Source: Archangium lipolyticum
GTDB lineage: Bacteria; Myxococcota; Myxococcia; Myxococcales; Myxococcaceae
DNA length: 64,000 nucleotides
Assembly: GCF_024623785.1 (NCBI RefSeq)
Contig: NZ_JANKBZ010000008.1
Coordinates: forward strand, 310,001 to 374,000
Direction of reading: 5' to 3'
Part shown: one piece after another, positions 1-64,000 of the stretch
Numbering within the stretch: position 1 is the stretch's first letter
Layout of the letters: every line of letters begins with the position of its first letter
The notes under the pieces: model-generated
The model's input: the letters and a program-made list of their open reading frames with translations, nothing else
The model's database searches: none
What the model was told of the DNA's origin: nothing
Program-made: the position numbers and the translations under genes

Positions 1-71
1 CGCAGCGCCGGGTAGCGCCGCGCAGGGGCTGTCACCGTCCACAGCGACTTGTTCGTGCGCTCTTCCACCAT
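1..71 (-). CDS. 5' end of a probable FAD-dependent oxidoreductase (partial)
   Basis: The minus strand opens with ATG at 71 and stays open to the window edge, giving 23 residues beginning MVEERTNKSLW and continuing TVTAPARRYPAL. An S-L-W-x-x-T-A-P-x-x-x-Y/F-P-A-L start is what I remember of secreted or cytosolic FAD-dependent oxidoreductases, where the dinucleotide-binding motif follows directly; that motif lies outside the window, so the family is an inference. An AGGA lies almost against the ATG, so the start is not certain. The gene is divergent from the kinase gene that begins at 296. Confidence 0.4.
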   Translation of the reverse strand, partial: MVEERTNKSLWTVTAPARRYPAL

Positions 72-295
72 GTCCTACACGCTAGGAATGCGACCGAGGG
101 GCGGGAAGGCGAGCCACCAGGCGGCCTCGCCCGCCTGCCTGTCCTCCATTGAAGCCTTGAGGTGTGCACGAGCCAACACCCCTGCTGGGGGGGAGTTGGC
201 CATTGCCGCCGGGTGACGCAGAACCATGGTGATCCTCGGCTTCACCGATCCGTAACTCCCGACACCGTACCCCGAGGACACCGGAGCGACGCGTC
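72..295. other. Divergent intergenic region, no recognisable element
   Basis: This spacer separates the leftward partial gene from the rightward histidine kinase and must hold both promoters. I see no convincing -35/-10 pair, hairpin or small gene. Open frames crossing it on the minus strand are arginine-rich shadows of the kinase gene. Confidence 0.4.
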
Positions 296-1611
<1,316 letters not shown>

Positions 1612-1615
<4 letters not shown>

Positions 1616-2019
1616 ACAACATGGCTCGAAACGACACCTCGCCCCTCGTCCTGATCGTCGACGACTACCAGGATGCCCGGGAGATGTACGCGGAGTACCT
1701 CGAGTTCTCCGGCTTCCGCGTGGCCGAGGCCCGCGACGGCCAGGAGGCGGTGGAGAAGGCGGTCGCGCTGCACCCCTCCGTCATCCTCATGGACCTGTCC
1801 CTGCCGGTGATGGATGGCTGGGAGGCCACCCGGCGGCTCAAGAACGATGTACGCACGCGCTGCATCCCCGTGGTGGCCCTCACCGGCCACGCGCTGGACG
1901 CGAACTCGCGCGAGGCGCGGGAAGTCGGCTGCGATGCCTACGTCACCAAGCCCTGCCTGCCGGACGCGCTGGTCCGCGAGGTCGAGCGGGTGCTGGCGGC
2001 CGTATCCCCGGCCGCGTAG
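1612..2019 (+). CDS. Single-domain response regulator (CheY-like)
   Basis: 135 residues that are a receiver domain and nothing more. The acidic pocket (LIVDDYQD), the phosphorylatable aspartate near residue 61 (ILMDLSLPVMDGWEA) and the lysine in YVTKPC are all present. With no output domain it must act through protein contacts, as a phosphotransfer intermediate or motor/enzyme modulator. The ATG at 1612 overlaps the kinase stop; a second ATG at 1621 is possible. The longer upstream frame is a shadow of the kinase. Confidence 0.92.
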
Positions 2020-2064
2020 CACCGCCCGCCCGCCTGCCCGGCAAGCGGGTCTCGTTTTTCGCCC

Positions 2065-2095
2065 TTGAGCCTCACGTGACGTGAGGGTGTACCCA
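2065..2095 (+). promoter_or_regulatory. MerR-type promoter/operator
   Basis: TTGAGC (2065-2070) and TACCCA (2090-2095) are separated by 19 bp, the long spacer typical of MerR-activated promoters. The spacer carries the perfect inverted repeat CCTCACGTGACGTGAGG (2070-2086). It lies 44 bp ahead of the MerR-family gene, so autoregulation by DNA untwisting is the obvious inference. Confidence 0.8.
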
Positions 2096-2138
2096 TCCTC
2101 GCAGCCACACACCGGTGTGGTCGAAAGGAGCGTGCCTC

Positions 2139-2876
2139 ATGCGGCCCGAGACCCTGAAGGTGGGCGAGCTTGCCCGGAGGACCGGGCTGTCCATCCGCAC
2201 CCTGCACCACTACGACGAGCTGGGCCTGCTCACTCCGTCGCTTCGCACGGAGTCCGGCTACCGGCTCTACACCCCGGAGGATGTCGCCCGGTTGCAGCGC
2301 ATCCTCTCGCTCCGCCAGCTCGGCTTCTCGCTGGAGGAGATCAAACGCTGCATCGACGAGCCCGGCTTCTCACCTGTCCGGGTGCTCGAGCTGCACCTCG
2401 CGCGCGCTCGCGAGCAGCTCGCCCTCCAACAGGAGCTGTGCCGGCGTCTGGAGTCGCTCGCCACGCAGCTCCGCTCGGCGGAGACGCCCTCCGTCGAGCA
2501 ACTCGTTCAAACCATCGAGGTCATGACCATGTTCGAGAAGTACTACACCCCCGAGCAGTTGAAGGAACTCGAGGCGCGCCGGCAGGCACTCGGCGAGGAC
2601 GCCATCCGCCAGGTCGAGCAGGAGTGGCCACAGCTCATCGCCCAGGTGCGCGCCGAGATGGAGAAGGGCACCGACCCGGCCAGCGAGCCCGTGCAGCGGC
2701 TGGCCCGGCGCTGGGGCGAGCTCGTCCGCGCCTTCACCGGCGGCAACCCCGGCATCGAGAAGTCGCTGGGCACCATGTACCAGCAGGAGCCCTCGGCCGG
2801 CGCCAGGTTCGGGCTGGACCCTCAGCTCTTCGCCTACGTGAACCGCGCCATGGCCGCGGCGAAGAAGCCCGAGTAG
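2139..2876 (+). CDS. MerR-family regulator with TipAS-like effector domain
   Basis: 245 residues. The N-terminus is a MerR winged helix (KVGELARRTGLSIRTLHHYDELGLL, then GYRLY), followed by the dimerisation helix. The C-terminal half (YTPEQLKELEARR onward, including the trailing RFGLDPQLFAYVNRAM) resembles the TipAS ligand-binding domain known to bind thiopeptides and other drugs in actinomycete TipA. ATG 2139 is preferred over an upstream GTG at 2115 because AAAGGAG (2124-2130) sits 8 bp before it. The operator at 2065-2095 suggests it controls its own transcription. No obvious target gene lies downstream, because the next operon is convergent. Confidence 0.9.
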   Translation: MRPETLKVGELARRTGLSIRTLHHYDELGLLTPSLRTESGYRLYTPEDVARLQRILSLRQLGFSLEEIKRCIDEPGFSPVRVLELHLARAREQLALQQELCRRLESLATQLRSAETPSVEQLVQTIEVMTMFEKYYTPEQLKELEARRQALGEDAIRQVEQEWPQLIAQVRAEMEKGTDPASEPVQRLARRWGELVRAFTGGNPGIEKSLGTMYQQEPSAGARFGLDPQLFAYVNRAMAAAKKPE

Positions 2877-2888
2877 TGACAGGGCCCC

Positions 2889-3848
2889 TCAGCGCCTCGC
2901 GGCGACCTTCTCCGCTTCGAGGACGATGGAGTCGGCCCAGGGTGGGAGCTTCGCCCAACCGGCGGTGTACTCGGTGCGTGCGTAGAACCCACCGCCCGCG
3001 CCTCGTGCCACGATGAGCTGGCCGAGGCGCTTGTCCCCACGCCGGTATTCCACGCGGAATACCTCGTGGGGTGCCCCCCCGGGCGGCTCCTCGCCACGGC
3101 CGAGGAAGTCCGCCTGGGCCGGTGCGAGCAACCAGACGCGCTCGTGCCACTTGCGGGCCGCCTCGTCAGGCGCGTCTGGCGCCTCCTGGGGCACGAGCTC
3201 CGCCGGACGCCGCGCCCGCTCGCGGACGAGGAAGGTGCGCGAGGTGTCCCCCAGCGTGACGGTGAGCGCGTCGTACTCGCCGGCTCCGAAGGCATGCAGT
3301 GTCCGGTCCACCAGGCGGTTGGCGGCGTTCTCCAGGTCCGGCAACAGCGAGGGGCCGAGGAGGAAGACGCGCCCATCCGCCTCGCGCCGCAGGTACGGGC
3401 TGCCCCAGCCGATCGAGGCTCCCGCCAGGGTGAAGACGTGCTCACCACTGCTCAGCTTCACCACCAGCTTCCGGGGGCTGTCCTTCAGCCCCACCTCGGC
3501 CAGGGTCTCCGCGTCCAGCACGCCCAGGCCCCGCGTGGCCCGCAGCGGCGCGAAGCGGGTGAAGAGCTGCCAGGCGATCTCGTTCGCCCGCAGCTCACGG
3601 GGAGCCGAGCCGGGGCCCGGCTTCGTTCCCAACCGCAGCCACAGCGCACCGTCCCCGGTGCCTTCGCGGAACAGCTCCACCCAGCCGGACGCGTCCTCGT
3701 AGCGCACGCGCTCCAACGCCTGCTTCGGCGCGTCCAGCACCACCTCTTCCCCGGGGAGGCCCGTCGGCTCCCGCTGCCAGACGAAGAAGGCCGCGACCAG
3801 CCCCGCCGCGGCCAGGACGCCCTGGAGCACCACGCCCCGAGCCCTCAT
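2889..3848 (-). CDS. DUF4340 protein of a Gld-type ABC exporter operon
   Basis: 319 residues. One N-terminal hydrophobic segment (about 8-24, VVLQGVLAAAGLVAAFFVW) anchors an extracytoplasmic domain with the repeated alpha/beta pattern of DUF4340. Such proteins normally follow GldG-like subunits, as here: its ATG overlaps the gldG-like stop (ATGA, 3845-3848). It is the last gene of the operon and ends convergently with the MerR gene (about 10 bp apart). Its biochemical role is not known; it is probably a periplasmic accessory of the transporter. Confidence 0.85.
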   Translation of the reverse strand: MRARGVVLQGVLAAAGLVAAFFVWQREPTGLPGEEVVLDAPKQALERVRYEDASGWVELFREGTGDGALWLRLGTKPGPGSAPRELRANEIAWQLFTRFAPLRATRGLGVLDAETLAEVGLKDSPRKLVVKLSSGEHVFTLAGASIGWGSPYLRREADGRVFLLGPSLLPDLENAANRLVDRTLHAFGAGEYDALTVTLGDTSRTFLVRERARRPAELVPQEAPDAPDEAARKWHERVWLLAPAQADFLGRGEEPPGGAPHEVFRVEYRRGDKRLGQLIVARGAGGGFYARTEYTAGWAKLPPWADSIVLEAEKVAARR

Positions 3849-5701
3849 GACGCGCCTCCACCCGGAGCCCGGGGCGCACGCCGCCGGCCCCGGCGCCGTG
3901 TCACGAGGAAGCCCGCCCCCAGCACCATCGCCGGAGCCAGGAAGACGGCCGAGTAGAACCAGACGACGTCCTTCTGGCGGGTGTGCTGCAGGGGCACGTC
4001 CTCCTCGTTGGACACTTCTCCCGCCAGCGCCTCCTCGCCGAGCAGCCAGAGCACCGTGTCCATCAGCAGGTAGGGATTGCCGTAGCCCCGCGGGCCTCCG
4101 TCGGTCATCACGTCCGAGTCGCCCATGGCCACCACGCGCGCGGGCGAGGCGCCCGAGACGCCCGCCTTCTCCACCGCCACCACCAGGGGCCAGGCCCGCC
4201 TGGACTCTCCCTCATTCGGGATGAAGTCGTGGTTGGCGTCCTGGAACGTCTCCGCGGACGCCCGCACCGAGACGGCGTGCTTCACGCCCTTGGGCAGGGG
4301 CTCCACCGACTCCAACGCCGCCGCGCCAGGGAAGACGATCGACGCCTCACTGCCCAGCGAGGCCAGTGTCCCGACGGAGGCGTGCGAGGAGACGCTCGCC
4401 GTCACCAGGTTGCCCCGGTCGTTCTGCTGGTGGCTGATGCGCAGGTAGCGCTGGTCGTTCGCCAGCGGTGTACGCAGCAGCTTCAGCCCCAGGGGCTCCA
4501 GCAGCGGCTCGAAGCCCGGCCCATCCGGCTCCAGCGCGAGCCACAGCCGCCCACCGTGCTCCACGTACCGCCGCAGCGCGGCGAGCTCCTCCGGGGTGAA
4601 GTCGCGCTCGGGCCCCATCACCGCCACCACCGCCGCGTCGCGAGGCACCTCCGTCTCCAGCCCCTCGGCCACGCCCAGCGTGCGCACCTCCACGTTCAGC
4701 ACACGCAGCCACTCCTCGAGCTGTGACAGACCGGGCCGTGCCTTCTCCAGCGCCGTGGCGGACTGGGGCATCAGTCCCCGCTCGCCATGGCCCACGGTGA
4801 GGTACAGCACCCGGCGAGGACGGGCCACCACCCGCAGCCGCCGGTACACGTCCTCGTCCAGCCGCTGCAACTGCCCTCGGGCGCGCTCCAGCTCCAGCGG
4901 CACCTTCAGCCGCTCGTGGCGCTGGCCCCGGCTGAACACCACGGAGCCGTTCTCCCCCACCCCCATCGCCTTCGCCCGCGCCGGCTCCACCGCCTGATCC
5001 AGCACCTCCACCTTCAACAGACCGGACTCCCGCGACAGCTCCCGGAAGTACTGCTCCAGCGCCTGCCGTACGTCATTCGCGGGCGGGAAGAAGAGCGTCA
5101 CCTCCACCGGCGCGTTGAGGCCTCGCGCCAGCTTCCGCGTGGCCTCGCCCGGCCGCGCGGTGCGGAAGTACGCCAGGTCCCACGAGACGTCCGCCTGCGT
5201 GGCCACGTACATGGTCGAGAAGGCGAAGACGAGCGCGAAGGCCAGCCCCAGCCCCGAGTGCAGCGCGGCGCGCACCCGGCCCATCTCCAGCACCGGCCCT
5301 CGCGCCATGGCCGCCACCGCCAGTTCCACCAGCACCAGCGGCAGCAGCGTGGCGGCCAGCAGCGCGGGGAAGAGCGCCGCCAGCACCACCGCCAGCCTGG
5401 GCGCCTGCTTCTTCAACGACACGCCCCACGGCGCCACGTCCGAGGAGAGCACGTAGAGCGCCAGGCCCAGCCCTCCCAACAGGAAGAGGCCCAACAACCA
5501 CCGCTCCAGCCGCCGCCCATCACCCGAGGCCCGCACCGTTCTCGACACGCGCCACGCCACCGCGAGCAATACCAGCGCCAGGCCGAGCCCGCTCAGCACG
5601 AGCCGCTCCGTACCGGCGCCCGCCACGCGCTCGCCGAGGAACACGGACACCAGCCCCACCACGTACAACACGGACACCCAGGGCGAGGGCCGGAGGCTCA
5701 T
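3845..5701 (-). CDS. GldG-like ABC transporter auxiliary subunit
   Basis: 618 residues. The N-terminal part carries several membrane helices (about 10-170, e.g. WVSVLYVVGLVSVFLG), then a large soluble domain with the GldG/IFT52-like fold, and a C-terminal helix (VVWFYSAVFLAPAMVLGAG) followed by a basic tail. GldG-type proteins pair with GldF permeases; in Bacteroidetes these support gliding, while in Proteobacteria the substrate is usually unknown. ATG 5701 was chosen because it overlaps the permease stop (ATGA); the 71-residue upstream extension is arginine-rich shadow sequence. It overlaps the DUF4340 gene downstream in the same way. Confidence 0.88.
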   Translation of the reverse strand: MSLRPSPWVSVLYVVGLVSVFLGERVAGAGTERLVLSGLGLALVLLAVAWRVSRTVRASGDGRRLERWLLGLFLLGGLGLALYVLSSDVAPWGVSLKKQAPRLAVVLAALFPALLAATLLPLVLVELAVAAMARGPVLEMGRVRAALHSGLGLAFALVFAFSTMYVATQADVSWDLAYFRTARPGEATRKLARGLNAPVEVTLFFPPANDVRQALEQYFRELSRESGLLKVEVLDQAVEPARAKAMGVGENGSVVFSRGQRHERLKVPLELERARGQLQRLDEDVYRRLRVVARPRRVLYLTVGHGERGLMPQSATALEKARPGLSQLEEWLRVLNVEVRTLGVAEGLETEVPRDAAVVAVMGPERDFTPEELAALRRYVEHGGRLWLALEPDGPGFEPLLEPLGLKLLRTPLANDQRYLRISHQQNDRGNLVTASVSSHASVGTLASLGSEASIVFPGAAALESVEPLPKGVKHAVSVRASAETFQDANHDFIPNEGESRRAWPLVVAVEKAGVSGASPARVVAMGDSDVMTDGGPRGYGNPYLLMDTVLWLLGEEALAGEVSNEEDVPLQHTRQKDVVWFYSAVFLAPAMVLGAGFLVTRRRGRRRAPRAPGGGAS

Positions 5702-6423
5702 CGCCACCTCCGCGCCTCGAGCACCCGCGTGGCGGCGAACAGGGCCACATAGGTGACGAGCAGGTAGTAGACGACGTCGCGCACGTGCACCACGCCCGCC
5801 TGGAAGGGTTGGAAGTGCTGGTTCCACAGCGCCAGCGCGCCGAAGACGTCCGAGAGCGGCTGCTCGGTGATGCGGGCCAGCAGCCAGCACGTCAGCAACG
5901 CCACCAGCATGCACCCGGAGAGGACGGCGGCCAGCACCTGGTTGCGCGCCAGCGCCGAGCCGAACGTGCCAATCGCCAGCGACGCGCTGCCCAGCAGCAG
6001 CAGCCCCAGGTACCCGGCGGCGATGTGCCCCACCGACAGCTTGCCGTGCACCATCACCAGCAGCGGCATGAACACCGTGGCCAGCGTCATCAGCGACAGG
6101 AAGGCCAGCGCCGAGAGGAACTTGCCCAGGACGATCTCATGGTCCTTCACCGGCGAGGAGTACAGCAGGGGCAACGTGCCCGCCTGGCGCTCCTCGGCCA
6201 GCAGCCGCATGGAGATGAAGACCGAGGCCACCAGCGTGGTGCCGCTGGAGAAGAAGAAGAAGAGCGAGAGCACTTCCGAGGAGCGCTTGCTCACCCCGCC
6301 CAGCGCGTAGGCGTTGAAGAGCAGGCCGTCCACCGCCAGCACCACGGCGATGATGATGTACCCCTGGAAGGTGCGCAGGTAGGCCGCGAGCTCCCGGCGC
6401 GCGATGAGCAGCGTGCGCATCAT
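5698..6423 (-). CDS. ABC-2 type permease (GldF-like)
   Basis: 241 residues with six predicted membrane helices (for example IIIAVVLAVDGLLFNAYAL and LLLLGSASLAIGTFGSAL), the size and hydropathy of ABC-2/GldF permeases. The conserved cytoplasmic stretch EERQAGTLPLLYSSPVKDHEIVLGK between the second and third helices, the probable coupling region, is present; it is quoted here only as its bounds, E-E-R-Q to V-L-G-K. It overlaps the ATPase gene upstream (ATGA, 6420-6423) and the gldG-like gene downstream, so the complex is made from one message. The substrate cannot be inferred. Confidence 0.9.
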   Translation of the reverse strand: MMRTLLIARRELAAYLRTFQGYIIIAVVLAVDGLLFNAYALGGVSKRSSEVLSLFFFFSSGTTLVASVFISMRLLAEERQAGTLPLLYSSPVKDHEIVLGKFLSALAFLSLMTLATVFMPLLVMVHGKLSVGHIAAGYLGLLLLGSASLAIGTFGSALARNQVLAAVLSGCMLVALLTCWLLARITEQPLSDVFGALALWNQHFQPFQAGVVHVRDVVYYLLVTYVALFAATRVLEARRWR

Positions 6424-7352
6424 GACGTGGCCTCCTCCTGGCCCCGGGTGAGGCGCAGGAAGAGGGACTCGAGCTTCTCCGCACCCCGGTCCAGCCGGAG
6501 CAGCTCCAGGCCCGCGCCCACCACCGCCTGGGCCACCCTCGGCCGCAGCTCCGCCGGAGCGTCCACCCGCAGCGTCATCACCCCCTCGGCCTCGGCCACC
6601 ACGTGCACCGGCCCCACGGCCGCGAGCGCCACCAGCACCCGCTCCCGCTCGCCCCTCACCTCCACCTCGATGAAGCCCCCGCCGCCCAGCCGCTGGCCCA
6701 GCTCTTCCTCGGTGCCCTGCGCGACGAGCTCCCCGTCCTTGATGACGAGGAGCCGGTCACACGTCTGGCTGATCTCCGACAGCAGGTGGCTGGAGACGAG
6801 CACCGTGTGCGCGCCCCGCAGCCCGCGGATGAGCGCGCGCATCTCCACCATCTGCCGTGGATCCAAGCCGCTGCCCGGCTCGTCGAGGATGAGCAGCGCC
6901 GGCCGGTGCACGAGCGCCTGCGCCACCCCCACGCGCTGCCGGTAACCGTGGCTCAGCGACGAGATGGGCGCGTCGTCCACGTCGCGCAGTCCCGTCTTCT
7001 CCTCGGCCTCGGAGACCCGGGCGGACACCTCGCGCGAGGGCACGCCGCGCAGCCGCGCCACGAAGGCGAGGAACTCCCCCACCATCATCTCGTCGTAGAG
7101 CGGCGGCGTGTCCGGCAGGAAGCCGATGCGCTGGCGCACCTCGTGCGGATGGCTCACGACGTCGTAGCCGTCGACGACGGCCCGCCCCGACGTGGGCAGC
7201 AGCACGCACCCGAGGATCTTCAGGGTGGTCGTCTTGCCCGCCCCGTTGAGCCCCAGGAAGCCGATGACCTCGCCCCGCTCGATGCGGAAGGCGAGCTCCC
7301 GGATGGCCGCGTGGCTGCCGTAGTACTTGGTCAGCCCCTCGACGTGGATCAT
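6420..7352 (-). CDS. ABC transporter ATPase (GldA-like)
   Basis: 310 residues. Walker A GLNGAGKTTT near residues 33-42, the Q-loop region (FLPDTPPLYDEM), signature LSHGYRQRVGVAQAL, and Walker B LLILDEPGSGLDP are all intact, followed by the H-loop (LVSSHLLSE). A C-terminal regulatory extension of about 80 residues is typical of GldA/NatA-class ATPases. It is the first of the four overlapping genes ending at 2889. The gap to the upstream epimerase stop is 48 bp, so the operon may begin here or at 8810. Confidence 0.92.
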   Translation of the reverse strand: MIHVEGLTKYYGSHAAIRELAFRIERGEVIGFLGLNGAGKTTTLKILGCVLLPTSGRAVVDGYDVVSHPHEVRQRIGFLPDTPPLYDEMMVGEFLAFVARLRGVPSREVSARVSEAEEKTGLRDVDDAPISSLSHGYRQRVGVAQALVHRPALLILDEPGSGLDPRQMVEMRALIRGLRGAHTVLVSSHLLSEISQTCDRLLVIKDGELVAQGTEEELGQRLGGGGFIEVEVRGERERVLVALAAVGPVHVVAEAEGVMTLRVDAPAELRPRVAQAVVGAGLELLRLDRGAEKLESLFLRLTRGQEEATS

Positions 7353-7400
7353 CGGGGCGTTCTTTCGTGAGCCCCGGGCGAAGTCAAGGCGGGCCGTCCC

Positions 7401-8810
7401 TCACCCGTGGCGGAAGCGAGGCCCCTCGGTCGTCTTCCCGAGCGTGAAGCGCAGGGCCTGCTCCAGCGTGGGGTGGACGAAGGTGAAGCCCTGGCGCTCG
7501 GCGGCCTCCGGGCGGAGGTGGGCGCCGAGGAGGAGCGTCTCCTGGCCCATCTCTCCGAAGAGGGTCCGCACCGCGCTGGCGGGCAGTGGAAACAGTGCCG
7601 GCCGGGAGAGCACCTGGCCCAGGGTCCGGGCGAACTCCTCCTGCCGCACGGCGTTCGGCGCCACCGCGTTGACGGGCCCGCGCAGCCCCTCGGTGAACAG
7701 AGCGAAGTGGATGAGGCCGATGACGTCCTCGATGGAGACCCAGCTCATCCACTGCTGGCCATCTCCGATGCGGCCGCCTCCACCCGCCAGGAAGGCGGGG
7801 AGCATCTTCGCCAGCGCGCCCCCCCGGGAGCTCAGCACCACGCCCAGGCGCAGGTGCACCACGCGGATGCCGGCCTGCTCCGCCGGAGCGGTGGCCGCCT
7901 CCCACTCGCGGGTGACATCGGCCAGGAAGCCCTCTCCGGACGTGCTGGACTCGGTGAGCACCTCGTCGCCCCGGTTGCCGTAGAACCCCATGGCCGACGC
8001 GCTCACCAGGACCCTCGGCGGGCGCGCCAGACGCGCGAGCGACTCGCACAGCACCCGGGTGCCCTCGACACGGCTGCGGCGGATGAGGGCCTTTCGCTCC
8101 TCCGTCCAGCGCCCCTCGGCGATGGGTGCCCCGGCCAGGTGCACCACCGCGTCCACGCCCTCCAGCGCGGCCACGTCCATCTCCCCCTGGCCCGGCGCCC
8201 AGGCGATGTCCCCGGCCTCGGGCTGGCCGCGCACCAACCTCCGTACCCGGTGGCCTCCCGTGGTGAGGAAGGGAGCCAGCGCGCTCCCCACCAGCCCCGA
8301 GGCGCCGCTCACCGCCACCGTCAGCGGCTTGAGCCTGGCGAAGGCCGCGTGCCGCCGCAGATCCTCGCGCGTCACCGCGTGGCGGTAGGCGAACATCCGC
8401 TCCAGCCGGTGCCGCGCGTAGCCGCCCCCCATCACGCGCCCGAGCGCCCCCACCGGCAGCGCGTACTCCACCTCGTCCTCCAGCACCGTGCCGCCCGAGG
8501 GCTCGTCCCACATACGGTGGGTGTGGATCCACCGGGAGAAGGGCCCCGACTCCTGCACGTCCTGGAAGAGCGAGCCGGGCACATACCGGGTATGCCGGGC
8601 CACCCACCGCAGGGGCACGGGCCCCACGTTCATGCGCAGCACCACCCGGGTGCCCTCGCGGATGCCGTCGCCCTGCTTCTCCTCCACCTCGACCGGCTCC
8701 CAGGGAGGCGTCAGGCGCTGGAAGGCCCCCTCGCGGGCATGCCAGGCGAACACATCCTCGGCATCCACGGGCATCTGGCTGCGAGCCTCGAACACCTGCG
8801 ACTTGCTCAT
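7401..8810 (-). CDS. SRPBCC domain fused to TIGR01777-type epimerase
   Basis: 469 residues in two parts. Residues 1-155 form an SRPBCC (START-like) ligand-binding domain (SQMPVDAEDVFAWHAREGAF). Residues 160-469 are an atypical extended SDR of the YfcH/SDR39U1 (TIGR01777) family, with the Rossmann motif GASGLVGSAL and the family hallmark PRVLVSASAMGFYG, where the usual catalytic YxxxK is altered. Fusions of this order are known in Actinobacteria and myxobacteria; the substrate is not established. GGAGGGGACG precedes the ATG. It is divergent from the Sua5 gene with only 35 bp between start codons, so their promoters must overlap. Confidence 0.9.
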   Translation of the reverse strand: MSKSQVFEARSQMPVDAEDVFAWHAREGAFQRLTPPWEPVEVEEKQGDGIREGTRVVLRMNVGPVPLRWVARHTRYVPGSLFQDVQESGPFSRWIHTHRMWDEPSGGTVLEDEVEYALPVGALGRVMGGGYARHRLERMFAYRHAVTREDLRRHAAFARLKPLTVAVSGASGLVGSALAPFLTTGGHRVRRLVRGQPEAGDIAWAPGQGEMDVAALEGVDAVVHLAGAPIAEGRWTEERKALIRRSRVEGTRVLCESLARLARPPRVLVSASAMGFYGNRGDEVLTESSTSGEGFLADVTREWEAATAPAEQAGIRVVHLRLGVVLSSRGGALAKMLPAFLAGGGGRIGDGQQWMSWVSIEDVIGLIHFALFTEGLRGPVNAVAPNAVRQEEFARTLGQVLSRPALFPLPASAVRTLFGEMGQETLLLGAHLRPEAAERQGFTFVHPTLEQALRFTLGKTTEGPRFRHG

Positions 8811-8845
8811 CGTCCCCTCCGGAGGCCAGATTGCGCTCTACAGGT

Positions 8846-9817
8846 ATGCTTACCTCGGACCTCCTCGCACGGGCAGTGGAAATGCTGAAACGCGGTGGCG
8901 TCATCGCGCTGCCGACGGAAACCGTCTATGGCCTGGCGGCCAATTGTGAGGACGAGCTGGCCGTACGCCGCGTCTTCGCCATCAAGGGGCGCCCCGCCAC
9001 CCACCCCCTCATCGTCCACGTGGCCCGCGCCGAAGAGCTCCCCTCCTGGGCCCGCCACATCCCCGAGGACGCCTGGAACCTCGCGAGGGCCTTCTGGCCG
9101 GGGCCGCTCACCCTCGTGCTGCCGCGCACCGCGCGCGCCACGGACGCCGTCACCGGAGGCCAGGACACGGTGGCGGTCCGCGTGCCCAACCACCCGCTCG
9201 CCCTGGCCGTGCTGGACGCCCTGGGAGGCGGCGTGGCCGCGCCGAGCGCCAACCGCTTCGGCAAGGTGAGCCCCACCACGGCGGAGCACGTGCGGGCGGA
9301 CCTGGCGGACGAGGTGGACCTCATCCTCGACGGCGGCCCATGCACCGTGGGCCTGGAGTCCACCATCGTCGACCTGAGCGGCAGGGAGCCGGCGGTGCTG
9401 CGCCCCGGAGGCCTGCCGGTGGAGGAAATCGAGCGCGTCCTGGGGCGCAGGGTGCCGGTGAGGACCTCGGCCACGGTGCGGGTCTCGGGAAGCCTCGCCT
9501 CGCACTACGCGCCCCGGGCGGGGGTGGTGCTCGCCGAGCCCCGGGACGTGGTCTCCCGCGTGGAGGCCCTCCGCGCCCAGGAGCAGAGCGTGGGCGTCCT
9601 GGGGCCTCCGAGCCTCATCCTCCCCCCGGGAGTCCCCCGCTACGACGTGCCGGAGGACCCGGCCGGCGCCGCGCGCGTCCTTTATATGCGGCTGCGCGAG
9701 GCGGACCAGCGGGGGCACGACGTGCTGGTGGCCTGTCTCCCACGGGCCGAGGGCCTGGGCATCGCCGTGAGGGATCGCCTGGCCCGCGCCGCCGCCCCCC
9801 GGCCCGCTGGGGGCTGA
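8846..9817 (+). CDS. sua5: Threonylcarbamoyl-AMP synthase (Sua5 type)
   Basis: 323 residues. It makes threonylcarbamoyl-adenylate from threonine, bicarbonate and ATP, the first step of t6A formation at tRNA position 37. The YrdC domain (residues 1-200) shows ALPTETVYGLAANCEDE, KGRPATHPLIVH and the SANRFGKVSPT loop. The extra C-terminal domain (from about 225, SGSLASHYAPRAGVVLAEP) marks it as Sua5 rather than short TsaC/YrdC. ATG 8846 was chosen over the TTG at 8831 because homologues start just before the LARAVEMLKRGG helix. Confidence 0.93.
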   Translation: MLTSDLLARAVEMLKRGGVIALPTETVYGLAANCEDELAVRRVFAIKGRPATHPLIVHVARAEELPSWARHIPEDAWNLARAFWPGPLTLVLPRTARATDAVTGGQDTVAVRVPNHPLALAVLDALGGGVAAPSANRFGKVSPTTAEHVRADLADEVDLILDGGPCTVGLESTIVDLSGREPAVLRPGGLPVEEIERVLGRRVPVRTSATVRVSGSLASHYAPRAGVVLAEPRDVVSRVEALRAQEQSVGVLGPPSLILPPGVPRYDVPEDPAGAARVLYMRLREADQRGHDVLVACLPRAEGLGIAVRDRLARAAAPRPAGG

Positions 9818-9900
9818 CCGCCATACAAGCCACGCAGTGGGCGCTCCTCCGAGCCGCAGGGTACGGCACCGGCACCGTGCGGCTGCACGCATTCACCTGC

Positions 9901-9909
9901 TGGTATGAT
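9901..9909 (+). promoter_or_regulatory. Candidate extended -10 promoter
   Basis: TGGTATGAT matches an extended -10 element (TGn then TATGAT, five of six consensus bases). It lies 33 bp before the TTG start of the lipoprotein gene at 9943. No good -35 is visible, which is acceptable for extended -10 promoters. Confidence 0.45.
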
Positions 9910-9942
9910 GCGCCACTCCCGTACCACGAAAGGGGGGTCGCC

Positions 9943-10911
9943 TTGAGGTCCGGTCCATTTCTCCTGCCGCTCTGGGTGGTATGTGTTTTGTCAGCCGGGA
10001 TTTCCTGCTCGAAGTCCAGCACCGATCCGGCCTCTGTTCAGTCATCGGATGGCGGGACGGTCGCTTCCGCTGATGGCGGGACAGTCACTTCCGCATGCGA
10101 GAGGTGGAGGTCCGGGAGAAAGGAAGCCCCGGCGAATACTCCGTACACCGTGTTGGAGGCACACTGCACGGAGCTCGAAGGCCGGGCCTGGGTGGTGGAG
10201 CTCCGCCAACAGACCGCCACGCCCCTCTTCAGCGCTGTCTTCCAGGCGGAGCCCGCCTCCGCCACGCGTGAATACCTGTTCTCGACCGGCTTCGTGAAAG
10301 AGCCGCTCGCACGTCCGTTCCAGTCAGTGTCGGCCATCGACATGGATGGAGATCAGCACCCGGAGTTGTTCATCCGAGCGGGTCAACAGTTGGCAAGCGG
10401 AGAGAGACAGTCCGCCGGAACCCTCCTGCGGGCCGAGCACGATGCGATCCGCGAGTACCTCCCCGCCCACGATTATACGATCGATGACGTGCAGGACTTC
10501 GATGCGGATGGGCGACCGGACCTGCTGCTCGGTTTCGTCCTACGCGGAGACCCGGCCATCAAGCGATGCGCGCCGAGGCAACAATCCTGGGGGACCCTGG
10601 TCTTCCTCGGGCACACCCTGCCGGACGGAGGGCTCTCGCTCACGGATGAGGTGGCCGTGCGCTACGCGCGCCAGCAGTGTCCAACCCGACCCGAGCCGCC
10701 CTACTACCGTAAGGGACAGTCACTCGCCGACGTCACGCATGCCTATTACTGCGCGCGCCTGTGGCAGATCGACTCCGACACGCTGAAGAAGAGCTTCCAG
10801 GATGCTTGCCGGTCACAGACTCGGCAGATGGCGCGATGCGAAGGAGCTTGCGGCGCGCTCCAGGGCCACATCCCACATCTCGCGGAGTTCCAACCGCCGC
10901 TGTCCCTGTAG
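9943..10911 (+). CDS. Lipoprotein with FG-GAP/VCBS-like calcium-type repeats
   Basis: 322 residues from a TTG start preceded by GAAAGGGGGG. The N-terminal hydrophobic run ends at a probable lipid-modified cysteine (AGISC, Cys22). After a low-complexity Ser/Thr/Gly linker come two aspartate-rich repeats of the FG-GAP/VCBS kind, D-M-D-G-D-Q-H-P-E-L-F near residue 131 and D-F-D-A-D-G-R-P-D-L-L near 185. It is likely a surface or periplasmic lipoprotein of unknown function. Base composition is visibly less GC-rich than in the flanking genes, and with its convergent neighbour it forms a possible acquired islet. Confidence 0.78.
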   Translation: MRSGPFLLPLWVVCVLSAGISCSKSSTDPASVQSSDGGTVASADGGTVTSACERWRSGRKEAPANTPYTVLEAHCTELEGRAWVVELRQQTATPLFSAVFQAEPASATREYLFSTGFVKEPLARPFQSVSAIDMDGDQHPELFIRAGQQLASGERQSAGTLLRAEHDAIREYLPAHDYTIDDVQDFDADGRPDLLLGFVLRGDPAIKRCAPRQQSWGTLVFLGHTLPDGGLSLTDEVAVRYARQQCPTRPEPPYYRKGQSLADVTHAYYCARLWQIDSDTLKKSFQDACRSQTRQMARCEGACGALQGHIPHLAEFQPPLSL

Positions 10912-10912
10912 C

Positions 10913-10950
10913 CCTGAATCGAGGCGGTAGCAGCTGCCCGCCCATTCAGG
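10913..10950. terminator. Bidirectional hairpin between convergent genes
   Basis: CCTGAAT (10913-10919) pairs with ATTCAGG (10944-10950), and GGCGG pairs with CCGCC inside. It occupies the 34-bp gap between the lipoprotein stop and the stop of the minus-strand gene. No T-run follows, so termination strength is uncertain. Confidence 0.55.
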
Positions 10951-11911
10951 ACGGCGGATAGCACAGGTACTTGAAGGCGTCGAAGGTCCTCGAGCCGAGC
11001 TCCGATCGTTGGAAGACCGCTTCGGCGCGGTTCTGCGTGAGGTTGATGTACAAGATGCTTCCGTCGATGTTGTTCTTCAGCCCCTGCGGGATGCCCTGAA
11101 CACTGTCATACCTTCCAACGTCGGCCCCCCACCCTGGAGGGCCCCCGTAGGTTTTCCGCCGCGCGAACTGGGCGAAGAGGCTCATGTAGGTCTCATTGGC
11201 CATCAGTTCTTTCAGATAGGTGACCACTTCCGCGCGTGTCATCTGCAGGGGCAGACCCGCGGCGGCGTTCTGGGGATGGCTGAATTTTTCCCGGGTGCCC
11301 GTCGGCTTGTCCCTGATGAAGAGCACCATGGCCTTGAAGAGCGTCGTCGCGAAGCAGCCCCAGATGTGGATTTCACCCGAGACGGGGGTGAACGCCAAGG
11401 GGAGCTGCGGGTACTGACGGCTCATCTGCGATTGGCGGGTCAACGGATCCAACGTGAACTGCTCTGTCCGCAGATCGAAGTCCGCTGGATCCGGCTGTAG
11501 GGTGTTGAAGAGGATGGGCCCGCCATGCCATGCATGGCTGAACACGCTGTAGTTCTGGACTGTTCCGGGACGCGTCCGCCCGATGGTGTCGAGATAGCCG
11601 TGCGCGTAATGCCCGGTGATGTATTGCGACTCATTCCGGGAGGAGTTCAACCAGTTGACATACGCGGTGACCGAGTCCCAACTGGCGGTCTTGCGGCTCT
11701 CGAGGATGGCCTGGGCCCTATACCCCAGCACCTTCATGCCATTTCGCACGCGCAGCCAGGTGCTCGCATCTCCTCGTTCACAGTCCAGGAGGGTCACCGG
11801 AGAGCTGACATTGATTGCCTTGCTGAAATAGAGATGTTGGGCATAGGTGTGGGCACTGTTGCGGAACGGCAGTCCGGACCTATGCGCACCAGGCTCAGAG
11901 CGCGAGGTCAC
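10946..11911 (-). CDS. Unknown protein, possibly missing its N-terminus by frameshift
   Basis: 321 residues from a GTG at 11911; an in-frame TGA lies only two codons upstream (11918-11920), so the frame cannot extend. I do not recognise a characterised family. Visible features are the motif FSHAWHGGPILFNT near residue 125, followed by the charged DPADFDLRTEQF, then GEIHIWGCFATT near 180, and an aromatic-rich C-terminus ending in FDAFKYLCYPPS. No signal peptide or membrane helix is evident. A 54-codon frame with a much better ribosome site overlaps the start (11895-12059) in another frame and may be the true N-terminus. Composition is less GC-rich than the flanks. Confidence 0.65.
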   Translation of the reverse strand: MTSRSEPGAHRSGLPFRNSAHTYAQHLYFSKAINVSSPVTLLDCERGDASTWLRVRNGMKVLGYRAQAILESRKTASWDSVTAYVNWLNSSRNESQYITGHYAHGYLDTIGRTRPGTVQNYSVFSHAWHGGPILFNTLQPDPADFDLRTEQFTLDPLTRQSQMSRQYPQLPLAFTPVSGEIHIWGCFATTLFKAMVLFIRDKPTGTREKFSHPQNAAAGLPLQMTRAEVVTYLKELMANETYMSLFAQFARRKTYGGPPGWGADVGRYDSVQGIPQGLKNNIDGSILYINLTQNRAEAVFQRSELGSRTFDAFKYLCYPPS

Positions 11912-12059
11912 CGCTCGTCAGCGGATGCAGGAACTCTTGAGCTGGCTGATAGGGGATGTCAGCGCCATTCACCTGGACGTGGTCGTCCGCGCCCGGCTTC
12001 CGCGTGGCTCCTTTTTCATCAACGACCTTGATCCGCAAGAAAGCGTTTTGGGTAGGCAT
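11895..12059 (-). CDS. 54-residue ORF, probable N-terminal piece of the 321-residue protein
   Basis: ATG at 12059 has an excellent Shine-Dalgarno (AGGGGG, 8-nt spacer). The product begins MPTQNAFLRIKVVDEKG, a pattern typical of the first strands of a beta domain, and ends in TGA at 11895-11897. It overlaps the GTG start of the larger gene by 17 bp in a different frame. Either this is a small separate gene coupled to the next one, or a one-base indel (mutation or sequencing error) near 11900-11920 split a single longer gene. Confidence 0.5.
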   Translation of the reverse strand: MPTQNAFLRIKVVDEKGATRKPGADDHVQVNGADIPYQPAQEFLHPLTSGDLAL

Positions 12060-12185
12060 CGGATGGACCCCCTGACAGAACCGACGCTGTCAAGATGTTA
12101 CCACGGGTTACCCCGCCTTCACGTTGCATGGGGCCGTCCGGCTCCGTTGAATGGGGTTCTCGGCGCGCACCCGGCCACCCCTCTC

Positions 12186-12214
12186 TTCAACCCCTCACCA
12201 CAGTGCCGTAGACT
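12186..12214 (+). promoter_or_regulatory. Candidate sigma-70-like promoter
   Basis: TTCAAC (12186-12191) and TAGACT (12209-12214) stand 17 bp apart, upstream of the lipoprotein gene starting at 12266. The -10 is fair and the -35 poor, so this rests mainly on position and spacing. Confidence 0.3.
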
Positions 12215-12265
12215 CCTGGACACCGTGAAGCGCAAGTCCCTGCTTCCCTACCCAGGAGTCCCTTC

Positions 12266-13201
12266 GTGAACCGGCGCATCATCGGCCTGCTCGCAGCCCT
12301 CTGCCTCACCCCCGCCTGCAAGGACGAGCCTGTCGGCAAGATGGAGCCCATCGCTCCCACGCCGGAGATGGCCGCCAACCTGCGCAAGGCCCAGCAGGCC
12401 GAGAAGAAGCCGGCCCCCGCGCCCGAGCCGCCGCCAGATCCCTCCAAGGTGACGCTGCGCTGGAAGCTCGACGCCCCCACCGCCTTCCGCCTCACCACCA
12501 CCTCCGAGTCCGCCGCCCCCTCGGAAGAGACGTCCTCCATCTTCGTCCTCGAGAAGACCGGGTCCGGCGACTACGCCTTCCGCATCGTCCCGCAGGGCCA
12601 GGGCGGTGAAGCGGACCAGGGCACCATGAGCGAGCGCGGCTTCGTGCTGGACGGGCTCTCCGGGCCGCTGCGCAACACGGCGGTGCTGGTGCTGGAGCTG
12701 CCGAGGGATCCGGTGGGCCAGGACTCCACCTGGGCGCTCGGCACGGATCTGGTGGACCTGGGCGCCGTGCCCAACTTCGTGGAGAAGAAGGCCGAGCGGA
12801 AGAACCAGGTGAAGCTCACCGCGCTCGCCCCCGCCGAGAACGGCGATCAGGTGGCGACGCTCGAGTACGACCTCTCCGAAACCGTCTCCGGTCAGCTCCG
12901 TCCGACGCCCCCGGCCCGGAAGCCGAAGGAAGCGCCCGGGAAGAAGGCCTCGGGCGGGCACGACCACGAGGACGAGGCCGCACACGCCCCGACGGCCCAA
13001 CCCGCCTCCGCCGAGGTGCGGATGACGGGCCGGGGCGAGTTCCTCGTGAAGGCGGGCCGCTGGCGCTCGTGGGAGGGCACCCTCACCACGCGCGTGGAGG
13101 GCACCACCCTGCCTGGCGCGGCCAACGGCGAGCGCAAGCTGCGCCTCACCCCGCTCGATCCGGTACCGCCGGAGCTGCTGCAGCCGCAGGCGAAGAAGTA
13201 G
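12266..13201 (+). CDS. Putative lipoprotein of unknown function
   Basis: 311 residues from a GTG preceded by CAGGAG (12253-12258). A short basic N-terminus and hydrophobic core end at Cys18 (LTPAC), an imperfect lipobox. A Pro/Ala/Lys-rich linker precedes a beta-rich domain (KVTLRWKLDAPTAFRLTTT onward). A His/Asp/Glu-rich insertion (GGHDHEDEAAHA) near residue 233 could bind metal. Its last 56 bp overlap, convergently, the 3' end of hemH. No family recognised. Confidence 0.75.
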   Translation: MNRRIIGLLAALCLTPACKDEPVGKMEPIAPTPEMAANLRKAQQAEKKPAPAPEPPPDPSKVTLRWKLDAPTAFRLTTTSESAAPSEETSSIFVLEKTGSGDYAFRIVPQGQGGEADQGTMSERGFVLDGLSGPLRNTAVLVLELPRDPVGQDSTWALGTDLVDLGAVPNFVEKKAERKNQVKLTALAPAENGDQVATLEYDLSETVSGQLRPTPPARKPKEAPGKKASGGHDHEDEAAHAPTAQPASAEVRMTGRGEFLVKAGRWRSWEGTLTTRVEGTTLPGAANGERKLRLTPLDPVPPELLQPQAKK

Positions 13202-14237
13202 CCGCGGCGGCCTCCGACTCGCGGACGAGCCGCACCACGGCATCCGCCCAGACGGGGGACGCGTTGAGCGAGGGGACGAGGGTGAGCGACTCGCCCCCGC
13301 TCGCGAGGAACTGGTCGCGCCCGCGCATGGCCACCTCCTCCAGCGTCTCCAGGCAGTCGGAGACGAAGGCCGGGCACATCACCGCCAGGCGCTTCACCCC
13401 GCGCGCGGCCAGCTCCGGCAGCACCACGTCCGTGTACGGCCGCACCCACGGCGTGCGCCCCAGGCGGGACTGGAAGGACACGCTCCACCCCTGGGGCTCC
13501 AGTCCCAGCCGCTTCGCCAGCTCCCGCGCCGTGGCGAAGCACTGGGCCCGGTAGCAGTGGCGGTTCGCGTCGGTGATGGCGTCGCAGCACCCGCCCGAGG
13601 CCAGGCAGTGCCGCCCCGAGGCGTCCGTCCGGCGCACGTGGCGCTCGGGCACACCGTGGAAGCTGAAGAGGACGTGGTCCGCCCGGGCCTCGGTGATGAC
13701 GGGGCGCGCCACCCGCGCGAAGGCGTCCAGGAAGGCCGGGTGGTCGTAGAAGGCCGGCACGGAGCGCACGTTGGGCACGTCCCAGGGGTCGGCCAGCACC
13801 TCGTAGGTACGCGCCAGCGAGGAGCCCGAGGAGGACGGCGCCTCCTGCGGGTAGAGGGGCATCACGGTGAAGTCACTCACCCCTCGCGCCCGGAGCCGCG
13901 CCACCGCGTCCGGCAGCGACGGGTTGCCGTAGCGCATGGCCAGCTCCACCTCGTACTCACCGGCCAGCCGCTCGGCCACGGCCTCCGCCAGGCCCCGCGA
14001 GTACACCAGCAGCGGCGAACCCTGCTCCGTCCAGATGGTGCGGTAGGCGTGCGCGCTCTTCGGCGAGCGGAAGGGCAGGATGATGAGGTTGAGGAGGAAC
14101 CAGCGCCCCACCGGGTGGATGTCCACCACGCGCGGGTCGCTGAGGAACTCGCGCAGGTAGCGGCGCACGGCGCCGGTTTCAGGCGCATCCGGCGTCCCCA
14201 GGTTGACCAGCAGCAGACCCTTCCGCTTGGAGCTCAT
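13146..14237 (-). CDS. hemH: Ferrochelatase with internal [2Fe-2S]-type cysteine cluster
   Basis: 363 residues. Inserts ferrous iron into protoporphyrin IX, the last step of protoheme synthesis. Family motifs: LLLVNLGTPDAP at the N-terminus, the catalytic histidine in FSFHGVPERH (His194) and the acidic DCLETLEE (about 294-301). Residues 208-233 contain Cys211, Cys217, Cys218, Cys228 and Cys233 in an internal segment, matching the internal-cluster class of [2Fe-2S] ferrochelatases described for Myxococcus and relatives. The alanine-rich tail after about residue 340 includes the stretch antisense to the neighbouring lipoprotein gene. Three bases separate its start from the apaG stop, so the two are cotranscribed. 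Confidence 0.95.
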   Translation of the reverse strand: MSSKRKGLLLVNLGTPDAPETGAVRRYLREFLSDPRVVDIHPVGRWFLLNLIILPFRSPKSAHAYRTIWTEQGSPLLVYSRGLAEAVAERLAGEYEVELAMRYGNPSLPDAVARLRARGVSDFTVMPLYPQEAPSSSGSSLARTYEVLADPWDVPNVRSVPAFYDHPAFLDAFARVARPVITEARADHVLFSFHGVPERHVRRTDASGRHCLASGGCCDAITDANRHCYRAQCFATARELAKRLGLEPQGWSVSFQSRLGRTPWVRPYTDVVLPELAARGVKRLAVMCPAFVSDCLETLEEVAMRGRDQFLASGGESLTLVPSLNASPVWADAVVRLVRESEAAAATSSPAAAAAPAVPDRAG

Positions 14238-14240
14238 GGC

Positions 14241-14624
14241 CTAGTGCAGCGCGTGGGGCAGCGTGAGGGCGAACTCGCCGATGCGGGCCTCGAACTGCCG
14301 CCCGTCCGCCCGCTCCATCGTGTAGGTGCCACGCATGGAGCCGAAGGGGGTGCGCAGCTGCGCCCAGCTCGTGTACTCGAAGCGCTCCCCAGGAGCCAGC
14401 CGGGGCTGCTTGCCCACGACCCCCTCGCCCCTCACCTCCTCTATCTTCCCGGTCGCGTCGGTGATGATCCAATGGCGGCTGCGCAGCTGCGCCGGCTCTC
14501 CGCCCTCGTTGAGGATCTCCACCGTGTACATGAACGCGTACTGGTGGGACTCGGGGGCGCTCCGCTCCGGCCAGTAGGCGGGCTTCACGGTGACGCGGAT
14601 GCCTTCAGTGGTCGTGGACGACAT
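14241..14624 (-). CDS. apaG: ApaG/Co2+-Mg2+ efflux-associated protein
   Basis: 127 residues, the usual length of ApaG, an immunoglobulin-like beta-sandwich fold (DUF525) also found in F-box proteins. Recognisable stretches are GIRVTVKPAYWPERS, YTVEILNEG, LRSRHWIITDATG, VRGEGVVGKQP and GTYTM. ApaG binds pyrophosphate-containing nucleotides in some species but its role is not settled. It is the upstream gene of an apaG-hemH pair. GTGAGGC lies directly before the ATG, closer than ideal. Confidence 0.93.
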   Translation of the reverse strand: MSSTTTEGIRVTVKPAYWPERSAPESHQYAFMYTVEILNEGGEPAQLRSRHWIITDATGKIEEVRGEGVVGKQPRLAPGERFEYTSWAQLRTPFGSMRGTYTMERADGRQFEARIGEFALTLPHALH

Positions 14625-14685
14625 GCCTCACAATTGGCTGTCTCGCCGCCCGGACGCAAGCCAAACGAGCCAACCCCCCAGGGGC

Positions 14686-15666
14686 TCAGGAGTTGGCGCC
14701 TTCCCGGTCCCGCCGGGGCTGCTCCAGTTCCGCGGGCACCTGCGGCTTCGGCCAGATGAGCGAGGCCACGATGGAGGCCACCAGGATGCCACCGATGACG
14801 CCCAGCGACAGGCCGATGGGGACGTGGATGTCGAAGAAGACGACGAGCATCTTCATGCCCACGAAGCCGAGGATGGCGGCCAGGCCCAGCTTGAGCAGGT
14901 GGAACTTCTCCATGAGGCTCGACACCACGAAGAAGAGCGAGCGCAGGCCCAGGATGGCGCACACGTTGGACGTGTAGACGATGAAGGGATCCTGGCTGAT
15001 GCCCAGCACGGCGGGGATGGAGTCCAGGGCGAAGAGCAGGTCCGTGGCCTCCACCACCATGAGCACCAGGAAGAGGGGCGTCACCTTGCGCCGGCCGTCC
15101 TCGATGGTGAAGAAGTTGCTGCCCTCGCCCTGCCGGGCCACCGGCAGCATGCGCCGGGACAGCTTCACGATGAAGGTCTGCTCGGGGTCCGCGGCATCGT
15201 CGTCTTCCTTGGAGAAGGCCATCTTCGCCGCGGTGAAGACGAGGAAGGCGCCGAAGATGTAGAGCAGCCAGTGGAAGCGCTGCACGAGCGCGGTGCCGGC
15301 CAGGATGAGGACGGCGCGCATGATGAACGCGCCCATGATGCCCCAGAAGAGCACCCGGTGCTGCACCTCCAGGGCCACCCGGAAGTAGGCGAACACCATG
15401 AGGAAGACGAAGAGGTTGTCGACCGAGAGCGCGTACTCGATGACGTAGGCCGTCACCCACTGCATGGACTGGGCGGTGGTCCAGTAGCCGAAGTACCAGA
15501 GACCCCCGCAGAACAGCAGGCTGAGGGCGATCCACACGATCGTCCACCCACCCGCCTCCTTGGGCGTCACCACGTGCTCCTTGCGATGGAAGAGGCCCAG
15601 ATCCAGGGCCAACATCGCCAGCACGAAGACGTTGAAGCCCACCCAGAGCGCGACTTGTATGTTCAC
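14686..15666 (-). CDS. TerC/Alx family integral membrane protein
   Basis: 326 residues, eight or nine hydrophobic helices. The two conserved acidic helix motifs are present: EYALSVDNLFVFLMVF and EATDLLFALDSIPAVLGIS. Family members are implicated in metal-ion (manganese, tellurite) handling at the inner membrane. The start is a GTG with AGGGA about 10 nt upstream. Alx-type genes often sit behind a yybP-ykoY manganese riboswitch; the 81-bp gap upstream is too short for one and shows only a small hairpin (GGCTG, CAGCC), so I do not call it. It may be cotranscribed with glgX/treY. Confidence 0.93.
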   Translation of the reverse strand: MNIQVALWVGFNVFVLAMLALDLGLFHRKEHVVTPKEAGGWTIVWIALSLLFCGGLWYFGYWTTAQSMQWVTAYVIEYALSVDNLFVFLMVFAYFRVALEVQHRVLFWGIMGAFIMRAVLILAGTALVQRFHWLLYIFGAFLVFTAAKMAFSKEDDDAADPEQTFIVKLSRRMLPVARQGEGSNFFTIEDGRRKVTPLFLVLMVVEATDLLFALDSIPAVLGISQDPFIVYTSNVCAILGLRSLFFVVSSLMEKFHLLKLGLAAILGFVGMKMLVVFFDIHVPIGLSLGVIGGILVASIVASLIWPKPQVPAELEQPRRDREGANS

Positions 15667-15747
15667 GAGCGTGTTTCCCTGATCCGGCTGGAGACAGCCG
15701 ACCCCCCCGTATAGCGGGAGGGAGCCCGGCAGTCGACATCCTTGCGG

Positions 15748-17882
<2,135 letters not shown>

Positions 17883-17886
<4 letters not shown>

Positions 17887-20800
17887 CCATCGCTCCTCTC
17901 CAACAGCACCAGCGGGAAGCCCACCAGCAGGGGGGCCAGGGGCAGCACCGCGCCACCCGCCTGACGACCCGGCCGGACTTCCTGCCCGGTGAACACATCC
18001 CGGAACGTCATGCTCGCATAGGAACCGGGCAGCTCCAGCGACGTTTCTTCATACGCCCCCGCGAGCCCTCCGGGGGCGGCCAGGGCGGAGAGCGTATAGC
18101 GCGGTGCGGCGGCGATGACGACGGACTGTCCGTGTTCCCGGGCCAGGGCGATCACCGCGTTCGCGCGCGGGCCCGCCAGGGAGAGTGCCCGGTACCCGCC
18201 CTGCCGGAAGAGGGCCGCCTGGCGCTTGCGCAGGCGCAGGCCTTCGGCCAGCACGAAGAGCTTGATGCGGCCATCGTCCATGTTCGCCGTCAGCCGGGTG
18301 CACAGGCCCGGACGGTCCGCCGCCGCCTCCCGGTCCAACTCCTCCAGCAGCCGGGCCCGTAGGGTGTAGTCCACCGGCCGGCGGTTGTCGGGATCCACCA
18401 GGGACAGGTCCCACAGCTCGCAGCCCTGGTAGGTGTCCACCACCCCGGGCGAGGTCAGCTTCATCAGCTGTTGACCCAGCGCGTTGTGCTGCCCGGCCCG
18501 CTCGATGTGGCGCTTGAAGGACCGGATGTCGTCCAGGAAGGCGCGGCTCCTGGCCGGGTCCAGGCAGGCCTCCACGAAGCGCGACACGCCCTCCTCGTAG
18601 GACGGATCCGCGTTGGTCCACGAGGTGCGGACCTTGGCCTCCTTGATGGCCTTGAGCATGTAGTCGCGGACGCGGCCGCGGAACTGGGCGAGGGCCTCCT
18701 CGGAGAGGGAGGGGCCCATGGGCCAGGCGCCCACGACCGTCTGGTAGAAGAGGTACTCGTCATTGGAGCTGGGCGCGGGGCCCTCGGGCAGCGAGGTGCG
18801 GTGGGCCTCGGTGAGCTTCGACCAGCGAGCCACCCGCTGGCGCCACTCCTCGGGTACCTCCGAGAGGACATTGATGCGCGCGCGCACGTCCTCGCTGCGC
18901 TTGGTGTCGTGCGTGCTGGTGGTGAGCATGCTCGCCGGCCAGTGCTCGGCGCGCTCCTGGTTGCGCGAGTGGAAGATGTCGTCGGTGGTGCCGAACTGCT
19001 CCGGCTCTCCACCCACCTCGTTGAGGGAGACGAGCCGGTTGTAGACGTAGAAGACGGTGTCCTCCAGCCCCTTGGCCATGACGGGGCCCGTCACCTGCTG
19101 CACCTTCATGGCGAAGGCCAGCATCTCCGCCCGCTCGTGCGGCCCCAGGTGCTCCGGGTAGCGCCGCAGCAGCACGTCTCCCAGGAAGTCGAAGATGCTG
19201 GCGTTGAGGGTGGCGTTGCGCGCCTTGGCGTGCCGCAGGGTGTCGCGGATGTAGCGCACGTCGCGCGCGTCCAGCTCCGGCCGCCAGTCGTCCACGTAGG
19301 TGCGGTAGACGGGGAAGAGCGCGATGAACTCCGCCAACGCCCGCCTCAGGCTGTTGAGGGTGAAGTCGCGCGAGCGCCGGTTCATCTCCGAGACGCGGTT
19401 GAGCCGGTGGGCGAGCATGTTCAGCTCGCTGGCCATGAAGTCGCGCAGGATGAGGCGCTTCTTCTCGTAGACCAGCTCCTCGAAGTCCAGCGTCTTGCCA
19501 ATGAAGCGGTAGTACGTCTCCGTCAGCGACGCCTCGGCATCCGGCCGCACGAAGATGCCTCCCACCGCGTTGGCGAAGCGGTAGCCGGTGGTGCCATGCA
19601 CCGCCCAGCCCTCGGGGATGCGCTCGCGGCCGCCTTGAATCTTCTCCACCGCCACGAAGAGCGCCTTGCGCAACGGCGAGTCCACGTGCGCCCCCGCCTC
19701 CGCCTGCCACCGCTCGCGCAGCCGCCGCTCCACCTCCGGCCACCGCGCGGACTGCGCGCCATGCTCGGCGTCGAAGAGGGCCCTGGCCCGCTCCACGAAG
19801 TACTGCTCCTGCAAGTTGAGGAAGTAGGCCGTCGGATCATAGAGCCCGTCCGGGTGGTCGATGCGCAACCCGGTGACGCACCCCTGACGCAGCCAGTCGA
19901 AGATGCGCTGGTGGGCCTCGGCGAACACGTCCGGGTCCTCCACCCGGATCGCGGCCAGCCCGTTGATGTCGAAGAAGCGGCGGTAGTTGATCTCCTCGCC
20001 CGCCACGCGCCAGTCGGCCAGCCGGTAGCAGCACCCCTCCAGCAGCGCGTCCAGCTCGTCGAAGGAGCGCGGGTTGCCCGGAGTGCCGTTGATGGCCCGC
20101 ACGTTGGTCTCGATGTGGGCGGCCACCTCGGGGCTGGCCTCGACCAGGGCGGCCAGGCGGCGCTTGATGACCTCCTTCTCCCGGTTGCGCTCGATGACCA
20201 GGGAGCGCTCGGTCTCCGTGCGCGAGGGCAGGTTGCGGATGGCGGTGAGGATGGAGTGCAGCTCCAGCAGGTGCGGATGCTCCAACCCCACCCGGCTCTC
20301 CAGTCCCTCCAGGTCACGGCGCAGCACCCGCCCGTACTGCCCGGGAGCCACCGGCAGGACGCGGTCGTAGTAGTGGACCACGAAGGCCCCGTCCCGGAAG
20401 CCCAGCTTCAGCTCCCCCCGCTCCAGCACCACCCCGTACTGGTCCCCCAGCACCGGCAGGAGGACCTTGTCCTTCAGCTCGTCCTTCACCGGGGCCCAGT
20501 CGATGTCGAAGAAGCGCGCGAACAGCGACGAGGGGCCGTTCTCCAGCACGTCGAACCACAGCGGGTTGAAGGCGTCGATGCCCATGTGGTTGGGCACCAC
20601 GTCCAGCACCTGCCCCAGCCCGTGCTCACGCACCGTGGCACAGAAGGCCGCGTGCTCCTCGGCCGAGCCCACCTCCGGGTTGAGCAGCTTGTGGTCCACG
20701 CAGTCGTAGCCGTGGGTGCTGCCCGGGCTCGCCTTGAGGTAGGGCGAGCAGTAGATGTCCGTCAGCCCCAACCGCGCCAGGTAGGGCACCATCTCCCTCG

Positions 20801-20930
20801 CGGCGGTGAAGGGGAAGCCCTTGTGCAATTGGATGCGGTAGGTGGACAGCGGCGTGGCGCGACCCAACAGCTCCTCACGCACGCGCCCGTACAACGTCCC
20901 AGCCAGTGTTTCCACGCCCGCCTGCCCCAT
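17883..20930 (-). CDS. treY: Maltooligosyl trehalose synthase
   Basis: 1015 residues. Rearranges the reducing-end alpha-1,4 bond of maltodextrins to an alpha,alpha-1,1 bond, giving maltooligosyl trehalose. Motifs: STYRIQLHKGFPF, LTDIYCSPYLKASPGSTHGYD, GLRIDHPDGLYDP and STHDTKRSEDVRARI. ATG 20930 (AGGAGAAGGGACG just upstream) is preferred to the ATG at 20972. Longer than many TreY proteins because of a central insertion. The partner hydrolase TreZ is not in this window, so trehalose release must depend on a gene elsewhere. Confidence 0.95.
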
Positions 20931-21074
20931 CGTCCCTTCTCCTGCCGACACTGCAGTCCCCTCGAGTCGCATATGACATGCAGTCGTAGGGCCGACGGGC
21001 GCTTCTGACCACCACGGAGGCGCCGTTCCGCACGCTAGCCAACGCTCTCCCGGCCGTCCGCCCCCTGAAATGCA

Positions 21075-21104
21075 GAGGGCCCGCCACTCAGGTGACGAGC
21101 CCTC
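21075..21104 (-). terminator. Intrinsic-type terminator hairpin
   Basis: A 13-bp stem (GAGGGC, one wobble pair, CGTCAC on the minus strand) closes on a four-base loop 33 bp after the stop of the SWIB gene. The following minus-strand bases (TGCATTT) give only a short T-run. It separates the SWIB gene from treY. Confidence 0.65.
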
Positions 21105-21136
21105 CAGGCCTCGCGGCCGACGAAACCGGTCCCTGA

Positions 21137-21472
21137 TCAGGTCAGGTTCTTGTTCACCAGCGCCGTCATCTCGAACATGGTGACGGACTTCTTCCCGCCG
21201 AAGATGGGCTTGAGCTTGTCGTCGGCGTTGATCTGCCGCTTGTTCTTGGCATCCTGGAGGTTGTTCTTCTTGATGTAGTCCCAGATCTTGCTGACGACCT
21301 GGGTGCGGGGCAGCGGCTTGTTGCCGACGATCTCCGCCAGAGCGGCGGACGGAGTCATCTCCTTCATGAACGCCGCGTTCGGCTTGCGCTTGCCAGCCGC
21401 GGACTTCTTGGCGGCGGGAGCCTTCTTCGCGGCGGGAGCCTTCTTCGCGGCGGTGGTCTTCTTGGCGGCCAT
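21137..21472 (-). CDS. SWIB/MDM2-domain protein with histone-H1-like tail
   Basis: 111 residues. Residues 1-32 are a lysine/alanine-rich tail (MAAKKTTAAKKAPAAKK...) with a tandem KAPAAK repeat, like the C-termini of histone H1. Residues 33-111 are a SWIB/MDM2 fold (MTPSAALAEIVGNKPLPR, KIWDYIKKNNLQD, INADDKLKPIFGG). Such proteins occur in myxobacteria and chlamydiae; a DNA-associated role is inferred from the tail and from eukaryotic SWIB in chromatin remodelling. GGAGGAG lies upstream of ATG 21472. The long upstream extension in the same frame is a shadow of the divergent epimerase gene. Confidence 0.9.
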   Translation of the reverse strand: MAAKKTTAAKKAPAAKKAPAAKKSAAGKRKPNAAFMKEMTPSAALAEIVGNKPLPRTQVVSKIWDYIKKNNLQDAKNKRQINADDKLKPIFGGKKSVTMFEMTALVNKNLT

Positions 21473-21606
21473 TCTGTTCGGATCTCCTCCCCCTGATTCC
21501 AGTGTCCAGGGGCGTTGCACGGCTTGTTCACACCCTGAGCCGTCGAGCGCTCCTAGCACGCCCGAGGCCGAAAAACAGCCCTCCGCTGCATTTTTCCCTC
21601 TGAGGG

Positions 21607-21635
21607 CCGAGGGGAAAATAGTGGTTCTCCCTCGG
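21607..21635. promoter_or_regulatory. Inverted repeat in divergent promoter region
   Basis: CCGAGGG (21607-21613) and CCCTCGG (21629-21635) flank an A/T-rich 15-bp core between the SWIB gene (-) and the epimerase gene (+). It could be an operator or simply part of a promoter; there is no second copy to support it. Confidence 0.3.
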
Positions 21636-21668
21636 AAGGGAAGAGTGTTTTCTCGGGGAAAGCACACC

Positions 21669-22652
21669 ATGTTGAACACACTCATCACTGGCGCGAACGG
21701 TTTCCTGGGCTCCTGGCTGGTGCGCGCGCTCACCGCGAGGGGACATGTAGCAACCTGTTTCATCCGTCCCGGAAGTGACGTGTCGGGTCTGATCGGGTTG
21801 GAGTACGAGAGGGTGGACGGAGACGTGACGGACGCGGCCAGCCTGGCCCGCGCCGTCCAGGGACGGGACGTGGTCTTCCACCTGGCGGGCCTGCGCCGCG
21901 CCGCCACGCGCGAGGACTTCCTGCGCGTCAACGCCGAGGGGACCCGGCTGTTGTGCGAGGCCCTGGTGGCCTCCTCCGGGAAGAAGCCGCGGCTGGTGCT
22001 GGCCGGCTCGCTGGGCGCCTCGGGGCCCTCCACGCCGGAGAGGCCCCGGACAGAGGAGGATCCGCTGCGGCCCGCGGAGTGGTACGGCGAGAGCAAGGCC
22101 GAGGCCGAGCGCATCGCCTTCTCGTACGCGGATCGGCTGCCGGTGACGGTGGTGCGCCCGCCGCGCATCGTGGGGCCGGGGGACCGCGAGAACCTCCTCA
22201 TCTTCAAGCTGGTATCGCGGGGTCTGCGGCTGGAACTGGGCGGTGGACCCCGGCCACTGACGCTGGTGGACGTGGAGGACGTGGTGGACCTGCTGTTGCT
22301 GCTGGCCGAGCGAGAGGAGGCCCTTGGCCAATCCTTCTTCATAGGTCACCCCCGGCCCTTCACGCTGGAGGAACTGCAGGACCTCGCGGCCGCGGAGCTG
22401 GGGGTGAAGCCGCGCACGGTGCGACTGTCGCCTGGTGTACTGACGGCGCTGGCGACCGTGGCCGATGGGGTGACGCGGGTGACGGGCCGACGCCTGCCGC
22501 TCAACCGGAAGTTCGCGCGGCAGCTGCTGGTGCCGGCCTGGACGTGCTCGAGCGCCAGGGCCGAGCGCCTGCTGGGCTTCCGCGCCACGAGGGACCCGGC
22601 CGACTCCATCCGCCGCAGCGCCCGCTGGTACAGGGAGCAGGGCTGGTTGTGA
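21669..22652 (+). CDS. NAD-dependent epimerase/dehydratase (extended SDR)
   Basis: 327 residues. Rossmann motif TGANGFLGSWL near residue 7, then DVVFHLAGL and a catalytic YGESKAEAE (YxxxK) near residue 138, with the VVRPPRIVGPGD stretch that contacts substrate. Resembles NAD(P)-dependent sugar or steroid epimerases; the substrate is not determinable. ATG 21669 matches the usual family start; the upstream frame has no coding character. It stands alone, divergent from the SWIB gene and 188 bp before a lipoprotein gene. Confidence 0.9.
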   Translation: MLNTLITGANGFLGSWLVRALTARGHVATCFIRPGSDVSGLIGLEYERVDGDVTDAASLARAVQGRDVVFHLAGLRRAATREDFLRVNAEGTRLLCEALVASSGKKPRLVLAGSLGASGPSTPERPRTEEDPLRPAEWYGESKAEAERIAFSYADRLPVTVVRPPRIVGPGDRENLLIFKLVSRGLRLELGGGPRPLTLVDVEDVVDLLLLLAEREEALGQSFFIGHPRPFTLEELQDLAAAELGVKPRTVRLSPGVLTALATVADGVTRVTGRRLPLNRKFARQLLVPAWTCSSARAERLLGFRATRDPADSIRRSARWYREQGWL

Positions 22653-22840
22653 GCGCGGCATCCGCGCGTCTGGTTCTGTCGTACGCCCCACGAAGATCGC
22701 GGAAATCCATCAGGAGGGCTCACGGTCCCTGGGATTTCCGAGTCACCTGCCACACAGAGCCGTCAGACGTCCCGTGTGAGCACGCGTTGGAATGGCCACT
22801 GCATCGCGAGACGGTGGAACACGCAGGAGGAGGCACCACC

Positions 22841-23338
22841 ATGCGCTTGCAGTGGCTCTTGCTCGCTCTCGTCGTCACGAGCTGTGAGCTCACACACCTG
22901 GAGCAGCCGGATCTGCGGCCAACGGACTTCGTCTGGACGATGGCGGGCTGCGAGGATCTCACCCTCTACCTGGGCGGTCATGCGGAAGAGAGCGCGTTGA
23001 GCTTCACCGTGGAGGATCTGGTGAGACAGGCGGCCCTGGCCCACCAGACGACCACGACCACCTTCGAGCTTCCCGACCCGCGCGCGGAGTTGGCGCAGTG
23101 GAGGGGGCAGATCCTCTTCAACACCATCTGCGGGGAGAACCCGAGACGCATCAGGCCCTACAGGAAGTACCTGGCCACGGCGGGAACCGTGACGGTGACC
23201 ATCAAGCTCGAGGACGACGTGTCCACGCCACACGTGGACATCCAGATGAGGGACGTGGTCTTCGACATCGACGGAACGCCCCAGCGCCTCCCGTGGTTCG
23301 AGGCCCACGGCATCCCGGTCGGCAAGTCCTCGGAGTGA
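22841..23338 (+). CDS. Small lipoprotein of unknown function
   Basis: 165 residues from an ATG behind a strong AGGAGGAGG. A short signal peptide ends at VTSC (Cys15), a good lipobox. The mature part is mixed alpha/beta with threonine-rich segment AHQTTTTTFELPD near residue 70 and two further cysteines (about 33 and 98) that might form a disulfide. No recognised domain. Confidence 0.75.
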   Translation: MRLQWLLLALVVTSCELTHLEQPDLRPTDFVWTMAGCEDLTLYLGGHAEESALSFTVEDLVRQAALAHQTTTTTFELPDPRAELAQWRGQILFNTICGENPRRIRPYRKYLATAGTVTVTIKLEDDVSTPHVDIQMRDVVFDIDGTPQRLPWFEAHGIPVGKSSE

Positions 23339-23624
23339 GGGCCGCGGGTGGAGTCGGTCCCATCTGATGTATCCCAAAAACCCACAGCGGGCGGCCCAGG
23401 GCCGTGCGCCGTGTCGGCTCGTGCGCACCGGGCAGGCGGTCGGTGAAGGCCCCGCGGCCGCGCATCGATGAGCGCGCGAAGCCCTCAAGCTACCCGGGGA
23501 AAGCGCAGGTTGCTCGACTGCTCCGCTCAGCGGCCCCTGCCCGGCCTTCTCCGTCGCATTCGGCGAATTCAGCGGCCATTAGCGCGGTTGACACACGCCG
23601 GACTCCAATGTCAGGAAGCCCGCC
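23339..23624. other. Intergenic region ahead of the ether-lipid operon
   Basis: 286 bp with no recognisable gene. A perfect -35 hexamer TTGACA lies at 23588-23593, 31 bp before the operon's first start codon, but no acceptable -10 stands 16-18 bp after it. The operon promoter is presumably here. Confidence 0.4.
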
Positions 23625-24296
23625 TTGTCCATGCCCGCGAAAGCTGCCTTCTACGATGTCGACGGGACGCTGGTGAAGACCAACGTCGTCCACGTCTACG
23701 CCTATTACGCGATGAACCGGGGCTCGCTGCTGGGAACCCTGGGGAGGACCCTGTCCACCGCCGCGAGCGTGCCCCTCTTCGCCGCCATGGACGCGGTGAA
23801 TCGCAAGGCCTTCAACGAATTCTTCTACCGGTACTACGCCGGCCTGTCCGAGGACCGGCTCGTCTCCATCGCCGAGGACATGTTCGAGGACGTGCTCAAG
23901 CCCGCCCTCTACGAGCAGACGCGTGACCTCATCGATCAGGCGCGCCGCGTCGGCTGCCGCATCGTGCTCGTCACCGGAGCGCTGGACTTCAGCATGCGCC
24001 CGCTGGCCCGCTACCTGGGCGCGGACGACATGATCGCCAACAAGATGCAGTTCGTCGGCGGCAAGGCCACCGGCAAGGTGATTCCCCCCATCATCGAGGG
24101 AGCGAACAAGGCCAACGCCATCCGCTCCTACTGCGTGCGCGAGGGCCTGGCGCTCGAGCAGTGCCACGGCTACTCCGACAGCGCCTCCGACTACGCGATG
24201 CTGTCCGTCGTGGGACGGCCCACCGCCGTCAACCCGGACATGCGCCTGCGCTCCATCGCCCGGGCCTACAACTGGCCCATCCTCGACCTCAAGTAA
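23625..24296 (+). CDS. HAD-IB family phosphatase (first gene of ether-lipid operon)
   Basis: 223 residues. Motif I DVDGTL near residue 11, motif II in VLVTGA near 117, and motif III GYSDSASDYAML near 183, typical of HAD subfamily IB (SerB-like). A conserved PPIIEGANKANAIRSY segment precedes motif III. It probably dephosphorylates a lipid or glycerol-phosphate intermediate, judged from the neighbours. The TTG at 23625 is spaced better from AGGAAG than the ATG at 23631; either could be the start. It is 18 bp from the next gene, and from memory a HAD phosphatase belongs to the elb ether-lipid cluster of Myxococcus. Confidence 0.85.
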   Translation: MSMPAKAAFYDVDGTLVKTNVVHVYAYYAMNRGSLLGTLGRTLSTAASVPLFAAMDAVNRKAFNEFFYRYYAGLSEDRLVSIAEDMFEDVLKPALYEQTRDLIDQARRVGCRIVLVTGALDFSMRPLARYLGADDMIANKMQFVGGKATGKVIPPIIEGANKANAIRSYCVREGLALEQCHGYSDSASDYAMLSVVGRPTAVNPDMRLRSIARAYNWPILDLK

Positions 24297-24314
24297 CGGA
24301 AAGCCCCCTTCGAC

Positions 24315-25928
24315 ATGCGCCCGCTCAAGACGCTCCAGAAGCTCTACGACGAGGAAAGCCAGGTGGTCATCACCGAGAAGGGCAGCCCCCCGCGGGCGCT
24401 CTTCTCCGGGGAGAACTTCCTCCTCGAGAACCTGCCCGTGGGCACCCGGGTCATCTTCCCCCGGCCGCCCCTGGCCGGTGTGCCCAACGTCAAGGCCGCC
24501 ATCCGCTGGGCCATCAACCACCCCGAGGGCATGGAGCCGCTGCACGCCCTGCTCCGCCCGGGGATGAAGCTCACCTGCGTCATCGACGACATCTCCGTCC
24601 CGCTGCCCCCCATGGCCACGCCGGACGTGCGCCAGTCCATCCTCGAGGTGGTGCTGGAGCTGTGCGCCGACTCGGGCGTGGACGACATCCACCTGGTCAT
24701 CGCCAACGCCCTGCACCGCCGCATGACGGAGGGCGAGATGCGGCGCATGGTGGGCCAGAAGATCTACGACGCCTACTACCCGGACCGGTACTACAACCAT
24801 GACGCCGAGGATCCGGACGGCATGGTGGAGCTGGAGCGCACCCCGTGCGGCTCGCACGTGGTGGCCGTCAACCGGCGCGTGGCCGAGAGCGACCTCATCG
24901 TCTACGTCAACGTCAACTTCGTGCCCATGAACGGCGGTCACAAGTCCATGGGCACCGGCGTGGCCAACTACGCGAGCCTCCGGGCGCACCACAACCCGAA
25001 GACGATCCGCGAGTCCAAGAGCTACATGGAGCCGGGCCACAGCGAGCTGTACCGGCGCAACGAGCGCATCGGCAAGGCGATCGACAAGCACCTCAAGGTG
25101 TTCCACATCGAGACGGCGCTGAACAACCGCATGTTCGGCCCGGGCGTGGACTTCCTCCACAAGAAGGAGGAGGACTACACCGAGGGCGACCGGCTGAAGT
25201 TCCACGCCATGCGCTACGCGCTGTCGAAGATGCCGCGCGCGGCGGCGCGCAAGGTGCTCAACTCCATCCCCGCGCCCTATGACGTGACGGGCGTGTTCGC
25301 CGGAGCCACCGAGCCCACCCACGCCAAGACGCTGGAGAAGAGCTGGCAGCAGTACGTGGTGCCGGTGCAGGGGCAGAGCGACATCGTCATCTTCCCCATC
25401 CCGTTCATCTCGCCCTACAGCGTCAACTCCATCCTCAACCCGCTGCTGGTGCAGGTGATGGGGCTGGGCTACTTCTTCAACCTCAACCGCGGCGTGCCGC
25501 TGGTGAAGAAGGGCGGTGTGCTCATCCTCACCCACCCGGCCTTCGACGAGTTCGATCCCGTCCAGCACCCCAGCTACATCGAGTTCTTCAACCGGGTGCT
25601 GCCCGAGACGCGTGACGCGGTGCAGATCGAACAGAAGTACGAGCGCGAGTTCGCGGAGAACCCCAGCTACGTGCACCTGTACCGCAAGGGCAACGCCTAC
25701 CACGGCGTGCACCCGCTCTACATGTGGTACTGGGGCGAGAACGGCCGCCAGCACGTGGGCAAGGTCATCGTCGCGGGCGCGGAGAACAACCACGTCCCGG
25801 CCCTGCTCGGCTGGGACCGCACCGACACCCTCACCGAGGCCATCGAGGAGGCGCGCGGCTTCATGGGCCGCTCGGCCAGCATCAGCCTGCTGCGCATCGC
25901 CCCCACCGTCATGGTCGACGTGAAGTAA
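24315..25928 (+). CDS. LarA-like (DUF2088) protein of the ether-lipid operon
   Basis: 537 residues. The N-terminal half matches the LarA/DUF2088 fold of nickel-pincer lactate racemase: IDDISVPLPPM, the histidine stretch ANALHRRMTEGE near 134, and the lysine of GGHKSMGTGVA near 210, which corresponds to the lysine that carries the pincer cofactor in LarA. The C-terminal half (FISPYSVNSILNPLLVQVMG onward) is less familiar. Activity is unknown; the operon suggests a redox or isomerase step on a lipid or glycerol precursor. No lar maturation genes are nearby. Confidence 0.75.
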   Translation: MRPLKTLQKLYDEESQVVITEKGSPPRALFSGENFLLENLPVGTRVIFPRPPLAGVPNVKAAIRWAINHPEGMEPLHALLRPGMKLTCVIDDISVPLPPMATPDVRQSILEVVLELCADSGVDDIHLVIANALHRRMTEGEMRRMVGQKIYDAYYPDRYYNHDAEDPDGMVELERTPCGSHVVAVNRRVAESDLIVYVNVNFVPMNGGHKSMGTGVANYASLRAHHNPKTIRESKSYMEPGHSELYRRNERIGKAIDKHLKVFHIETALNNRMFGPGVDFLHKKEEDYTEGDRLKFHAMRYALSKMPRAAARKVLNSIPAPYDVTGVFAGATEPTHAKTLEKSWQQYVVPVQGQSDIVIFPIPFISPYSVNSILNPLLVQVMGLGYFFNLNRGVPLVKKGGVLILTHPAFDEFDPVQHPSYIEFFNRVLPETRDAVQIEQKYEREFAENPSYVHLYRKGNAYHGVHPLYMWYWGENGRQHVGKVIVAGAENNHVPALLGWDRTDTLTEAIEEARGFMGRSASISLLRIAPTVMVDVK

Positions 25929-25947
25929 GCCCCCCGGATTCCCCACG

Positions 25948-28900
25948 ATGAGTCTCCCCGAGCTGAACGTCACCCAGGTCTTCACCGGCAAGCGCCTGCT
26001 CTTCGCGGGCTCCACCGGCTTCGTGGGCAAGGTCACCCTGTCCATGCTCCTGTCGCGCTACGGCGAGGTGCTGGACAAGCTCTATGTGCTGGTGCGCAAG
26101 GGCAGTGCCCCGTCCGCCGAGCGGCGCTTCTTCGACAAGGTGGCCACCAGCGAGCCCTTCCAGCCGCTGCGCGACACCTATGGCGAGGCAGGCGCGCTGG
26201 AGTTCATCCGCCGCAAGGTGGAGGTGCTCGACGGCGACATCACCGACCCGCTCATGGGCCTCACCCCCGAGCAGGCGGACGCGCTCACCGGCAAGGTGTC
26301 CGCCATCATCAACTGCGCGGGCCTGGTGTCCTTCAACCCGTCGCTGGAGGTGGGCCTCAACGTCAACACCCACGGCGTGAAGTACACCGTGGAGCTGGCG
26401 CTCAAGTGGGGCGTGCCGCTGGTGCACATGTCCACCGCCTTCGTGGCCGGCAACCGCAGCGGGCTCGTCTTCGAGGACGAGGACGTGGTGGGCTACTTCC
26501 CGCGCCGGGACGAGCTGGACGGGCGCGACTTCAGCCTGGAGCAGGAGCTCGCGGACGCGGAAAAAATCGTGGCCCGGCTGCGCGAGCAGGCGGATGACAA
26601 GGCGCTGGCATCCCTCTTCCGCAAGAAGGCGCTGGAGCGGCTGGAGCAGGAGGGCCGCGACGCCACGGACGAGAAGACGCTGCGCCTGGCGGTGGGCCGT
26701 GAGCGCAAGCTGTGGCTCTCCGGCGAGCTGGTGCGCGCCGGCATGGAGCGGGCGAAGCACTGGGGCTGGCCCAACACGTACACGTACACCAAGAGCCTGG
26801 GCGAGCAGGTCATGGCCAGTACGCCGGGCCTGCGCTACGCCATCGTCCGGCCCTCCATCGTGGAGTCCGCCCAGCACTTCCCCTTCCCCGGGTGGAACGA
26901 GGGCTTCACCACGTCGGCGCCGCTGGCCTTCGCCGGCATCAAGGGCCATCGCAACATCCCCGCGGGCGAGCGCGCCATCCTGGACATCATCCCGGTGGAC
27001 CAGGTGGCCGGCGCCACCATCGGCATCACCGCGCACTCCATGCAGGTGGAGGAGCGGCGCGTCTACCACCTGTCCAGCGGTGACGTGAATCCGTTCTACG
27101 CCAGCCGCTCCATCGAGCTGGTGGGCCTGTACCGGCGCCGCTACTACCGCAACAAGGAGACGGGCAACGCGCTGCTCAACGAGCTGCGCTCGCGCGTCGA
27201 GCCGATGCCGGTGAGCCGCCCGGTGTTCGAGAACCTCAGCGCCCCCATGTTCGTCAAGGGCGCGCGCTTCCTGCGTCAGGTCATCGACGAGGTGAAGCCC
27301 GCCTGGGGCGCGCCCTCGGTGCAGGCCGTGCTGGAGCGCGCCCGAGAGAAGCTGGACGACGTGGAGAACCAGGCCATGAGCCTGGTGGGGCTCATCGAGC
27401 TCTTCCTCCCCTTCCTCTACGACAACCGCTACGTCTTCCGCTGCGACAACACCCGCTCGGTGTACGCGCGCATGGCCCACCATGACCGGGTCCGCATTCC
27501 CTGGGCCCCGGAGGCCATCGACTGGCGCGTCTACTTCCTCGACACCCACCTGCCCGGCCTGGAGAAGTGGGTGTTCCCGGGCCTCGAGGAGGAGACGAAG
27601 AAGCGCACCGTCATCCCCGCGCACAGGGACTTGCTGGAGATGCTCGAGGCCAGCGTCAACGCGTGGCGCCACCGGGTGGCCTTCCGCTACGCCGCCGACG
27701 AGAAGGAGGAGCGCCTCACCTACGGCGAGGTCAACCGCTACGCCAACCGCGTGGGCAGCTTCCTGATGAAGGAAGGCGTGAAGCGCGGCGAGCGGGTGAT
27801 GATCCTCTCGGAGAACCGGCCCGAGTGGCCCGTCTCCTACTTCGGCATCCTGCGCGCGGGCGCCACCGCCGTGCCGGTGGACCCGAGCCTCACCGAGTCG
27901 GAGGTGGTCAACATCGCCCGGCGCTCCGAGGCGAAGGTGCTGCTGCTCTCGGAGCAGACGGCCGAGGACCTCCCCGGCATCCAGGCGTCGCTCACCGCGG
28001 CGGGCCTGTCCACGCGCGTGGCCAGCCTCGCCGAGGCGATGAGTGGAGATCCGGCGTACCCGGACAGCATCGGCCCGGTACGCCGCACGGCCGCCGCGGA
28101 CGACGTGGCCAGCCTCATCTTCACCTCGGGCACCACGGGCACGCCCAAGGGCGTGATGCTCACCCACCGCAACTTCGCCTCGCTCATCGCGAAGCTGGCG
28201 GGCGCATTCGACGTGGGCGTGGGCGACGGCGTCCTCTCCGTGCTGCCGCTGCACCACACCTTCGAGTTCTCCGCCGGCTTCCTCACGCCCTTCTCGCGCG
28301 GCACGGAGATTACCTACATCGACGAGCTCACCTCGGACCGGCTGGGCGAGGTGTTCGAGACGGGCCGTGTGTCGGCCATGATTGGCGTGCCCGCGCTGTG
28401 GCAGCTGCTGCACCGCAAGGTGACGCAGGAGATGGCGAGCCGGCCGCCGCTGGTGGAGCAGGCGCTCAAGTCGCTCATGGCGGCGCACGGCGAGCTGCGC
28501 AACCGCAGCAGCCTCAACCTGGGCAAGCTGCTCTTCTGGCCGGTGCACCGCAAGTTCGGCGGGAAGATCAAGTTCCTGGTGTCGGGAGGCTCGGCGCTGC
28601 CGGACGACGTGCACAAGGCCTTCCACCAGATGGGCTTCAACATCATCGAGGGCTATGGCCTCACCGAGGCGGCCCCGGTGCTGACGGTGTCCGAGACGAA
28701 CGTCAACAAGCGTCAGCCGGGCACGGTGGGCAAGGCGCTGCCCGGCATCGAGCTGCGCATCCTCGAACCGGACAACGAGGGCATCGGCGAGGTGCTCGCC
28801 CGCGGCCCCAACGTGATGACGGGCTACTTCGGGGACAAGGAGTCCACCGACGCCGTCCTCAAGGAGGGCTGGCTGTACACCGGCGACCTGGGGCGCCTGG

Positions 28901-30351
28901 ACGCCGAGGGCCGGCTGTACCTGATGGGCCGCAAGAAGGACGTCATCATCGACGCCAACGGGAAGAACGTGTACCCGGACGAGCTCGAGGAGGTGTACGG
29001 CCCCCACTCGCACATCAAGGAGCTGTCCATCGTCGGCCTGCCCGACGAGGCCGGCGGAGAGAAGGTCGCCTGCCTGTGCGTGCCCGACTACAAGGAGCGG
29101 CCGCGCGAGGAGGTGCGCCGCGAGCTGGAGGAGCACTTCCGCAAGACGGGCATGGAGATGCCCTTCTACCGCCGCGTGAAGGTGCTGCGCTTCTGGGACG
29201 GCGAGCTGCCGCGCACCTCGTCGCGCAAGGTGAAGCGCAAGGTGGTGGTGGAGGAGCTCAAGCGGCTGGAGCGGCTGGCCTCCTCGGGCGAGAAGGCCCG
29301 CGAGAAGGTGCAGGGCACCGGCGGCGTCGCCGACTGGCTCTACCCGCTCATCGCCGAGGTGGTGAACAAGCCCCTCACCGACATCCGCCCCGAGGCCCGT
29401 CTCTCGGTGGACCTGGGGCTGGACTCGCTGATGCTCACCGAGCTGTCCGTGGCCCTGGAGCAGGCCGGTGTGCCGCTGCCCGCGGTGAACGATCTGACGC
29501 ACGTGCAGACGGTGGAGGATCTGCGCAAGCTGGTGGTCGCCAGCGGGCGCCGCCCCGCCGTGGAGACGCGCGCCAAGGACATCTCCCGCGAGGCCGAGAG
29601 GTCCGAGGAGGTCGAGATTCCGGTGCCGGAGCCGCTGGTGGCGGTGGGCCGGCAGTTGGTGCGGCTCGGCCAGCAGGCCCTCTTCGGCGGCATGTTCGAC
29701 GTGAAGGTGACGGGCGAGCCCTTCATCCCGATGAACCGCAACTTCCTCGTCATCGCCAACCACACGAGCCACCTGGACATGGGGCTCATCAAGGTGGTGC
29801 TCGGCGAGCAGGGACAGCGGCTCACCACGCTCGCGGCGCGCGACTACTTCTTCGACACGCCGCTCAAGCGCGCGTACTTCGAGAACTTCACGGACCTCAT
29901 CCCCATGGACCGGCACGGCTCGCTGCGCGAGTCGCTGCGGTTGGCCGGCAGCGCCCTGCAGCAGGGCTTCAACCTGCTCATCTTCCCCGAGGGCACCCGC
30001 TCGACGACGGGAGAGCTGCTCGAGTTCAAGCCCACCCTGGGGTACCTCGCGCTCACCTACAAGGTGGACGTGCTGCCCATCTACGTGAAGGGCGCCTACG
30101 AGGCGCTGCCCAAGGGCCGCATGCTGCCCAAGTCGCGCGAGCTGGGAGCCCACATCGGGCCCGCGCTGACGTACGAGATGCTGCGCGCGAAGACGCAGGG
30201 CATGGCGCGCTCGGAGAGCTACCGCTACGCCACGAAGCTGGCCGAGGACTCCATCCGGGCGCTCGCCGCCGGCCGGGTGCTGAGCTTCGCGGAGTCCGCC
30301 ACGGTGGAGGAGCAGCGCCGCGCGCTGTCCTCGGGAGGGAGTGAGTCGTGA
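25948..30351 (+). CDS. elbD: ElbD-like multifunctional ether-lipid enzyme (reductase, AMP-ligase, ACP, acyltransferase)
   Basis: 1467 residues in four parts. Residues 10-430: thioester/fatty-acyl reductase with GSTGFVG (21-27) and a YxxxK near 280. About 560-1110: AMP-forming acyl ligase with FTSGTTGTPKG near 725 and YTGDLG. About 1125-1200: acyl carrier domain with LGLDSL, Ser near 1158. About 1235-1450: PlsC-type acyltransferase with NHTSHLD (HX4D) near 1270 and FPEGTRS near 1346. This order fits ElbD, the multifunctional enzyme of myxobacterial ether-lipid synthesis needed for fruiting and sporulation. A plausible route is acyl activation, loading to the carrier, reduction and transfer to glycerol-phosphate. 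Its stop overlaps the next start (GTGA). Confidence 0.88.
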   Translation: MSLPELNVTQVFTGKRLLFAGSTGFVGKVTLSMLLSRYGEVLDKLYVLVRKGSAPSAERRFFDKVATSEPFQPLRDTYGEAGALEFIRRKVEVLDGDITDPLMGLTPEQADALTGKVSAIINCAGLVSFNPSLEVGLNVNTHGVKYTVELALKWGVPLVHMSTAFVAGNRSGLVFEDEDVVGYFPRRDELDGRDFSLEQELADAEKIVARLREQADDKALASLFRKKALERLEQEGRDATDEKTLRLAVGRERKLWLSGELVRAGMERAKHWGWPNTYTYTKSLGEQVMASTPGLRYAIVRPSIVESAQHFPFPGWNEGFTTSAPLAFAGIKGHRNIPAGERAILDIIPVDQVAGATIGITAHSMQVEERRVYHLSSGDVNPFYASRSIELVGLYRRRYYRNKETGNALLNELRSRVEPMPVSRPVFENLSAPMFVKGARFLRQVIDEVKPAWGAPSVQAVLERAREKLDDVENQAMSLVGLIELFLPFLYDNRYVFRCDNTRSVYARMAHHDRVRIPWAPEAIDWRVYFLDTHLPGLEKWVFPGLEEETKKRTVIPAHRDLLEMLEASVNAWRHRVAFRYAADEKEERLTYGEVNRYANRVGSFLMKEGVKRGERVMILSENRPEWPVSYFGILRAGATAVPVDPSLTESEVVNIARRSEAKVLLLSEQTAEDLPGIQASLTAAGLSTRVASLAEAMSGDPAYPDSIGPVRRTAAADDVASLIFTSGTTGTPKGVMLTHRNFASLIAKLAGAFDVGVGDGVLSVLPLHHTFEFSAGFLTPFSRGTEITYIDELTSDRLGEVFETGRVSAMIGVPALWQLLHRKVTQEMASRPPLVEQALKSLMAAHGELRNRSSLNLGKLLFWPVHRKFGGKIKFLVSGGSALPDDVHKAFHQMGFNIIEGYGLTEAAPVLTVSETNVNKRQPGTVGKALPGIELRILEPDNEGIGEVLARGPNVMTGYFGDKESTDAVLKEGWLYTGDLGRLDAEGRLYLMGRKKDVIIDANGKNVYPDELEEVYGPHSHIKELSIVGLPDEAGGEKVACLCVPDYKERPREEVRRELEEHFRKTGMEMPFYRRVKVLRFWDGELPRTSSRKVKRKVVVEELKRLERLASSGEKAREKVQGTGGVADWLYPLIAEVVNKPLTDIRPEARLSVDLGLDSLMLTELSVALEQAGVPLPAVNDLTHVQTVEDLRKLVVASGRRPAVETRAKDISREAERSEEVEIPVPEPLVAVGRQLVRLGQQALFGGMFDVKVTGEPFIPMNRNFLVIANHTSHLDMGLIKVVLGEQGQRLTTLAARDYFFDTPLKRAYFENFTDLIPMDRHGSLRESLRLAGSALQQGFNLLIFPEGTRSTTGELLEFKPTLGYLALTYKVDVLPIYVKGAYEALPKGRMLPKSRELGAHIGPALTYEMLRAKTQGMARSESYRYATKLAEDSIRALAAGRVLSFAESATVEEQRRALSSGGSES

Positions 30352-31376
30352 AGCTGCTCGTCACCGGAGGCACCGGTTTCCTGGGCGCGCACCTGGTCCC
30401 GCGGTTGGTCGCCGCGGGCCATGAGGTGCGCCTCATCGGCCGCTCGAAGCCCGCGGGTCCCGCCTTCGAGAAGGTGGAGTACGTCCGTGGGGATTTGAAG
30501 GACCGCGAGGCGGTGCGGCGCGCGCTCGGGGGCGTGCAGGCCGTCTACCACCTGGCGGGGCTCGTCTCCTTCCAGGACAAGGACGCGCGGCGCATGTACG
30601 AGCTGCACGTGGACGCCACGCGCGAGCTGCTGCACGACGTGCGCGAGGCCGGCGTCCAGCGCGTCATCCTCGCCTCCACCTCGGGCACCATCGCCGTGTC
30701 CAAGGAGGAGCGCGTCGGCACCGAGGACGACGACTACCCCATCACCGTCGTGGGCCGCTGGCCGTACTACCTGTCGAAGATCTACGAGGAGAAGCTCGCG
30801 CTGGAGTACTGCCGCAAGCACGCCATCCCCCTCGTGGTGCTCAACCCCAGCCTGCTGATGGGCCCGGGGGATGACCGGCTGAGCTCCACCTGGACGGTGA
30901 TGAAGTTCCTCCAGGGCGAGATTCCCGCCATGCCCGGCGGGGGCATGTCCTTCGTGGACGCGCGGGACGCGGCGGACGCCTTCGTGAACGCGCTGACGCG
31001 CGGCGAGGTGTACGGCCGGCACCTGATGGGCGTGAACCTGTCCATGTCGGACTTCTTCCACCGGCTGGAGCGCCTGTCGGGCGTGGCCGCGCCGCGGCTG
31101 AAGCTGCCCGCGCAGGTGAACGTGCTCGGCGCGAAGCTGCTGGAGCGGGTGGCGAAGTGGCGCGGGACGAAGCCCACCCTGGATCCGCAGGAAGTGGACA
31201 TCGGCGAGCACTGGTTCTGGCTGGATGCCTCGAAGGCCGAGCGCGAGCTGGGCTTCCGGGCGCGCGACGTCCACGAGACGCTGCACGACACGGTGCAGTA
31301 CCTGTACACGCGCATGGCGCCGGGCCACCTGCCGGGCACCAAGGGCCGGCTCGAGGATCTGCGCGAGGGAACCTGA
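30348..31376 (+). CDS. Dihydroflavonol-reductase-like SDR of the ether-lipid operon
   Basis: 342 residues. Rossmann motif VTGGTGFLGAHL (residue 5 onward), AVYHLAGLVSF, and YYLSKIYEEKLALEY, a YxxxK catalytic pair (about 143-147), in the pattern of extended SDRs acting on lipid or sterol-like substrates. The GTG start overlaps the elbD stop by 4 bp with GGGAGGGAG upstream. It is the last gene of the operon and ends 7 bp before a large palindrome. Confidence 0.88.
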   Translation: MKLLVTGGTGFLGAHLVPRLVAAGHEVRLIGRSKPAGPAFEKVEYVRGDLKDREAVRRALGGVQAVYHLAGLVSFQDKDARRMYELHVDATRELLHDVREAGVQRVILASTSGTIAVSKEERVGTEDDDYPITVVGRWPYYLSKIYEEKLALEYCRKHAIPLVVLNPSLLMGPGDDRLSSTWTVMKFLQGEIPAMPGGGMSFVDARDAADAFVNALTRGEVYGRHLMGVNLSMSDFFHRLERLSGVAAPRLKLPAQVNVLGAKLLERVAKWRGTKPTLDPQEVDIGEHWFWLDASKAERELGFRARDVHETLHDTVQYLYTRMAPGHLPGTKGRLEDLREGT

Positions 31377-31382
31377 GAGGGA

Positions 31383-31467
31383 AGACCCTCACCCTGGCCC
31401 TCTCCCAGAGGGAGAGGGAACTCGAGTCAGACCCTCTCCCCCTGGGAGAGGGACGGGGTGAGGGTCT
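31383..31467. repeat. Dispersed palindromic element, copy 1 (full)
   Basis: An 85-bp element with perfect 12-bp outer arms, AGACCCTCACCC (31383-31394) and GGGTGAGGGTCT (31456-31467). Inside are two hairpins, each built from CCCTCTCCC and GGGAGAGGG. It fills the gap between the convergent SDR and FHA-GGDEF genes and could act as a bidirectional terminator. A shorter copy lies at 41315, so this is a repeat family (REP/BIME-like). Confidence 0.85.
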
Positions 31468-31476
31468 ACTGGAGCA

Positions 31477-32358
31477 CTACCCGACCACCCGGTTACGCCC
31501 GGTCTTCTTCGCCTTGTACAGGTTGGCGTCCGCCACCTTGATGAACTGCAGGGGCTCCACCATGTCCGGCGTCATGTCCGCCACGCCGATGGACAGGGTG
31601 ACGGGAATCTCCTGGTTCTCGAAGGCGAACTGCTTCTCCTCGATGGACCGGCGGATCTTCTCCGCGAAGATGCGCGCCTTGTCCCCACCGTCCTCGGGGA
31701 CCACCAGCGCGAACTCCTCGCCGCCGTAGCGCGCGAAGCACTGCTCCTTGCGCACCAGCCGCTTGATGGTCTGCGCCAGCTCGCGCAGCACGTAGTCACC
31801 CGCCAGGTGCCCGTGCACATCGTTGATCTTCTTGAAGAAGTCGATGTCGAACATCGCCAGCGTCAGCGGGCGCCCGTAGCGGTGGCAGCGCCCCATCTCC
31901 CTCTCCAGGTACTCGAGGAAGTAGCGCTTGTTGTTCACCCCGGTCAGGCCATCCACGATCGTCAGCGTGTAGATGGTCTCGTGGTACTGCAGCTCCACGT
32001 TGTCGCCCGTGAGGAACTTGAAGATGGAGCCGCCCACCTTGATGAGGTCGCCACTGCGCAGCGGCGTCTCCTGCGTCACCTCCTGGTCGTTCAGGTAGGT
32101 GCCGTTGGTGGAGCCCAAGTCCTGCACGAACATCCTCCCCTGCCGGCGGAGGATGCGCGCGTGCTTGCGCGAGACGTTGTCGAGGTCCACCACGATGTGG
32201 TTGCCCTCTTCACGCCCGATGGTGAACTCGCTCTCCTGGAGCGTGTACTTCTTCCCCAGCTCCGGCCCGTGAATCTGCACGATGCAGCATTCCGTCTCGA
32301 CCGGGGCGAGCTCCTTGATCGAGGAGATCTTGGTTACTCGGGTTTCGTCGCCAGCCAT
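31477..32358 (-). CDS. FHA-GGDEF diguanylate cyclase
   Basis: 293 residues. Residues 28-118 are an FHA phosphothreonine-binding domain (FTIGRE, VSRKHARIL, LGSTNGTYLN). Residues 130-290 are a GGDEF domain with an intact GGEEF active site (212-216) and the metal/GTP-binding DGLTGVNN and FDIDFFKKIND, so it should make c-di-GMP. The product-inhibition site is altered: where RxxD is expected it reads RKEQ (203-206). The FHA domain suggests recruitment to or control by Ser/Thr kinases, several of which this lineage has. It ends convergently with the ether-lipid operon. Confidence 0.93.
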   Translation of the reverse strand: MAGDETRVTKISSIKELAPVETECCIVQIHGPELGKKYTLQESEFTIGREEGNHIVVDLDNVSRKHARILRRQGRMFVQDLGSTNGTYLNDQEVTQETPLRSGDLIKVGGSIFKFLTGDNVELQYHETIYTLTIVDGLTGVNNKRYFLEYLEREMGRCHRYGRPLTLAMFDIDFFKKINDVHGHLAGDYVLRELAQTIKRLVRKEQCFARYGGEEFALVVPEDGGDKARIFAEKIRRSIEEKQFAFENQEIPVTLSIGVADMTPDMVEPLQFIKVADANLYKAKKTGRNRVVG

Positions 32359-32487
32359 CGCCTGGAAGACATAGCACGGCTCCCCAGGTGGAAGCCACGA
32401 GGGCCCGCCGTCCCCCGGTTTGGGTACTCAACGAACGCCCTCCAGCGGCCTTGCAGGGCTCGTACCCACGGGTAACTTGCCGGGCCT

Positions 32488-33717
32488 ATGGCCAAAACGC
32501 TGGCAATGATCCTCGCAGGGGGCGCCGGAACCCGGCTGGAACCCCTCACCCGTGAACGCGCCAAGCCAGCCGTTCCCTTCGGCGGGCGCTACCGCATCAT
32601 CGATTTCGTGCTGTCCAACTTCGCCAACTCCGGCATCTACCGGATGAAGGTGCTCACCCAGTACAAGAGCGACTCGCTCAACAAGCACCTGTCCCGGGCC
32701 TGGCGGATGACGGCCTTCCTCGGCCACTACGTGGAGACGGTGCCCGCCCAGATGCGGACCGGCATGGACTGGTACAAGGGCAGCGTCGACGCCATCTACC
32801 AGAACCTCAACATCATCACCGACGAGGAGCCCGACTACATCTTCGTCTTCGGTGCCGACCACGTCTACCGCATGGATTGCCAGCAGATGCTGGACTTCCA
32901 CATGGAGCGCAAGGCCACCTGCACCGTGGCCGCCATCCCCGTCCCCATCGAGGAGGGCAAGGAGTTCGGCATCATCGACGTGGGCCCCGACGGGCGGATG
33001 CGCGGCTTCGTGGAGAAGCCCAAGAACCCTCCCCCCATGCCCGGCAACCCCCGGATGTGCCTGGCCTCCATGGGCAACTACCTCTTCTCCACCGACTCGC
33101 TCGTCAAGGAGGTGGTGCGCGACGCCGCCGACGAGGCCAGCGCCCATGACTTCGGCAAGTCCATCATCAGCGAGCTCTACAAGCGCGAGCCCGTCTACGT
33201 GTACGACTTCGCCCAGAACGTCCTCGTCGGCCAGGAGGAGAAGGAGCGCGGCTACTGGCGGGATGTGGGGAATATCGACACCTACTACCAGTCCAACATG
33301 GACCTGGTGGAGGTGGACCCCGTCTTCAACCTCTACAATGACCGCTGGCCCATCTACACCCAGCCCAACAACTTCCCCCCGGCCAAGTTCGTCTTCGCCG
33401 ACCGGGAGAACAACCGCGTGGGCCACGCCACCGACTCGCTGGTGAGCGAGGGGTGCATCATCTCCGGCGGCCACGTGAACCGCTCGGTGCTCTCACCCAA
33501 GGTGCGCGTCAACTCGTTCTCCGAGGTCCAGGACTCCATCCTCTTCGAGAACGTCACCATCGGCCGGCGCTGCCGCATCCGCCGCGCCATCATCGACAAG
33601 AACGTGGAGATTCCTCCGGGGATGACCATCGGGTACGACCTGGAGGAGGACCGCCGCCGCTTCCACGTCACCCCGGGCGGCGTCGTCGTCATCCCCAAGG
33701 GCATGAAGGTGGCCTGA
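32488..33717 (+). CDS. glgC: Glucose-1-phosphate adenylyltransferase
   Basis: 409 residues, close to bacterial GlgC length. Makes ADP-glucose for glycogen synthesis. Motifs: the nucleotide loop [15 protein letters not shown], the [14 protein letters not shown] stretch, [10 protein letters not shown] and the sugar-binding FVEKPK. The C-terminal left-handed beta-helix ([20 protein letters not shown] onward) is complete. No strong ribosome site precedes the ATG. It is monocistronic, far from glgX/treY, with a strong hairpin 24 bp after its stop. Confidence 0.95.
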
Positions 33718-33741
33718 GCCCCTTCTCCCCCTGGAAGAAGG

Positions 33742-33768
33742 CCGGGGTGGGCAGCTTCCCCACCCCGG
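33742..33768. terminator. Bidirectional terminator hairpin
   Basis: CCGGGGTGGG (33742-33751) pairs perfectly with CCCACCCCGG (33759-33768) across a 7-base loop, in the gap between convergent glgC and the membrane-protein gene. The preceding CTTCTCCCCCTGGAAGAAG resembles a decayed half of the dispersed palindrome at 31383. Confidence 0.7.
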
Positions 33769-33780
33769 GCCCTCAGGGGC

Positions 33781-34236
33781 TCAGCGGAAGGCGGACTTCA
33801 CCTCGGGCTTGTTGAGCACCACCAGCGACCAGATTCCCACCGGGATGCCGATGCAGCAGCACGGCCCGAAGCAGGGAATGAGGGCGATGATGGAGGCGGC
33901 CATGGCCAGGCCGAAGTTCTCCAGGTTCTTCATCTTCAGCGCGCCGAAGAACGTCACTCCGCTCAGCGCCAGCGTGAGGATGTTGCCCACGGCGCCCAGG
34001 GACTGGGAGCGCTCGAGCCACGGGCGAAGCTCCGCCGGGATGTTCGGATCATTGAGCATCTCCGGAGTCACGGCCCCGGCGCCCACGATGGCCTGAACCA
34101 ACCCCAACAACGCGCCCGCGATGCCCAGACCGGCCGTCACCATCAACAGGATGGCCGGCGTGGACACCTGCTGCCGGGCCGCGGCCGTATCCGTCGGCCC
34201 AGGCCCTCCCGGATAGTTCCCCGGAATGTTCTCCAT
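33781..34236 (-). CDS. Small membrane protein, Cys-rich third helix
   Basis: 151 residues. After a Gly/Pro-rich N-terminus (MENIPGNYPGGPGPTD) come a helix at about 27-50 (PAILLMVTAGLGIAGALLG), a loop, a helix at about 85-100, and a hydrophobic hairpin with the run CFGPCCCIG near 128 followed by GIWSLVVLNKPEVKSAF, a tail common in small 'DUF4064/YtxH-like' membrane proteins of myxobacteria. Function unknown. GGAGGGG upstream supports ATG 34236; the longer frame is not coding. Confidence 0.75.
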   Translation of the reverse strand: MENIPGNYPGGPGPTDTAAARQQVSTPAILLMVTAGLGIAGALLGLVQAIVGAGAVTPEMLNDPNIPAELRPWLERSQSLGAVGNILTLALSGVTFFGALKMKNLENFGLAMAASIIALIPCFGPCCCIGIPVGIWSLVVLNKPEVKSAFR

Positions 34237-34489
34237 GTGTGTTCCCCTCCTCACAAGTGGGTGAAGCTTCCGCGAGCCAGGAGGGCTCGCGCCTGGGCCG
34301 ATTCCACCCGGTGGCGAGGGGGAGCGCCAGAGAATTGACGCGCTCGGGCAGGGAAGACCGTCAGCGGGGAGCCCCCACCCCAGGCCGCCGGGTCGGGAAG
34401 GGAGGGGGGAGCCAATATTGTGGGCTCCACGGTATGTTGCAGATTCATTGGAGTCGCAGAGCCGCTTCGTCGCCGGGGGAGAGCGATCC
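34237..34489. other. Divergent intergenic region with one inverted repeat
   Basis: 253 bp between the small membrane protein (-) and a PAS kinase (+). It holds the repeat GGAGCC-CAATATT-GGCTCC type element at 34408-34428 (arms 34408-34413 and 34423-34428, core palindrome CAATATTG), unusual for being A/T-rich in such GC-rich DNA. It sits about 60 bp before the kinase start and may be an operator. Confidence 0.4.
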
Positions 34490-36427
34490 ATGACGATGGT
34501 CGACATTCATGGAATGAGAGAGGGACTGAATGCTTCCGGCCTGACGAAGCGCCCGCGCCTGGCCGAGCCAGCCATCCCCGAACTGCTCCTCCAGGTAGGT
34601 GTCAGCCTCCAAGCCACGCTCATCGTGGACAGCCACGGGCAGGTCGTCTGGATGGACGAGGCGCTGGCGGCCGCCAGTGGATGGAAGGACGGCGAGTCCG
34701 AGGAAAAGGCCGCCGAGGAGGTCCTCGACTCCCTGCCCTGGCTCCTCACGGCGCTGCGCACCGCCTTCACGGGCAAGGAGGCGGTCGCAGAGGGCGAGTC
34801 TCGCGGACAACCGGCCCGGGCCGTCGTGCTTCCCGTCTTCGGGAATGGAGGTCAGCTCGTCGGAGCGTGTGCCCGCTTGAGCCTGCTCGAGTCCATGCGT
34901 CCCGGACCCGCCGCTCCCCACGAGGAGCAGTCGCTCCTGGAGCTCAGCCGGACCCACCTGCACCACAGCGAGCTCGTCGACAACATCGACGGCATCGTCT
35001 GGGAAGCCGATGCGAACTTCCGCTTCACGTTCGTCAGCCAGCAGGCCGAGCGCCTGCTCGGCTATCCCATCCAACAATGGATGCAGGAGCCGGACTTCTG
35101 GCGGAAACACGTCCATCCCGAGGACCGGGACTGGGCCTGTTCCTTCTGCGTGAAGGCCACCCACGAGTGCAGGCCCCACGAGTTCGAGTACCGCATGGTG
35201 GCCGCCGACGGGCGCACCGTGTGGCTGCGCGACATCGTCACGGTGAAGTCGGAGAACGGGACTCCCCTCAAGCTGCAGGGCATCATGGTGGACGTCACCG
35301 AGCAGAGTCAGGCCCGGGAGCGTCTGGAGCACACGGTCTCGTTGCTGCGCGCCACGCTCGACTCGACCGCGGACGGGCTCCTCGTGACGGACCGGGAGCA
35401 GCGGATCACCGCCTTCAACCAGAAGTTCCAGGACCTCTGGCGCGTTCCCGATCTTCCGCTGAACATGCGCGATGGCAGGCAGGTCCTCGAGGCGCTCATC
35501 CCCCAGGTCGAGCACCCGGAGCAGTACGCCGCGCGCGTCCAGGAGCTGTACGCGAGCCCCGAGGCGGAGAGCTTCGACACCGTGGAGCTCCGCGACGGGC
35601 ACGTCCTCGAGCGCTACTCACGTCCCCAGCGGCTGGGAGACACCATCATCGGCCGCGTCTGGAGCTTCCGGGACGTGACGGCCGAGCGCCGCGCGCGGGC
35701 GGAGCGGGAGCGCTCCCTGCACGAGGCCCACGAGGCCATCCGGGTGCGGGACGACTTCCTCTCCATCGCCTCGCACGAGCTGAAGACGCCCCTCACGCCC
35801 CTCAAGCTCCACCTGCAGATGCTCAAGCAGCGCTCGGCCACGGGGCAGCCCCTTCCTCCCCAACTCGCGGAGAGGGCGCTCGCCCAGGTGGGGCGGCTCT
35901 CGGCGCTGATCAACGATCTGCTGGACGCCTCGCGGGTCGAAGCGGGACGGCTGGAGATGCAACGCGTGCCCGTGCGCCTCCGGGAGGTCGTCCGCGAGGT
36001 CCTCGCGCAGCCGCGTCCCGTCAACCCCCATCACACGCTCGAGTACGAGGAGTGCGCGGAGGACGTCCTCGTCCAGGGAGATGCCAGCCGGCTCGAGCAG
36101 GTGCTGACGAACCTGTTGGAGAACGCCCTCAAGTACAGCCCCACCGGGGGGAAGATCCGCGTCGCGGTCACCCACACCGGAAAGGAGGCACGCGTCTCGG
36201 TCTCGGACTCCGGAATCGGCATCCCGGCGGACCAACAGGCGCACCTCTTCGAGCGCTTCTTCCGGGCCCGCAACGCCCCCATCTCGGGCTTCGGAGGATT
36301 GGGCCTCGGGCTCTACATCTGCCGCGACATCATCGAGCGCCACGGCGGCCGCATCTGGGTGGAGAGTGAAGTGGGACGCGGCTCGACCTTCCGCTTCACC
36401 CTGCCGCTGATGGCGGGCGAGGCGTAG
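34490..36427 (+). CDS. Multi-PAS sensor histidine kinase
   Basis: 645 residues, no membrane helices. Three PAS-like segments (about 30-100, 165-290 with FRFTFVSQQAERLLGYP, and 295-405 with LLVTDREQRITAFNQKF) lead to HisKA with the phosphorylation-site histidine near residue 429 (IASHELKTPLTPL) and a HATPase domain (NLLENALKYSP, DSGIGIP, GLGLGLYICRDI). The second PAS has three cysteines near 220-230 that might bind a metal or heme; this is only a possibility. ATG 34490 has GGGGGAGAG 7 bp upstream. No response regulator is adjacent, so it is an orphan kinase. Confidence 0.9.
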   Translation: MTMVDIHGMREGLNASGLTKRPRLAEPAIPELLLQVGVSLQATLIVDSHGQVVWMDEALAAASGWKDGESEEKAAEEVLDSLPWLLTALRTAFTGKEAVAEGESRGQPARAVVLPVFGNGGQLVGACARLSLLESMRPGPAAPHEEQSLLELSRTHLHHSELVDNIDGIVWEADANFRFTFVSQQAERLLGYPIQQWMQEPDFWRKHVHPEDRDWACSFCVKATHECRPHEFEYRMVAADGRTVWLRDIVTVKSENGTPLKLQGIMVDVTEQSQARERLEHTVSLLRATLDSTADGLLVTDREQRITAFNQKFQDLWRVPDLPLNMRDGRQVLEALIPQVEHPEQYAARVQELYASPEAESFDTVELRDGHVLERYSRPQRLGDTIIGRVWSFRDVTAERRARAERERSLHEAHEAIRVRDDFLSIASHELKTPLTPLKLHLQMLKQRSATGQPLPPQLAERALAQVGRLSALINDLLDASRVEAGRLEMQRVPVRLREVVREVLAQPRPVNPHHTLEYEECAEDVLVQGDASRLEQVLTNLLENALKYSPTGGKIRVAVTHTGKEARVSVSDSGIGIPADQQAHLFERFFRARNAPISGFGGLGLGLYICRDIIERHGGRIWVESEVGRGSTFRFTLPLMAGEA

Positions 36428-36450
36428 CGCCCCACCCGCCGGCACCCGGC

Positions 36451-37611
36451 TCAGGCCGGCTGCTTCACCGCCTGCGGCCGCTTCTCGAAGGCCGTCAGCG
36501 TCTGGGCGATCTCCTGGTTCACCGCGCGCAACAGATCCTGCTTCTCGCGGAACGGGAGGAACGCGCTCTTGAAGCCGGAGACGATGATGGTGGTCAGGTC
36601 CTCCAGCGACAGCCCCAGCTCCTTGTGCGCCAACCACAGCTCCTTCGTCACCGTGGTGTCGGTGATGAGCCGGTTGTCGGTGTTGATCGTCACGCGCAGG
36701 CCGTAGTCGAAGTAGAACTTGAGCGGGTGCGCGTCCAGGCTCGACACCGCGCCCGTCTGCACGTTGGAGGTGGGGCACACCTCCAGCGGGATACGGTGGT
36801 CGTTCACGTAGTTGAGCAGGTCGCCGTCCTCGCGCAGGCGCGTGCCGTGGCCGATGCGGTGCGCCCCCAGGTAGTGGATGGCCTGGGAGATGGACTCGGG
36901 CCCGAAGGCCTCGCCCGCGTGCGCCGTGCAGTTGACGTTGTTCTTGAGGATGAGCTGGAAGGCGTCCTTGTGGTCCTTGGCCGGGAAGCTCGCCTCCGCG
37001 CCCGCCAGGTCGAAGCCGATGACGCCCCGGTTCTTGTAGGCCACCGACAGCTCCGCCAGCCGCATGGACGTCTGCGGGTTGATGTGGCGGATGCCGCAGA
37101 CGATGACGCCGTACTTGATGCCCGTCTCGCGCTTGGCCACGCGCAGGCCCTCGAGCACCGAGTCGATGACCGTCGTCATCTTCAGGCCCTTCTGCAGGTG
37201 CAGCGCGGGCGAGTAGCGCACCTCGATGTAGCGCACGTTCTCCGCCGCCGCGTCCACCGCCAGCTCATAGGCCGAGCGGTAGAGGGCCTCGGCCGTCTGC
37301 AGCACCGAGAGCGTCACGTCGAAGGCCACCAGGTAGTCCTCGAGGCTCTTGCACACCTCGCCCATGTGGATGGCCTTGGCCAGGCCGTCCTCGGTGTCCG
37401 CGGGCAGCTTCACCTTCTGCTGCTCGGCCAGCTCGAGGATCGTCTTGAGCCGCATCGAGCCATCCAGGTGGCAGTGCAGGTCCGTCTTGGGCAGGGCGAG
37501 GAGCAGCTCCTCGGTGACGGGAATGGCCGGGGGCGGGGCCCAGTCGGACCGGCGTGCGGCTGAGGGAATACCAGTCGAGCTGGGGAGCTCGTCGTCGCGA
37601 ATCGAAGCCAT
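36451..37611 (-). CDS. add: Adenosine deaminase
   Basis: 386 residues. Deaminates adenosine (possibly other 6-aminopurines) to inosine. Metal and catalytic motifs: TDLHCHLDGSMR, HAGEAFGPESI, HRIGHGTRL and TINTDNRL. The last has Asn where many enzymes have a second Asp (NTDD), as in a bacterial subgroup that includes Streptomyces. The first 35 residues are a poorly conserved extension. ATG 37611 is chosen because AAGGAAGGA precedes it; a TTG at 37632 would add seven residues. Divergent from the propeller lipoprotein gene with 54 bp between starts. Confidence 0.93.
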   Translation of the reverse strand: MASIRDDELPSSTGIPSAARRSDWAPPPAIPVTEELLLALPKTDLHCHLDGSMRLKTILELAEQQKVKLPADTEDGLAKAIHMGEVCKSLEDYLVAFDVTLSVLQTAEALYRSAYELAVDAAAENVRYIEVRYSPALHLQKGLKMTTVIDSVLEGLRVAKRETGIKYGVIVCGIRHINPQTSMRLAELSVAYKNRGVIGFDLAGAEASFPAKDHKDAFQLILKNNVNCTAHAGEAFGPESISQAIHYLGAHRIGHGTRLREDGDLLNYVNDHRIPLEVCPTSNVQTGAVSSLDAHPLKFYFDYGLRVTINTDNRLITDTTVTKELWLAHKELGLSLEDLTTIIVSGFKSAFLPFREKQDLLRAVNQEIAQTLTAFEKRPQAVKQPA

Positions 37612-37665
37612 GTCGGGTTCCTTCCTTGCCAACCATCCTAGGGGTCTGAAAATCCTCTCTCAACC

Positions 37666-38733
37666 ATGCTGCCCTCCCTCCTTCAGCGCCTCCTCTTACC
37701 GCTCGCCGTCGCGGCGCTGATGGCGGCCTGCCGGCAGCCCGCCGACAGACTCTTCGCCACCTCCACCGATGCCCCCTCGCGCTCGGGGCTGCTGCCCCTC
37801 GAGGACGGGGTGCTGGTGGGCAACGAGGCCGGCAGGCTCCTGCGCCTGGACCGCCAGGGAGAGACCCTCTGGCGCGTGGAGCTCGGCCGGGAGATTGCCT
37901 CGCGCCCCTCGGTGTCCGGAGACAGTGTCCTCGTGGGAACAGTGGGCGGGACGCTCGTCAGCCTCACCCTCGCACAGGGGACGGAGCGCTGGCGCCTCAC
38001 CGGGCAGCCGCCCATGCTCACCTCGCTCGTCTCGGACGCGAATGCCGTGTACGTGGTCGCCCCGGACGGCACCGTGCGCGCCCACGCCGTGGAGTCCGGC
38101 GCGCTGCGGTGGAAGCACCCGCTCCCCTCGGGCGAGCCCCGCCCCGACTCCACCCGGCCCCTCCCCTCTCCCCTCCTCTCCCAGGGCCTCGTGGTGGTGG
38201 CGCTCGGGGAGGCCGGGCTGTTCGCGCTCGCGGCCGAGGATGGCTCGGTGCGTTGGCGACAGCGGTTGTCTCAGGTTCTGGGAATGGAAGTCCAGGGGGA
38301 GGTGCTGTACGTCTCCACCCGGAAGGGCGAGGTGCTCGCGCTCGGGCTCGCCGATGGGCAGGTGCGTTGGAGGCGGACGCCGACCGCGGCCCTCACCAGC
38401 CCTCCGAGCCTCGCCCGGGGACAGCTCTGGGTGGGCACGGAGGACAACCTGCTCCTGGCCCTGGAGCCAACGGACGGGCGCGAGGTGTCTCGACTGGCCC
38501 TGCCCGCGCCGCTCGTGACGCAGGTGGCCGGGTTCCGGGATTGGGTGCTGGTGCCTACGCGCGGCAACCAGGGGTGGTTGATCGCGCACAGGCCGGCGGA
38601 GGGCCCTCCCGTCTTCTCGTTGAGGCTGGACACGCCGCTGCTCAGCCCGCCCGTGGTCATTGGGGAGCAGCTCTTCGTGTTGGGACACGACGGACGCGTG
38701 CTCTCGTGGCGGCTCCAGCCACCGAAGTCATGA
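37666..38733 (+). CDS. PQQ-type beta-propeller lipoprotein (BamB-like), coupled to toxin gene
   Basis: 355 residues. A signal peptide ends at MAAC (Cys22), so it is an outer- or inner-membrane lipoprotein. The mature part is made of PQQ-like blades with the repeated pattern G-x-L-x-A-x-x-x-x-x-G-x-x-x-W (e.g. GTVRAHAVESGALRWKH, GEVLALGLADGQVRWRR, DNLLLALEPTDGREV). BamB is the best-known relative, acting in outer-membrane protein assembly. Its stop overlaps the toxin start (ATGA, 38730-38733), so it is translated together with the toxin; whether it helps toxin export or display is an open inference. Confidence 0.88.
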   Translation: MLPSLLQRLLLPLAVAALMAACRQPADRLFATSTDAPSRSGLLPLEDGVLVGNEAGRLLRLDRQGETLWRVELGREIASRPSVSGDSVLVGTVGGTLVSLTLAQGTERWRLTGQPPMLTSLVSDANAVYVVAPDGTVRAHAVESGALRWKHPLPSGEPRPDSTRPLPSPLLSQGLVVVALGEAGLFALAAEDGSVRWRQRLSQVLGMEVQGEVLYVSTRKGEVLALGLADGQVRWRRTPTAALTSPPSLARGQLWVGTEDNLLLALEPTDGREVSRLALPAPLVTQVAGFRDWVLVPTRGNQGWLIAHRPAEGPPVFSLRLDTPLLSPPVVIGEQLFVLGHDGRVLSWRLQPPKS

Positions 38734-40019
38734 GCCAGCACCCCCTTCGGGTTTGGGGAGCGCTGGCCCTGGTCGTGCTCGTGCTCCAGGCGGGGTGCGC
38801 CAGTTGGGCGCCACGAGCGGCCCCGAAGCAGCTCGTCACGCTCACTCCGGATTCCAACTTCTCGCCCGTACAGGTGTCCGAGGCGGAGTTCCGGGAGGCA
38901 TTCACCCGGCTCCTCCTCGATGTGCCGTTGCCGGTGGCGACCCGTCCCGCCAAATCCCTCGGCGGCCGGTTCGTACGGGCATCCTGGCAACCAACGGATT
39001 CACGTGGGATGGACGTCGAGCGGGGTTACGCAGGACTGTGCGAGAGGCGCGGTACTCCGGGCGACTGCTTCTCGTTCCTGGGAGACGGTCCGCACGACAC
39101 CACCCTGAGCGACCGTGACAGGTTCACGCTGGGTCTCATCCTCGCCATCGGACCCGCGATGGAGAGCGCCGCGGGTGTCCTCGAGGACTTCTCCACGCAG
39201 GTGATGACGGTGGTGTGCACCGGGCTCGCACTCTACGTCCTTCTGCTGGTCTTCCCGGACCCCGTCCTCTCCAAGGGCATTGGCGTGGCGATGACCCTCT
39301 TCCTCTGGGGATACCTGGGTACGGAGCTCTGGGGGTTGATCGCCGCGACGACGCAGCTGTGGGACGAGGCGAAGAACGCCACCACGTACCAAGAGCTCCG
39401 CGAGGCAAGTGAGCGGTATGGCCAGGTGCTGGGGCCCAACACCCTCCGGGTCCTCATCCTGCTGGCGACGTGGAAGGCGGGGGCGAAGGGAAAGGACTCA
39501 CTGAAGGGAGGCGGACTGCCCCGCTTCCCGCAGGCGGCCCGGAACGCCGCGGAGGGAGGCCGCATCGAGCTGTCGACAGCCGCGGCCGACGCGGAGGCCG
39601 TGTCCGTGGCCGAGGGCAGTCTCACGGTCTCGCTTCCCTCCAGTTCGGCGGCCATCCTGGCGCAGCAGGAGCAGGGCAGCGGCCAGGACGGCGACATCCA
39701 CCACATCGCCACCGTGGAGAACATGAAGTCCACCGCGCGTGGTGGCCCTTGGACGCCGCTGTTCAAGCGAATCTTCGACCGGGCGGGCATGTCGATGGAG
39801 GACCCGGCCAATAAGGTACGCGTACCGGGACATAAGGGGCCCCACCCCGAGGAATACCATCGAACCGTATATAGGCGCCTGGAGGAGGCGACGTACAACT
39901 GCGGCAACCAGCAGCAGTGCGAGCACGCATTGAGGAAGGTGCTCGGGAAACTGGCTGACGAGATCCGCAGAGATGGCAGCAGGCTCAACAAACTGCTGAC
40001 GGAACGGGCCCCCCTATGA
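38730..40019 (+). CDS. SitA5-like polymorphic lipoprotein toxin with C-terminal AHH nuclease
   Basis: 429 residues. Signal peptide and putative lipid cysteine (LQAGC, Cys23), then a conserved stalk (LVTLTPDSNFSPVQVSEAEFREA from residue 35) and two membrane helices at about 156-205. Residues 322-395 are an AHH nuclease domain: DIHHIAT (His324, His325), PLFKRIFDRAGMSMEDPANK and GHKGPHPEEYH (His368, His372, His377). SitA toxins are lipoproteins passed between myxobacteria by TraA/TraB outer-membrane exchange; the N-terminal region resembles what I know as SitA5. The DNA (or RNA) target is inferred from the domain. It overlaps both neighbours by ATGA. Composition is somewhat less GC-rich than flanking genes, fitting transfer. 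Confidence 0.85.
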   Translation: MSQHPLRVWGALALVVLVLQAGCASWAPRAAPKQLVTLTPDSNFSPVQVSEAEFREAFTRLLLDVPLPVATRPAKSLGGRFVRASWQPTDSRGMDVERGYAGLCERRGTPGDCFSFLGDGPHDTTLSDRDRFTLGLILAIGPAMESAAGVLEDFSTQVMTVVCTGLALYVLLLVFPDPVLSKGIGVAMTLFLWGYLGTELWGLIAATTQLWDEAKNATTYQELREASERYGQVLGPNTLRVLILLATWKAGAKGKDSLKGGGLPRFPQAARNAAEGGRIELSTAAADAEAVSVAEGSLTVSLPSSSAAILAQQEQGSGQDGDIHHIATVENMKSTARGGPWTPLFKRIFDRAGMSMEDPANKVRVPGHKGPHPEEYHRTVYRRLEEATYNCGNQQQCEHALRKVLGKLADEIRRDGSRLNKLLTERAPL

Positions 40020-41281
40020 GGAACTCCAACATGACAGGCCGCTATTTTGATCTGTTCGATGATGTTTACATCCCGGACCGCTGGCACCTCCTGGATCAGC
40101 CCGTGGATGAGCAGGGGCAGGAACTCCGGACCTGGCTGTTCAGGCGGGGCGAGCCCGTTCACATCGAAGGGCGAATCCGGATACCCATCTATGTCCCTGG
40201 AGAGGCGCTCGACTTCTCTTTGATGGCGGGTGCACCCATACCCGTGGTGCATGCCAGGGTAGCGGCCGTCTTCGCTGAGCTGGCTCCCGACGATGTGCAG
40301 CTCATCCCGGTGGAGGTGGACGGGCAATCCGAGCCGTACGTCCTCCTCAACATCACGCGTGTCGTGAAGTGTATCGATGATGAGAAGTCCGACGAAGTCC
40401 TCTACTGGGGTCCGGAGGACGGACAGCCAGAGAAAGTCGGGCAGTACCAGTCCGTGATCGGCATGCGCATCGACCCCACCAAAGTGGGCGATGCGCAGGT
40501 GTTCCGCACCTGGGGATGGAGCGGGACCATCATCGTCTCCGAGAGCATCAAGAACGCCCTGGAGCGCATGGGTGTCACGGGACCGAAGTTCACGGAAGTC
40601 ACCGGCCCGAGCGCCATCAGCGAAGAGGAGCGCGCGTACAGCCGCAAGTGCCGTGAGCTCTATGAGTCGGCGGACACTGCCCGTGACACGGCCTGGCGCT
40701 CCCTGGGCACGCTGGACAAGGAGGCCATCACCCCCATTGCCATGAGCAGCTCGTGGCCTGGCCGCCGGGAACTCTGGCGCGTCATCCATCGCGCGTCAGG
40801 GCGCACCCTGCTCGTGACTCACGGGCTCTCCGACCCGTTCATCACCCGCCTGGAGCCCTCCGTGGGCTTCGGCCTGGAGCTCGCCGTGGAAACAGACCAG
40901 CCTCTCGAATCCATCGAGACGAGCTGGCCCTTCATGCTCCTCGAAAGGGTCGCGGCGGAGGTGGCGGCGCATGAGCGCGTGCGCGAGCGGCTGAAGGCGG
41001 GCCTCTTCTCCATGGAGGTGTCCGGCGAGGGCATGCCCGAATCGCTCGTCACCAGCGATGGACGGGTGGCCGTGCTGCTGGGCGTGGAGTCGCGCACGTT
41101 ACCGAGCCACTTCTCCACTCCCTTCGGAGACGTGCGGCTCGTCACGATCAAGGCCCTGCTGCCACCGGAACTGGCATACCTGCTGGAGCACGGCGCGAAG
41201 GGCCAGTCCGAGCTGGCGCGGCGATTCGTCGCAAGCGGCGAGGAACACCTGTCCCACTTGCGGCAACGGGCGATCGTGTAG
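40016..41281 (+). CDS. Two-domain immunity protein (Imm11-like plus SUFU-like)
   Basis: 421 residues. Residues 6-195 resemble Imm11/DUF1629, the usual partner of AHH toxins (YFDLFDDVYIPDRWHLLD at the start, VVKCIDDEKS, FRTWGWSGTIIVSESIKNALE, TGPKFTEV). After a linker, residues 235-421 resemble the SUFU-like immunity family (ELWRVIHRASGRTLLVTHGLSDPF, SVGFGLELAVETDQPL, VAVLLGVESRTLPS, VRLVTIKALLPPELAYLLEHG). The start overlaps the toxin stop (ATGA). ATG 40031 has a better ribosome site (GAGGA, 8 bp) and would give 416 residues. No signal peptide, so it is cytoplasmic. The fusion suggests protection against two toxin classes. Confidence 0.85.
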   Translation: MRNSNMTGRYFDLFDDVYIPDRWHLLDQPVDEQGQELRTWLFRRGEPVHIEGRIRIPIYVPGEALDFSLMAGAPIPVVHARVAAVFAELAPDDVQLIPVEVDGQSEPYVLLNITRVVKCIDDEKSDEVLYWGPEDGQPEKVGQYQSVIGMRIDPTKVGDAQVFRTWGWSGTIIVSESIKNALERMGVTGPKFTEVTGPSAISEEERAYSRKCRELYESADTARDTAWRSLGTLDKEAITPIAMSSSWPGRRELWRVIHRASGRTLLVTHGLSDPFITRLEPSVGFGLELAVETDQPLESIETSWPFMLLERVAAEVAAHERVRERLKAGLFSMEVSGEGMPESLVTSDGRVAVLLGVESRTLPSHFSTPFGDVRLVTIKALLPPELAYLLEHGAKGQSELARRFVASGEEHLSHLRQRAIV

Positions 41282-41314
41282 CGCGCTCTCGACGGATTCA
41301 GCCCAGGAGGCGCA

Positions 41315-41349
41315 TACCCTCACCCCGACCCTCTCCCAGAGGGAGAGGG
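41315..41349. repeat. Dispersed palindromic element, copy 2 (half)
   Basis: TACCCTCACCCCGACCCTCT and the following CCCAGAGGGAGAGGG repeat the left half of the element at 31383-31467 with few differences; a degenerate G-rich tail runs on to about 41365. It again lies between convergent genes (immunity and helicase) and can fold as a hairpin. Confidence 0.8.
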
Positions 41350-41371
41350 AGGGGAGGGGGAGAGGAGGCAC

Positions 41372-43747
41372 TCACCCCGGCATCAGGAAGCGGGCGATGA
41401 CTCGCTTGAGGCCCACGGCCCCACCGAAGTCCACTGTCACCTTCGCGTTGGGCCCGTTGCCATCCGCCGAGATGATCTTCCCCATGCCGAACTGCTCGTG
41501 GCGCACCCGCATCCCACGCACGTCCCCCCCCACCCCGTCCATGTCCGAGGTCTGCGAGTAGGAGCGGTCGACGCGCGGCCCGTCGTCCTCGTCACCCCAG
41601 TTGCGCTTGCGCTGCACCATCGGCGCCGCCTTCGGCGCGGGCGTCTCGATGTCCTGCTCCGCGAAGCCGAACAGTGACTGCGGTACCTCCCGCAGGAAGC
41701 GCGAGGGCGGGTTGTAGCGCAGCTCGCCGAACAGCGAGCGGCACTGCGCCAGGCTCACGAAGAGCCGCTTGCGCGCGCGCGTGAAGCCCACGTAGCAGAG
41801 CCGCCGCTCCTCGGCCATCTCCTCCCCGTCCGGGTCATCCGCGGCCAGCGAGCGCGAGTGCGGGAACACGCCGTCCTCCAACCCGGTGATGAACACCGCG
41901 TCGAACTCGAGCCCCTTCGCCGCGTGCAGTGTCATCAGCGCTACCCGGCCCTCTCCCACGTCCGCGTCGGCCTCGCCCACCAGGCTGATCTGCTCCAGGA
42001 AGGCGTTGAGCGCGGGCACGTCCGCCGTGAGCGGCGACGAGTCCAACCCCTCCTCCTCCGGCGGAGTGGGCGCCGTGTCCTCACCCTCCTCGTCCCCCAC
42101 CGACGAAGCCGCCACCGCCGCGGCCGCACGGTTGAGGTCGAACTCCTGCGCGGCTCCCAGGAACTCGCGCAGGTTCTCCGCGCGCGTCAGCGACTCGTCA
42201 CTGCCCTCGGTGACGAGCGACTCCACCAGGTGCGTCTCCTTCAGCATCTGGTCCACCGCGCTCGCCGCGTCCTTCGCCTCCTGCGCGCACGCATGCAGCG
42301 AGGACACCACCGCGTGGAAGCCGGAGAGCCGGCGCACCGCCGCCGTGTTGAGACCGGTAATCCGCTCGGGGGCCGCGGTCGCCTCGTACAGGCTCACTCC
42401 CGCCTGGTTGGCCCAGTCCACCAGCCGCTCCACCGTGGTGTCACCAATACCGCGCGCCGGCGTATTGATGATGCGCAGCAGGTCCGCGTCCGAGCGCGGG
42501 TTCACCATCAACCGCAGGTAGGCCGCCGCGTCACGCACCTCGGCCCGGTCGTAGAAGCTGCGCCCGCTCACCAGCGTGTACGGCACGCGCGCCAGCCGCA
42601 GCGCCTCCTCCAGCACGCGGCTCTGCGCGTTCGTCCGGTAGAAGACCGCCATCCCCGAGTACTTGATGAAGCCCTCGCGCTGCAACTCGTGGATGCGGCG
42701 CGCCACCTCCTGGGCCTCGGCGCGCTCGTCCCGGTTCATCAGCAGCGTGAGGATCTCGCCCTTGGGCCGGTCGCTCCACAGCTTCTTCGGCATGCGCCGC
42801 GAGTTGCGCGCGATGACCGCGTGCGCCGCGTCCAGGATGTTCTGGTCCGAGCGGTAGTTCTGCTCCAGCTTCACCACCCGCGCGCCCGCGTACGCCTGCG
42901 GGAAGCCGATGATGTTGTCCACGCTCGCCCCACGCCAGCGGTAGATGGACTGGTCGTCATCGCCCACCACCACCAGGTTGGCGCGCGGCGGCGGGGCCAG
43001 CAGGCTCAGCAGCTCGTACTGCACGGGGTTGGTGTCCTGGAACTCGTCCACCAGGATGTGCTGGAAGCGCCGCCGGTACTGCTCCAGCACGTCCGGGCGC
43101 TTGCGGAAGAGCGCCACCAGCAGCAGGAGCAGGTCGCCAAAGTCCACCGCGTTCGCCGCGCGCAGCAGCCGTTGGTAGGCACGGTAGGTCTTCTGCACCA
43201 CCATCCCGCGCAGGTCCTCCGTGTCCACCACCATGTCGTCCGGCAGACGGGCGGCGTTCTTCTCCTGGTCGATGCGGTGGAGGATCTCCCTCGGCTGCAT
43301 CACAGGGTCCACCCGCACCTCGCGCATGGCGCGCTTGATGAGCTGGAGCTGATCCCCATCGTCGTAGATGACGAACGAGGGGGTGAGCCCCAGCAGCTCC
43401 GCCACCGACTGCTCCCGGAGGACACGGCGCAGAATCATGGACGCCGAGGAGTGGAAGGTGCTCACCACCAGCTCGTGCGCCTGGGGGCCGAGCAGCTGCG
43501 CGAGCCGCTCCCTCATCTCCCGTGCGGCCTTGTTGGTGAAGGTGACGGCGAGGATGCGCCAGGGAGCGACACCACGCACCTGGACCAGGTGGGCCACCCG
43601 GCGGGTGATGACGCGCGTCTTGCCGCTGCCCGCGCCGGACAGCACGAGGAGTGGACCATCCCCATGGAGGACGGCTTCCCGCTGGGGATCGTTCAGGTCT
43701 TTGAGGAGTTCGTCGGCGTTCAAGGCAAGGTGCTTTTCTAGAGGCAA
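41372..43747 (-). CDS. uvrD: UvrD/PcrA-type 3'-5' DNA helicase
   Basis: 791 residues, superfamily 1A. Walker A GAGSGKT at 38-44, AVTFTNKAAREM (motif Ia), VDEFQDTN (Walker B region), VVGDDDQSIYRWRGA (motif III), TLHAAKGLEFDAVF (motif V) and RRLCYVGFTRARKRLFVS (motif VI) are all present. An acidic insertion (EEGEDTAPTPPEEEG) lies near 560, and the PcrA-type C-terminal Tudor-like domain (MRVRHEQFGMGKIIS) is complete. Unwinds DNA in excision repair, mismatch repair and replication. The start is a TTG with AAGG too close to be convincing; a TTG nine codons further (LNADEL) is possible. Confidence 0.95.
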   Translation of the reverse strand: MPLEKHLALNADELLKDLNDPQREAVLHGDGPLLVLSGAGSGKTRVITRRVAHLVQVRGVAPWRILAVTFTNKAAREMRERLAQLLGPQAHELVVSTFHSSASMILRRVLREQSVAELLGLTPSFVIYDDGDQLQLIKRAMREVRVDPVMQPREILHRIDQEKNAARLPDDMVVDTEDLRGMVVQKTYRAYQRLLRAANAVDFGDLLLLLVALFRKRPDVLEQYRRRFQHILVDEFQDTNPVQYELLSLLAPPPRANLVVVGDDDQSIYRWRGASVDNIIGFPQAYAGARVVKLEQNYRSDQNILDAAHAVIARNSRRMPKKLWSDRPKGEILTLLMNRDERAEAQEVARRIHELQREGFIKYSGMAVFYRTNAQSRVLEEALRLARVPYTLVSGRSFYDRAEVRDAAAYLRLMVNPRSDADLLRIINTPARGIGDTTVERLVDWANQAGVSLYEATAAPERITGLNTAAVRRLSGFHAVVSSLHACAQEAKDAASAVDQMLKETHLVESLVTEGSDESLTRAENLREFLGAAQEFDLNRAAAAVAASSVGDEEGEDTAPTPPEEEGLDSSPLTADVPALNAFLEQISLVGEADADVGEGRVALMTLHAAKGLEFDAVFITGLEDGVFPHSRSLAADDPDGEEMAEERRLCYVGFTRARKRLFVSLAQCRSLFGELRYNPPSRFLREVPQSLFGFAEQDIETPAPKAAPMVQRKRNWGDEDDGPRVDRSYSQTSDMDGVGGDVRGMRVRHEQFGMGKIISADGNGPNAKVTVDFGGAVGLKRVIARFLMPG

Positions 43748-43853
43748 ACCTTGCTTCTAACGAGTTTCCGCCCGCCGGGAAGGACGTTCCACGGTGGTGC
43801 TCGCCCGCCTGCCCTGCCGGGGAACCCCTCGCCGGGGGGGTACACCGGCGGCA

Positions 43854-45200
43854 TCAACACCCGCAGTCGCAGTTCTCCACCACCGCCCCGGCCACCTCGG
43901 AGCCGTCCTCACGGATCACCCGCGCCGTCTGCGCGGGCCAGGAGTCGTGCAGGAGCAGTTCCACCTGCCCGTCCCCCTCCAGGTCCATCACGCCCGCCAC
44001 GCGGCCCCCGTCCAGGTCCTTCACGGACAGCACCCGCTCCTCACCGCCCGGCCCCACCACCACGGCCCGGGTGAGCTGCTCGTTGTAGTCGCCGCCACAC
44101 TCCGCGTTCCCCTCGCCCGTGATGAGGCGCACCATCATGAAGACGACGTGCCTCCCGTCCGAGGAGAAGCCGAAGCCCCTCACGTCCTCGTTCAGCTCCT
44201 CCTGCACCTGCTCCGCCCGGAGCCGGCCCTCGGCGAGCAGCGTGGCGAAGCCGGCGGACCGCCGGAGCGCGTCCTCCTGGGCGGCCAGCACCTCGGGAGA
44301 GGCCTCGTTCCCGGCCGCGTAGAACACCGGCGCCTTCGTGCCCGCCGGCAGGGCGAACACCACGTCGCTCGGCGTCATCGCGCAGTCCAGCTCGGCGAAG
44401 GTCCACGCCCGTCCACAGCCCGGCGCGTCGGGCGGCGGCTGCTGCTGGAAGTAGCCGAAGTGCGGTCTGCCCCGGTTGATCCTCGCGAACCCCGACACCT
44501 TGCACCCGGCCTGCACCGGCCCGGCCGCGCCGTAGAGGTCCACGTCGTCCCCCTTCGTGAAGAAGCCGGTCGGGTCCGCCTCGACCGGCGCCATCCACAG
44601 GCTCCGGCGCTCATCCACGGGCGAGAGCCCGGTCTGGTCCTCCGCGGCCCCCAGCAACATGAAGGTGCGCCCGTCGTGCACCTCCACGAAGCGCGGCACC
44701 GCTCCCTGCTCCCGGGCCTCGGCGCGCGCGGCGGCGGCCTGGGCCTCGGAAAGACAGGTGGCCGCCTTCTCCTCGCGATCGGGATCCAACGGCCCGGCGT
44801 TCTTCACGTACGCCTCCAGGCCCGCCTCCGAGAGCTGCTTCCGGTACTCCTCCGCTCCCGCCTTGTCCGTGAAGGCCTTGGCCACCACCACCTCCAGGCA
44901 CGGGCGCAGGTTGCGGAAGGCATTGGAGGACAGCCGGTCCGGCTCCGCGGGCAGCCCCGTCTTCTTCAACGCCTCCAATGCCCCGGTCCCCTCCCCCGGC
45001 GTGGCCGAGGAGTGGATGATGACCAGCCAGCTCCTCGAATAACGCGCCTCGGGTGGCGGAGTGGCCACACTGGGAGTGGAAGCATCTGGAGCCGAGGCGG
45101 CCGGGTCCAGGGTCTCCTCGGAGGCACCACAGCCCCGGAGACTCCCACACCCGGATACGGCCAACAGGACGAGGAAGAGCAGGCGCGGCAGTCGAGGCAT
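43854..45200 (-). CDS. Large lipoprotein with SPOR-like segment
   Basis: 448 residues. Signal peptide and lipobox VSGC (Cys18). After a Pro/Ser/Thr-rich linker, residues 50-125 resemble a SPOR-type fold (WLVIIHSSATPGEGTGALEAL, then KAFTDKAGAEEYRKQLSEAGLEAYVKNAG), which in other proteins binds denuded peptidoglycan. The rest is a beta-rich domain with paired cysteines and a C-terminal VVENCDCGC tail. An FG-GAP-like aspartate stretch (VMDLEGDGQVELLLHD) occurs near 415. Function unknown. Its start is only 30 bp from the divergent thioesterase start. Confidence 0.8.
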   Translation of the reverse strand: MPRLPRLLFLVLLAVSGCGSLRGCGASEETLDPAASAPDASTPSVATPPPEARYSRSWLVIIHSSATPGEGTGALEALKKTGLPAEPDRLSSNAFRNLRPCLEVVVAKAFTDKAGAEEYRKQLSEAGLEAYVKNAGPLDPDREEKAATCLSEAQAAAARAEAREQGAVPRFVEVHDGRTFMLLGAAEDQTGLSPVDERRSLWMAPVEADPTGFFTKGDDVDLYGAAGPVQAGCKVSGFARINRGRPHFGYFQQQPPPDAPGCGRAWTFAELDCAMTPSDVVFALPAGTKAPVFYAAGNEASPEVLAAQEDALRRSAGFATLLAEGRLRAEQVQEELNEDVRGFGFSSDGRHVVFMMVRLITGEGNAECGGDYNEQLTRAVVVGPGGEERVLSVKDLDGGRVAGVMDLEGDGQVELLLHDSWPAQTARVIREDGSEVAGAVVENCDCGC

Positions 45201-45230
45201 GGCCTCTGTTCTATCAGTAGAGTCGGGGCC

Positions 45231-45701
45231 ATGTCCGACACCCAGGCCCGGCCCACCCAGGAGCAGCTCGACCGCTTCGCGGAGCTGTTCAATCAGAGTC
45301 AGACGATGCGGTTCTTCGGTCTACGGTTGAGCTTTCCCCAGGGAGAGAAGGTGGTCGTCACCCTCCCCGAGGTCCGCCCCGAGCACCGGGGTGGACTGGG
45401 CACCGCCGCCATCAACGGGGGCGTCATCTCCGCCATGTTCGACTACGCCATCGGCTGCACGCCCGCCCTGTTGGATCCCTCCCGCCGCTCGGCCACCATG
45501 CAGCTCTCCATCAGCTTCGAGCGCCCCCTCCGGGGCGACGCCGTGCGCGCCGAAGCCACCATCGACAACGCCGGCACCTCCACCCTCTTCGCCTCGGCCC
45601 GGCTGTACGACGCACAGGGCCATGTGTGCGCCCGCTGCCAGGGCGTGGTGAAGTTCTCTCAGCTGAAGTGGGCCTCGGGAGAGAGCCCGGCCGTCAATTG
45701 A
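45231..45701 (+). CDS. Hotdog-fold thioesterase (PaaI/YiaI type)
   Basis: 156 residues. Hotdog fold signature: MRFFGLRLSFPQGEKVVVTLPEV, then the active-site helix H-R-G-G-L-G-T-A-A-I-N-G-G-V-I-S-A-M-F-D-Y, and RSATMQLSISFERPLRGD. Hydrolyses acyl-CoA or acyl-ACP thioesters; substrate unknown. The helix lacks a clear Asp/Glu at the usual position except Asp in FDYAIG, which is acceptable for the PaaI group. The upstream frame is a shadow; ATG 45231 follows TCGGGGCC, a weak ribosome site. Confidence 0.88.
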   Translation: MSDTQARPTQEQLDRFAELFNQSQTMRFFGLRLSFPQGEKVVVTLPEVRPEHRGGLGTAAINGGVISAMFDYAIGCTPALLDPSRRSATMQLSISFERPLRGDAVRAEATIDNAGTSTLFASARLYDAQGHVCARCQGVVKFSQLKWASGESPAVN

Positions 45702-45725
45702 CCCCTCTGTCCCACCCCTTCCGAT

Positions 45726-46412
45726 ATGTCCGCGCGCACGGAACGTTTCCCAGGCACCGGGGAACAGGGAGAGCCCGGCGGGCCAACGGAAGCCCGGGAA
45801 GACGCGAGGGGTGCGTCCTTGGTGCGGCCAGTGCAGGACGTGGTGGGACAGCGGGAGGACGAGGCCGGGCTCGCGCGGCGTGCCCTCGAGGGGGAACGCA
45901 CGGCCTGGGACGCCCTCGTCTCCCGCCATCACCACCGCGTCGTGGTCTCGCTGCTCGCCCGGGGCATCCGGGTGGATCGGGCCCACGAGCTCGCCCAGGA
46001 GACCTGGGCCCGTCTCCTCCAGCAGCAACAGAAGGGAATGCTCACCGAGCTGCGTCTGCCCCAGCTGGCGATCACCCAGGCGACGTTCCTCGCGGCCGAT
46101 GAGGTGCGCCGGGTCCGCCGCGAGTCGCTGGCGGGCGCGGTGGAGGAGCTGCCCGAGTCCCACCACCCGGTGGACCCCTCGGTGTCCGCCGAGCAGCGCC
46201 TGCTGTCCGAGGAGCAGCTCTCCCGGGCCCAGGCGGCGCTCCAGCAGTGCTCGGCGAGCGCCCAACGCGTCTTTCAACTGGCGTGCGATGGCCAGGAGCT
46301 GCCGCACGCCGAGGTGGCCGCGCGCGTCGGTTTGTCCGTGCAGCGCGTCCGACAAATCCTGTGCGAGGTCCGCAAGAAGCTGCGGAGCGCCCTCGAGGAG
46401 GAAGCACCATGA
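45726..46412 (+). CDS. ECF-type sigma factor
   Basis: 228 residues. After a 50-residue disordered N-terminus, a degenerate sigma region 2 (AWDALVSRHHHRVVVSLLARG, RAHELAQETWARLLQQ) and a sigma region 4 helix-turn-helix (ASAQRVFQLACDGQELPHAEVAARVGLSVQRVRQILCEVRKKL) are visible. Region 2 is divergent from typical ECF factors, so this may be a specialised subgroup. Its stop overlaps the anti-sigma start (ATGA, 46409-46412). Confidence 0.83.
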   Translation: MSARTERFPGTGEQGEPGGPTEAREDARGASLVRPVQDVVGQREDEAGLARRALEGERTAWDALVSRHHHRVVVSLLARGIRVDRAHELAQETWARLLQQQQKGMLTELRLPQLAITQATFLAADEVRRVRRESLAGAVEELPESHHPVDPSVSAEQRLLSEEQLSRAQAALQQCSASAQRVFQLACDGQELPHAEVAARVGLSVQRVRQILCEVRKKLRSALEEEAP

Positions 46413-46945
46413 GCCAGCACATCCGTCCGGCCGACGCCGAGCAGTACGTCCTGGGCGCGCTGGAGCCGGAGGCCGCGGCGGCCCTCGAGGCCCACACGCT
46501 CGCCTGCCCGGCGTGCGCCAGCATCCTCCAGCGCGAGGCCCTGTTGGAGGAGCAGCTCCGCGAGGTGGCCCGGGCTCCCGCCCCGGAGCCCCGGGTCATC
46601 CGCCCCGCGCGCTGGCACCGGGCCCGGCTGGCCGCGGCCACGGGAGTGATGGTGGCTGCCGCGGCGGCGGTGTCGTTCCTCGTGCTCCGCCCCGAGCAGG
46701 CCGTGCCGACACCGCCACGGGACGAGGACTTTCCCGTGATGGCCCTGCCGATGGACCTGCCGTCGGCTCCGGAGCGGCTGGTGGCATGCCCCGACCTGGC
46801 GAGCCAGGAGACGTGTGCCTCGGAGGCCCTGGCCCGCGGGCTGCTGGTGCAGTACCCCCAGGGCCTGGGAGAGGTTCCCCGCTACGAGGGCCACGCGGGA
46901 CTGCCGAAGGGCGCGCTCGACGCAGAAGGGCCCTACTCGCTGTGA
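46409..46945 (+). CDS. Membrane anti-sigma factor with ZAS zinc motif
   Basis: 178 residues. An N-terminal zinc-binding anti-sigma motif, H-x3-C-x2-C (AHTLACPAC near 30-38), is followed by a single membrane helix at about 74-94 (AATGVMVAAAAAVSFLVL) and a periplasmic part with three cysteines. This is the ordinary architecture of an anti-sigma factor that releases its partner on an envelope signal. Coupling by ATGA to the sigma gene supports pairing. Confidence 0.87.
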   Translation: MSQHIRPADAEQYVLGALEPEAAAALEAHTLACPACASILQREALLEEQLREVARAPAPEPRVIRPARWHRARLAAATGVMVAAAAAVSFLVLRPEQAVPTPPRDEDFPVMALPMDLPSAPERLVACPDLASQETCASEALARGLLVQYPQGLGEVPRYEGHAGLPKGALDAEGPYSL

Positions 46946-46956
46946 GAGACTCCGCC

Positions 46957-48072
46957 ATGATCGATCGGATGAAACACGGCTTGACGCTCCTGTGGCTGGC
47001 GGCGCTCGCCCTGGGCTGGCCCGCCTCGGCCGCCGACGATAAGAAGGCCCTGCCCGAGGGGTGGTTCGTCACCGAGAGCTCGCCCCAGCTCTACGAGGCG
47101 GGCCTGGACCCCCAGAGCCCATGCGAGGGCAACCGCAGTGCATGGCTGCGCTCGCGCCAGGGGGAGCCCGCCGGCTACGGCACCTTCATGCAGGCCTTCG
47201 GCGCGGGGGCCTTCCGGGGCAAGCGGCTGCGCTTCTCCGCGGTGGTGCGCACCGAGGACGTGAAGGGCTGGAGCGGCCTGTGGATGCGGGTGGAGGGGGA
47301 GGGCTCGCGGGAGCCGCTCGCCTTCGACAACATGCAGTCGCGCGCGCTGGTGGGCACCACGGCCTGCAAGCGCCACGAGGTGGTGCTGGACGTGCCCCAG
47401 GACGCCAGGTCCATCATGGCCGGGCTGCTGCTGAGCGGCACGGGCAAGGCGTGGATCGGCGCCGTGCGCTTCGAGACGGTGGACGACTCGGTGCCCGTCA
47501 CCAACCTGCTCACGGACAGGGCGCGGCGCGACAAGGACGATCCCACCGGGCGCATCGGAAACGTGTGGTTCAACCGCAAGCAGGTGGAGGCCAGTCAGTA
47601 CCGCGCCCTGCTGCGGCCGGATGGCTCCTGGAGCGACAACTACTCGAGCACGCTCTCGGTCAGCGGCGACACGGTGCGGGGAACCTGGAGGCAGTTGCCG
47701 CTCCGCCTCACCGTCAAGGCGGCGGGCAGCACCACCCTCATCGAGGGCCAGTGGGGCACGGAGCCGGTGCGCATCGAGCTGGGCCCGGACAAGCTCACCC
47801 TGAAGCACGGCATCTTCCAGCGGGAGCTGACGCGCGAGGACGAGCGCCCCGAGTACGACCGCAGCTGCATCCGCTACCGGCGCGGCGACGGCCTGTCGCG
47901 GAGCGATGAGCTCGACATCTGCGGCGAGGCGCTCGGCAGGAAGCCGCCGCTGGCGCAACTGGTGATCGCCTTCCTGAACAACGGCTTCCGCGCTGTGCCG
48001 CCGCCGCACGTGCAGATTCCCACACCCTCCACGCCCCCCCGGAACGCGACAGCACCTGGCGGCCAGCACTGA
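46957..48072 (+). CDS. Secreted protein with AraC-effector-like carbohydrate-binding domain
   Basis: 371 residues with a cleavable signal peptide (ending SASAADDKK). Residues 40-190 match a domain often seen in transcription-regulator-like secreted proteins: GYGTFMQAFGAGAFRGKRLRFSA, VVRTEDVKGWSGLWMRVEG, LAFDNMQSR, and VVLDVPQDARSIMAGLLLSGTGKAWIG, a carbohydrate-binding-type jelly roll. The C-terminal half is beta-rich with a Pro-rich tail. Eleven bases after the anti-sigma stop, so probably in the same operon and perhaps a regulated output. The start could also be the ATG at 46969. Confidence 0.8.
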   Translation: MIDRMKHGLTLLWLAALALGWPASAADDKKALPEGWFVTESSPQLYEAGLDPQSPCEGNRSAWLRSRQGEPAGYGTFMQAFGAGAFRGKRLRFSAVVRTEDVKGWSGLWMRVEGEGSREPLAFDNMQSRALVGTTACKRHEVVLDVPQDARSIMAGLLLSGTGKAWIGAVRFETVDDSVPVTNLLTDRARRDKDDPTGRIGNVWFNRKQVEASQYRALLRPDGSWSDNYSSTLSVSGDTVRGTWRQLPLRLTVKAAGSTTLIEGQWGTEPVRIELGPDKLTLKHGIFQRELTREDERPEYDRSCIRYRRGDGLSRSDELDICGEALGRKPPLAQLVIAFLNNGFRAVPPPHVQIPTPSTPPRNATAPGGQH

Positions 48073-48101
48073 CGGGCCGCGCTCGCCCCTGGCGCCGGTA
48101 C

Positions 48102-48124
48102 GCGGGATGTGCTGAGCATCCCGC
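48102..48124 (+). promoter_or_regulatory. Perfect hairpin adjoining the start codon
   Basis: GCGGGATG (48102-48109) and CATCCCGC (48117-48124) pair across a 7-base loop and end two bases before the ATG at 48127. It could be an operator or a structure occluding translation initiation, or the terminator of the upstream gene. Confidence 0.45.
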
Positions 48125-48126
48125 AT

Positions 48127-48786
48127 ATGGAAACGCAAACACGCACCGCGGTGGTGACCGGCGCGAGCGGGCTCGTCGGAGGTTTGCTGCTCGACACGCT
48201 GCTCGCGAGTCCCCGGTACCGGGAGGTTCTCTCCCTGGGCCGGCGCCCGCTGCCGGAACAGCACCCGAAGCTCGTCCAGCGCACGGTGGACTTCGCCCGG
48301 CTCGCGGAGGAGTCCCTGCCCGCCGCCGACGATGCCTTCTGCTGTCTGGGCACCACCATCAAGAAGGCCGGCAGCCAGGAGGCCTTCCGCGCCGTGGACC
48401 ATGACGCCGTGCTGGCCTTCGCCCAGGCCACGAAGAAGGCGGGGGCCCGGCGCTTCCTGGTGGTGACGGCGCTCGGCGCCAACCCACGCTCCCGCGTCTT
48501 CTACAACCGTGTGAAGGGCGAGGCGGAGGAGGCGCTCGAGGGCGTGGGCTTCGAGTCCCTCGTCATCCTCCAGCCCTCACTGCTGCTCGGAGAGCGCGCC
48601 GAGAGCCGTCCGGGCGAGCGGGCGGCCATCATGGCCTCGCGGGTGCTCGCGCCGCTGCTGCGCCCGCTCGCGAGCCGCCCCATCGAGGCGCGCACCGTCG
48701 CGCGGGCGATGGTCGCCCTCGCACTCGATGCGCCTCGGGGTGTGCGGGTGGTGCCATCCGGAGAGCTTCAGGAGCTCGGCCGGTAG
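48127..48786 (+). CDS. NAD(P)H-binding oxidoreductase (HTATIP2/atypical SDR)
   Basis: 219 residues. Rossmann motif VTGASGLVGGLLLD near residue 8, then AFCCLGTTIKKAGSQEAFRAVDHD and the YNRVKGEAEEAL (YxxxK-like) near 128, the pattern of TIP30/HTATIP2-like atypical SDRs. Substrate unknown. ATG 48127 is preferred over GTG 48109 because the preceding residues fall in the hairpin at 48102-48124. Confidence 0.9.
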   Translation: METQTRTAVVTGASGLVGGLLLDTLLASPRYREVLSLGRRPLPEQHPKLVQRTVDFARLAEESLPAADDAFCCLGTTIKKAGSQEAFRAVDHDAVLAFAQATKKAGARRFLVVTALGANPRSRVFYNRVKGEAEEALEGVGFESLVILQPSLLLGERAESRPGERAAIMASRVLAPLLRPLASRPIEARTVARAMVALALDAPRGVRVVPSGELQELGR

Positions 48787-48801
48787 CGCCGGGCGGGTGT
48801 C

Positions 48802-49986
48802 TCAGAAGGTGAAGTCGCGCTCGAAGATCTCACTGGTGCCCACCCGCACCATCAGGTGGGCGGTGCGACCTCCTCCAGTGCCGAGATCGAACTGGAGACC
48901 TTCCGGACCTTGTTGGGGCTTGAGCGAGGGCTTGCCAGGGGCGAGGAACACAGCCGCCGTGACGGTACGCCCCGCGAGGGGTTGAATCAGGAGCCGGGCC
49001 CGCTGACGCTCTCTCACGAGCACCACGCGGAACTCACGCCGCTCCTCCAGCACATCACGCTGCTCGGGATGGCGCGCGGCACCTGGCCTGCGCGCTGGCT
49101 CCGCCGAGCGGGAAGAGCGCGCGGCGGGGGCGGGCCGCTCCTGCTCCTCCATGGCCTGCTCGATGGCGTCGTCTCCCTCCTCCAACGCCCAGATGGCCTG
49201 CGCGCACTCGAGACAGTCCTCCGTATGGCGATCCACCCAGGCCAGCTCGCTCGCGGACATCATCCCCATGTCGAAGCGCCACAACTCCTCTTCGCTCAGG
49301 TGGAGCGGTTGACGCTTGGGGGGAGCTTCGACGGACGCGGTGCTCGACAGGTCCGCGCGGCACGCCGCACAACCTTCCAGATGGGGACTCGGCCGTTCGG
49401 GTTTGTTGCCCAGGGCGGCCATGAAGTCGTCGCACTCGGCCCGGTCGCTGAACCACCAGGCCCGCGCCCGCTCGGCGGCATCGAGCACATCGCGCTCGGC
49501 TCTGCGCTGCGGGTTGAGGGGGATGAACCAACGGGCCTTCGGACGCAGTGCGGTGTCCAGACGTCCCAGGCCCTCGCGAAATGAATTCAACCGCCGTGCT
49601 GTCTCTCCCTCGAGCGGGCCATGAAGTGATTCCCACTGGGAGATGGCGCGGAGGGCTGATTCGGCCCTGTCCCGCGCGGTGAGACCTTCCACGGAGGAGG
49701 TCCGCCACAGCTCGGCCTCTTCTCCTCCGTCCCCGAGCGCCACCTCGGCGGCCTCCTCCGCGGCGCGGAGCAGCGCGGGTTGCAGCGCCTCGGGCTTCTG
49801 CGCCCGGAGCCAGGCGTCGATGTCCTCGCGGGACAGGCCCCGAAGGGCCCGCTCGACACCCTCTCCTCCCAACCGTTCGCCGCGCCGGAGGATGTCTCCA
49901 ATCAGCACGAGCGAGTCATTCTTGGGAGCGCCACCCCGGACGAGCTGCTCACGCCGGGCCTGATAACGAGAGAGTGTGTCGTTCAT
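48802..49986 (-). CDS. Soluble anti-sigma-like protein with two ZAS motifs
   Basis: 394 residues with no membrane helix. Two H-x3-C-x2-C motifs are present, HLEGCAAC near 223 and HTEDCLEC near 270, each like the zinc anti-sigma (ZAS) fold. The N-terminal 200 residues are helical (ARREQLVRGGAPKND, LRRGERLGGEGVERAL). The C-terminal 90 residues form a beta domain (REFRVVLVRERQRARLLIQPLAG). It starts 29 bp after the ECF sigma gene, so a partner switch or cytoplasmic anti-sigma function is inferred. GGAGGAGGG precedes ATG 49986; the 30-residue extension is not coding. Confidence 0.82.
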   Translation of the reverse strand: MNDTLSRYQARREQLVRGGAPKNDSLVLIGDILRRGERLGGEGVERALRGLSREDIDAWLRAQKPEALQPALLRAAEEAAEVALGDGGEEAELWRTSSVEGLTARDRAESALRAISQWESLHGPLEGETARRLNSFREGLGRLDTALRPKARWFIPLNPQRRAERDVLDAAERARAWWFSDRAECDDFMAALGNKPERPSPHLEGCAACRADLSSTASVEAPPKRQPLHLSEEELWRFDMGMMSASELAWVDRHTEDCLECAQAIWALEEGDDAIEQAMEEQERPAPAARSSRSAEPARRPGAARHPEQRDVLEERREFRVVLVRERQRARLLIQPLAGRTVTAAVFLAPGKPSLKPQQGPEGLQFDLGTGGGRTAHLMVRVGTSEIFERDFTF

Positions 49987-50014
49987 CGCGTACCCTCCTC
50001 CGGGTACAAAGGGC

Positions 50015-50677
50015 TCACTCCCTCTCGCCCTCCTTCTGGAGGTCGAGCAGATAGAGCCGCAGGTAGGCCTGTGCACGGCTGACGCGCTTGTACGAGTTGA
50101 CCACGCTGATGTTGAGGCGTCGGGCGCATTCCTCGTGGTCCTCTACGTCCTGGTGGTGGTACAGGTCCCACGCACCCGCTTCCTTGGGATGCTCTTGCTG
50201 GAGACGCTCGAAAGCGCGCCAGTAGACTTCCTGGGCCTCGGTGCGCTCCTCGCGCCGCCGGGACACATCCACCGCGCGGGCCACCTCGGAAGGTGGCTCC
50301 TCCATGACGTCATCGGGGTCCGACGAGGCCGGAGCGAGGTCCTCGCGCTGGCGCCGGTAGAAGTCGATGGCCACGTGCTTGACGATGCGCAGGAAGAACG
50401 TCTTGGGAGACGCGCTGCGCCCGGGCATCTGCTCGGAGACACCGCGGAACTGGTCGAGGCCGCGGTCGAGGAACTTGCCGACCGCGTCCTGGTAGAGCTC
50501 GTCCGCGTCCGCCGGGGAGCCGCGGCCGTAGCTGGCCTGAATCTTGGAGATGACGTAACGGGCCGGACGGGCCCAGCGCTCGCAGAGCGCGCCGAGCGGA
50601 GCCCCAACGGCCTCGCCCGCGGCGCGGCGCTGGAGCACCTCAGCGAAAAGTTCGTCATCCGTGAGTTCGTTGAACAC
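50015..50677 (-). CDS. ECF-type RNA polymerase sigma factor
   Basis: 220 residues from a GTG with GAGG 10 nt upstream. Region 2 (DADELYQDAVGKFLDRGLDQFRG, then PKTFFLRIVKHVAIDFYRRQRED) and region 4 (RLQQEHPKEAGAWDLYHHQDVEDHEECARRLNISVVNSYKRVSRAQAYLRLYL) are recognisable. It is followed by the double-ZAS protein gene in the same direction. Divergent from the large kinase gene at 51027. Confidence 0.88.
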   Translation of the reverse strand: MFNELTDDELFAEVLQRRAAGEAVGAPLGALCERWARPARYVISKIQASYGRGSPADADELYQDAVGKFLDRGLDQFRGVSEQMPGRSASPKTFFLRIVKHVAIDFYRRQREDLAPASSDPDDVMEEPPSEVARAVDVSRRREERTEAQEVYWRAFERLQQEHPKEAGAWDLYHHQDVEDHEECARRLNISVVNSYKRVSRAQAYLRLYLLDLQKEGERE

Positions 50678-51026
50678 CGGAAGGACCTCGGAGCACCGCC
50701 AGGAGGCACGAGCCCCCCGCCTGGGCAGGGTGGGGTTCGGTGAAACGGCGGGTCAAGGTAGCACGACGGCATCCGAAGACAGCCTCCCGAAGACACGGCC
50801 CCGGATGTCCGACAGCAGGCAGACGGGGGGCGTCCAAAAGACAGGGACGGAACCCGCTCCGGGTTCCTGACACCGATTTTCCGGTCCATTTTCGACCCGT
50901 TTTCCCGGTTCCGGGCCCCGCCGGGTGTTTCCGCACAGGGGGACGAGCGGCCTGGACGACCTGAAGGGCCCCATCCGTTGCCGTATTGTCACCCCCTGGA
51001 AACTCCATGGGGAAGGAGGACAGGGA
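50678..51026. other. 349-bp divergent intergenic region
   Basis: No gene is evident. It holds an inverted repeat at 50849-50867 and, further on, a T-rich tract unlike the rest (ATTTTCCGGTCCATTTTCG, about 50877-50895), a reasonable place for a promoter. The minus-strand frame covering it belongs to a shadow of the kinase. Confidence 0.5.
50849..50867. repeat. Palindromic element, possible REP/RAYT-type remnant
   Basis: GGAACCCG (50849-50856) and CGGGTTCC (50860-50867) pair perfectly around CTC. The surrounding GACAGGGAC...TGACACC makes a longer imperfect palindrome. I recall similar GTGTCAGGAACC motifs near transposase-associated REP sequences in other genomes; no second copy is in the window. 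Confidence 0.4.
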
Positions 51027-53570
51027 ATGTGGGGAGCCCACCCGGACGTCGATGCCCCACCTGCTCGGCAGCACGACGCCTGGCCCGAAGAGGTCGCTGA
51101 TACCTGCCTCCTTCTCATGGGAGAACCCCGTTCGGACCTGGCAGGCGTGAGGGCCATGCTGAGCCCCCTGGGCCAGCCAGTACTCGAAGCCGTCGCCTGG
51201 GGCGATCAGCTCGAGGCCCTGCTCGATACGGAGCCCGCCTGTATCCTCGTGGATGCGCGCCAGGGCTGGTCCGTGGGCGTCGAGACGGCCCTGCGCCTGC
51301 GCAACGAGGAGAGGACCCGGCACATCCCCCTCCTCCTGCTCGGAACGAGCGCCTGTGACCAGGCGGACGTGCTGCGCGGCTGTGGACTGAGCACGGTGGA
51401 CTGCCTGCTGGAGCCCATCCACCCGGAGCTCCTGCGCGCCAAGGTGGGGATGTTCATTGAGCTCCAACGGAGGGAGCGCACGCTGCGGGCTGCGCTCGAC
51501 CGGGCCGAGCGCGCCGAAGCGGTGGCACGCGCGAGCGAACGCGTGCTGGGCACCCTGCTGGGAAATCTGCCCGGCATGGCCTACCGCTGCCACAACACGC
51601 CCGGTTCCCCCTTTTCCTACGCCAGCTCGGGCACCCTGGAGCTCACCGGCTACGACCCCGAGGACTTCACCCACCATCTCGCCTGGCAGGAGCTCATCCA
51701 CCCCGACGACATCCGGAGGGTCCACGAAGGCATCCAGATGGCGCTCGACGCACGGACGCCCTTCACCCTCACCTACCGGATCCGCACGCGCACCGGAGAG
51801 GAGCGCTGGGTGTGGGAGCGGGGGGTGGCCATCCAGGAGGGGCCCCAGACCGAGCTTCCCATCCTGGAGGGCTTCATCACCGACATCACCCCGCTGCGCC
51901 GCGCCGAGCAGGAGAGGGAGGCGCTGCTGGCCCAGGCAAGGGCGGAACAAAACCGCCTGGAGACCATCATCCAGCAACTGCCGTGCGCGGTGCACATCGC
52001 CGAGGCGCCCTCGGGGCGGACATGGGCCTTCAATGCCCGGGCCGAGGAGCTCCTCGGACACCCGATGATCGAGGTGCGGGGCCTCCAGGACTTCGCCCGC
52101 TACCGCGCCATCCACGAGGACGGGAGCCGCTACGTGGCGGAGGAGTATCCCATCGCGCGGGTGCTGCTCACCGGGAAGGCCCAGCCGGAAGAGGAGGTGC
52201 TCTATGACCGGCCCGACGGCTCCGTGCGGGTCTTCCTCATCAGCGCCGGACCCATCCTGGATGCACGGGGGCAACTGCAGGCGGTGGTGGCGAGCTTCAT
52301 CGACATCACCCGGCTCAGGCGCGCCGAGCGGCGCCAGGCCTTCCTCGCCTCGGTGAGCGAGACACTGGCCAGCTCGCTCGACTACGAGGCCACGCTCGCC
52401 CATGTGGTGCAGCGGGCCGTGCCCGAGCTCGGGGACTGCTGCACGCTGGACATGCTCGAGCCGGATGGCTCCATCCGCCGGCTGGCGGTGGCCCATGTGG
52501 ACCCGGCCCGGGCGGAGCTCGCCTGGGAGATGGCCCGGCGCTACCCCATCCGCCTCGACGAGAACAGTGGCTCGGGCGCCGTCATCCGCACCGGGAAGAC
52601 GCAGCTGCTGGCCGACGTCCCCGACCAGGCCTTCGTCCAACATGCGCGCGACGCCCGGCACCTGGAGTTGCTGCGAGGGCTCAAGGCCACCTCCGCGCTG
52701 ATCGTCCCCCTGCACGCCCGCGGCCGCACGTTCGGAGCGCTCTCCCTCGGCTACGCGAGCCCGGGCCACCACTACGGCCCGGAGGAGCAGCTGCTGGCCG
52801 AGGATCTGGCGCGCCGCGCCGCGCTCGCGGTGGACAACGCGCGCCTCTACCGCGAGGCCCAGCTCGCGGTGCAGCTGCGCGACGAGTTCCTCTCTGTGGC
52901 CTCGCACGAGCTGAAGACGCCCCTCACGCCCCTGTACCTCAAGCTGTCCGCCCTGTCGCGCGAGCTCCCGCGCTGCTGCGAGGGGGACACCCGCTCCCAG
53001 GGCCTCCAGCGCCATGTGGACGTGGCCCGGCGTCAAGTGCACAAGATGTCCACGCTCATCAACTCGCTGCTCGACATCAGCCGCCTCTCGCAGGGGAAGC
53101 TGAAGCTGGAGCCGGAGGACACGGACCTGGGCGAGGTGCTGGCCGAGGTGGTGGCCTGGTTCGTGCCCGAGGCGGCCCGGGTGGGCTCGGAGCTGCGGGT
53201 GGAGGGAGAAGCGCGGATGCCCGGCCGTTGGGACAGGCTGCGGCTGGAGCAGGTCGTCACGAATCTGCTCTCCAACGCCATCCGCTACGGCGCCGGCCAC
53301 CCCATCGCCGCCCGGCTGGAGGTGGAGGGGGATCTCGCGCGGCTGGTGGTGAGGGACCAGGGCATCGGCATCGCGCCCGAGGCGCAGGAGCGCATCTTCG
53401 GCAAGTTCGAGCGGGCCGTGTCGGACCGTCACTCCGGCGGCCTGGGACTGGGGCTCTACATCACCCGGAGCATCGTGGAGGTCATGGGCGGAAGCATCCG
53501 GGTCGAGAGCCGCCTGGGCGAGGGCTCCACCTTCATCGTCGAGCTGCCCCGCTGTCAGGACACCCGGTGA
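51027..53570 (+). CDS. Large histidine kinase: pseudo-receiver, PAS, PAS, GAF, kinase
   Basis: 847 residues, cytoplasmic. Residues 20-140 look like a receiver domain whose switch lysine is replaced (DCLLEPIHPELL, Glu for Lys), so it may not be phosphorylated normally. PAS domains lie at about 175-300 (FSYASSGTLELTGYDPEDF) and 310-430 (AFNARAEELLGHPMIEV), a GAF domain at about 435-600 (ASSLDYEATLAHVVQRAVPE), HisKA with His627 (VASHELKTPLTPL) and HATPase (NLLSNAIRYG, DQGIGIAPEAQ, GGLGLGLYIT). ATG 51027 has AAGGAGG 7 bp upstream. An orphan kinase, not next to a response regulator. Confidence 0.9.
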   Translation: MWGAHPDVDAPPARQHDAWPEEVADTCLLLMGEPRSDLAGVRAMLSPLGQPVLEAVAWGDQLEALLDTEPACILVDARQGWSVGVETALRLRNEERTRHIPLLLLGTSACDQADVLRGCGLSTVDCLLEPIHPELLRAKVGMFIELQRRERTLRAALDRAERAEAVARASERVLGTLLGNLPGMAYRCHNTPGSPFSYASSGTLELTGYDPEDFTHHLAWQELIHPDDIRRVHEGIQMALDARTPFTLTYRIRTRTGEERWVWERGVAIQEGPQTELPILEGFITDITPLRRAEQEREALLAQARAEQNRLETIIQQLPCAVHIAEAPSGRTWAFNARAEELLGHPMIEVRGLQDFARYRAIHEDGSRYVAEEYPIARVLLTGKAQPEEEVLYDRPDGSVRVFLISAGPILDARGQLQAVVASFIDITRLRRAERRQAFLASVSETLASSLDYEATLAHVVQRAVPELGDCCTLDMLEPDGSIRRLAVAHVDPARAELAWEMARRYPIRLDENSGSGAVIRTGKTQLLADVPDQAFVQHARDARHLELLRGLKATSALIVPLHARGRTFGALSLGYASPGHHYGPEEQLLAEDLARRAALAVDNARLYREAQLAVQLRDEFLSVASHELKTPLTPLYLKLSALSRELPRCCEGDTRSQGLQRHVDVARRQVHKMSTLINSLLDISRLSQGKLKLEPEDTDLGEVLAEVVAWFVPEAARVGSELRVEGEARMPGRWDRLRLEQVVTNLLSNAIRYGAGHPIAARLEVEGDLARLVVRDQGIGIAPEAQERIFGKFERAVSDRHSGGLGLGLYITRSIVEVMGGSIRVESRLGEGSTFIVELPRCQDTR

Positions 53571-53649
53571 CCGCGCGTCCCTGGGCGCGAATCCCATTTT
53601 CGGGCAGCTTCTCCACTCGGGTGCCCGCTCTTTTCGAGGAAGCATCACC

Positions 53650-54354
53650 ATGTCCCGCACCATCGTCGTCGGGGACCTCCACGGCTGTTACGACGAGGCC
53701 CTGGAGCTGCTCGGCCGGGTGGGAGCCACCGCGAGCGACCGGATCATCTTCACGGGTGACCTGGTCGACCGGGGCCCCAAGCGCCGCGAGTGCGTCGAGC
53801 TCGCCATGAAGCACGAGTCCATCCTCGGCAACCACGAGGAGAAGCACTTGCAACAGCGCCGCCGCAAGGACGCCGACCTGCTTCCGGACCACCTGGAGAC
53901 CCGGCAGGCGCTCGGCCCCGAGCACCTGGAGTACTTCGCCACCCTGCCCCTCTTCATCCGCCTGCCCGAGCACAACGCCGTCGTTGTCCACGCGGGCGTC
54001 CTGCCCGGCAAGCCGATCGAGGCGCAGGATCCCTACCATCTGTTGCACGCCCAGTGCGTGAGGCCGCCGGACCGCAAGAGCTTCTGGCCCTCGAAGGCGC
54101 CCGCCGACCACCGCTTCTGGACACACCACTGGAAGGGCCCCGAGCGCGTCATCTTCGGACATACCGTGTTCGACCGGCCGCTCGTCACCGAGCACGCGGT
54201 GGGCATCGACACCGGGTGTGTCTATGGCCGCTCGCTCACCGCGGTGGTGCTTCCCTCGTGGGAGCTCGTCTCGGTGCCCGCTCGGCGGACGTACCGGGGC
54301 GGCAAGGACGTGAGCCTGCTCCCCGTCCACGGCGACGTGAACGTGTTCTCCTGA
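53650..54354 (+). CDS. PPP-family metallophosphatase (ApaH/PrpE/Ser-Thr phosphatase)
   Basis: 234 residues. All PPP motifs are intact: GDLHGCYDE near 8, FTGDLVDRGPK near 36, LGNHEEKH near 59, VVHAGVLPG near 115 and FGHTVFDRP near 174. The family covers Ser/Thr protein phosphatases and Ap4A hydrolases (PrpE, ApaH); the region after GNHE is short, as in PrpE-like and bacterial Ser/Thr phosphatases. Placed near a Ser/Thr kinase gene, it could reverse kinase action, but they are not in one operon. Confidence 0.9.
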   Translation: MSRTIVVGDLHGCYDEALELLGRVGATASDRIIFTGDLVDRGPKRRECVELAMKHESILGNHEEKHLQQRRRKDADLLPDHLETRQALGPEHLEYFATLPLFIRLPEHNAVVVHAGVLPGKPIEAQDPYHLLHAQCVRPPDRKSFWPSKAPADHRFWTHHWKGPERVIFGHTVFDRPLVTEHAVGIDTGCVYGRSLTAVVLPSWELVSVPARRTYRGGKDVSLLPVHGDVNVFS

Positions 54355-54431
54355 ACCGATTCCAGCGCCGGTGGCCCCCCAGCACACCGCGCGCTATGGT
54401 CCCCGCCCTGGAATCTCGATAGGGAATCGGA

Positions 54432-56327
54432 GTGACAAAGAACACGCGTGCGTGGCGCTGGGGACCCTTGCTGGCCTTGTCCGTGGGGGCGCTCTCGTCC
54501 CTCCACTGCATCGAGCTTCCCGCGAAGTCCTTCTCCTGCTCGACCGATGGGGACTGCGAGGGGCTGAAGGGCCCTGGCGGAGAGTCCTACGTCTGCGTGA
54601 GCGGGGGCTGGTGCGCCGGACCCGAGCAGTCGCCGGGCGGCGCCTGCCCTCAGATCCCGACCGCCTCCTCCTGCTCCACCTCCAACTGGTGCTGGGACAA
54701 CCCGCTCTCCGAGGGACGCACGCTGTTCACCGTCCGGGGCCGCTCCGCGACGGACGTCTGGGCCGTGGGCGACAGGGGCATCGCCCTGCATTGGGATGGC
54801 AACTGCTGGTCCCGCCAGCCGCCCGGCGGAACCCAGCCGCTGCGTGCCGCCTGGCCCGCCGCGGGGAAGACGTGGTGGTTCGGCGGAAACGGCGGCACCC
54901 TGTTCAAGTGGGATGGCTCGACCTGGGCCTCCCAGGCCCTCGCCGAGCAGTTGATCATCCACGACATCGAGGGAGCCTCGGAAACGTCCGCGGTCGCGGT
55001 GGGACAGTCCGGCGCCCTCTACACCTTCAATGGCCAGCAGTGGAGCGCCCAGACGTGGAACACCGGCGGCTTCCCTCCGCCCGATCTCCTGGCCGTGTGG
55101 CCCGTCTCGAACACCGAGGCCTGGGCGGTGGGCAGGGGCGGCACCCTCGTGCATGGGGTGGAGGGACGCTGGTCCTTCGCCAACAGGCAGGGCTCCGTGG
55201 ACCTGATGGCCATCGCCCCCGGAGCCAATGCCGGTACGGCCTACGCCGTGGGCCGGGGCACCCTCGCGACCTATGCCAACTCCACGTGGTCGACGTCCGG
55301 CTACGCGACGTCCGCCACGCCCCTCAATGGGGTGTGGACCAGCGGTGGCGTCACGCGGATCGTCGGGCCCGCGTCGAACATCCACGTCCTGGGCAGGTCC
55401 ACCGAGCCGAGCGGCACGCCCCAGGTGCTCAACTCCATCTGGGGCAATGACGAGGCGCTCTGGGCGGTCGGGGCCGCGGGCGCCATCGTGCGACGGGGGA
55501 CGGCCCAGTGGTCGGAGGTCCCCGGCGGCGTGACGCGCGCCCTCAACGGCTTCTGGGGCACCGACGATCTCAATCTCTGGGCGGCCGGGGACAACGACCT
55601 GATCATGCGCCGCGAGAACAACCTCTGGGCGCCCGTGACGCCTCCGGAGCAGGGCGCCTTCAAGGCCATCTGGGGGAGCGGGGACCTGCTGCTGGTGGGG
55701 ACGGGCGGGGGCAGGCTCCTGGCGTTCAGGAACGGCCAGTGGACGCAGGAGACCGGCGACGTGCTCGCGACCAGCGTGAACGCCCTCTGGGGAACGGGAC
55801 CGGCATCGGTGTGGGCCGTGGGCGACAACGGGCTCATCTCGCGGCGCAATGCCGATGGCACCTGGACCAGCGAGGGGAGGCTCAGCACCGATCGGCTGAA
55901 CGCCATCTGGGGCTCCTCCGCCAGCGATGTCTGGGCGGTGGGCAACGGCGGCATCATCTACCACCGGGACTCGACGGGCTGGCTCAGGCAGAAGCTGCCC
56001 ACGTCGACCGATCTCTTCGGCGTGTGGGGCTCGGGTCCGAACGACGTGTGGGCGGTGGGCAACGGCGGAGCCATCTTCCGCTACGACGGCAAGGCCTGGA
56101 CGACCACGCCCATCCAGGTGGGGACCCAGAGCTTCCGCGCCATCTCCGGACGGAGCGCGGACAACGTGTGGGCCGTGGGCGACGGTGGCGCCATCGCGTT
56201 CTGGAACGGGAAGAGCTGGACGGCCCAGGTGAGCGGCGTCGACGAGAGCCTGCGGGCGGTATGGGTGACCCCGAGCACCACGTGGGTGGGTGGCACCAAT
56301 GGGACGGTCCTTCGGTTGAAACCGTGA
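54432..56327 (+). CDS. Myxobacterial 'DVWAVG' beta-propeller lipoprotein
   Basis: 631 residues, GTG start. Hydrophobic N-terminus with a cysteine at 26 (SSLHC) and a cysteine-rich stretch (residues 26-87, e.g. CSTDGDCEGL) typical of myxobacterial secreted proteins. The rest is about 13 copies of a 40-residue unit with the pattern D/N-V-W-A-V-G-x-x-G-x-I-x-x-x-x-G-x-x-W (e.g. SDVWAVGNGGIIYHRD, NDVWAVGNGGAIFRYDG), best read as one or two beta-propellers. Function unknown; surface exposure likely. Confidence 0.85.
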   Translation: MTKNTRAWRWGPLLALSVGALSSLHCIELPAKSFSCSTDGDCEGLKGPGGESYVCVSGGWCAGPEQSPGGACPQIPTASSCSTSNWCWDNPLSEGRTLFTVRGRSATDVWAVGDRGIALHWDGNCWSRQPPGGTQPLRAAWPAAGKTWWFGGNGGTLFKWDGSTWASQALAEQLIIHDIEGASETSAVAVGQSGALYTFNGQQWSAQTWNTGGFPPPDLLAVWPVSNTEAWAVGRGGTLVHGVEGRWSFANRQGSVDLMAIAPGANAGTAYAVGRGTLATYANSTWSTSGYATSATPLNGVWTSGGVTRIVGPASNIHVLGRSTEPSGTPQVLNSIWGNDEALWAVGAAGAIVRRGTAQWSEVPGGVTRALNGFWGTDDLNLWAAGDNDLIMRRENNLWAPVTPPEQGAFKAIWGSGDLLLVGTGGGRLLAFRNGQWTQETGDVLATSVNALWGTGPASVWAVGDNGLISRRNADGTWTSEGRLSTDRLNAIWGSSASDVWAVGNGGIIYHRDSTGWLRQKLPTSTDLFGVWGSGPNDVWAVGNGGAIFRYDGKAWTTTPIQVGTQSFRAISGRSADNVWAVGDGGAIAFWNGKSWTAQVSGVDESLRAVWVTPSTTWVGGTNGTVLRLKP

Positions 56328-56424
56328 CAACAGAGTGCCGGAATTGGCCACCTGGCGAGCAGGGGAGCCCTCATGTTGCCGCCGCCAGGGGGCGGGTTCT
56401 CTGATAAGGTCCCCGCCTGTTTCG

Positions 56425-58149
56425 ATGGATCTGCCCCCCTTCATAGCGTGTCCCACTTGTGGACTGCGCGTCGCCCAGGGCACCGAGAAGTGCCCTCATG
56501 ACGGCACGGTGCTAGGTGACGACTCCGCCTCCGGCAAGACGCGGCTGACGCCGGCCCAACCGAGTCCCGCCGTCGCCATGCCCGCCCAGACCCAGCCGGC
56601 CATGGGCGCTGGGGCCTTCAAGGGCGGCCCCGGGTCACAGGTCGGCATCCCGAGCGTCGCCGACCCGCTGCTCGGCACGCAGCTGGGTGAGTACATCATC
56701 CAGGAGCAGATCGGCATCGGCGGCATGGGCATCGTCTACCGGGGCGAGCAGCCGTTGATTGGCAAGAAGGTGGCCATCAAGGTCCTGCGGCCCGACGTGG
56801 GCGATCAATCCATGTACGTGGAGCGGTTGCTCGTCGAGGCCCGCGCGGTCAACGCCATCCGCCACCGGGGAATCATCGACATCTTCAGCTTCGGCAAGAT
56901 GCCGGATGGCCGCCAGTACTTCGTCATGGAGTACCTGGAGGGCAGCCCGCTCGACACCTGGCTCGACCTCCGCGGGCCGCTCTCCGTGCACGAGGCGATC
57001 CGGCTGTCCGACGAAATCCTGGACGCGCTCACCGCCGCGCACGAGGCCGGCGTCATCCACCGCGACCTCAAGCCCAACAACATCTTCCTGGCGCGGCAGC
57101 CCGGCGGCGGCCACTACGTGAAGGTGTTGGACTTCGGACTGGCCAAGCAGCTGTCCAACAGCCCGGGGCTCTCGCAGCAGACGCTGCACGGGTTGATCAT
57201 CGGCACGCCGGAGTACATGGCGCCGGAGCAGGTGCGCGGCGATCCGGTGAGCCCCAAGACGGACCTCTACGCCTTCGGCATCATCCTCTTCCAACTGCTG
57301 ACCGGGCAGCGCCCCTTCACGGCCCGGGCGCCCATGGAGTACCTGGTCCACCACCTGGAGCACACGCCGCCCTCGCCGCTCGAGCTGAAGCCGGAGCTGC
57401 CCCCCGCGCTCGCGAAGCTCGTGCTGAGACTGCTGGAGAAGGCACCGGCCGCGCGCCCCTCGGCGGAAGAGGTGCGTGCCAGTCTCCAGGAAATCCTGGA
57501 CGGCCTGCCTATCCCGGAAGGAATGCGCCCCTCGCGCGAGATGCGGAGCATCCTGGTGGCCGGCCCGGAAGTCCGGCCCGTCCTACCGCCACCGCCACTG
57601 CCACCGCCACCACGGGAAAAGCCGGAAGTGAGCGCGGCCCCGAGCGGCAAGCCCCAGCGCTTCTCCACCCGGACCCGTCTGGTGGCGGGAGTGGCCGCCG
57701 GGTTGCTCCTGCTCACCGCTGGCGTGGCGGTGCTGCTGCGGAGCCCGGATCCGAAGCCCGAGGCCACGCCCCCGGCCAGCTCCGTGACCGAGGCCCCGGC
57801 GAAGCCCCCTCCGGCCGCGCCCTCCACCGAGCTCGCCGCCAACCCCGGCCCCACCGTTCCCCCTCCCGTCGTGGAGAACACCCCGCCAGGTCCAACTCCC
57901 GTGGAGACCCCTTCCCGCGTGAGCGGCCCGTCCAAGGTGAACACCGAGCGCAAGCCGTACCTGCTCACGCGCATCGCGCGCCTGGAGCGGAGGCTGCGCG
58001 CGAGCTCGCTCTCCTCGGATGAGCAGGAGAGCGCGCGCCGCCTGCTGAACAAGGCACGCGTCAGGGCGGAGAGCGCCTCGACCGCCGACGAGCGCAAGCA
58101 GGTGCAGCTCAACCTCGACATCTGGGAGCGCCAGTACCTGAGGAACTGA
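56425..58149 (+). CDS. Membrane Ser/Thr protein kinase with N-terminal zinc-ribbon-like motif
   Basis: 574 residues. Residues 9-26 carry CPTCG and KCPHDG, like a small zinc ribbon. A Hanks-type kinase (about 90-365) has IGIGGMGIVYRG, VAIKVLRP, HRDLKPNNIF near 211, DFGLAKQ, GTPEYMAPEQ and the DLYAFGIILFQLLTG helix, so it should be active. A Pro-rich juxtamembrane stretch precedes a membrane helix at about 420-440 (LVAGVAAGLLLLTAGVAVLL), then a Pro/Thr-rich periplasmic part ending in a coiled segment (LLTRIARLERRLRASSLSSDEQESARRLL). ATG 56425 is the start; a 30-residue upstream extension is not coding. Confidence 0.93.
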   Translation: MDLPPFIACPTCGLRVAQGTEKCPHDGTVLGDDSASGKTRLTPAQPSPAVAMPAQTQPAMGAGAFKGGPGSQVGIPSVADPLLGTQLGEYIIQEQIGIGGMGIVYRGEQPLIGKKVAIKVLRPDVGDQSMYVERLLVEARAVNAIRHRGIIDIFSFGKMPDGRQYFVMEYLEGSPLDTWLDLRGPLSVHEAIRLSDEILDALTAAHEAGVIHRDLKPNNIFLARQPGGGHYVKVLDFGLAKQLSNSPGLSQQTLHGLIIGTPEYMAPEQVRGDPVSPKTDLYAFGIILFQLLTGQRPFTARAPMEYLVHHLEHTPPSPLELKPELPPALAKLVLRLLEKAPAARPSAEEVRASLQEILDGLPIPEGMRPSREMRSILVAGPEVRPVLPPPPLPPPPREKPEVSAAPSGKPQRFSTRTRLVAGVAAGLLLLTAGVAVLLRSPDPKPEATPPASSVTEAPAKPPPAAPSTELAANPGPTVPPPVVENTPPGPTPVETPSRVSGPSKVNTERKPYLLTRIARLERRLRASSLSSDEQESARRLLNKARVRAESASTADERKQVQLNLDIWERQYLRN

Positions 58150-58191
58150 CTTCCTCGCCCCCGGGACCGACGTGTGCCACCATGAGGCCGT

Positions 58192-59019
58192 ATGTTTCCC
58201 CTGGTGTTGGCGTTGCTCGTCGCGCAGACCCCCGCCCTGGCGGACGAGATCGAGGCGAAAGGGCTGGTGGTGATGGTCTCCCGCTACGAGGGCCTCACGC
58301 CCATCGAGGCCGTCACCCTGGCGGATCGGCTCTCGAAGGCCCTGCGGGACGCCAACGTGCCGGTGGCGATGGACGCGCTCGAGGTGACCTCCAGGCTCGG
58401 TGAGCAGCGCGCCCCGGAGTCCTGCCAGGGCAAACCCGAGTGCTTCGCGAAGCTGGGACGCGAGCTCGGCGTGGCGGCGGTGGTGGTCATCGACTCGAGC
58501 AAGGTCTTCGATGATCTGCCCATGCGCATCACCCTGCAGGACACCCAGGAGGGTCAGACCATCTTCAAACGCAGCTACACCGCGTCCGCCCTTCGTCCCA
58601 CGGAGCTGGACCTGGCCTTCCAGAGCGCCAGCCAGGAGATCAAGAAGACCCTCACGGGAGAGGACTCCCTGTCATCGGACACCCCCAGGGCGCCGAACCT
58701 CTCGCCCTCCGGGACCCAGGCTCCCGGTCTGACCGGACTCGGCCTGAGGCCCACGCCCGTGCACATCACCCGGATAGGGGCCGGGGTCGCCGGGGCGGCG
58801 GCCGTCACCTTCCTGGTGCTGGGGTTGTCCCAGGTCGCGCGGCTCCAGAGCGAGCGCTCCCCGGGCGTCTCCTCCTGGACCTACGACCAGGCGAGGGCGA
58901 TCCGGGACAAGGCCAATACCCGGCTCACGGTCTCGGGCATCTTCGCCGGGGTCTCGGGCGCGCTGCTCGTCACGAGCTTCGTGCTGCCCTCGGAGCCGGC
59001 GCCGGAGCCGGCGAAGTAG
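58192..59019 (+). CDS. Secreted/membrane protein of unknown function
   Basis: 275 residues. A signal peptide (FPLVLALLVAQTPALA) is followed by a soluble domain (ALRDANVPVAMDALEVTSRLGE, then GRELGVAAVVVIDSSKVFDDLPMRITLQ) resembling the curli-assembly or 'CsgG-like' alpha/beta fold in outline only. Two C-terminal membrane helices at about 195-215 and 245-265 flank a basic loop. Starts 42 bp after the Ser/Thr kinase stop, in the same direction, so it may be its cotranscribed partner. Confidence 0.75.
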   Translation: MFPLVLALLVAQTPALADEIEAKGLVVMVSRYEGLTPIEAVTLADRLSKALRDANVPVAMDALEVTSRLGEQRAPESCQGKPECFAKLGRELGVAAVVVIDSSKVFDDLPMRITLQDTQEGQTIFKRSYTASALRPTELDLAFQSASQEIKKTLTGEDSLSSDTPRAPNLSPSGTQAPGLTGLGLRPTPVHITRIGAGVAGAAAVTFLVLGLSQVARLQSERSPGVSSWTYDQARAIRDKANTRLTVSGIFAGVSGALLVTSFVLPSEPAPEPAK

Positions 59020-59043
59020 GTCCAGTCCCCCGGTGTGCGCCCG

Positions 59044-60561
59044 TCAGTTGCGCAGCCTCGTGTGCTCGGGAGGACTGCGCGGCAGCCGCACACCGAAGGT
59101 GGTGCCATCGGACTCGGTGGACCGCACGTCGATGGTGCCGCCGTGCGCCCGGACGATGTGGTCCACGATGAAGAGCCCGAGGCCGATGCTGCGGCCCACG
59201 GAGTCCGCCTGGCTCGTTCCCCGCCGCATGGGCTCGAAGAGGTGTGAGAGGACGGTGAGCGGAATGGGAAGCCCCTGGTTGTGGACCTCCAGCACCACGC
59301 TCTCGGCGTCCCCGAGCGTCCGCACCAGGACTGGGGTCTCCGGCGGGCTGTACTTCAAGGCGTTGGTGATGAGGTTGGTGAGGATCTGCGCCACCCTGTC
59401 CGAGTCCCACTCTCCCTGCCCATCACCGGACGCCTCGAGCCGCACCTCGCGCTCGGGGAAGGACATCCGGGTCTCCTCCACCACGGTCCGGGTGAGGTGG
59501 TGCAGCTCCATGGGCATCCGATAGAGGGAGATGCCACCCCCCAGCCGGGCCTTCGTGAAGTCGAGCAGGTCGCGGATCATCCGGCTGGCGCGCTCGGCCG
59601 AGGACTGGATGCGCACGAGCGTCTTGAGGGCGCGCTCGGCCATGTCCTCGCGGCGCAGCAGGCTCGCCACTCCCAGGGAGATGGCCGTGATGGGGTTGCG
59701 CAGATCGTGGCTGACGATGCCGATGAGCTGCTGCTCGAAGTCGGCGCGCCGCCGCTCCTCGGCCCGGGCGGCCTCCTCGCTCCGCTTCTTCTCGCTGATG
59801 TCCCGGTAGAAGACGGCGATGCCCCCGTCGCGCGTGGGGTAGACGCTGACGTCCGTCCAGATGTTCCGGGGCGGGAAGTACTCCTCGAAATGCACCGGCA
59901 CCCGCTCGCGCATGGCCCGGTTGTACTCGAGCCAATACTTTCTGTTCGGGTCCGCGGCCGCGGGCCAGACGTCCCAGAGCTTGCGATCCAGGCTCTTGGT
60001 GCGAGGTACTCCGGAGAGGCGCTCCTGGCTGCTGTTGACGAAGAGGATGCGGAAGTCCTTGTCGAGGACGAACAGCGCATCTCCGTGGTTCAGCACCTCC
60101 AGGACGAGCTGGAGCCGCTCCTCCGCGAGCCCGGCCCGCGTGCGCTGCTCGGCGAAGCGCTTGCGGATGTCCTCCTTCTCCACCGCGTTGCGGACCGCGC
60201 GGAAGAGGCTCTCGGGCGTCACCTCCGACTTCACCAGGTAGTCGGACACCCCGCTCATGAGCGCCTCGACCGCGATCCGCTCGTTCCCTCGCCCGGTCAG
60301 CATCACGACGGGCGGGCGGAGGTACCCCTCCTCGGCCCGCAGCCGGCGGAGGAAGTCCAGTCCGCTGAGGCCTGGCAGCTCGTAGTCGAGGAGGACGCAA
60401 TCCACCGACTCGCGCGCGCAGAGCTCGAAGGCCTTGTCCACGTCCTCTTCTTCCAGGAAGCGGAAGGTGTACTCCCCGGTCTGCTCCAGGTACGTCCGGA
60501 ACACGTGCCGATCCTCTGGACTGTCCTCCAGGAGGAGCAACGTCACGACGCGAGCACTCAT
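59044..60561 (-). CDS. REC-PAS hybrid-type histidine kinase
   Basis: 505 residues. An N-terminal receiver (acidic LEDSPED, phospho-acceptor Asp59, Lys111) is followed by a PAS domain (about 145-255, ALFVLDKDFRILFVNSSQERL), HisKA with His285 (GIVSHDLRNPITAIS) and a HATPase domain (NLITNALKYSP, HNQGLPIP, GLGLFIVDHI). The G1 box reads HNQGLP rather than DxGxG, a variant seen in some kinases. The receiver-first order lets it be driven by another kinase, most plausibly the bacteriophytochrome two genes upstream. Its start overlaps the response regulator stop (ATGA). Confidence 0.92.
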   Translation of the reverse strand: MSARVVTLLLLEDSPEDRHVFRTYLEQTGEYTFRFLEEEDVDKAFELCARESVDCVLLDYELPGLSGLDFLRRLRAEEGYLRPPVVMLTGRGNERIAVEALMSGVSDYLVKSEVTPESLFRAVRNAVEKEDIRKRFAEQRTRAGLAEERLQLVLEVLNHGDALFVLDKDFRILFVNSSQERLSGVPRTKSLDRKLWDVWPAAADPNRKYWLEYNRAMRERVPVHFEEYFPPRNIWTDVSVYPTRDGGIAVFYRDISEKKRSEEAARAEERRRADFEQQLIGIVSHDLRNPITAISLGVASLLRREDMAERALKTLVRIQSSAERASRMIRDLLDFTKARLGGGISLYRMPMELHHLTRTVVEETRMSFPEREVRLEASGDGQGEWDSDRVAQILTNLITNALKYSPPETPVLVRTLGDAESVVLEVHNQGLPIPLTVLSHLFEPMRRGTSQADSVGRSIGLGLFIVDHIVRAHGGTIDVRSTESDGTTFGVRLPRSPPEHTRLRN

Positions 60562-61013
60562 CTCCGGGTGCCCTCCCCTTCAGGGAGGACGATGTGGTCC
60601 AGCCAGAAGTCCTTGAAGAGTCGAATCATTCTCTCGAACCTCGGCAGATCCACCGGCTTGAGGAGGTAACCACTCGCGCCGTGCGCATATGCGCTCTGCA
60701 CGTCCTTTGGGTTGCCCGAGGTGGAGAACACTAAGACGGGGATGCTCTTGAGGCGTGGGTCATTCTTGACATGCTCGAGCACCTGCCTGCCGTCCAGGCC
60801 AGCGAGGTTCAGATCCAGGAGGATGAGACCCGGCCAGGGCGCCTTCTCCGGATCCGCGTAGCGGCCAGTCTGGTGGAGGAACTCGAGCGCCTCCTCGCCC
60901 TCCGTGCAGCGATAGAGGGGGTTGGGGATGGACTCGCGCTGGAAGGTCATCTGGAGCATGTCGAAGTCCTCGTCGTTGTCCTCCACCACGAGGATGGGCG
61001 AAGCGCGTTTCAC
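60558..61013 (-). CDS. Phytochrome-associated single-domain response regulator
   Basis: 151 residues, receiver only, with VVEDNDEDFDML, Asp67 (LILLDLNLAGLDG) and Lys119 (YLLKPVD). The extended loop before the beta-3 strand (HQTGRYADPEKAPWPG) is typical of Rcp1-type regulators paired with phytochromes. ATGA overlaps on both sides show coupling to bphP and the REC-PAS kinase. Confidence 0.93.
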   Translation of the reverse strand: MKRASPILVVEDNDEDFDMLQMTFQRESIPNPLYRCTEGEEALEFLHQTGRYADPEKAPWPGLILLDLNLAGLDGRQVLEHVKNDPRLKSIPVLVFSTSGNPKDVQSAYAHGASGYLLKPVDLPRFERMIRLFKDFWLDHIVLPEGEGTRR

Positions 61014-63301
61014 GTCCCATCCTCCGTGGCGACGGGCTCCGTCTGCTCACCGCCGAGGGTGAAGAAGAAGGTGGTGCCCACGCCCGGTTGGGACTCCAGC
61101 CAGATGCGGCCGTTGTGCCGCTCGATGAGGCGCTTGACGATCGTCAGCCCCGTGCCGGTGCCACCGCCGAACTTGTCGCGTCCGTGCAGCCGCTTGAAGA
61201 TGCGGAAGACGGTGTCGTGGTACTCGGGCTTGATGCCGATTCCGTTGTCACGCACGTAGTAGGCGGTGGCCCCGTCGGGCGTGCTCGCGGAGCCGATCTC
61301 CACCCACCGCTTCTCCTTGTCGTTGTACTTGATGGCGTTGGTGAGGAGGTTGGTGAAGACCTCGGCCATCCGCACCCGATCGCACCGCGCGGGCGGCAGG
61401 GGGCTGGGGACGCGGACCTCCACCTGGGCCTCGTCGATGCGCGGCTTCATCAACTCCAGCACCGATGAGAGGACCTCGTTGAGATCCGTCTCCCGGAGGG
61501 AGAGCTCGGTGCGGCCCACCTGCGAGTAATGCAGGAGCGAGTTGATGAGGCTCTCCATGCGCTGCGTGAGCCGCACCACCGTGTCCATGCGCTTCTGGTT
61601 GGTGGGGTTGAGGCCACCGCCCTCCTCCCGCAGGACCAGGCTGGTGTAGTTGTGGATGCCCCGGAGCGGCTCCTTGAGATCATGTCCGGCGGCATAGGCG
61701 AAGGAGTCCAGCTCCACGTTGCTGCGCTCCAGCTCCGTGTTGAGCTTGAGCAGCTCCTCGCTGCGCTGCAGGACGATGTCGATGATGTTCCTGCGCAGCT
61801 CCTCCGCCGCCTCCACCTCGTAGTCCTTCCAGGGCAGGGACTTGCCGCGCACCGTCTCCTGCCAGAGGGCGAAGGACTTGCGCGGGTGGAGCCGGAGCTG
61901 GTCGTCACGCAGGTCCACCGGCTTGTTCGGGTTGCCGCCCCACTCCACCGTCTGCACCACCTCGGGGCGGAACCACAGGACGTAGTTGTGCCGGCCCCGG
62001 GACATGGGAGCGGCGATGAGGCCGGCCGCGACGTCCTTGAAGCCCTCCGCCTCGGGGTAGTCCCGCGAGAGAAACGTGGTGGTGAACACCTCCCGTTGCT
62101 CCGGCCGCTCGCCCAGCCAGCGGATGAGGCTCTGGAGCTGCTCGTCCGAGGGAGCGGCGCCGACGATGGTCGTCTTGCCGTTGAAGTAGACGGCCGCGCC
62201 ACTGGCGCCCGTGAGCTCGAGCAGCTCCGGAGGTGGATGGCAGAGCCCCTCGGCGAAGTCGAGGTTGCGCGTCATGCGCTCCAGCAGCCGGGCCTGGACG
62301 GACCTGGTCCGCAGGCGCTGGTCGTAGTCCTCCTGGCCCTCCTTGGTGGAGAGGAACGAGGACATGAACTCGCCGACGAACTCACACGCCGTGCGCACCT
62401 CGTAGGGGACGTACTTGGGGCCGGACACGTGCGTGCAGGAGATGAGGCCCCAGAGGCGCCCCTGCTCGAGGAGCGAGATGCTCATCGAGGCGAACGCCCC
62501 CATGTTGTGCAGGTACTCGAGGTGGATGGGCGACACGCTGCGCAGCACGCAGAAGGACATGTCGAGCGGTCCGAGCGCCGCCTCCTCTGGCAGCCCGAGC
62601 ATGCGCGCGGGGACGTAGTCGACGGTCGGGATGATGCGCAGCCAGTTGAGGGTGTAGAGCTCGCGCGCCTGGCGGGGGATGTCCGAGGCGGGGAAGTGCA
62701 GGCCCAGGTACGGATCGGCTTTCTCCACCCGGTCCTCGGCGAGCACCTGGCCGTTCCAGTCCGCGTCGAAGCGATAGATGATGACGCGGTCGAAGCCGGT
62801 GAGCCGGCGCACCTCCCGCACGGCCTCCTCGCACAGGGCGCGCAGGTCCCTGGCGTCACGCAGGCGTGACATGGAGCCGCGCGCCTGGTGGTAGAAGCCG
62901 AAGAAGGGCAGCGCCTCCTGTTCGGTCGCGGGCTCGAGCTCGAGGATGAGCCGGCCCTTGTGCCGGTGCGCGATGCCATTGAAGAAGCGCTCCTGGCCAT
63001 GGGCCTGGAGGGAGAGCTTGAGCGGGTTGTTGTCCGCGAGCCGCTCCGAGAGGAGGCTCGCGCGGACGCTGTCGGCCTGGGACGTCGGCAGGAGTGCCTC
63101 GAGCGCGGTCCCCAGCAGGGCCTGGGCCGGGACGCCGAGCAGCACCTGGGCATTCTCGCTGACCTGGCGGATCGTCAGCGTGGGCTCCTGAAGGACCAGC
63201 AGCACCCCATGAGGTTGGATGCCTCCCGGAATGTGGATGGGCTCCTTGTCACAGTTGGTCAGATCCACCGCCTGACCGGGCCCGGCTGCATCCGTCCTCA
63301 T
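61010..63301 (-). CDS. bphP: Bacteriophytochrome histidine kinase
   Basis: 763 residues. PAS-GAF-PHY photosensory core and kinase. Cys17 (LTNCDKEPIHIPGGIQPHG) is the biliverdin attachment site, PASDIPRQAR gives the DIP motif, and SPIHLEYLHNMG the chromophore-facing histidine. The PHY tongue carries PRKSF and WGG motifs. The kinase has AAGHDLKEPLRGIHNY and NLLTNAIKYND, GIGIKP, GTGTGLTIVKR boxes. Senses red/far-red light if biliverdin is available; no heme oxygenase gene is nearby. ATG 63301 (GGAGGACG upstream) is preferred to 63334. First gene of the operon ending at 59044. Confidence 0.95.
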   Translation of the reverse strand: MRTDAAGPGQAVDLTNCDKEPIHIPGGIQPHGVLLVLQEPTLTIRQVSENAQVLLGVPAQALLGTALEALLPTSQADSVRASLLSERLADNNPLKLSLQAHGQERFFNGIAHRHKGRLILELEPATEQEALPFFGFYHQARGSMSRLRDARDLRALCEEAVREVRRLTGFDRVIIYRFDADWNGQVLAEDRVEKADPYLGLHFPASDIPRQARELYTLNWLRIIPTVDYVPARMLGLPEEAALGPLDMSFCVLRSVSPIHLEYLHNMGAFASMSISLLEQGRLWGLISCTHVSGPKYVPYEVRTACEFVGEFMSSFLSTKEGQEDYDQRLRTRSVQARLLERMTRNLDFAEGLCHPPPELLELTGASGAAVYFNGKTTIVGAAPSDEQLQSLIRWLGERPEQREVFTTTFLSRDYPEAEGFKDVAAGLIAAPMSRGRHNYVLWFRPEVVQTVEWGGNPNKPVDLRDDQLRLHPRKSFALWQETVRGKSLPWKDYEVEAAEELRRNIIDIVLQRSEELLKLNTELERSNVELDSFAYAAGHDLKEPLRGIHNYTSLVLREEGGGLNPTNQKRMDTVVRLTQRMESLINSLLHYSQVGRTELSLRETDLNEVLSSVLELMKPRIDEAQVEVRVPSPLPPARCDRVRMAEVFTNLLTNAIKYNDKEKRWVEIGSASTPDGATAYYVRDNGIGIKPEYHDTVFRIFKRLHGRDKFGGGTGTGLTIVKRLIERHNGRIWLESQPGVGTTFFFTLGGEQTEPVATEDGT

Positions 63302-63561
63302 CAACTCGTCCTCCACACGAGAGCCACATGCCACCCGTCCGGCCGGGCCGCCGCCTCCTTAGAGCAGAGTGGAGCCCCCCCTGCCCTCTCAGCTTGCGTC
63401 CAGCCAGCCCCTCGCTGGCCGAATGTTCAACTTCGAGCACCGGTTGGAGGCTCTGGTGGAGAGTGAAGAAGGTCGTGTCGGTCCCCGTCCATCCCCCTGG
63501 TATGGGACTCATCGGAAACAGGCCCGATAGAACCTCAACTCGGACACCGACATCGCGACAA
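63302..63561. other. Divergent intergenic region before bphP and the next sensor
   Basis: 260 bp holding both promoters. The only clear structure is a small inverted repeat with arms CCAGC and GCTGG (within CCAGCCAGCCCCTCGCTGG, about 63401-63419). No coding frame is convincing. Confidence 0.4.
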
Positions 63562-64000
63562 ATGTTCATCGGTCTCAGTGAGATGCACGCGCGCACCCGC
63601 GAGCACGACTGGGCCTCCACCCCCGTTGGACCGGTGGAGACCTGGCCCCAGAGCCTCAAGGCGCTCGTCCGGACACTGCTCTCGTCGAGCTACCCCATGG
63701 TGCTCACCTGGGGTCCGTCCTTCACCCAGTTCTACAACGATGCCTACTCGAAGCTGATCGGCGACGGACACCCGGCGGCGCTCGGCCTGGACATCCGGAT
63801 CACCCTCGCCGCGTCGTGGGACACGCTCGGCCCGATGATCCATCAGGTGATGACCACCGGGGTGGCGAACTGGACGCCCGCCCTGATGCTCCTCATGGAG
63901 CGCTCCGGATACCGGGAGGAGGCCTACTTCAGCGTCTCCCATGCCCCCGCCGAGGACGACGAGGGGCGGATCGTCGGCATGCTCGCCGTCTGCAGCGAGG
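63562..64000 (+). CDS. PAS-containing sensor protein, 3' truncated by the window
   Basis: 146 residues visible, open to the window end. The N-terminus reads MHARTREHDWASTPVGPVETWPQ (from residue 8), then SYPMVLTWGPSFTQFYNDAYSKLIGDGHPAALG, the pattern of the first PAS-like domain of large hybrid histidine kinases. An ATG at 63502 is in frame and would add 20 residues of low coding character; 63562 is preferred. The kinase part must lie beyond the window. Confidence 0.75.
   Translation, partial: MFIGLSEMHARTREHDWASTPVGPVETWPQSLKALVRTLLSSSYPMVLTWGPSFTQFYNDAYSKLIGDGHPAALGLDIRITLAASWDTLGPMIHQVMTTGVANWTPALMLLMERSGYREEAYFSVSHAPAEDDEGRIVGMLAVCSE

Follow-up and report, generated by a model that had tools for sequence, protein, structure and literature searches.

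The locus studied here raises the question of how a light signal leaves a bacteriophytochrome whose operon encodes, besides a single-domain regulator, a second histidine kinase that begins with a receiver of its own. We analysed a window of 64,000 nucleotides of the soil bacterium Archangium lipolyticum (C8:310001-374000) and compared the locus with related ones. We believe that the signal is rather likely to branch: the kinase activity of BphP would serve Rcp and also the second kinase's receiver, which would set the activity of the kinase that carries it.

The operon and its three products

Three consecutive minus-strand genes at 59044-63301 form the predicted operon of bphP, an Rcp1-type regulator and a REC-PAS kinase, and the Pfam domains agree with this (Table 1). 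Both junctions are 4-bp overlaps. The original prediction placed ATGA at both; this holds for the regulator/kinase junction (60558-60561), whereas the bphP/regulator junction (61010-61013) is GTGA, and rcp therefore starts with GTG. A GGAGGA box lies 7 bases upstream of the bphP ATG at 63301. In 65 homologous triads, a count that takes in L101 (same contig as L044) and omits the triads L060, L072 and L099, a 4-base overlap was present at the bphP/regulator junction in 45 and at the regulator/kinase junction in 52. Chance or misread reading frames were ruled out as the origin of the operon because the domains are strong and the gene order is conserved. The divergent hybrid kinase gene, which continues past the window to approximately C8:376540, is a candidate for an extra input or output of the phytochrome circuit.

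Table 1. Genes of the operon and the divergent neighbouring gene (positions in the window)
Feature	Position	Strand	Description
bphP	61010..63301	minus	bacteriophytochrome, Pfam PAS_2-GAF-PHY-HisKA-HATPase_c
rcp	60558..61013	minus	single-domain response regulator, RcpB/Rcp1 type; Pfam single Response_reg; GTG start
second kinase	59044..60561	minus	Pfam Response_reg-PAS_4-HisKA-HATPase_c; 4-bp ATGA overlap with rcp
divergent hybrid kinase, 5' part	63562..64000	plus	PAS-GAF-HisKA-HATPase-REC-HisKA-HATPase; start codon inferred

The product of bphP has the features that define a bacteriophytochrome kinase: the PAS-GAF-PHY-HisKA-HATPase order, the biliverdin Cys (in DLTNC), the PASDIP motif and the PRxSF motif (here PRKSF). 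Its best solved match is SaBphP1 of Stigmatella aurantiaca (PDB 6bap/6bao, 739 bits). It is a SaBphP1-like bacteriophytochrome, and biliverdin binding and photoconversion are predicted from its sequence. Thr occupies the position of DrBphP His290, as it does in SaBphP1 (Thr289), whereas most relatives have His there (65 family loci: His 46, Thr 13, Gly 4, Ala 1, and one not read). The missing His is compatible with membership of the bacteriophytochromes, as the same absence is known in SaBphP1. Rcp belongs to the Rcp1/RcpB type: it is a single receiver domain, its gene adjoins the phytochrome gene, and its best solved matches are RcpB (1k66, 169 bits) and Rcp1 (1i3c, 90 bits).

The second kinase consists of REC (residues 9-123), PAS_4 (160-260), HisKA (277-339) and HATPase_c (386-495). 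Its N-terminal receiver with intact phospho-acceptor Asp59 and Lys111, followed by a complete HisKA-HATPase core with phospho-His 285, is the domain layout of a receiver-controlled histidine kinase (Rec-HK). Asp59 is invariant in an alignment of 21 sequences, and the Lys and His are kept in all 122 receiver-first kinases compared. In 67 of these 122 no domain lies between the receiver and HisKA, and therefore no other sensor domain is seen there. In 63 of these 67 kinases the spacing from Lys to His shares one heptad phase (55, 62 or 69 residues), which the available text of PMC13269768 gives as a rule for receiver-controlled kinases. This result rests on the relatives, because in the window kinase a PAS domain separates REC from HisKA. 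In its predicted structure, one helix runs from REC to PAS (116-159) and another from PAS to HisKA (256-302). A fold search with this model returned PAS/LOV kinases and the Pseudomonas aeruginosa bacteriophytochrome at the top and LvrB from rank 11; the multi-domain nature of the model (pTM 0.45) accounts for the low TM-scores. PPHK was absent among the best 50 matches listed. When REC and linker were compared with solved structures, the PPHK sensor (6oap) scored 107 bits versus 57 for the next structure, and in the REC tree PPHK lies inside the clade of these kinase receivers (with a support of only 0.844). We take PPHK to be a receiver-first kinase with a bilin-binding GAF domain after the receiver, where the window kinase has PAS. 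PPHK is a protein of Leptolyngbya sp. JSC-1, as described in the accessible parts of PMC11480761 and PMC8199190.

Conservation of the arrangement and known systems

The family sample comprised 65 phytochrome places in 46 of 96 genomes. A receiver-first kinase follows the phytochrome at 58 of these loci, 53 times with a free regulator and 5 times without one; the receiver of the second kinase is thus the only receiver found adjoining the phytochrome in at least 5 of the 65. The other 7, one of which (L089) is cut by a contig end, show neither of these two arrangements. The triad is also present in 48 of 60 cyanobacterial loci, which were selected by similarity, and occurs in Planctomycetota, Deinococcota and Alphaproteobacteria. 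Because similar three-gene sets exist in several bacterial phyla, the arrangement illustrates well a circuit that is already known and widespread, and it is not new. No paper on the conservation of the triad across phyla was found in the open-licence literature.

The closest known system is BphP1-AgR-ExsG-ExsF of Rhizobium NT-26 and Agrobacterium, which has the same order of phytochrome, single-domain regulator and receiver-first kinase according to the available portions of PMC3899027 and PMC1552090. AgR and the N-terminal receiver of ExsG (at Asp62) are both substrates of BphP1, and the cascade is termed intrinsically branched in the text available of PMC3899027. However, ExsG has an HWE-type kinase core (its Shinella relative L182 scores to HWE_HK), whereas the window kinase has HisKA and PAS; the two receivers fall in different clades of the REC tree; and the neighbouring target ExsF has no counterpart seen beside the window kinase. 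By analogy, the window kinase may work like ExsG, but it is not an ExsG. LvrB is the prototype of a receiver-controlled histidine kinase, in which an upstream kinase phosphorylates the N-terminal receiver and the receiver controls the kinase core via a signalling helix (PMC13269768, as far as its available text goes). LvrB belongs to a Leptospira virulence pathway and has neither PAS domain nor phytochrome, unlike the window system. Neither precedent is thus a full orthologue.

Among myxobacteria, the accessible text of PMC11832031 describes a Myxococcus macrosporus operon of heme oxygenase, phytochrome, regulator and "an additional Histidine Kinase", whose genes were expressed by RNA-Seq without an effect of light. 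The window operon differs in having no heme oxygenase, and that description of the additional kinase contains no mention of an N-terminal receiver. For the S. aurantiaca BphPs, the available part of PMC6126659 describes an operon of three genes, which include those for a heme oxygenase and a regulator. The crystallised SaBphP1 gene (100% over 206 residues, L053) lies in a BphP-RR-REC-PAS-HK triad, the same gene order as in the window. A heme oxygenase is present at L061 of that genome, while none was found within 3.5 kb of L053. Upstream, L053 has in addition a second receiver-first kinase.

A proposed branched circuit and its alternatives

The branched reading is built on the observed gene order, domains, intact catalytic residues and conserved arrangement. 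Further support comes from the heptad phase in the relatives, the predicted helices, the match to PPHK and the BphP1-AgR-ExsG precedent, and from a paralogue of the second kinase in this genome (C10:112891, 42% identity over residues 8-497), which is fused behind another histidine kinase. Light (red/far-red) would shift the net kinase (or phosphatase) activity of BphP, which would exchange phosphate with Rcp and with Asp59 of the second kinase. The light signal thus probably reaches the second kinase by way of that kinase's own receiver. Phosphorylation of this receiver would alter the kinase via the long helix that continues receiver alpha-5, the PAS domain would sense an additional signal, and the kinase would phosphorylate a regulator encoded elsewhere. 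Among the approximately 35 listed, partly annotated clusters of conserved neighbours of this locus class, no DNA-binding-type regulator was found. By analogy, the receiver may act in either direction: phosphorylation of the receiver inhibited ExsG and activated LvrB. Every phosphotransfer step, the light effect and the biological output are what we infer; development as this output is a guess by analogy with Stigmatella.

The original prediction spoke of a branching or returning phosphorelay. The comparison of loci and the BphP1-AgR-ExsG precedent favour branching. If the relay returned or formed a self-loop, Rcp or the receiver of the second kinase would be phosphorylated by that kinase, and the operon would be closed on itself. 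This would suit a single operon of three genes in which the second kinase has intact catalytic residues, and a search of the neighbouring genes found no output regulator adjoining the operon. We consider it unlikely, however. No phosphotransfer took place from ExsG to AgR or to the receiver of ExsG itself (PMC3899027, in the text available), and the alpha-1 residues after the phospho-His (offsets 3, 4, 7, 8, 11 and 12) differ strongly, being KERGNY in BphP versus RNTALG in the second kinase. In addition, the HisKA of class B second kinases tends to be basic where their own receiver is non-acidic, opposite to the BphP pattern.

It is just as doubtful that the phytochrome uses Rcp only and that the second kinase acts as an integrator, with most of the input to its receiver coming from a different kinase, for example the divergent PAS-GAF-HK-REC-HK protein. 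An HK-REC-HK gene adjoins 5 of 16 loci of the operon's type (4 divergent, 1 on the same strand), and receiver-first kinases that lack a phytochrome also occur in the A. lipolyticum genome, where 7 loci chosen from 117 matches were examined. Yet this neighbour is missing in the other 11 loci, and the receiver-first kinase follows the phytochrome throughout most of the family, even where the free regulator is lacking. A plain linear pathway from BphP to Rcp, with the third gene an unrelated kinase on a shared transcript, is very improbable. BphP-RR pairs without a receiver-first kinase do occur in 10 of the 60 cyanobacterial loci (one cut by a contig end) and in Bacteroidota loci, but the third gene is kept beside bphP across phyla, overlaps the regulator stop in most triads, and persists without a free regulator in family loci and in the cyanobacterial loci L209 and L245.

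If the branched circuit is set in its wider distribution, we see about even chances that phytochrome, free receiver and receiver-controlled kinase form a standard phytochrome output unit across at least Myxococcota, Cyanobacteria, Planctomycetota, Deinococcota and Alphaproteobacteria, and that this unit was put together on at least two occasions, with different kinases. Light would then be reported along two parallel routes, one a fast free regulator and the other an integrating or inverting second kinase. SaBphP1 would be an instance of it, and the two-component pathway described for this protein would be incomplete. SaBphP1-type phytochromes are structurally among the best studied, while their downstream signalling awaits analysis or is given as a simple kinase-regulator pair in the available texts. 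The receiver-bearing second kinase conserved beside SaBphP1-type genes is a concrete place to seek the missing output.

Heme oxygenase, residue co-variation and related kinases

The window was correctly said to contain no heme oxygenase: both PF01126 matches of the genome (C8:201616-202194 and C9:245776-246342) fall outside it, the latter directly upstream of another phytochrome. The hint that this absence matters was not borne out, since the genome has two such genes and other loci of this three-gene type also have no adjacent one.

Co-variation was compared in 115 triads, and the test is weak for three reasons. The key alpha-1 position of the regulator switches only twice on the tree; concordance was likewise seen for a control receiver, in 17 of 21 cases; and among Bacteroidota regulators, where 22 of 53 are concordant, the charge rule does not hold. 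A mutual-information scan of the BphP HisKA ranked offsets 31, 39, 37 and 10 highest; this is only suggestive because there are two independent switches and a concordant control.

Three further relationships were considered and set aside. The idea that the receiver of the second kinase is a duplicate of Rcp is unsupported, as free regulators and kinase receivers form separate clades in the REC tree. A downstream regulator common to the orphan phytochrome (C4) and the second kinase was dropped because the residues after the phospho-His mismatch. An origin of the second kinase as a duplicate of the phytochrome kinase is likewise unsupported, the kinase cores being mostly apart in the tree; as exceptions, the second kinase of Deinococcus groups with the kinases of phytochromes, and six myxobacterial and cyanobacterial phytochrome kinases lie on the other side.

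Layout and residues of the window operon

The genome of Archangium lipolyticum comprises 12.6 Mb in 75 contigs, and the window lies at C8:310001-374000. The operon encodes a phytochrome, a free single-domain regulator and a receiver-first second kinase, together called the triad here. The original prediction made a sound observation and placed the operon correctly, with one small error: it gave ATGA as the overlap at both junctions. The first overlap is GTGA, and the second is ATGA.

Features of the window locus and of related loci in the same genome
Feature	Position	Strand	Remarks
Operon (three genes)	window 59044-63301	minus	
bphP		minus	PAS_2-GAF-PHY-HisKA-HATPase_c, 763 residues
Free regulator		minus	Response_reg alone, 151 residues
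Second kinase		minus	Response_reg-PAS_4-HisKA-HATPase_c, 505 residues
Divergent HK-REC-HK gene	window 63562-64000, on to about C8:376540 (6329-9541 of window locus L006)	plus	PAS-GAF-HisKA-HATPase-REC-HisKA-HATPase; adjoins operon
Ser/Thr protein kinase gene and gene for long protein with repeated 'WAVG..G' motifs	window 56335-58149 and 54432-56327	plus	past operon end, opposite strand
Orphan phytochrome	C4:129713; 8721-10970 of L007 (C4:120000-139000)		Gly at 289 position
Further phytochrome	C9:247322		
Heme oxygenase	C8:201616; 7602-8324 of L009 (C8:201.6 kb)		no adjoining phytochrome
Heme oxygenase	C9:245776		
Receiver-first kinase	C8:194009-196378		940 residues
Paralogue of second kinase	C10:112891		single HK-REC-HK protein

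The second kinase has all catalytic landmarks. Asp13, Asp59, Thr89, Lys111, His285, Asn396, Asn400, Gly430, Gly460 and Gly462 were invariant in a 21-sequence alignment. Its receiver and linker (residues 7-147) matched PPHK of Leptolyngbya sp. JSC-1 (6oap) with 107 bits, against 57 for the next structure. In the AlphaFold model (mean pLDDT 81.5, pTM 0.45), helix 116-159 runs on from the receiver into PAS, and helix 256-302 connects PAS to HisKA. The solved structures closest to the free regulator were RcpB (1k66, 169 bits), 5te9 (104), 4zyl (96), RcpA (94) and Rcp1 (90).

The second kinase had 117 matches in its own genome at E 1e-20 or better, itself included. Seven paralogue loci whose match extends into the receiver were inspected, leaving out two matches that start at residues 43-45; six had another histidine kinase or receiver gene alongside or fused. 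One of the seven, the C10 paralogue, is 42% identical to the second kinase over residues 8-497. Of the 16 loci of the window's type, 5 have an adjoining HK-REC-HK gene.

Spread and descent of the triad

The triad architecture is not a new kind: it has been described in part in Myxococcus macrosporus (in the accessible text of PMC11832031) and biochemically for ExsG, the receiver-first HWE kinase of the BphP1-AgR-ExsG-ExsF system. What is added here is its spread, the link to SaBphP1 of Stigmatella aurantiaca, the loci without a free regulator, and the relationship of the receiver to PPHK.

In a family survey, PF00360 matched at 65 places, spread over 46 of the 96 genomes, and all 65 neighbourhoods were taken. 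Phytochrome, receiver and receiver-first kinase occurred together in 53. Five had only phytochrome and receiver-first kinase (L059, L062, L070, L077 and L080), and no free receiver was found there with the cut-off relaxed to E 1. Seven had neither partner (L007, L051, L052, L056, L057, L068 and L089, the last reaching a contig end). The loci were mainly of two types. Class A, the window type, comprised 14 loci, with two related loci carrying longer kinases (L049, L050); no heme oxygenase lay within 3.5 kb of any of these. In each of the 42 class B loci with a receiver-first kinase, a heme oxygenase gene immediately precedes the phytochrome gene, and the kinase lacks a PAS domain.

In a scan of named genomes, 80 of 294 loci were kept and 12 were triads: nine cyanobacterial, two from Schlesneria MAGs, and one (L101) a duplicate of L044. 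The Bacteroidota loci mostly had phytochrome and receiver without a receiver-first kinase. Of 115 listed cyanobacterial places, 60 were sampled by similarity, all among the 76 best; this similarity-chosen set held 48 triads, 10 loci with the regulator only (L219 reaches a contig end) and 2 with the kinase only. In L209 and L245 of this set, the phytochrome was followed by a receiver-first kinase, and no free regulator was found between or near. Together with the five family loci, these are natural cases bearing on direct transfer. Among 6 of 118 plasmid records inspected, triads were present in Azospirillum, Methylobacterium, Deinococcus and Shinella (with an HWE kinase in Shinella); Cupriavidus had the regulator only and Caballeronia neither partner.

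In the receiver tree, free regulators were separate from kinase receivers. Second-kinase receivers of Myxococcota, Cyanobacteria, Planctomycetota and Deinococcus clustered with PPHK (support 0.844), and those of Shinella, Rhizobium, Azospirillum and Methylobacterium formed a separate group (0.988). Second-kinase cores were mostly apart from phytochrome cores (supports 1.0 and 0.991), except that the Deinococcus second kinase fell among phytochrome cores and six myxobacterial and cyanobacterial phytochrome cores fell on the other side. Judging by these trees, a receiver-first kinase appears to have come to stand behind phytochrome and regulator on at least two occasions.

Proposed signal flow through the second kinase

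The receiver directly precedes HisKA in 67 of 122 second kinases, and 63 of the 67 keep to a single heptad phase, with a Lys-to-His distance of 55, 62 or 69. The study of LvrB, the Leptospira prototype of receiver-controlled kinases, likewise reports that multiples of seven are favoured, and shows that receiver phosphorylation drives a coiled coil that frees the kinase (PMC13269768). ExsG is described as inhibited when BphP1 phosphorylates its receiver; ExsF is phosphorylated by ExsG, and AgR and ExsG itself are not (PMC3899027, accessible text). Given this heptad phase in relatives and the LvrB and ExsG precedents, a branched circuit is the most economical reading of the window operon. The second kinase would then be an integrating or inverting node of the branch, with its PAS domain as an extra input. 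Receiver control may act in either direction.

As a weak test, partner choice was compared at the receiver residue four after the first acidic residue, corresponding to RR468 Val13. RR468 V13P and HK853 D297E are named among interface-rewiring mutants in the titles of structures matched in the fold search of the model. Regulator and kinase receiver agreed in being acidic or non-acidic at this position in 111 of 115 triads (three discordant, one gap). A basic residue at BphP HisKA offset 37 accompanied an acidic kinase receiver, or neither occurred, in 120 of 122 cases. The regulator residue switches only twice on the tree, and the kinase receiver switches on the same two branches and two more. 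A C-terminal receiver taken as a control agreed in 17 of 21 cases, Bacteroidota regulators in only 22 of 53. The co-variation is at most consistent with one kinase being shared by the regulator and the kinase receiver.

Phytochrome and chromophore supply

The window phytochrome has the biliverdin Cys in DLTNC, as well as PASDIP and PRKSF, with Thr at the position of DrBphP His290. Of the 65 family loci, 46 have His here and 13 have Thr; Gly stands in 4 and Ala in 1, and at one locus the residue was not read. The closest solved structure was SaBphP1 (6bap, 739 bits), whose printed chain is the T289H mutant. The accessible text of PMC6126659 reports that 660 nm light gives SaBphP1 classical Pfr spectra, and that the missing His impedes Pfr formation and stabilisation.

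A 206-residue stretch of the crystallised SaBphP1 was 100% identical to the phytochrome of L053 (genome G037), which has a receiver-first kinase upstream and a receiver and REC-PAS-HK downstream. The second phytochrome of G037 (L061) adjoins a heme oxygenase. The operon described in the accessible text of PMC6126659 has three genes, including heme oxygenase and regulator; the receiver-first kinase beside SaBphP1 is therefore an addition to that description. In L043, L053, L054 and L055, the phytochrome is flanked by two receiver-first kinases, as a further one is encoded upstream on the strand of bphP. The core of this extra kinase clusters with core two of the HK-REC-HK protein that is encoded divergently (support 0.996).

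Two further phytochromes were found in the A. lipolyticum genome. At the C9 locus the order is heme oxygenase, phytochrome, receiver and receiver-first kinase. Chromophore supply to the window phytochrome need not be local, because heme oxygenase genes are present on C8 and C9. The orphan phytochrome on C4 has no adjoining regulator or receiver-first kinase, and its kinase core lies on the second-kinase side of the core tree. About 5 kb from the C8 heme oxygenase, the receiver of the 940-residue kinase is 51% identical to that of the window kinase.
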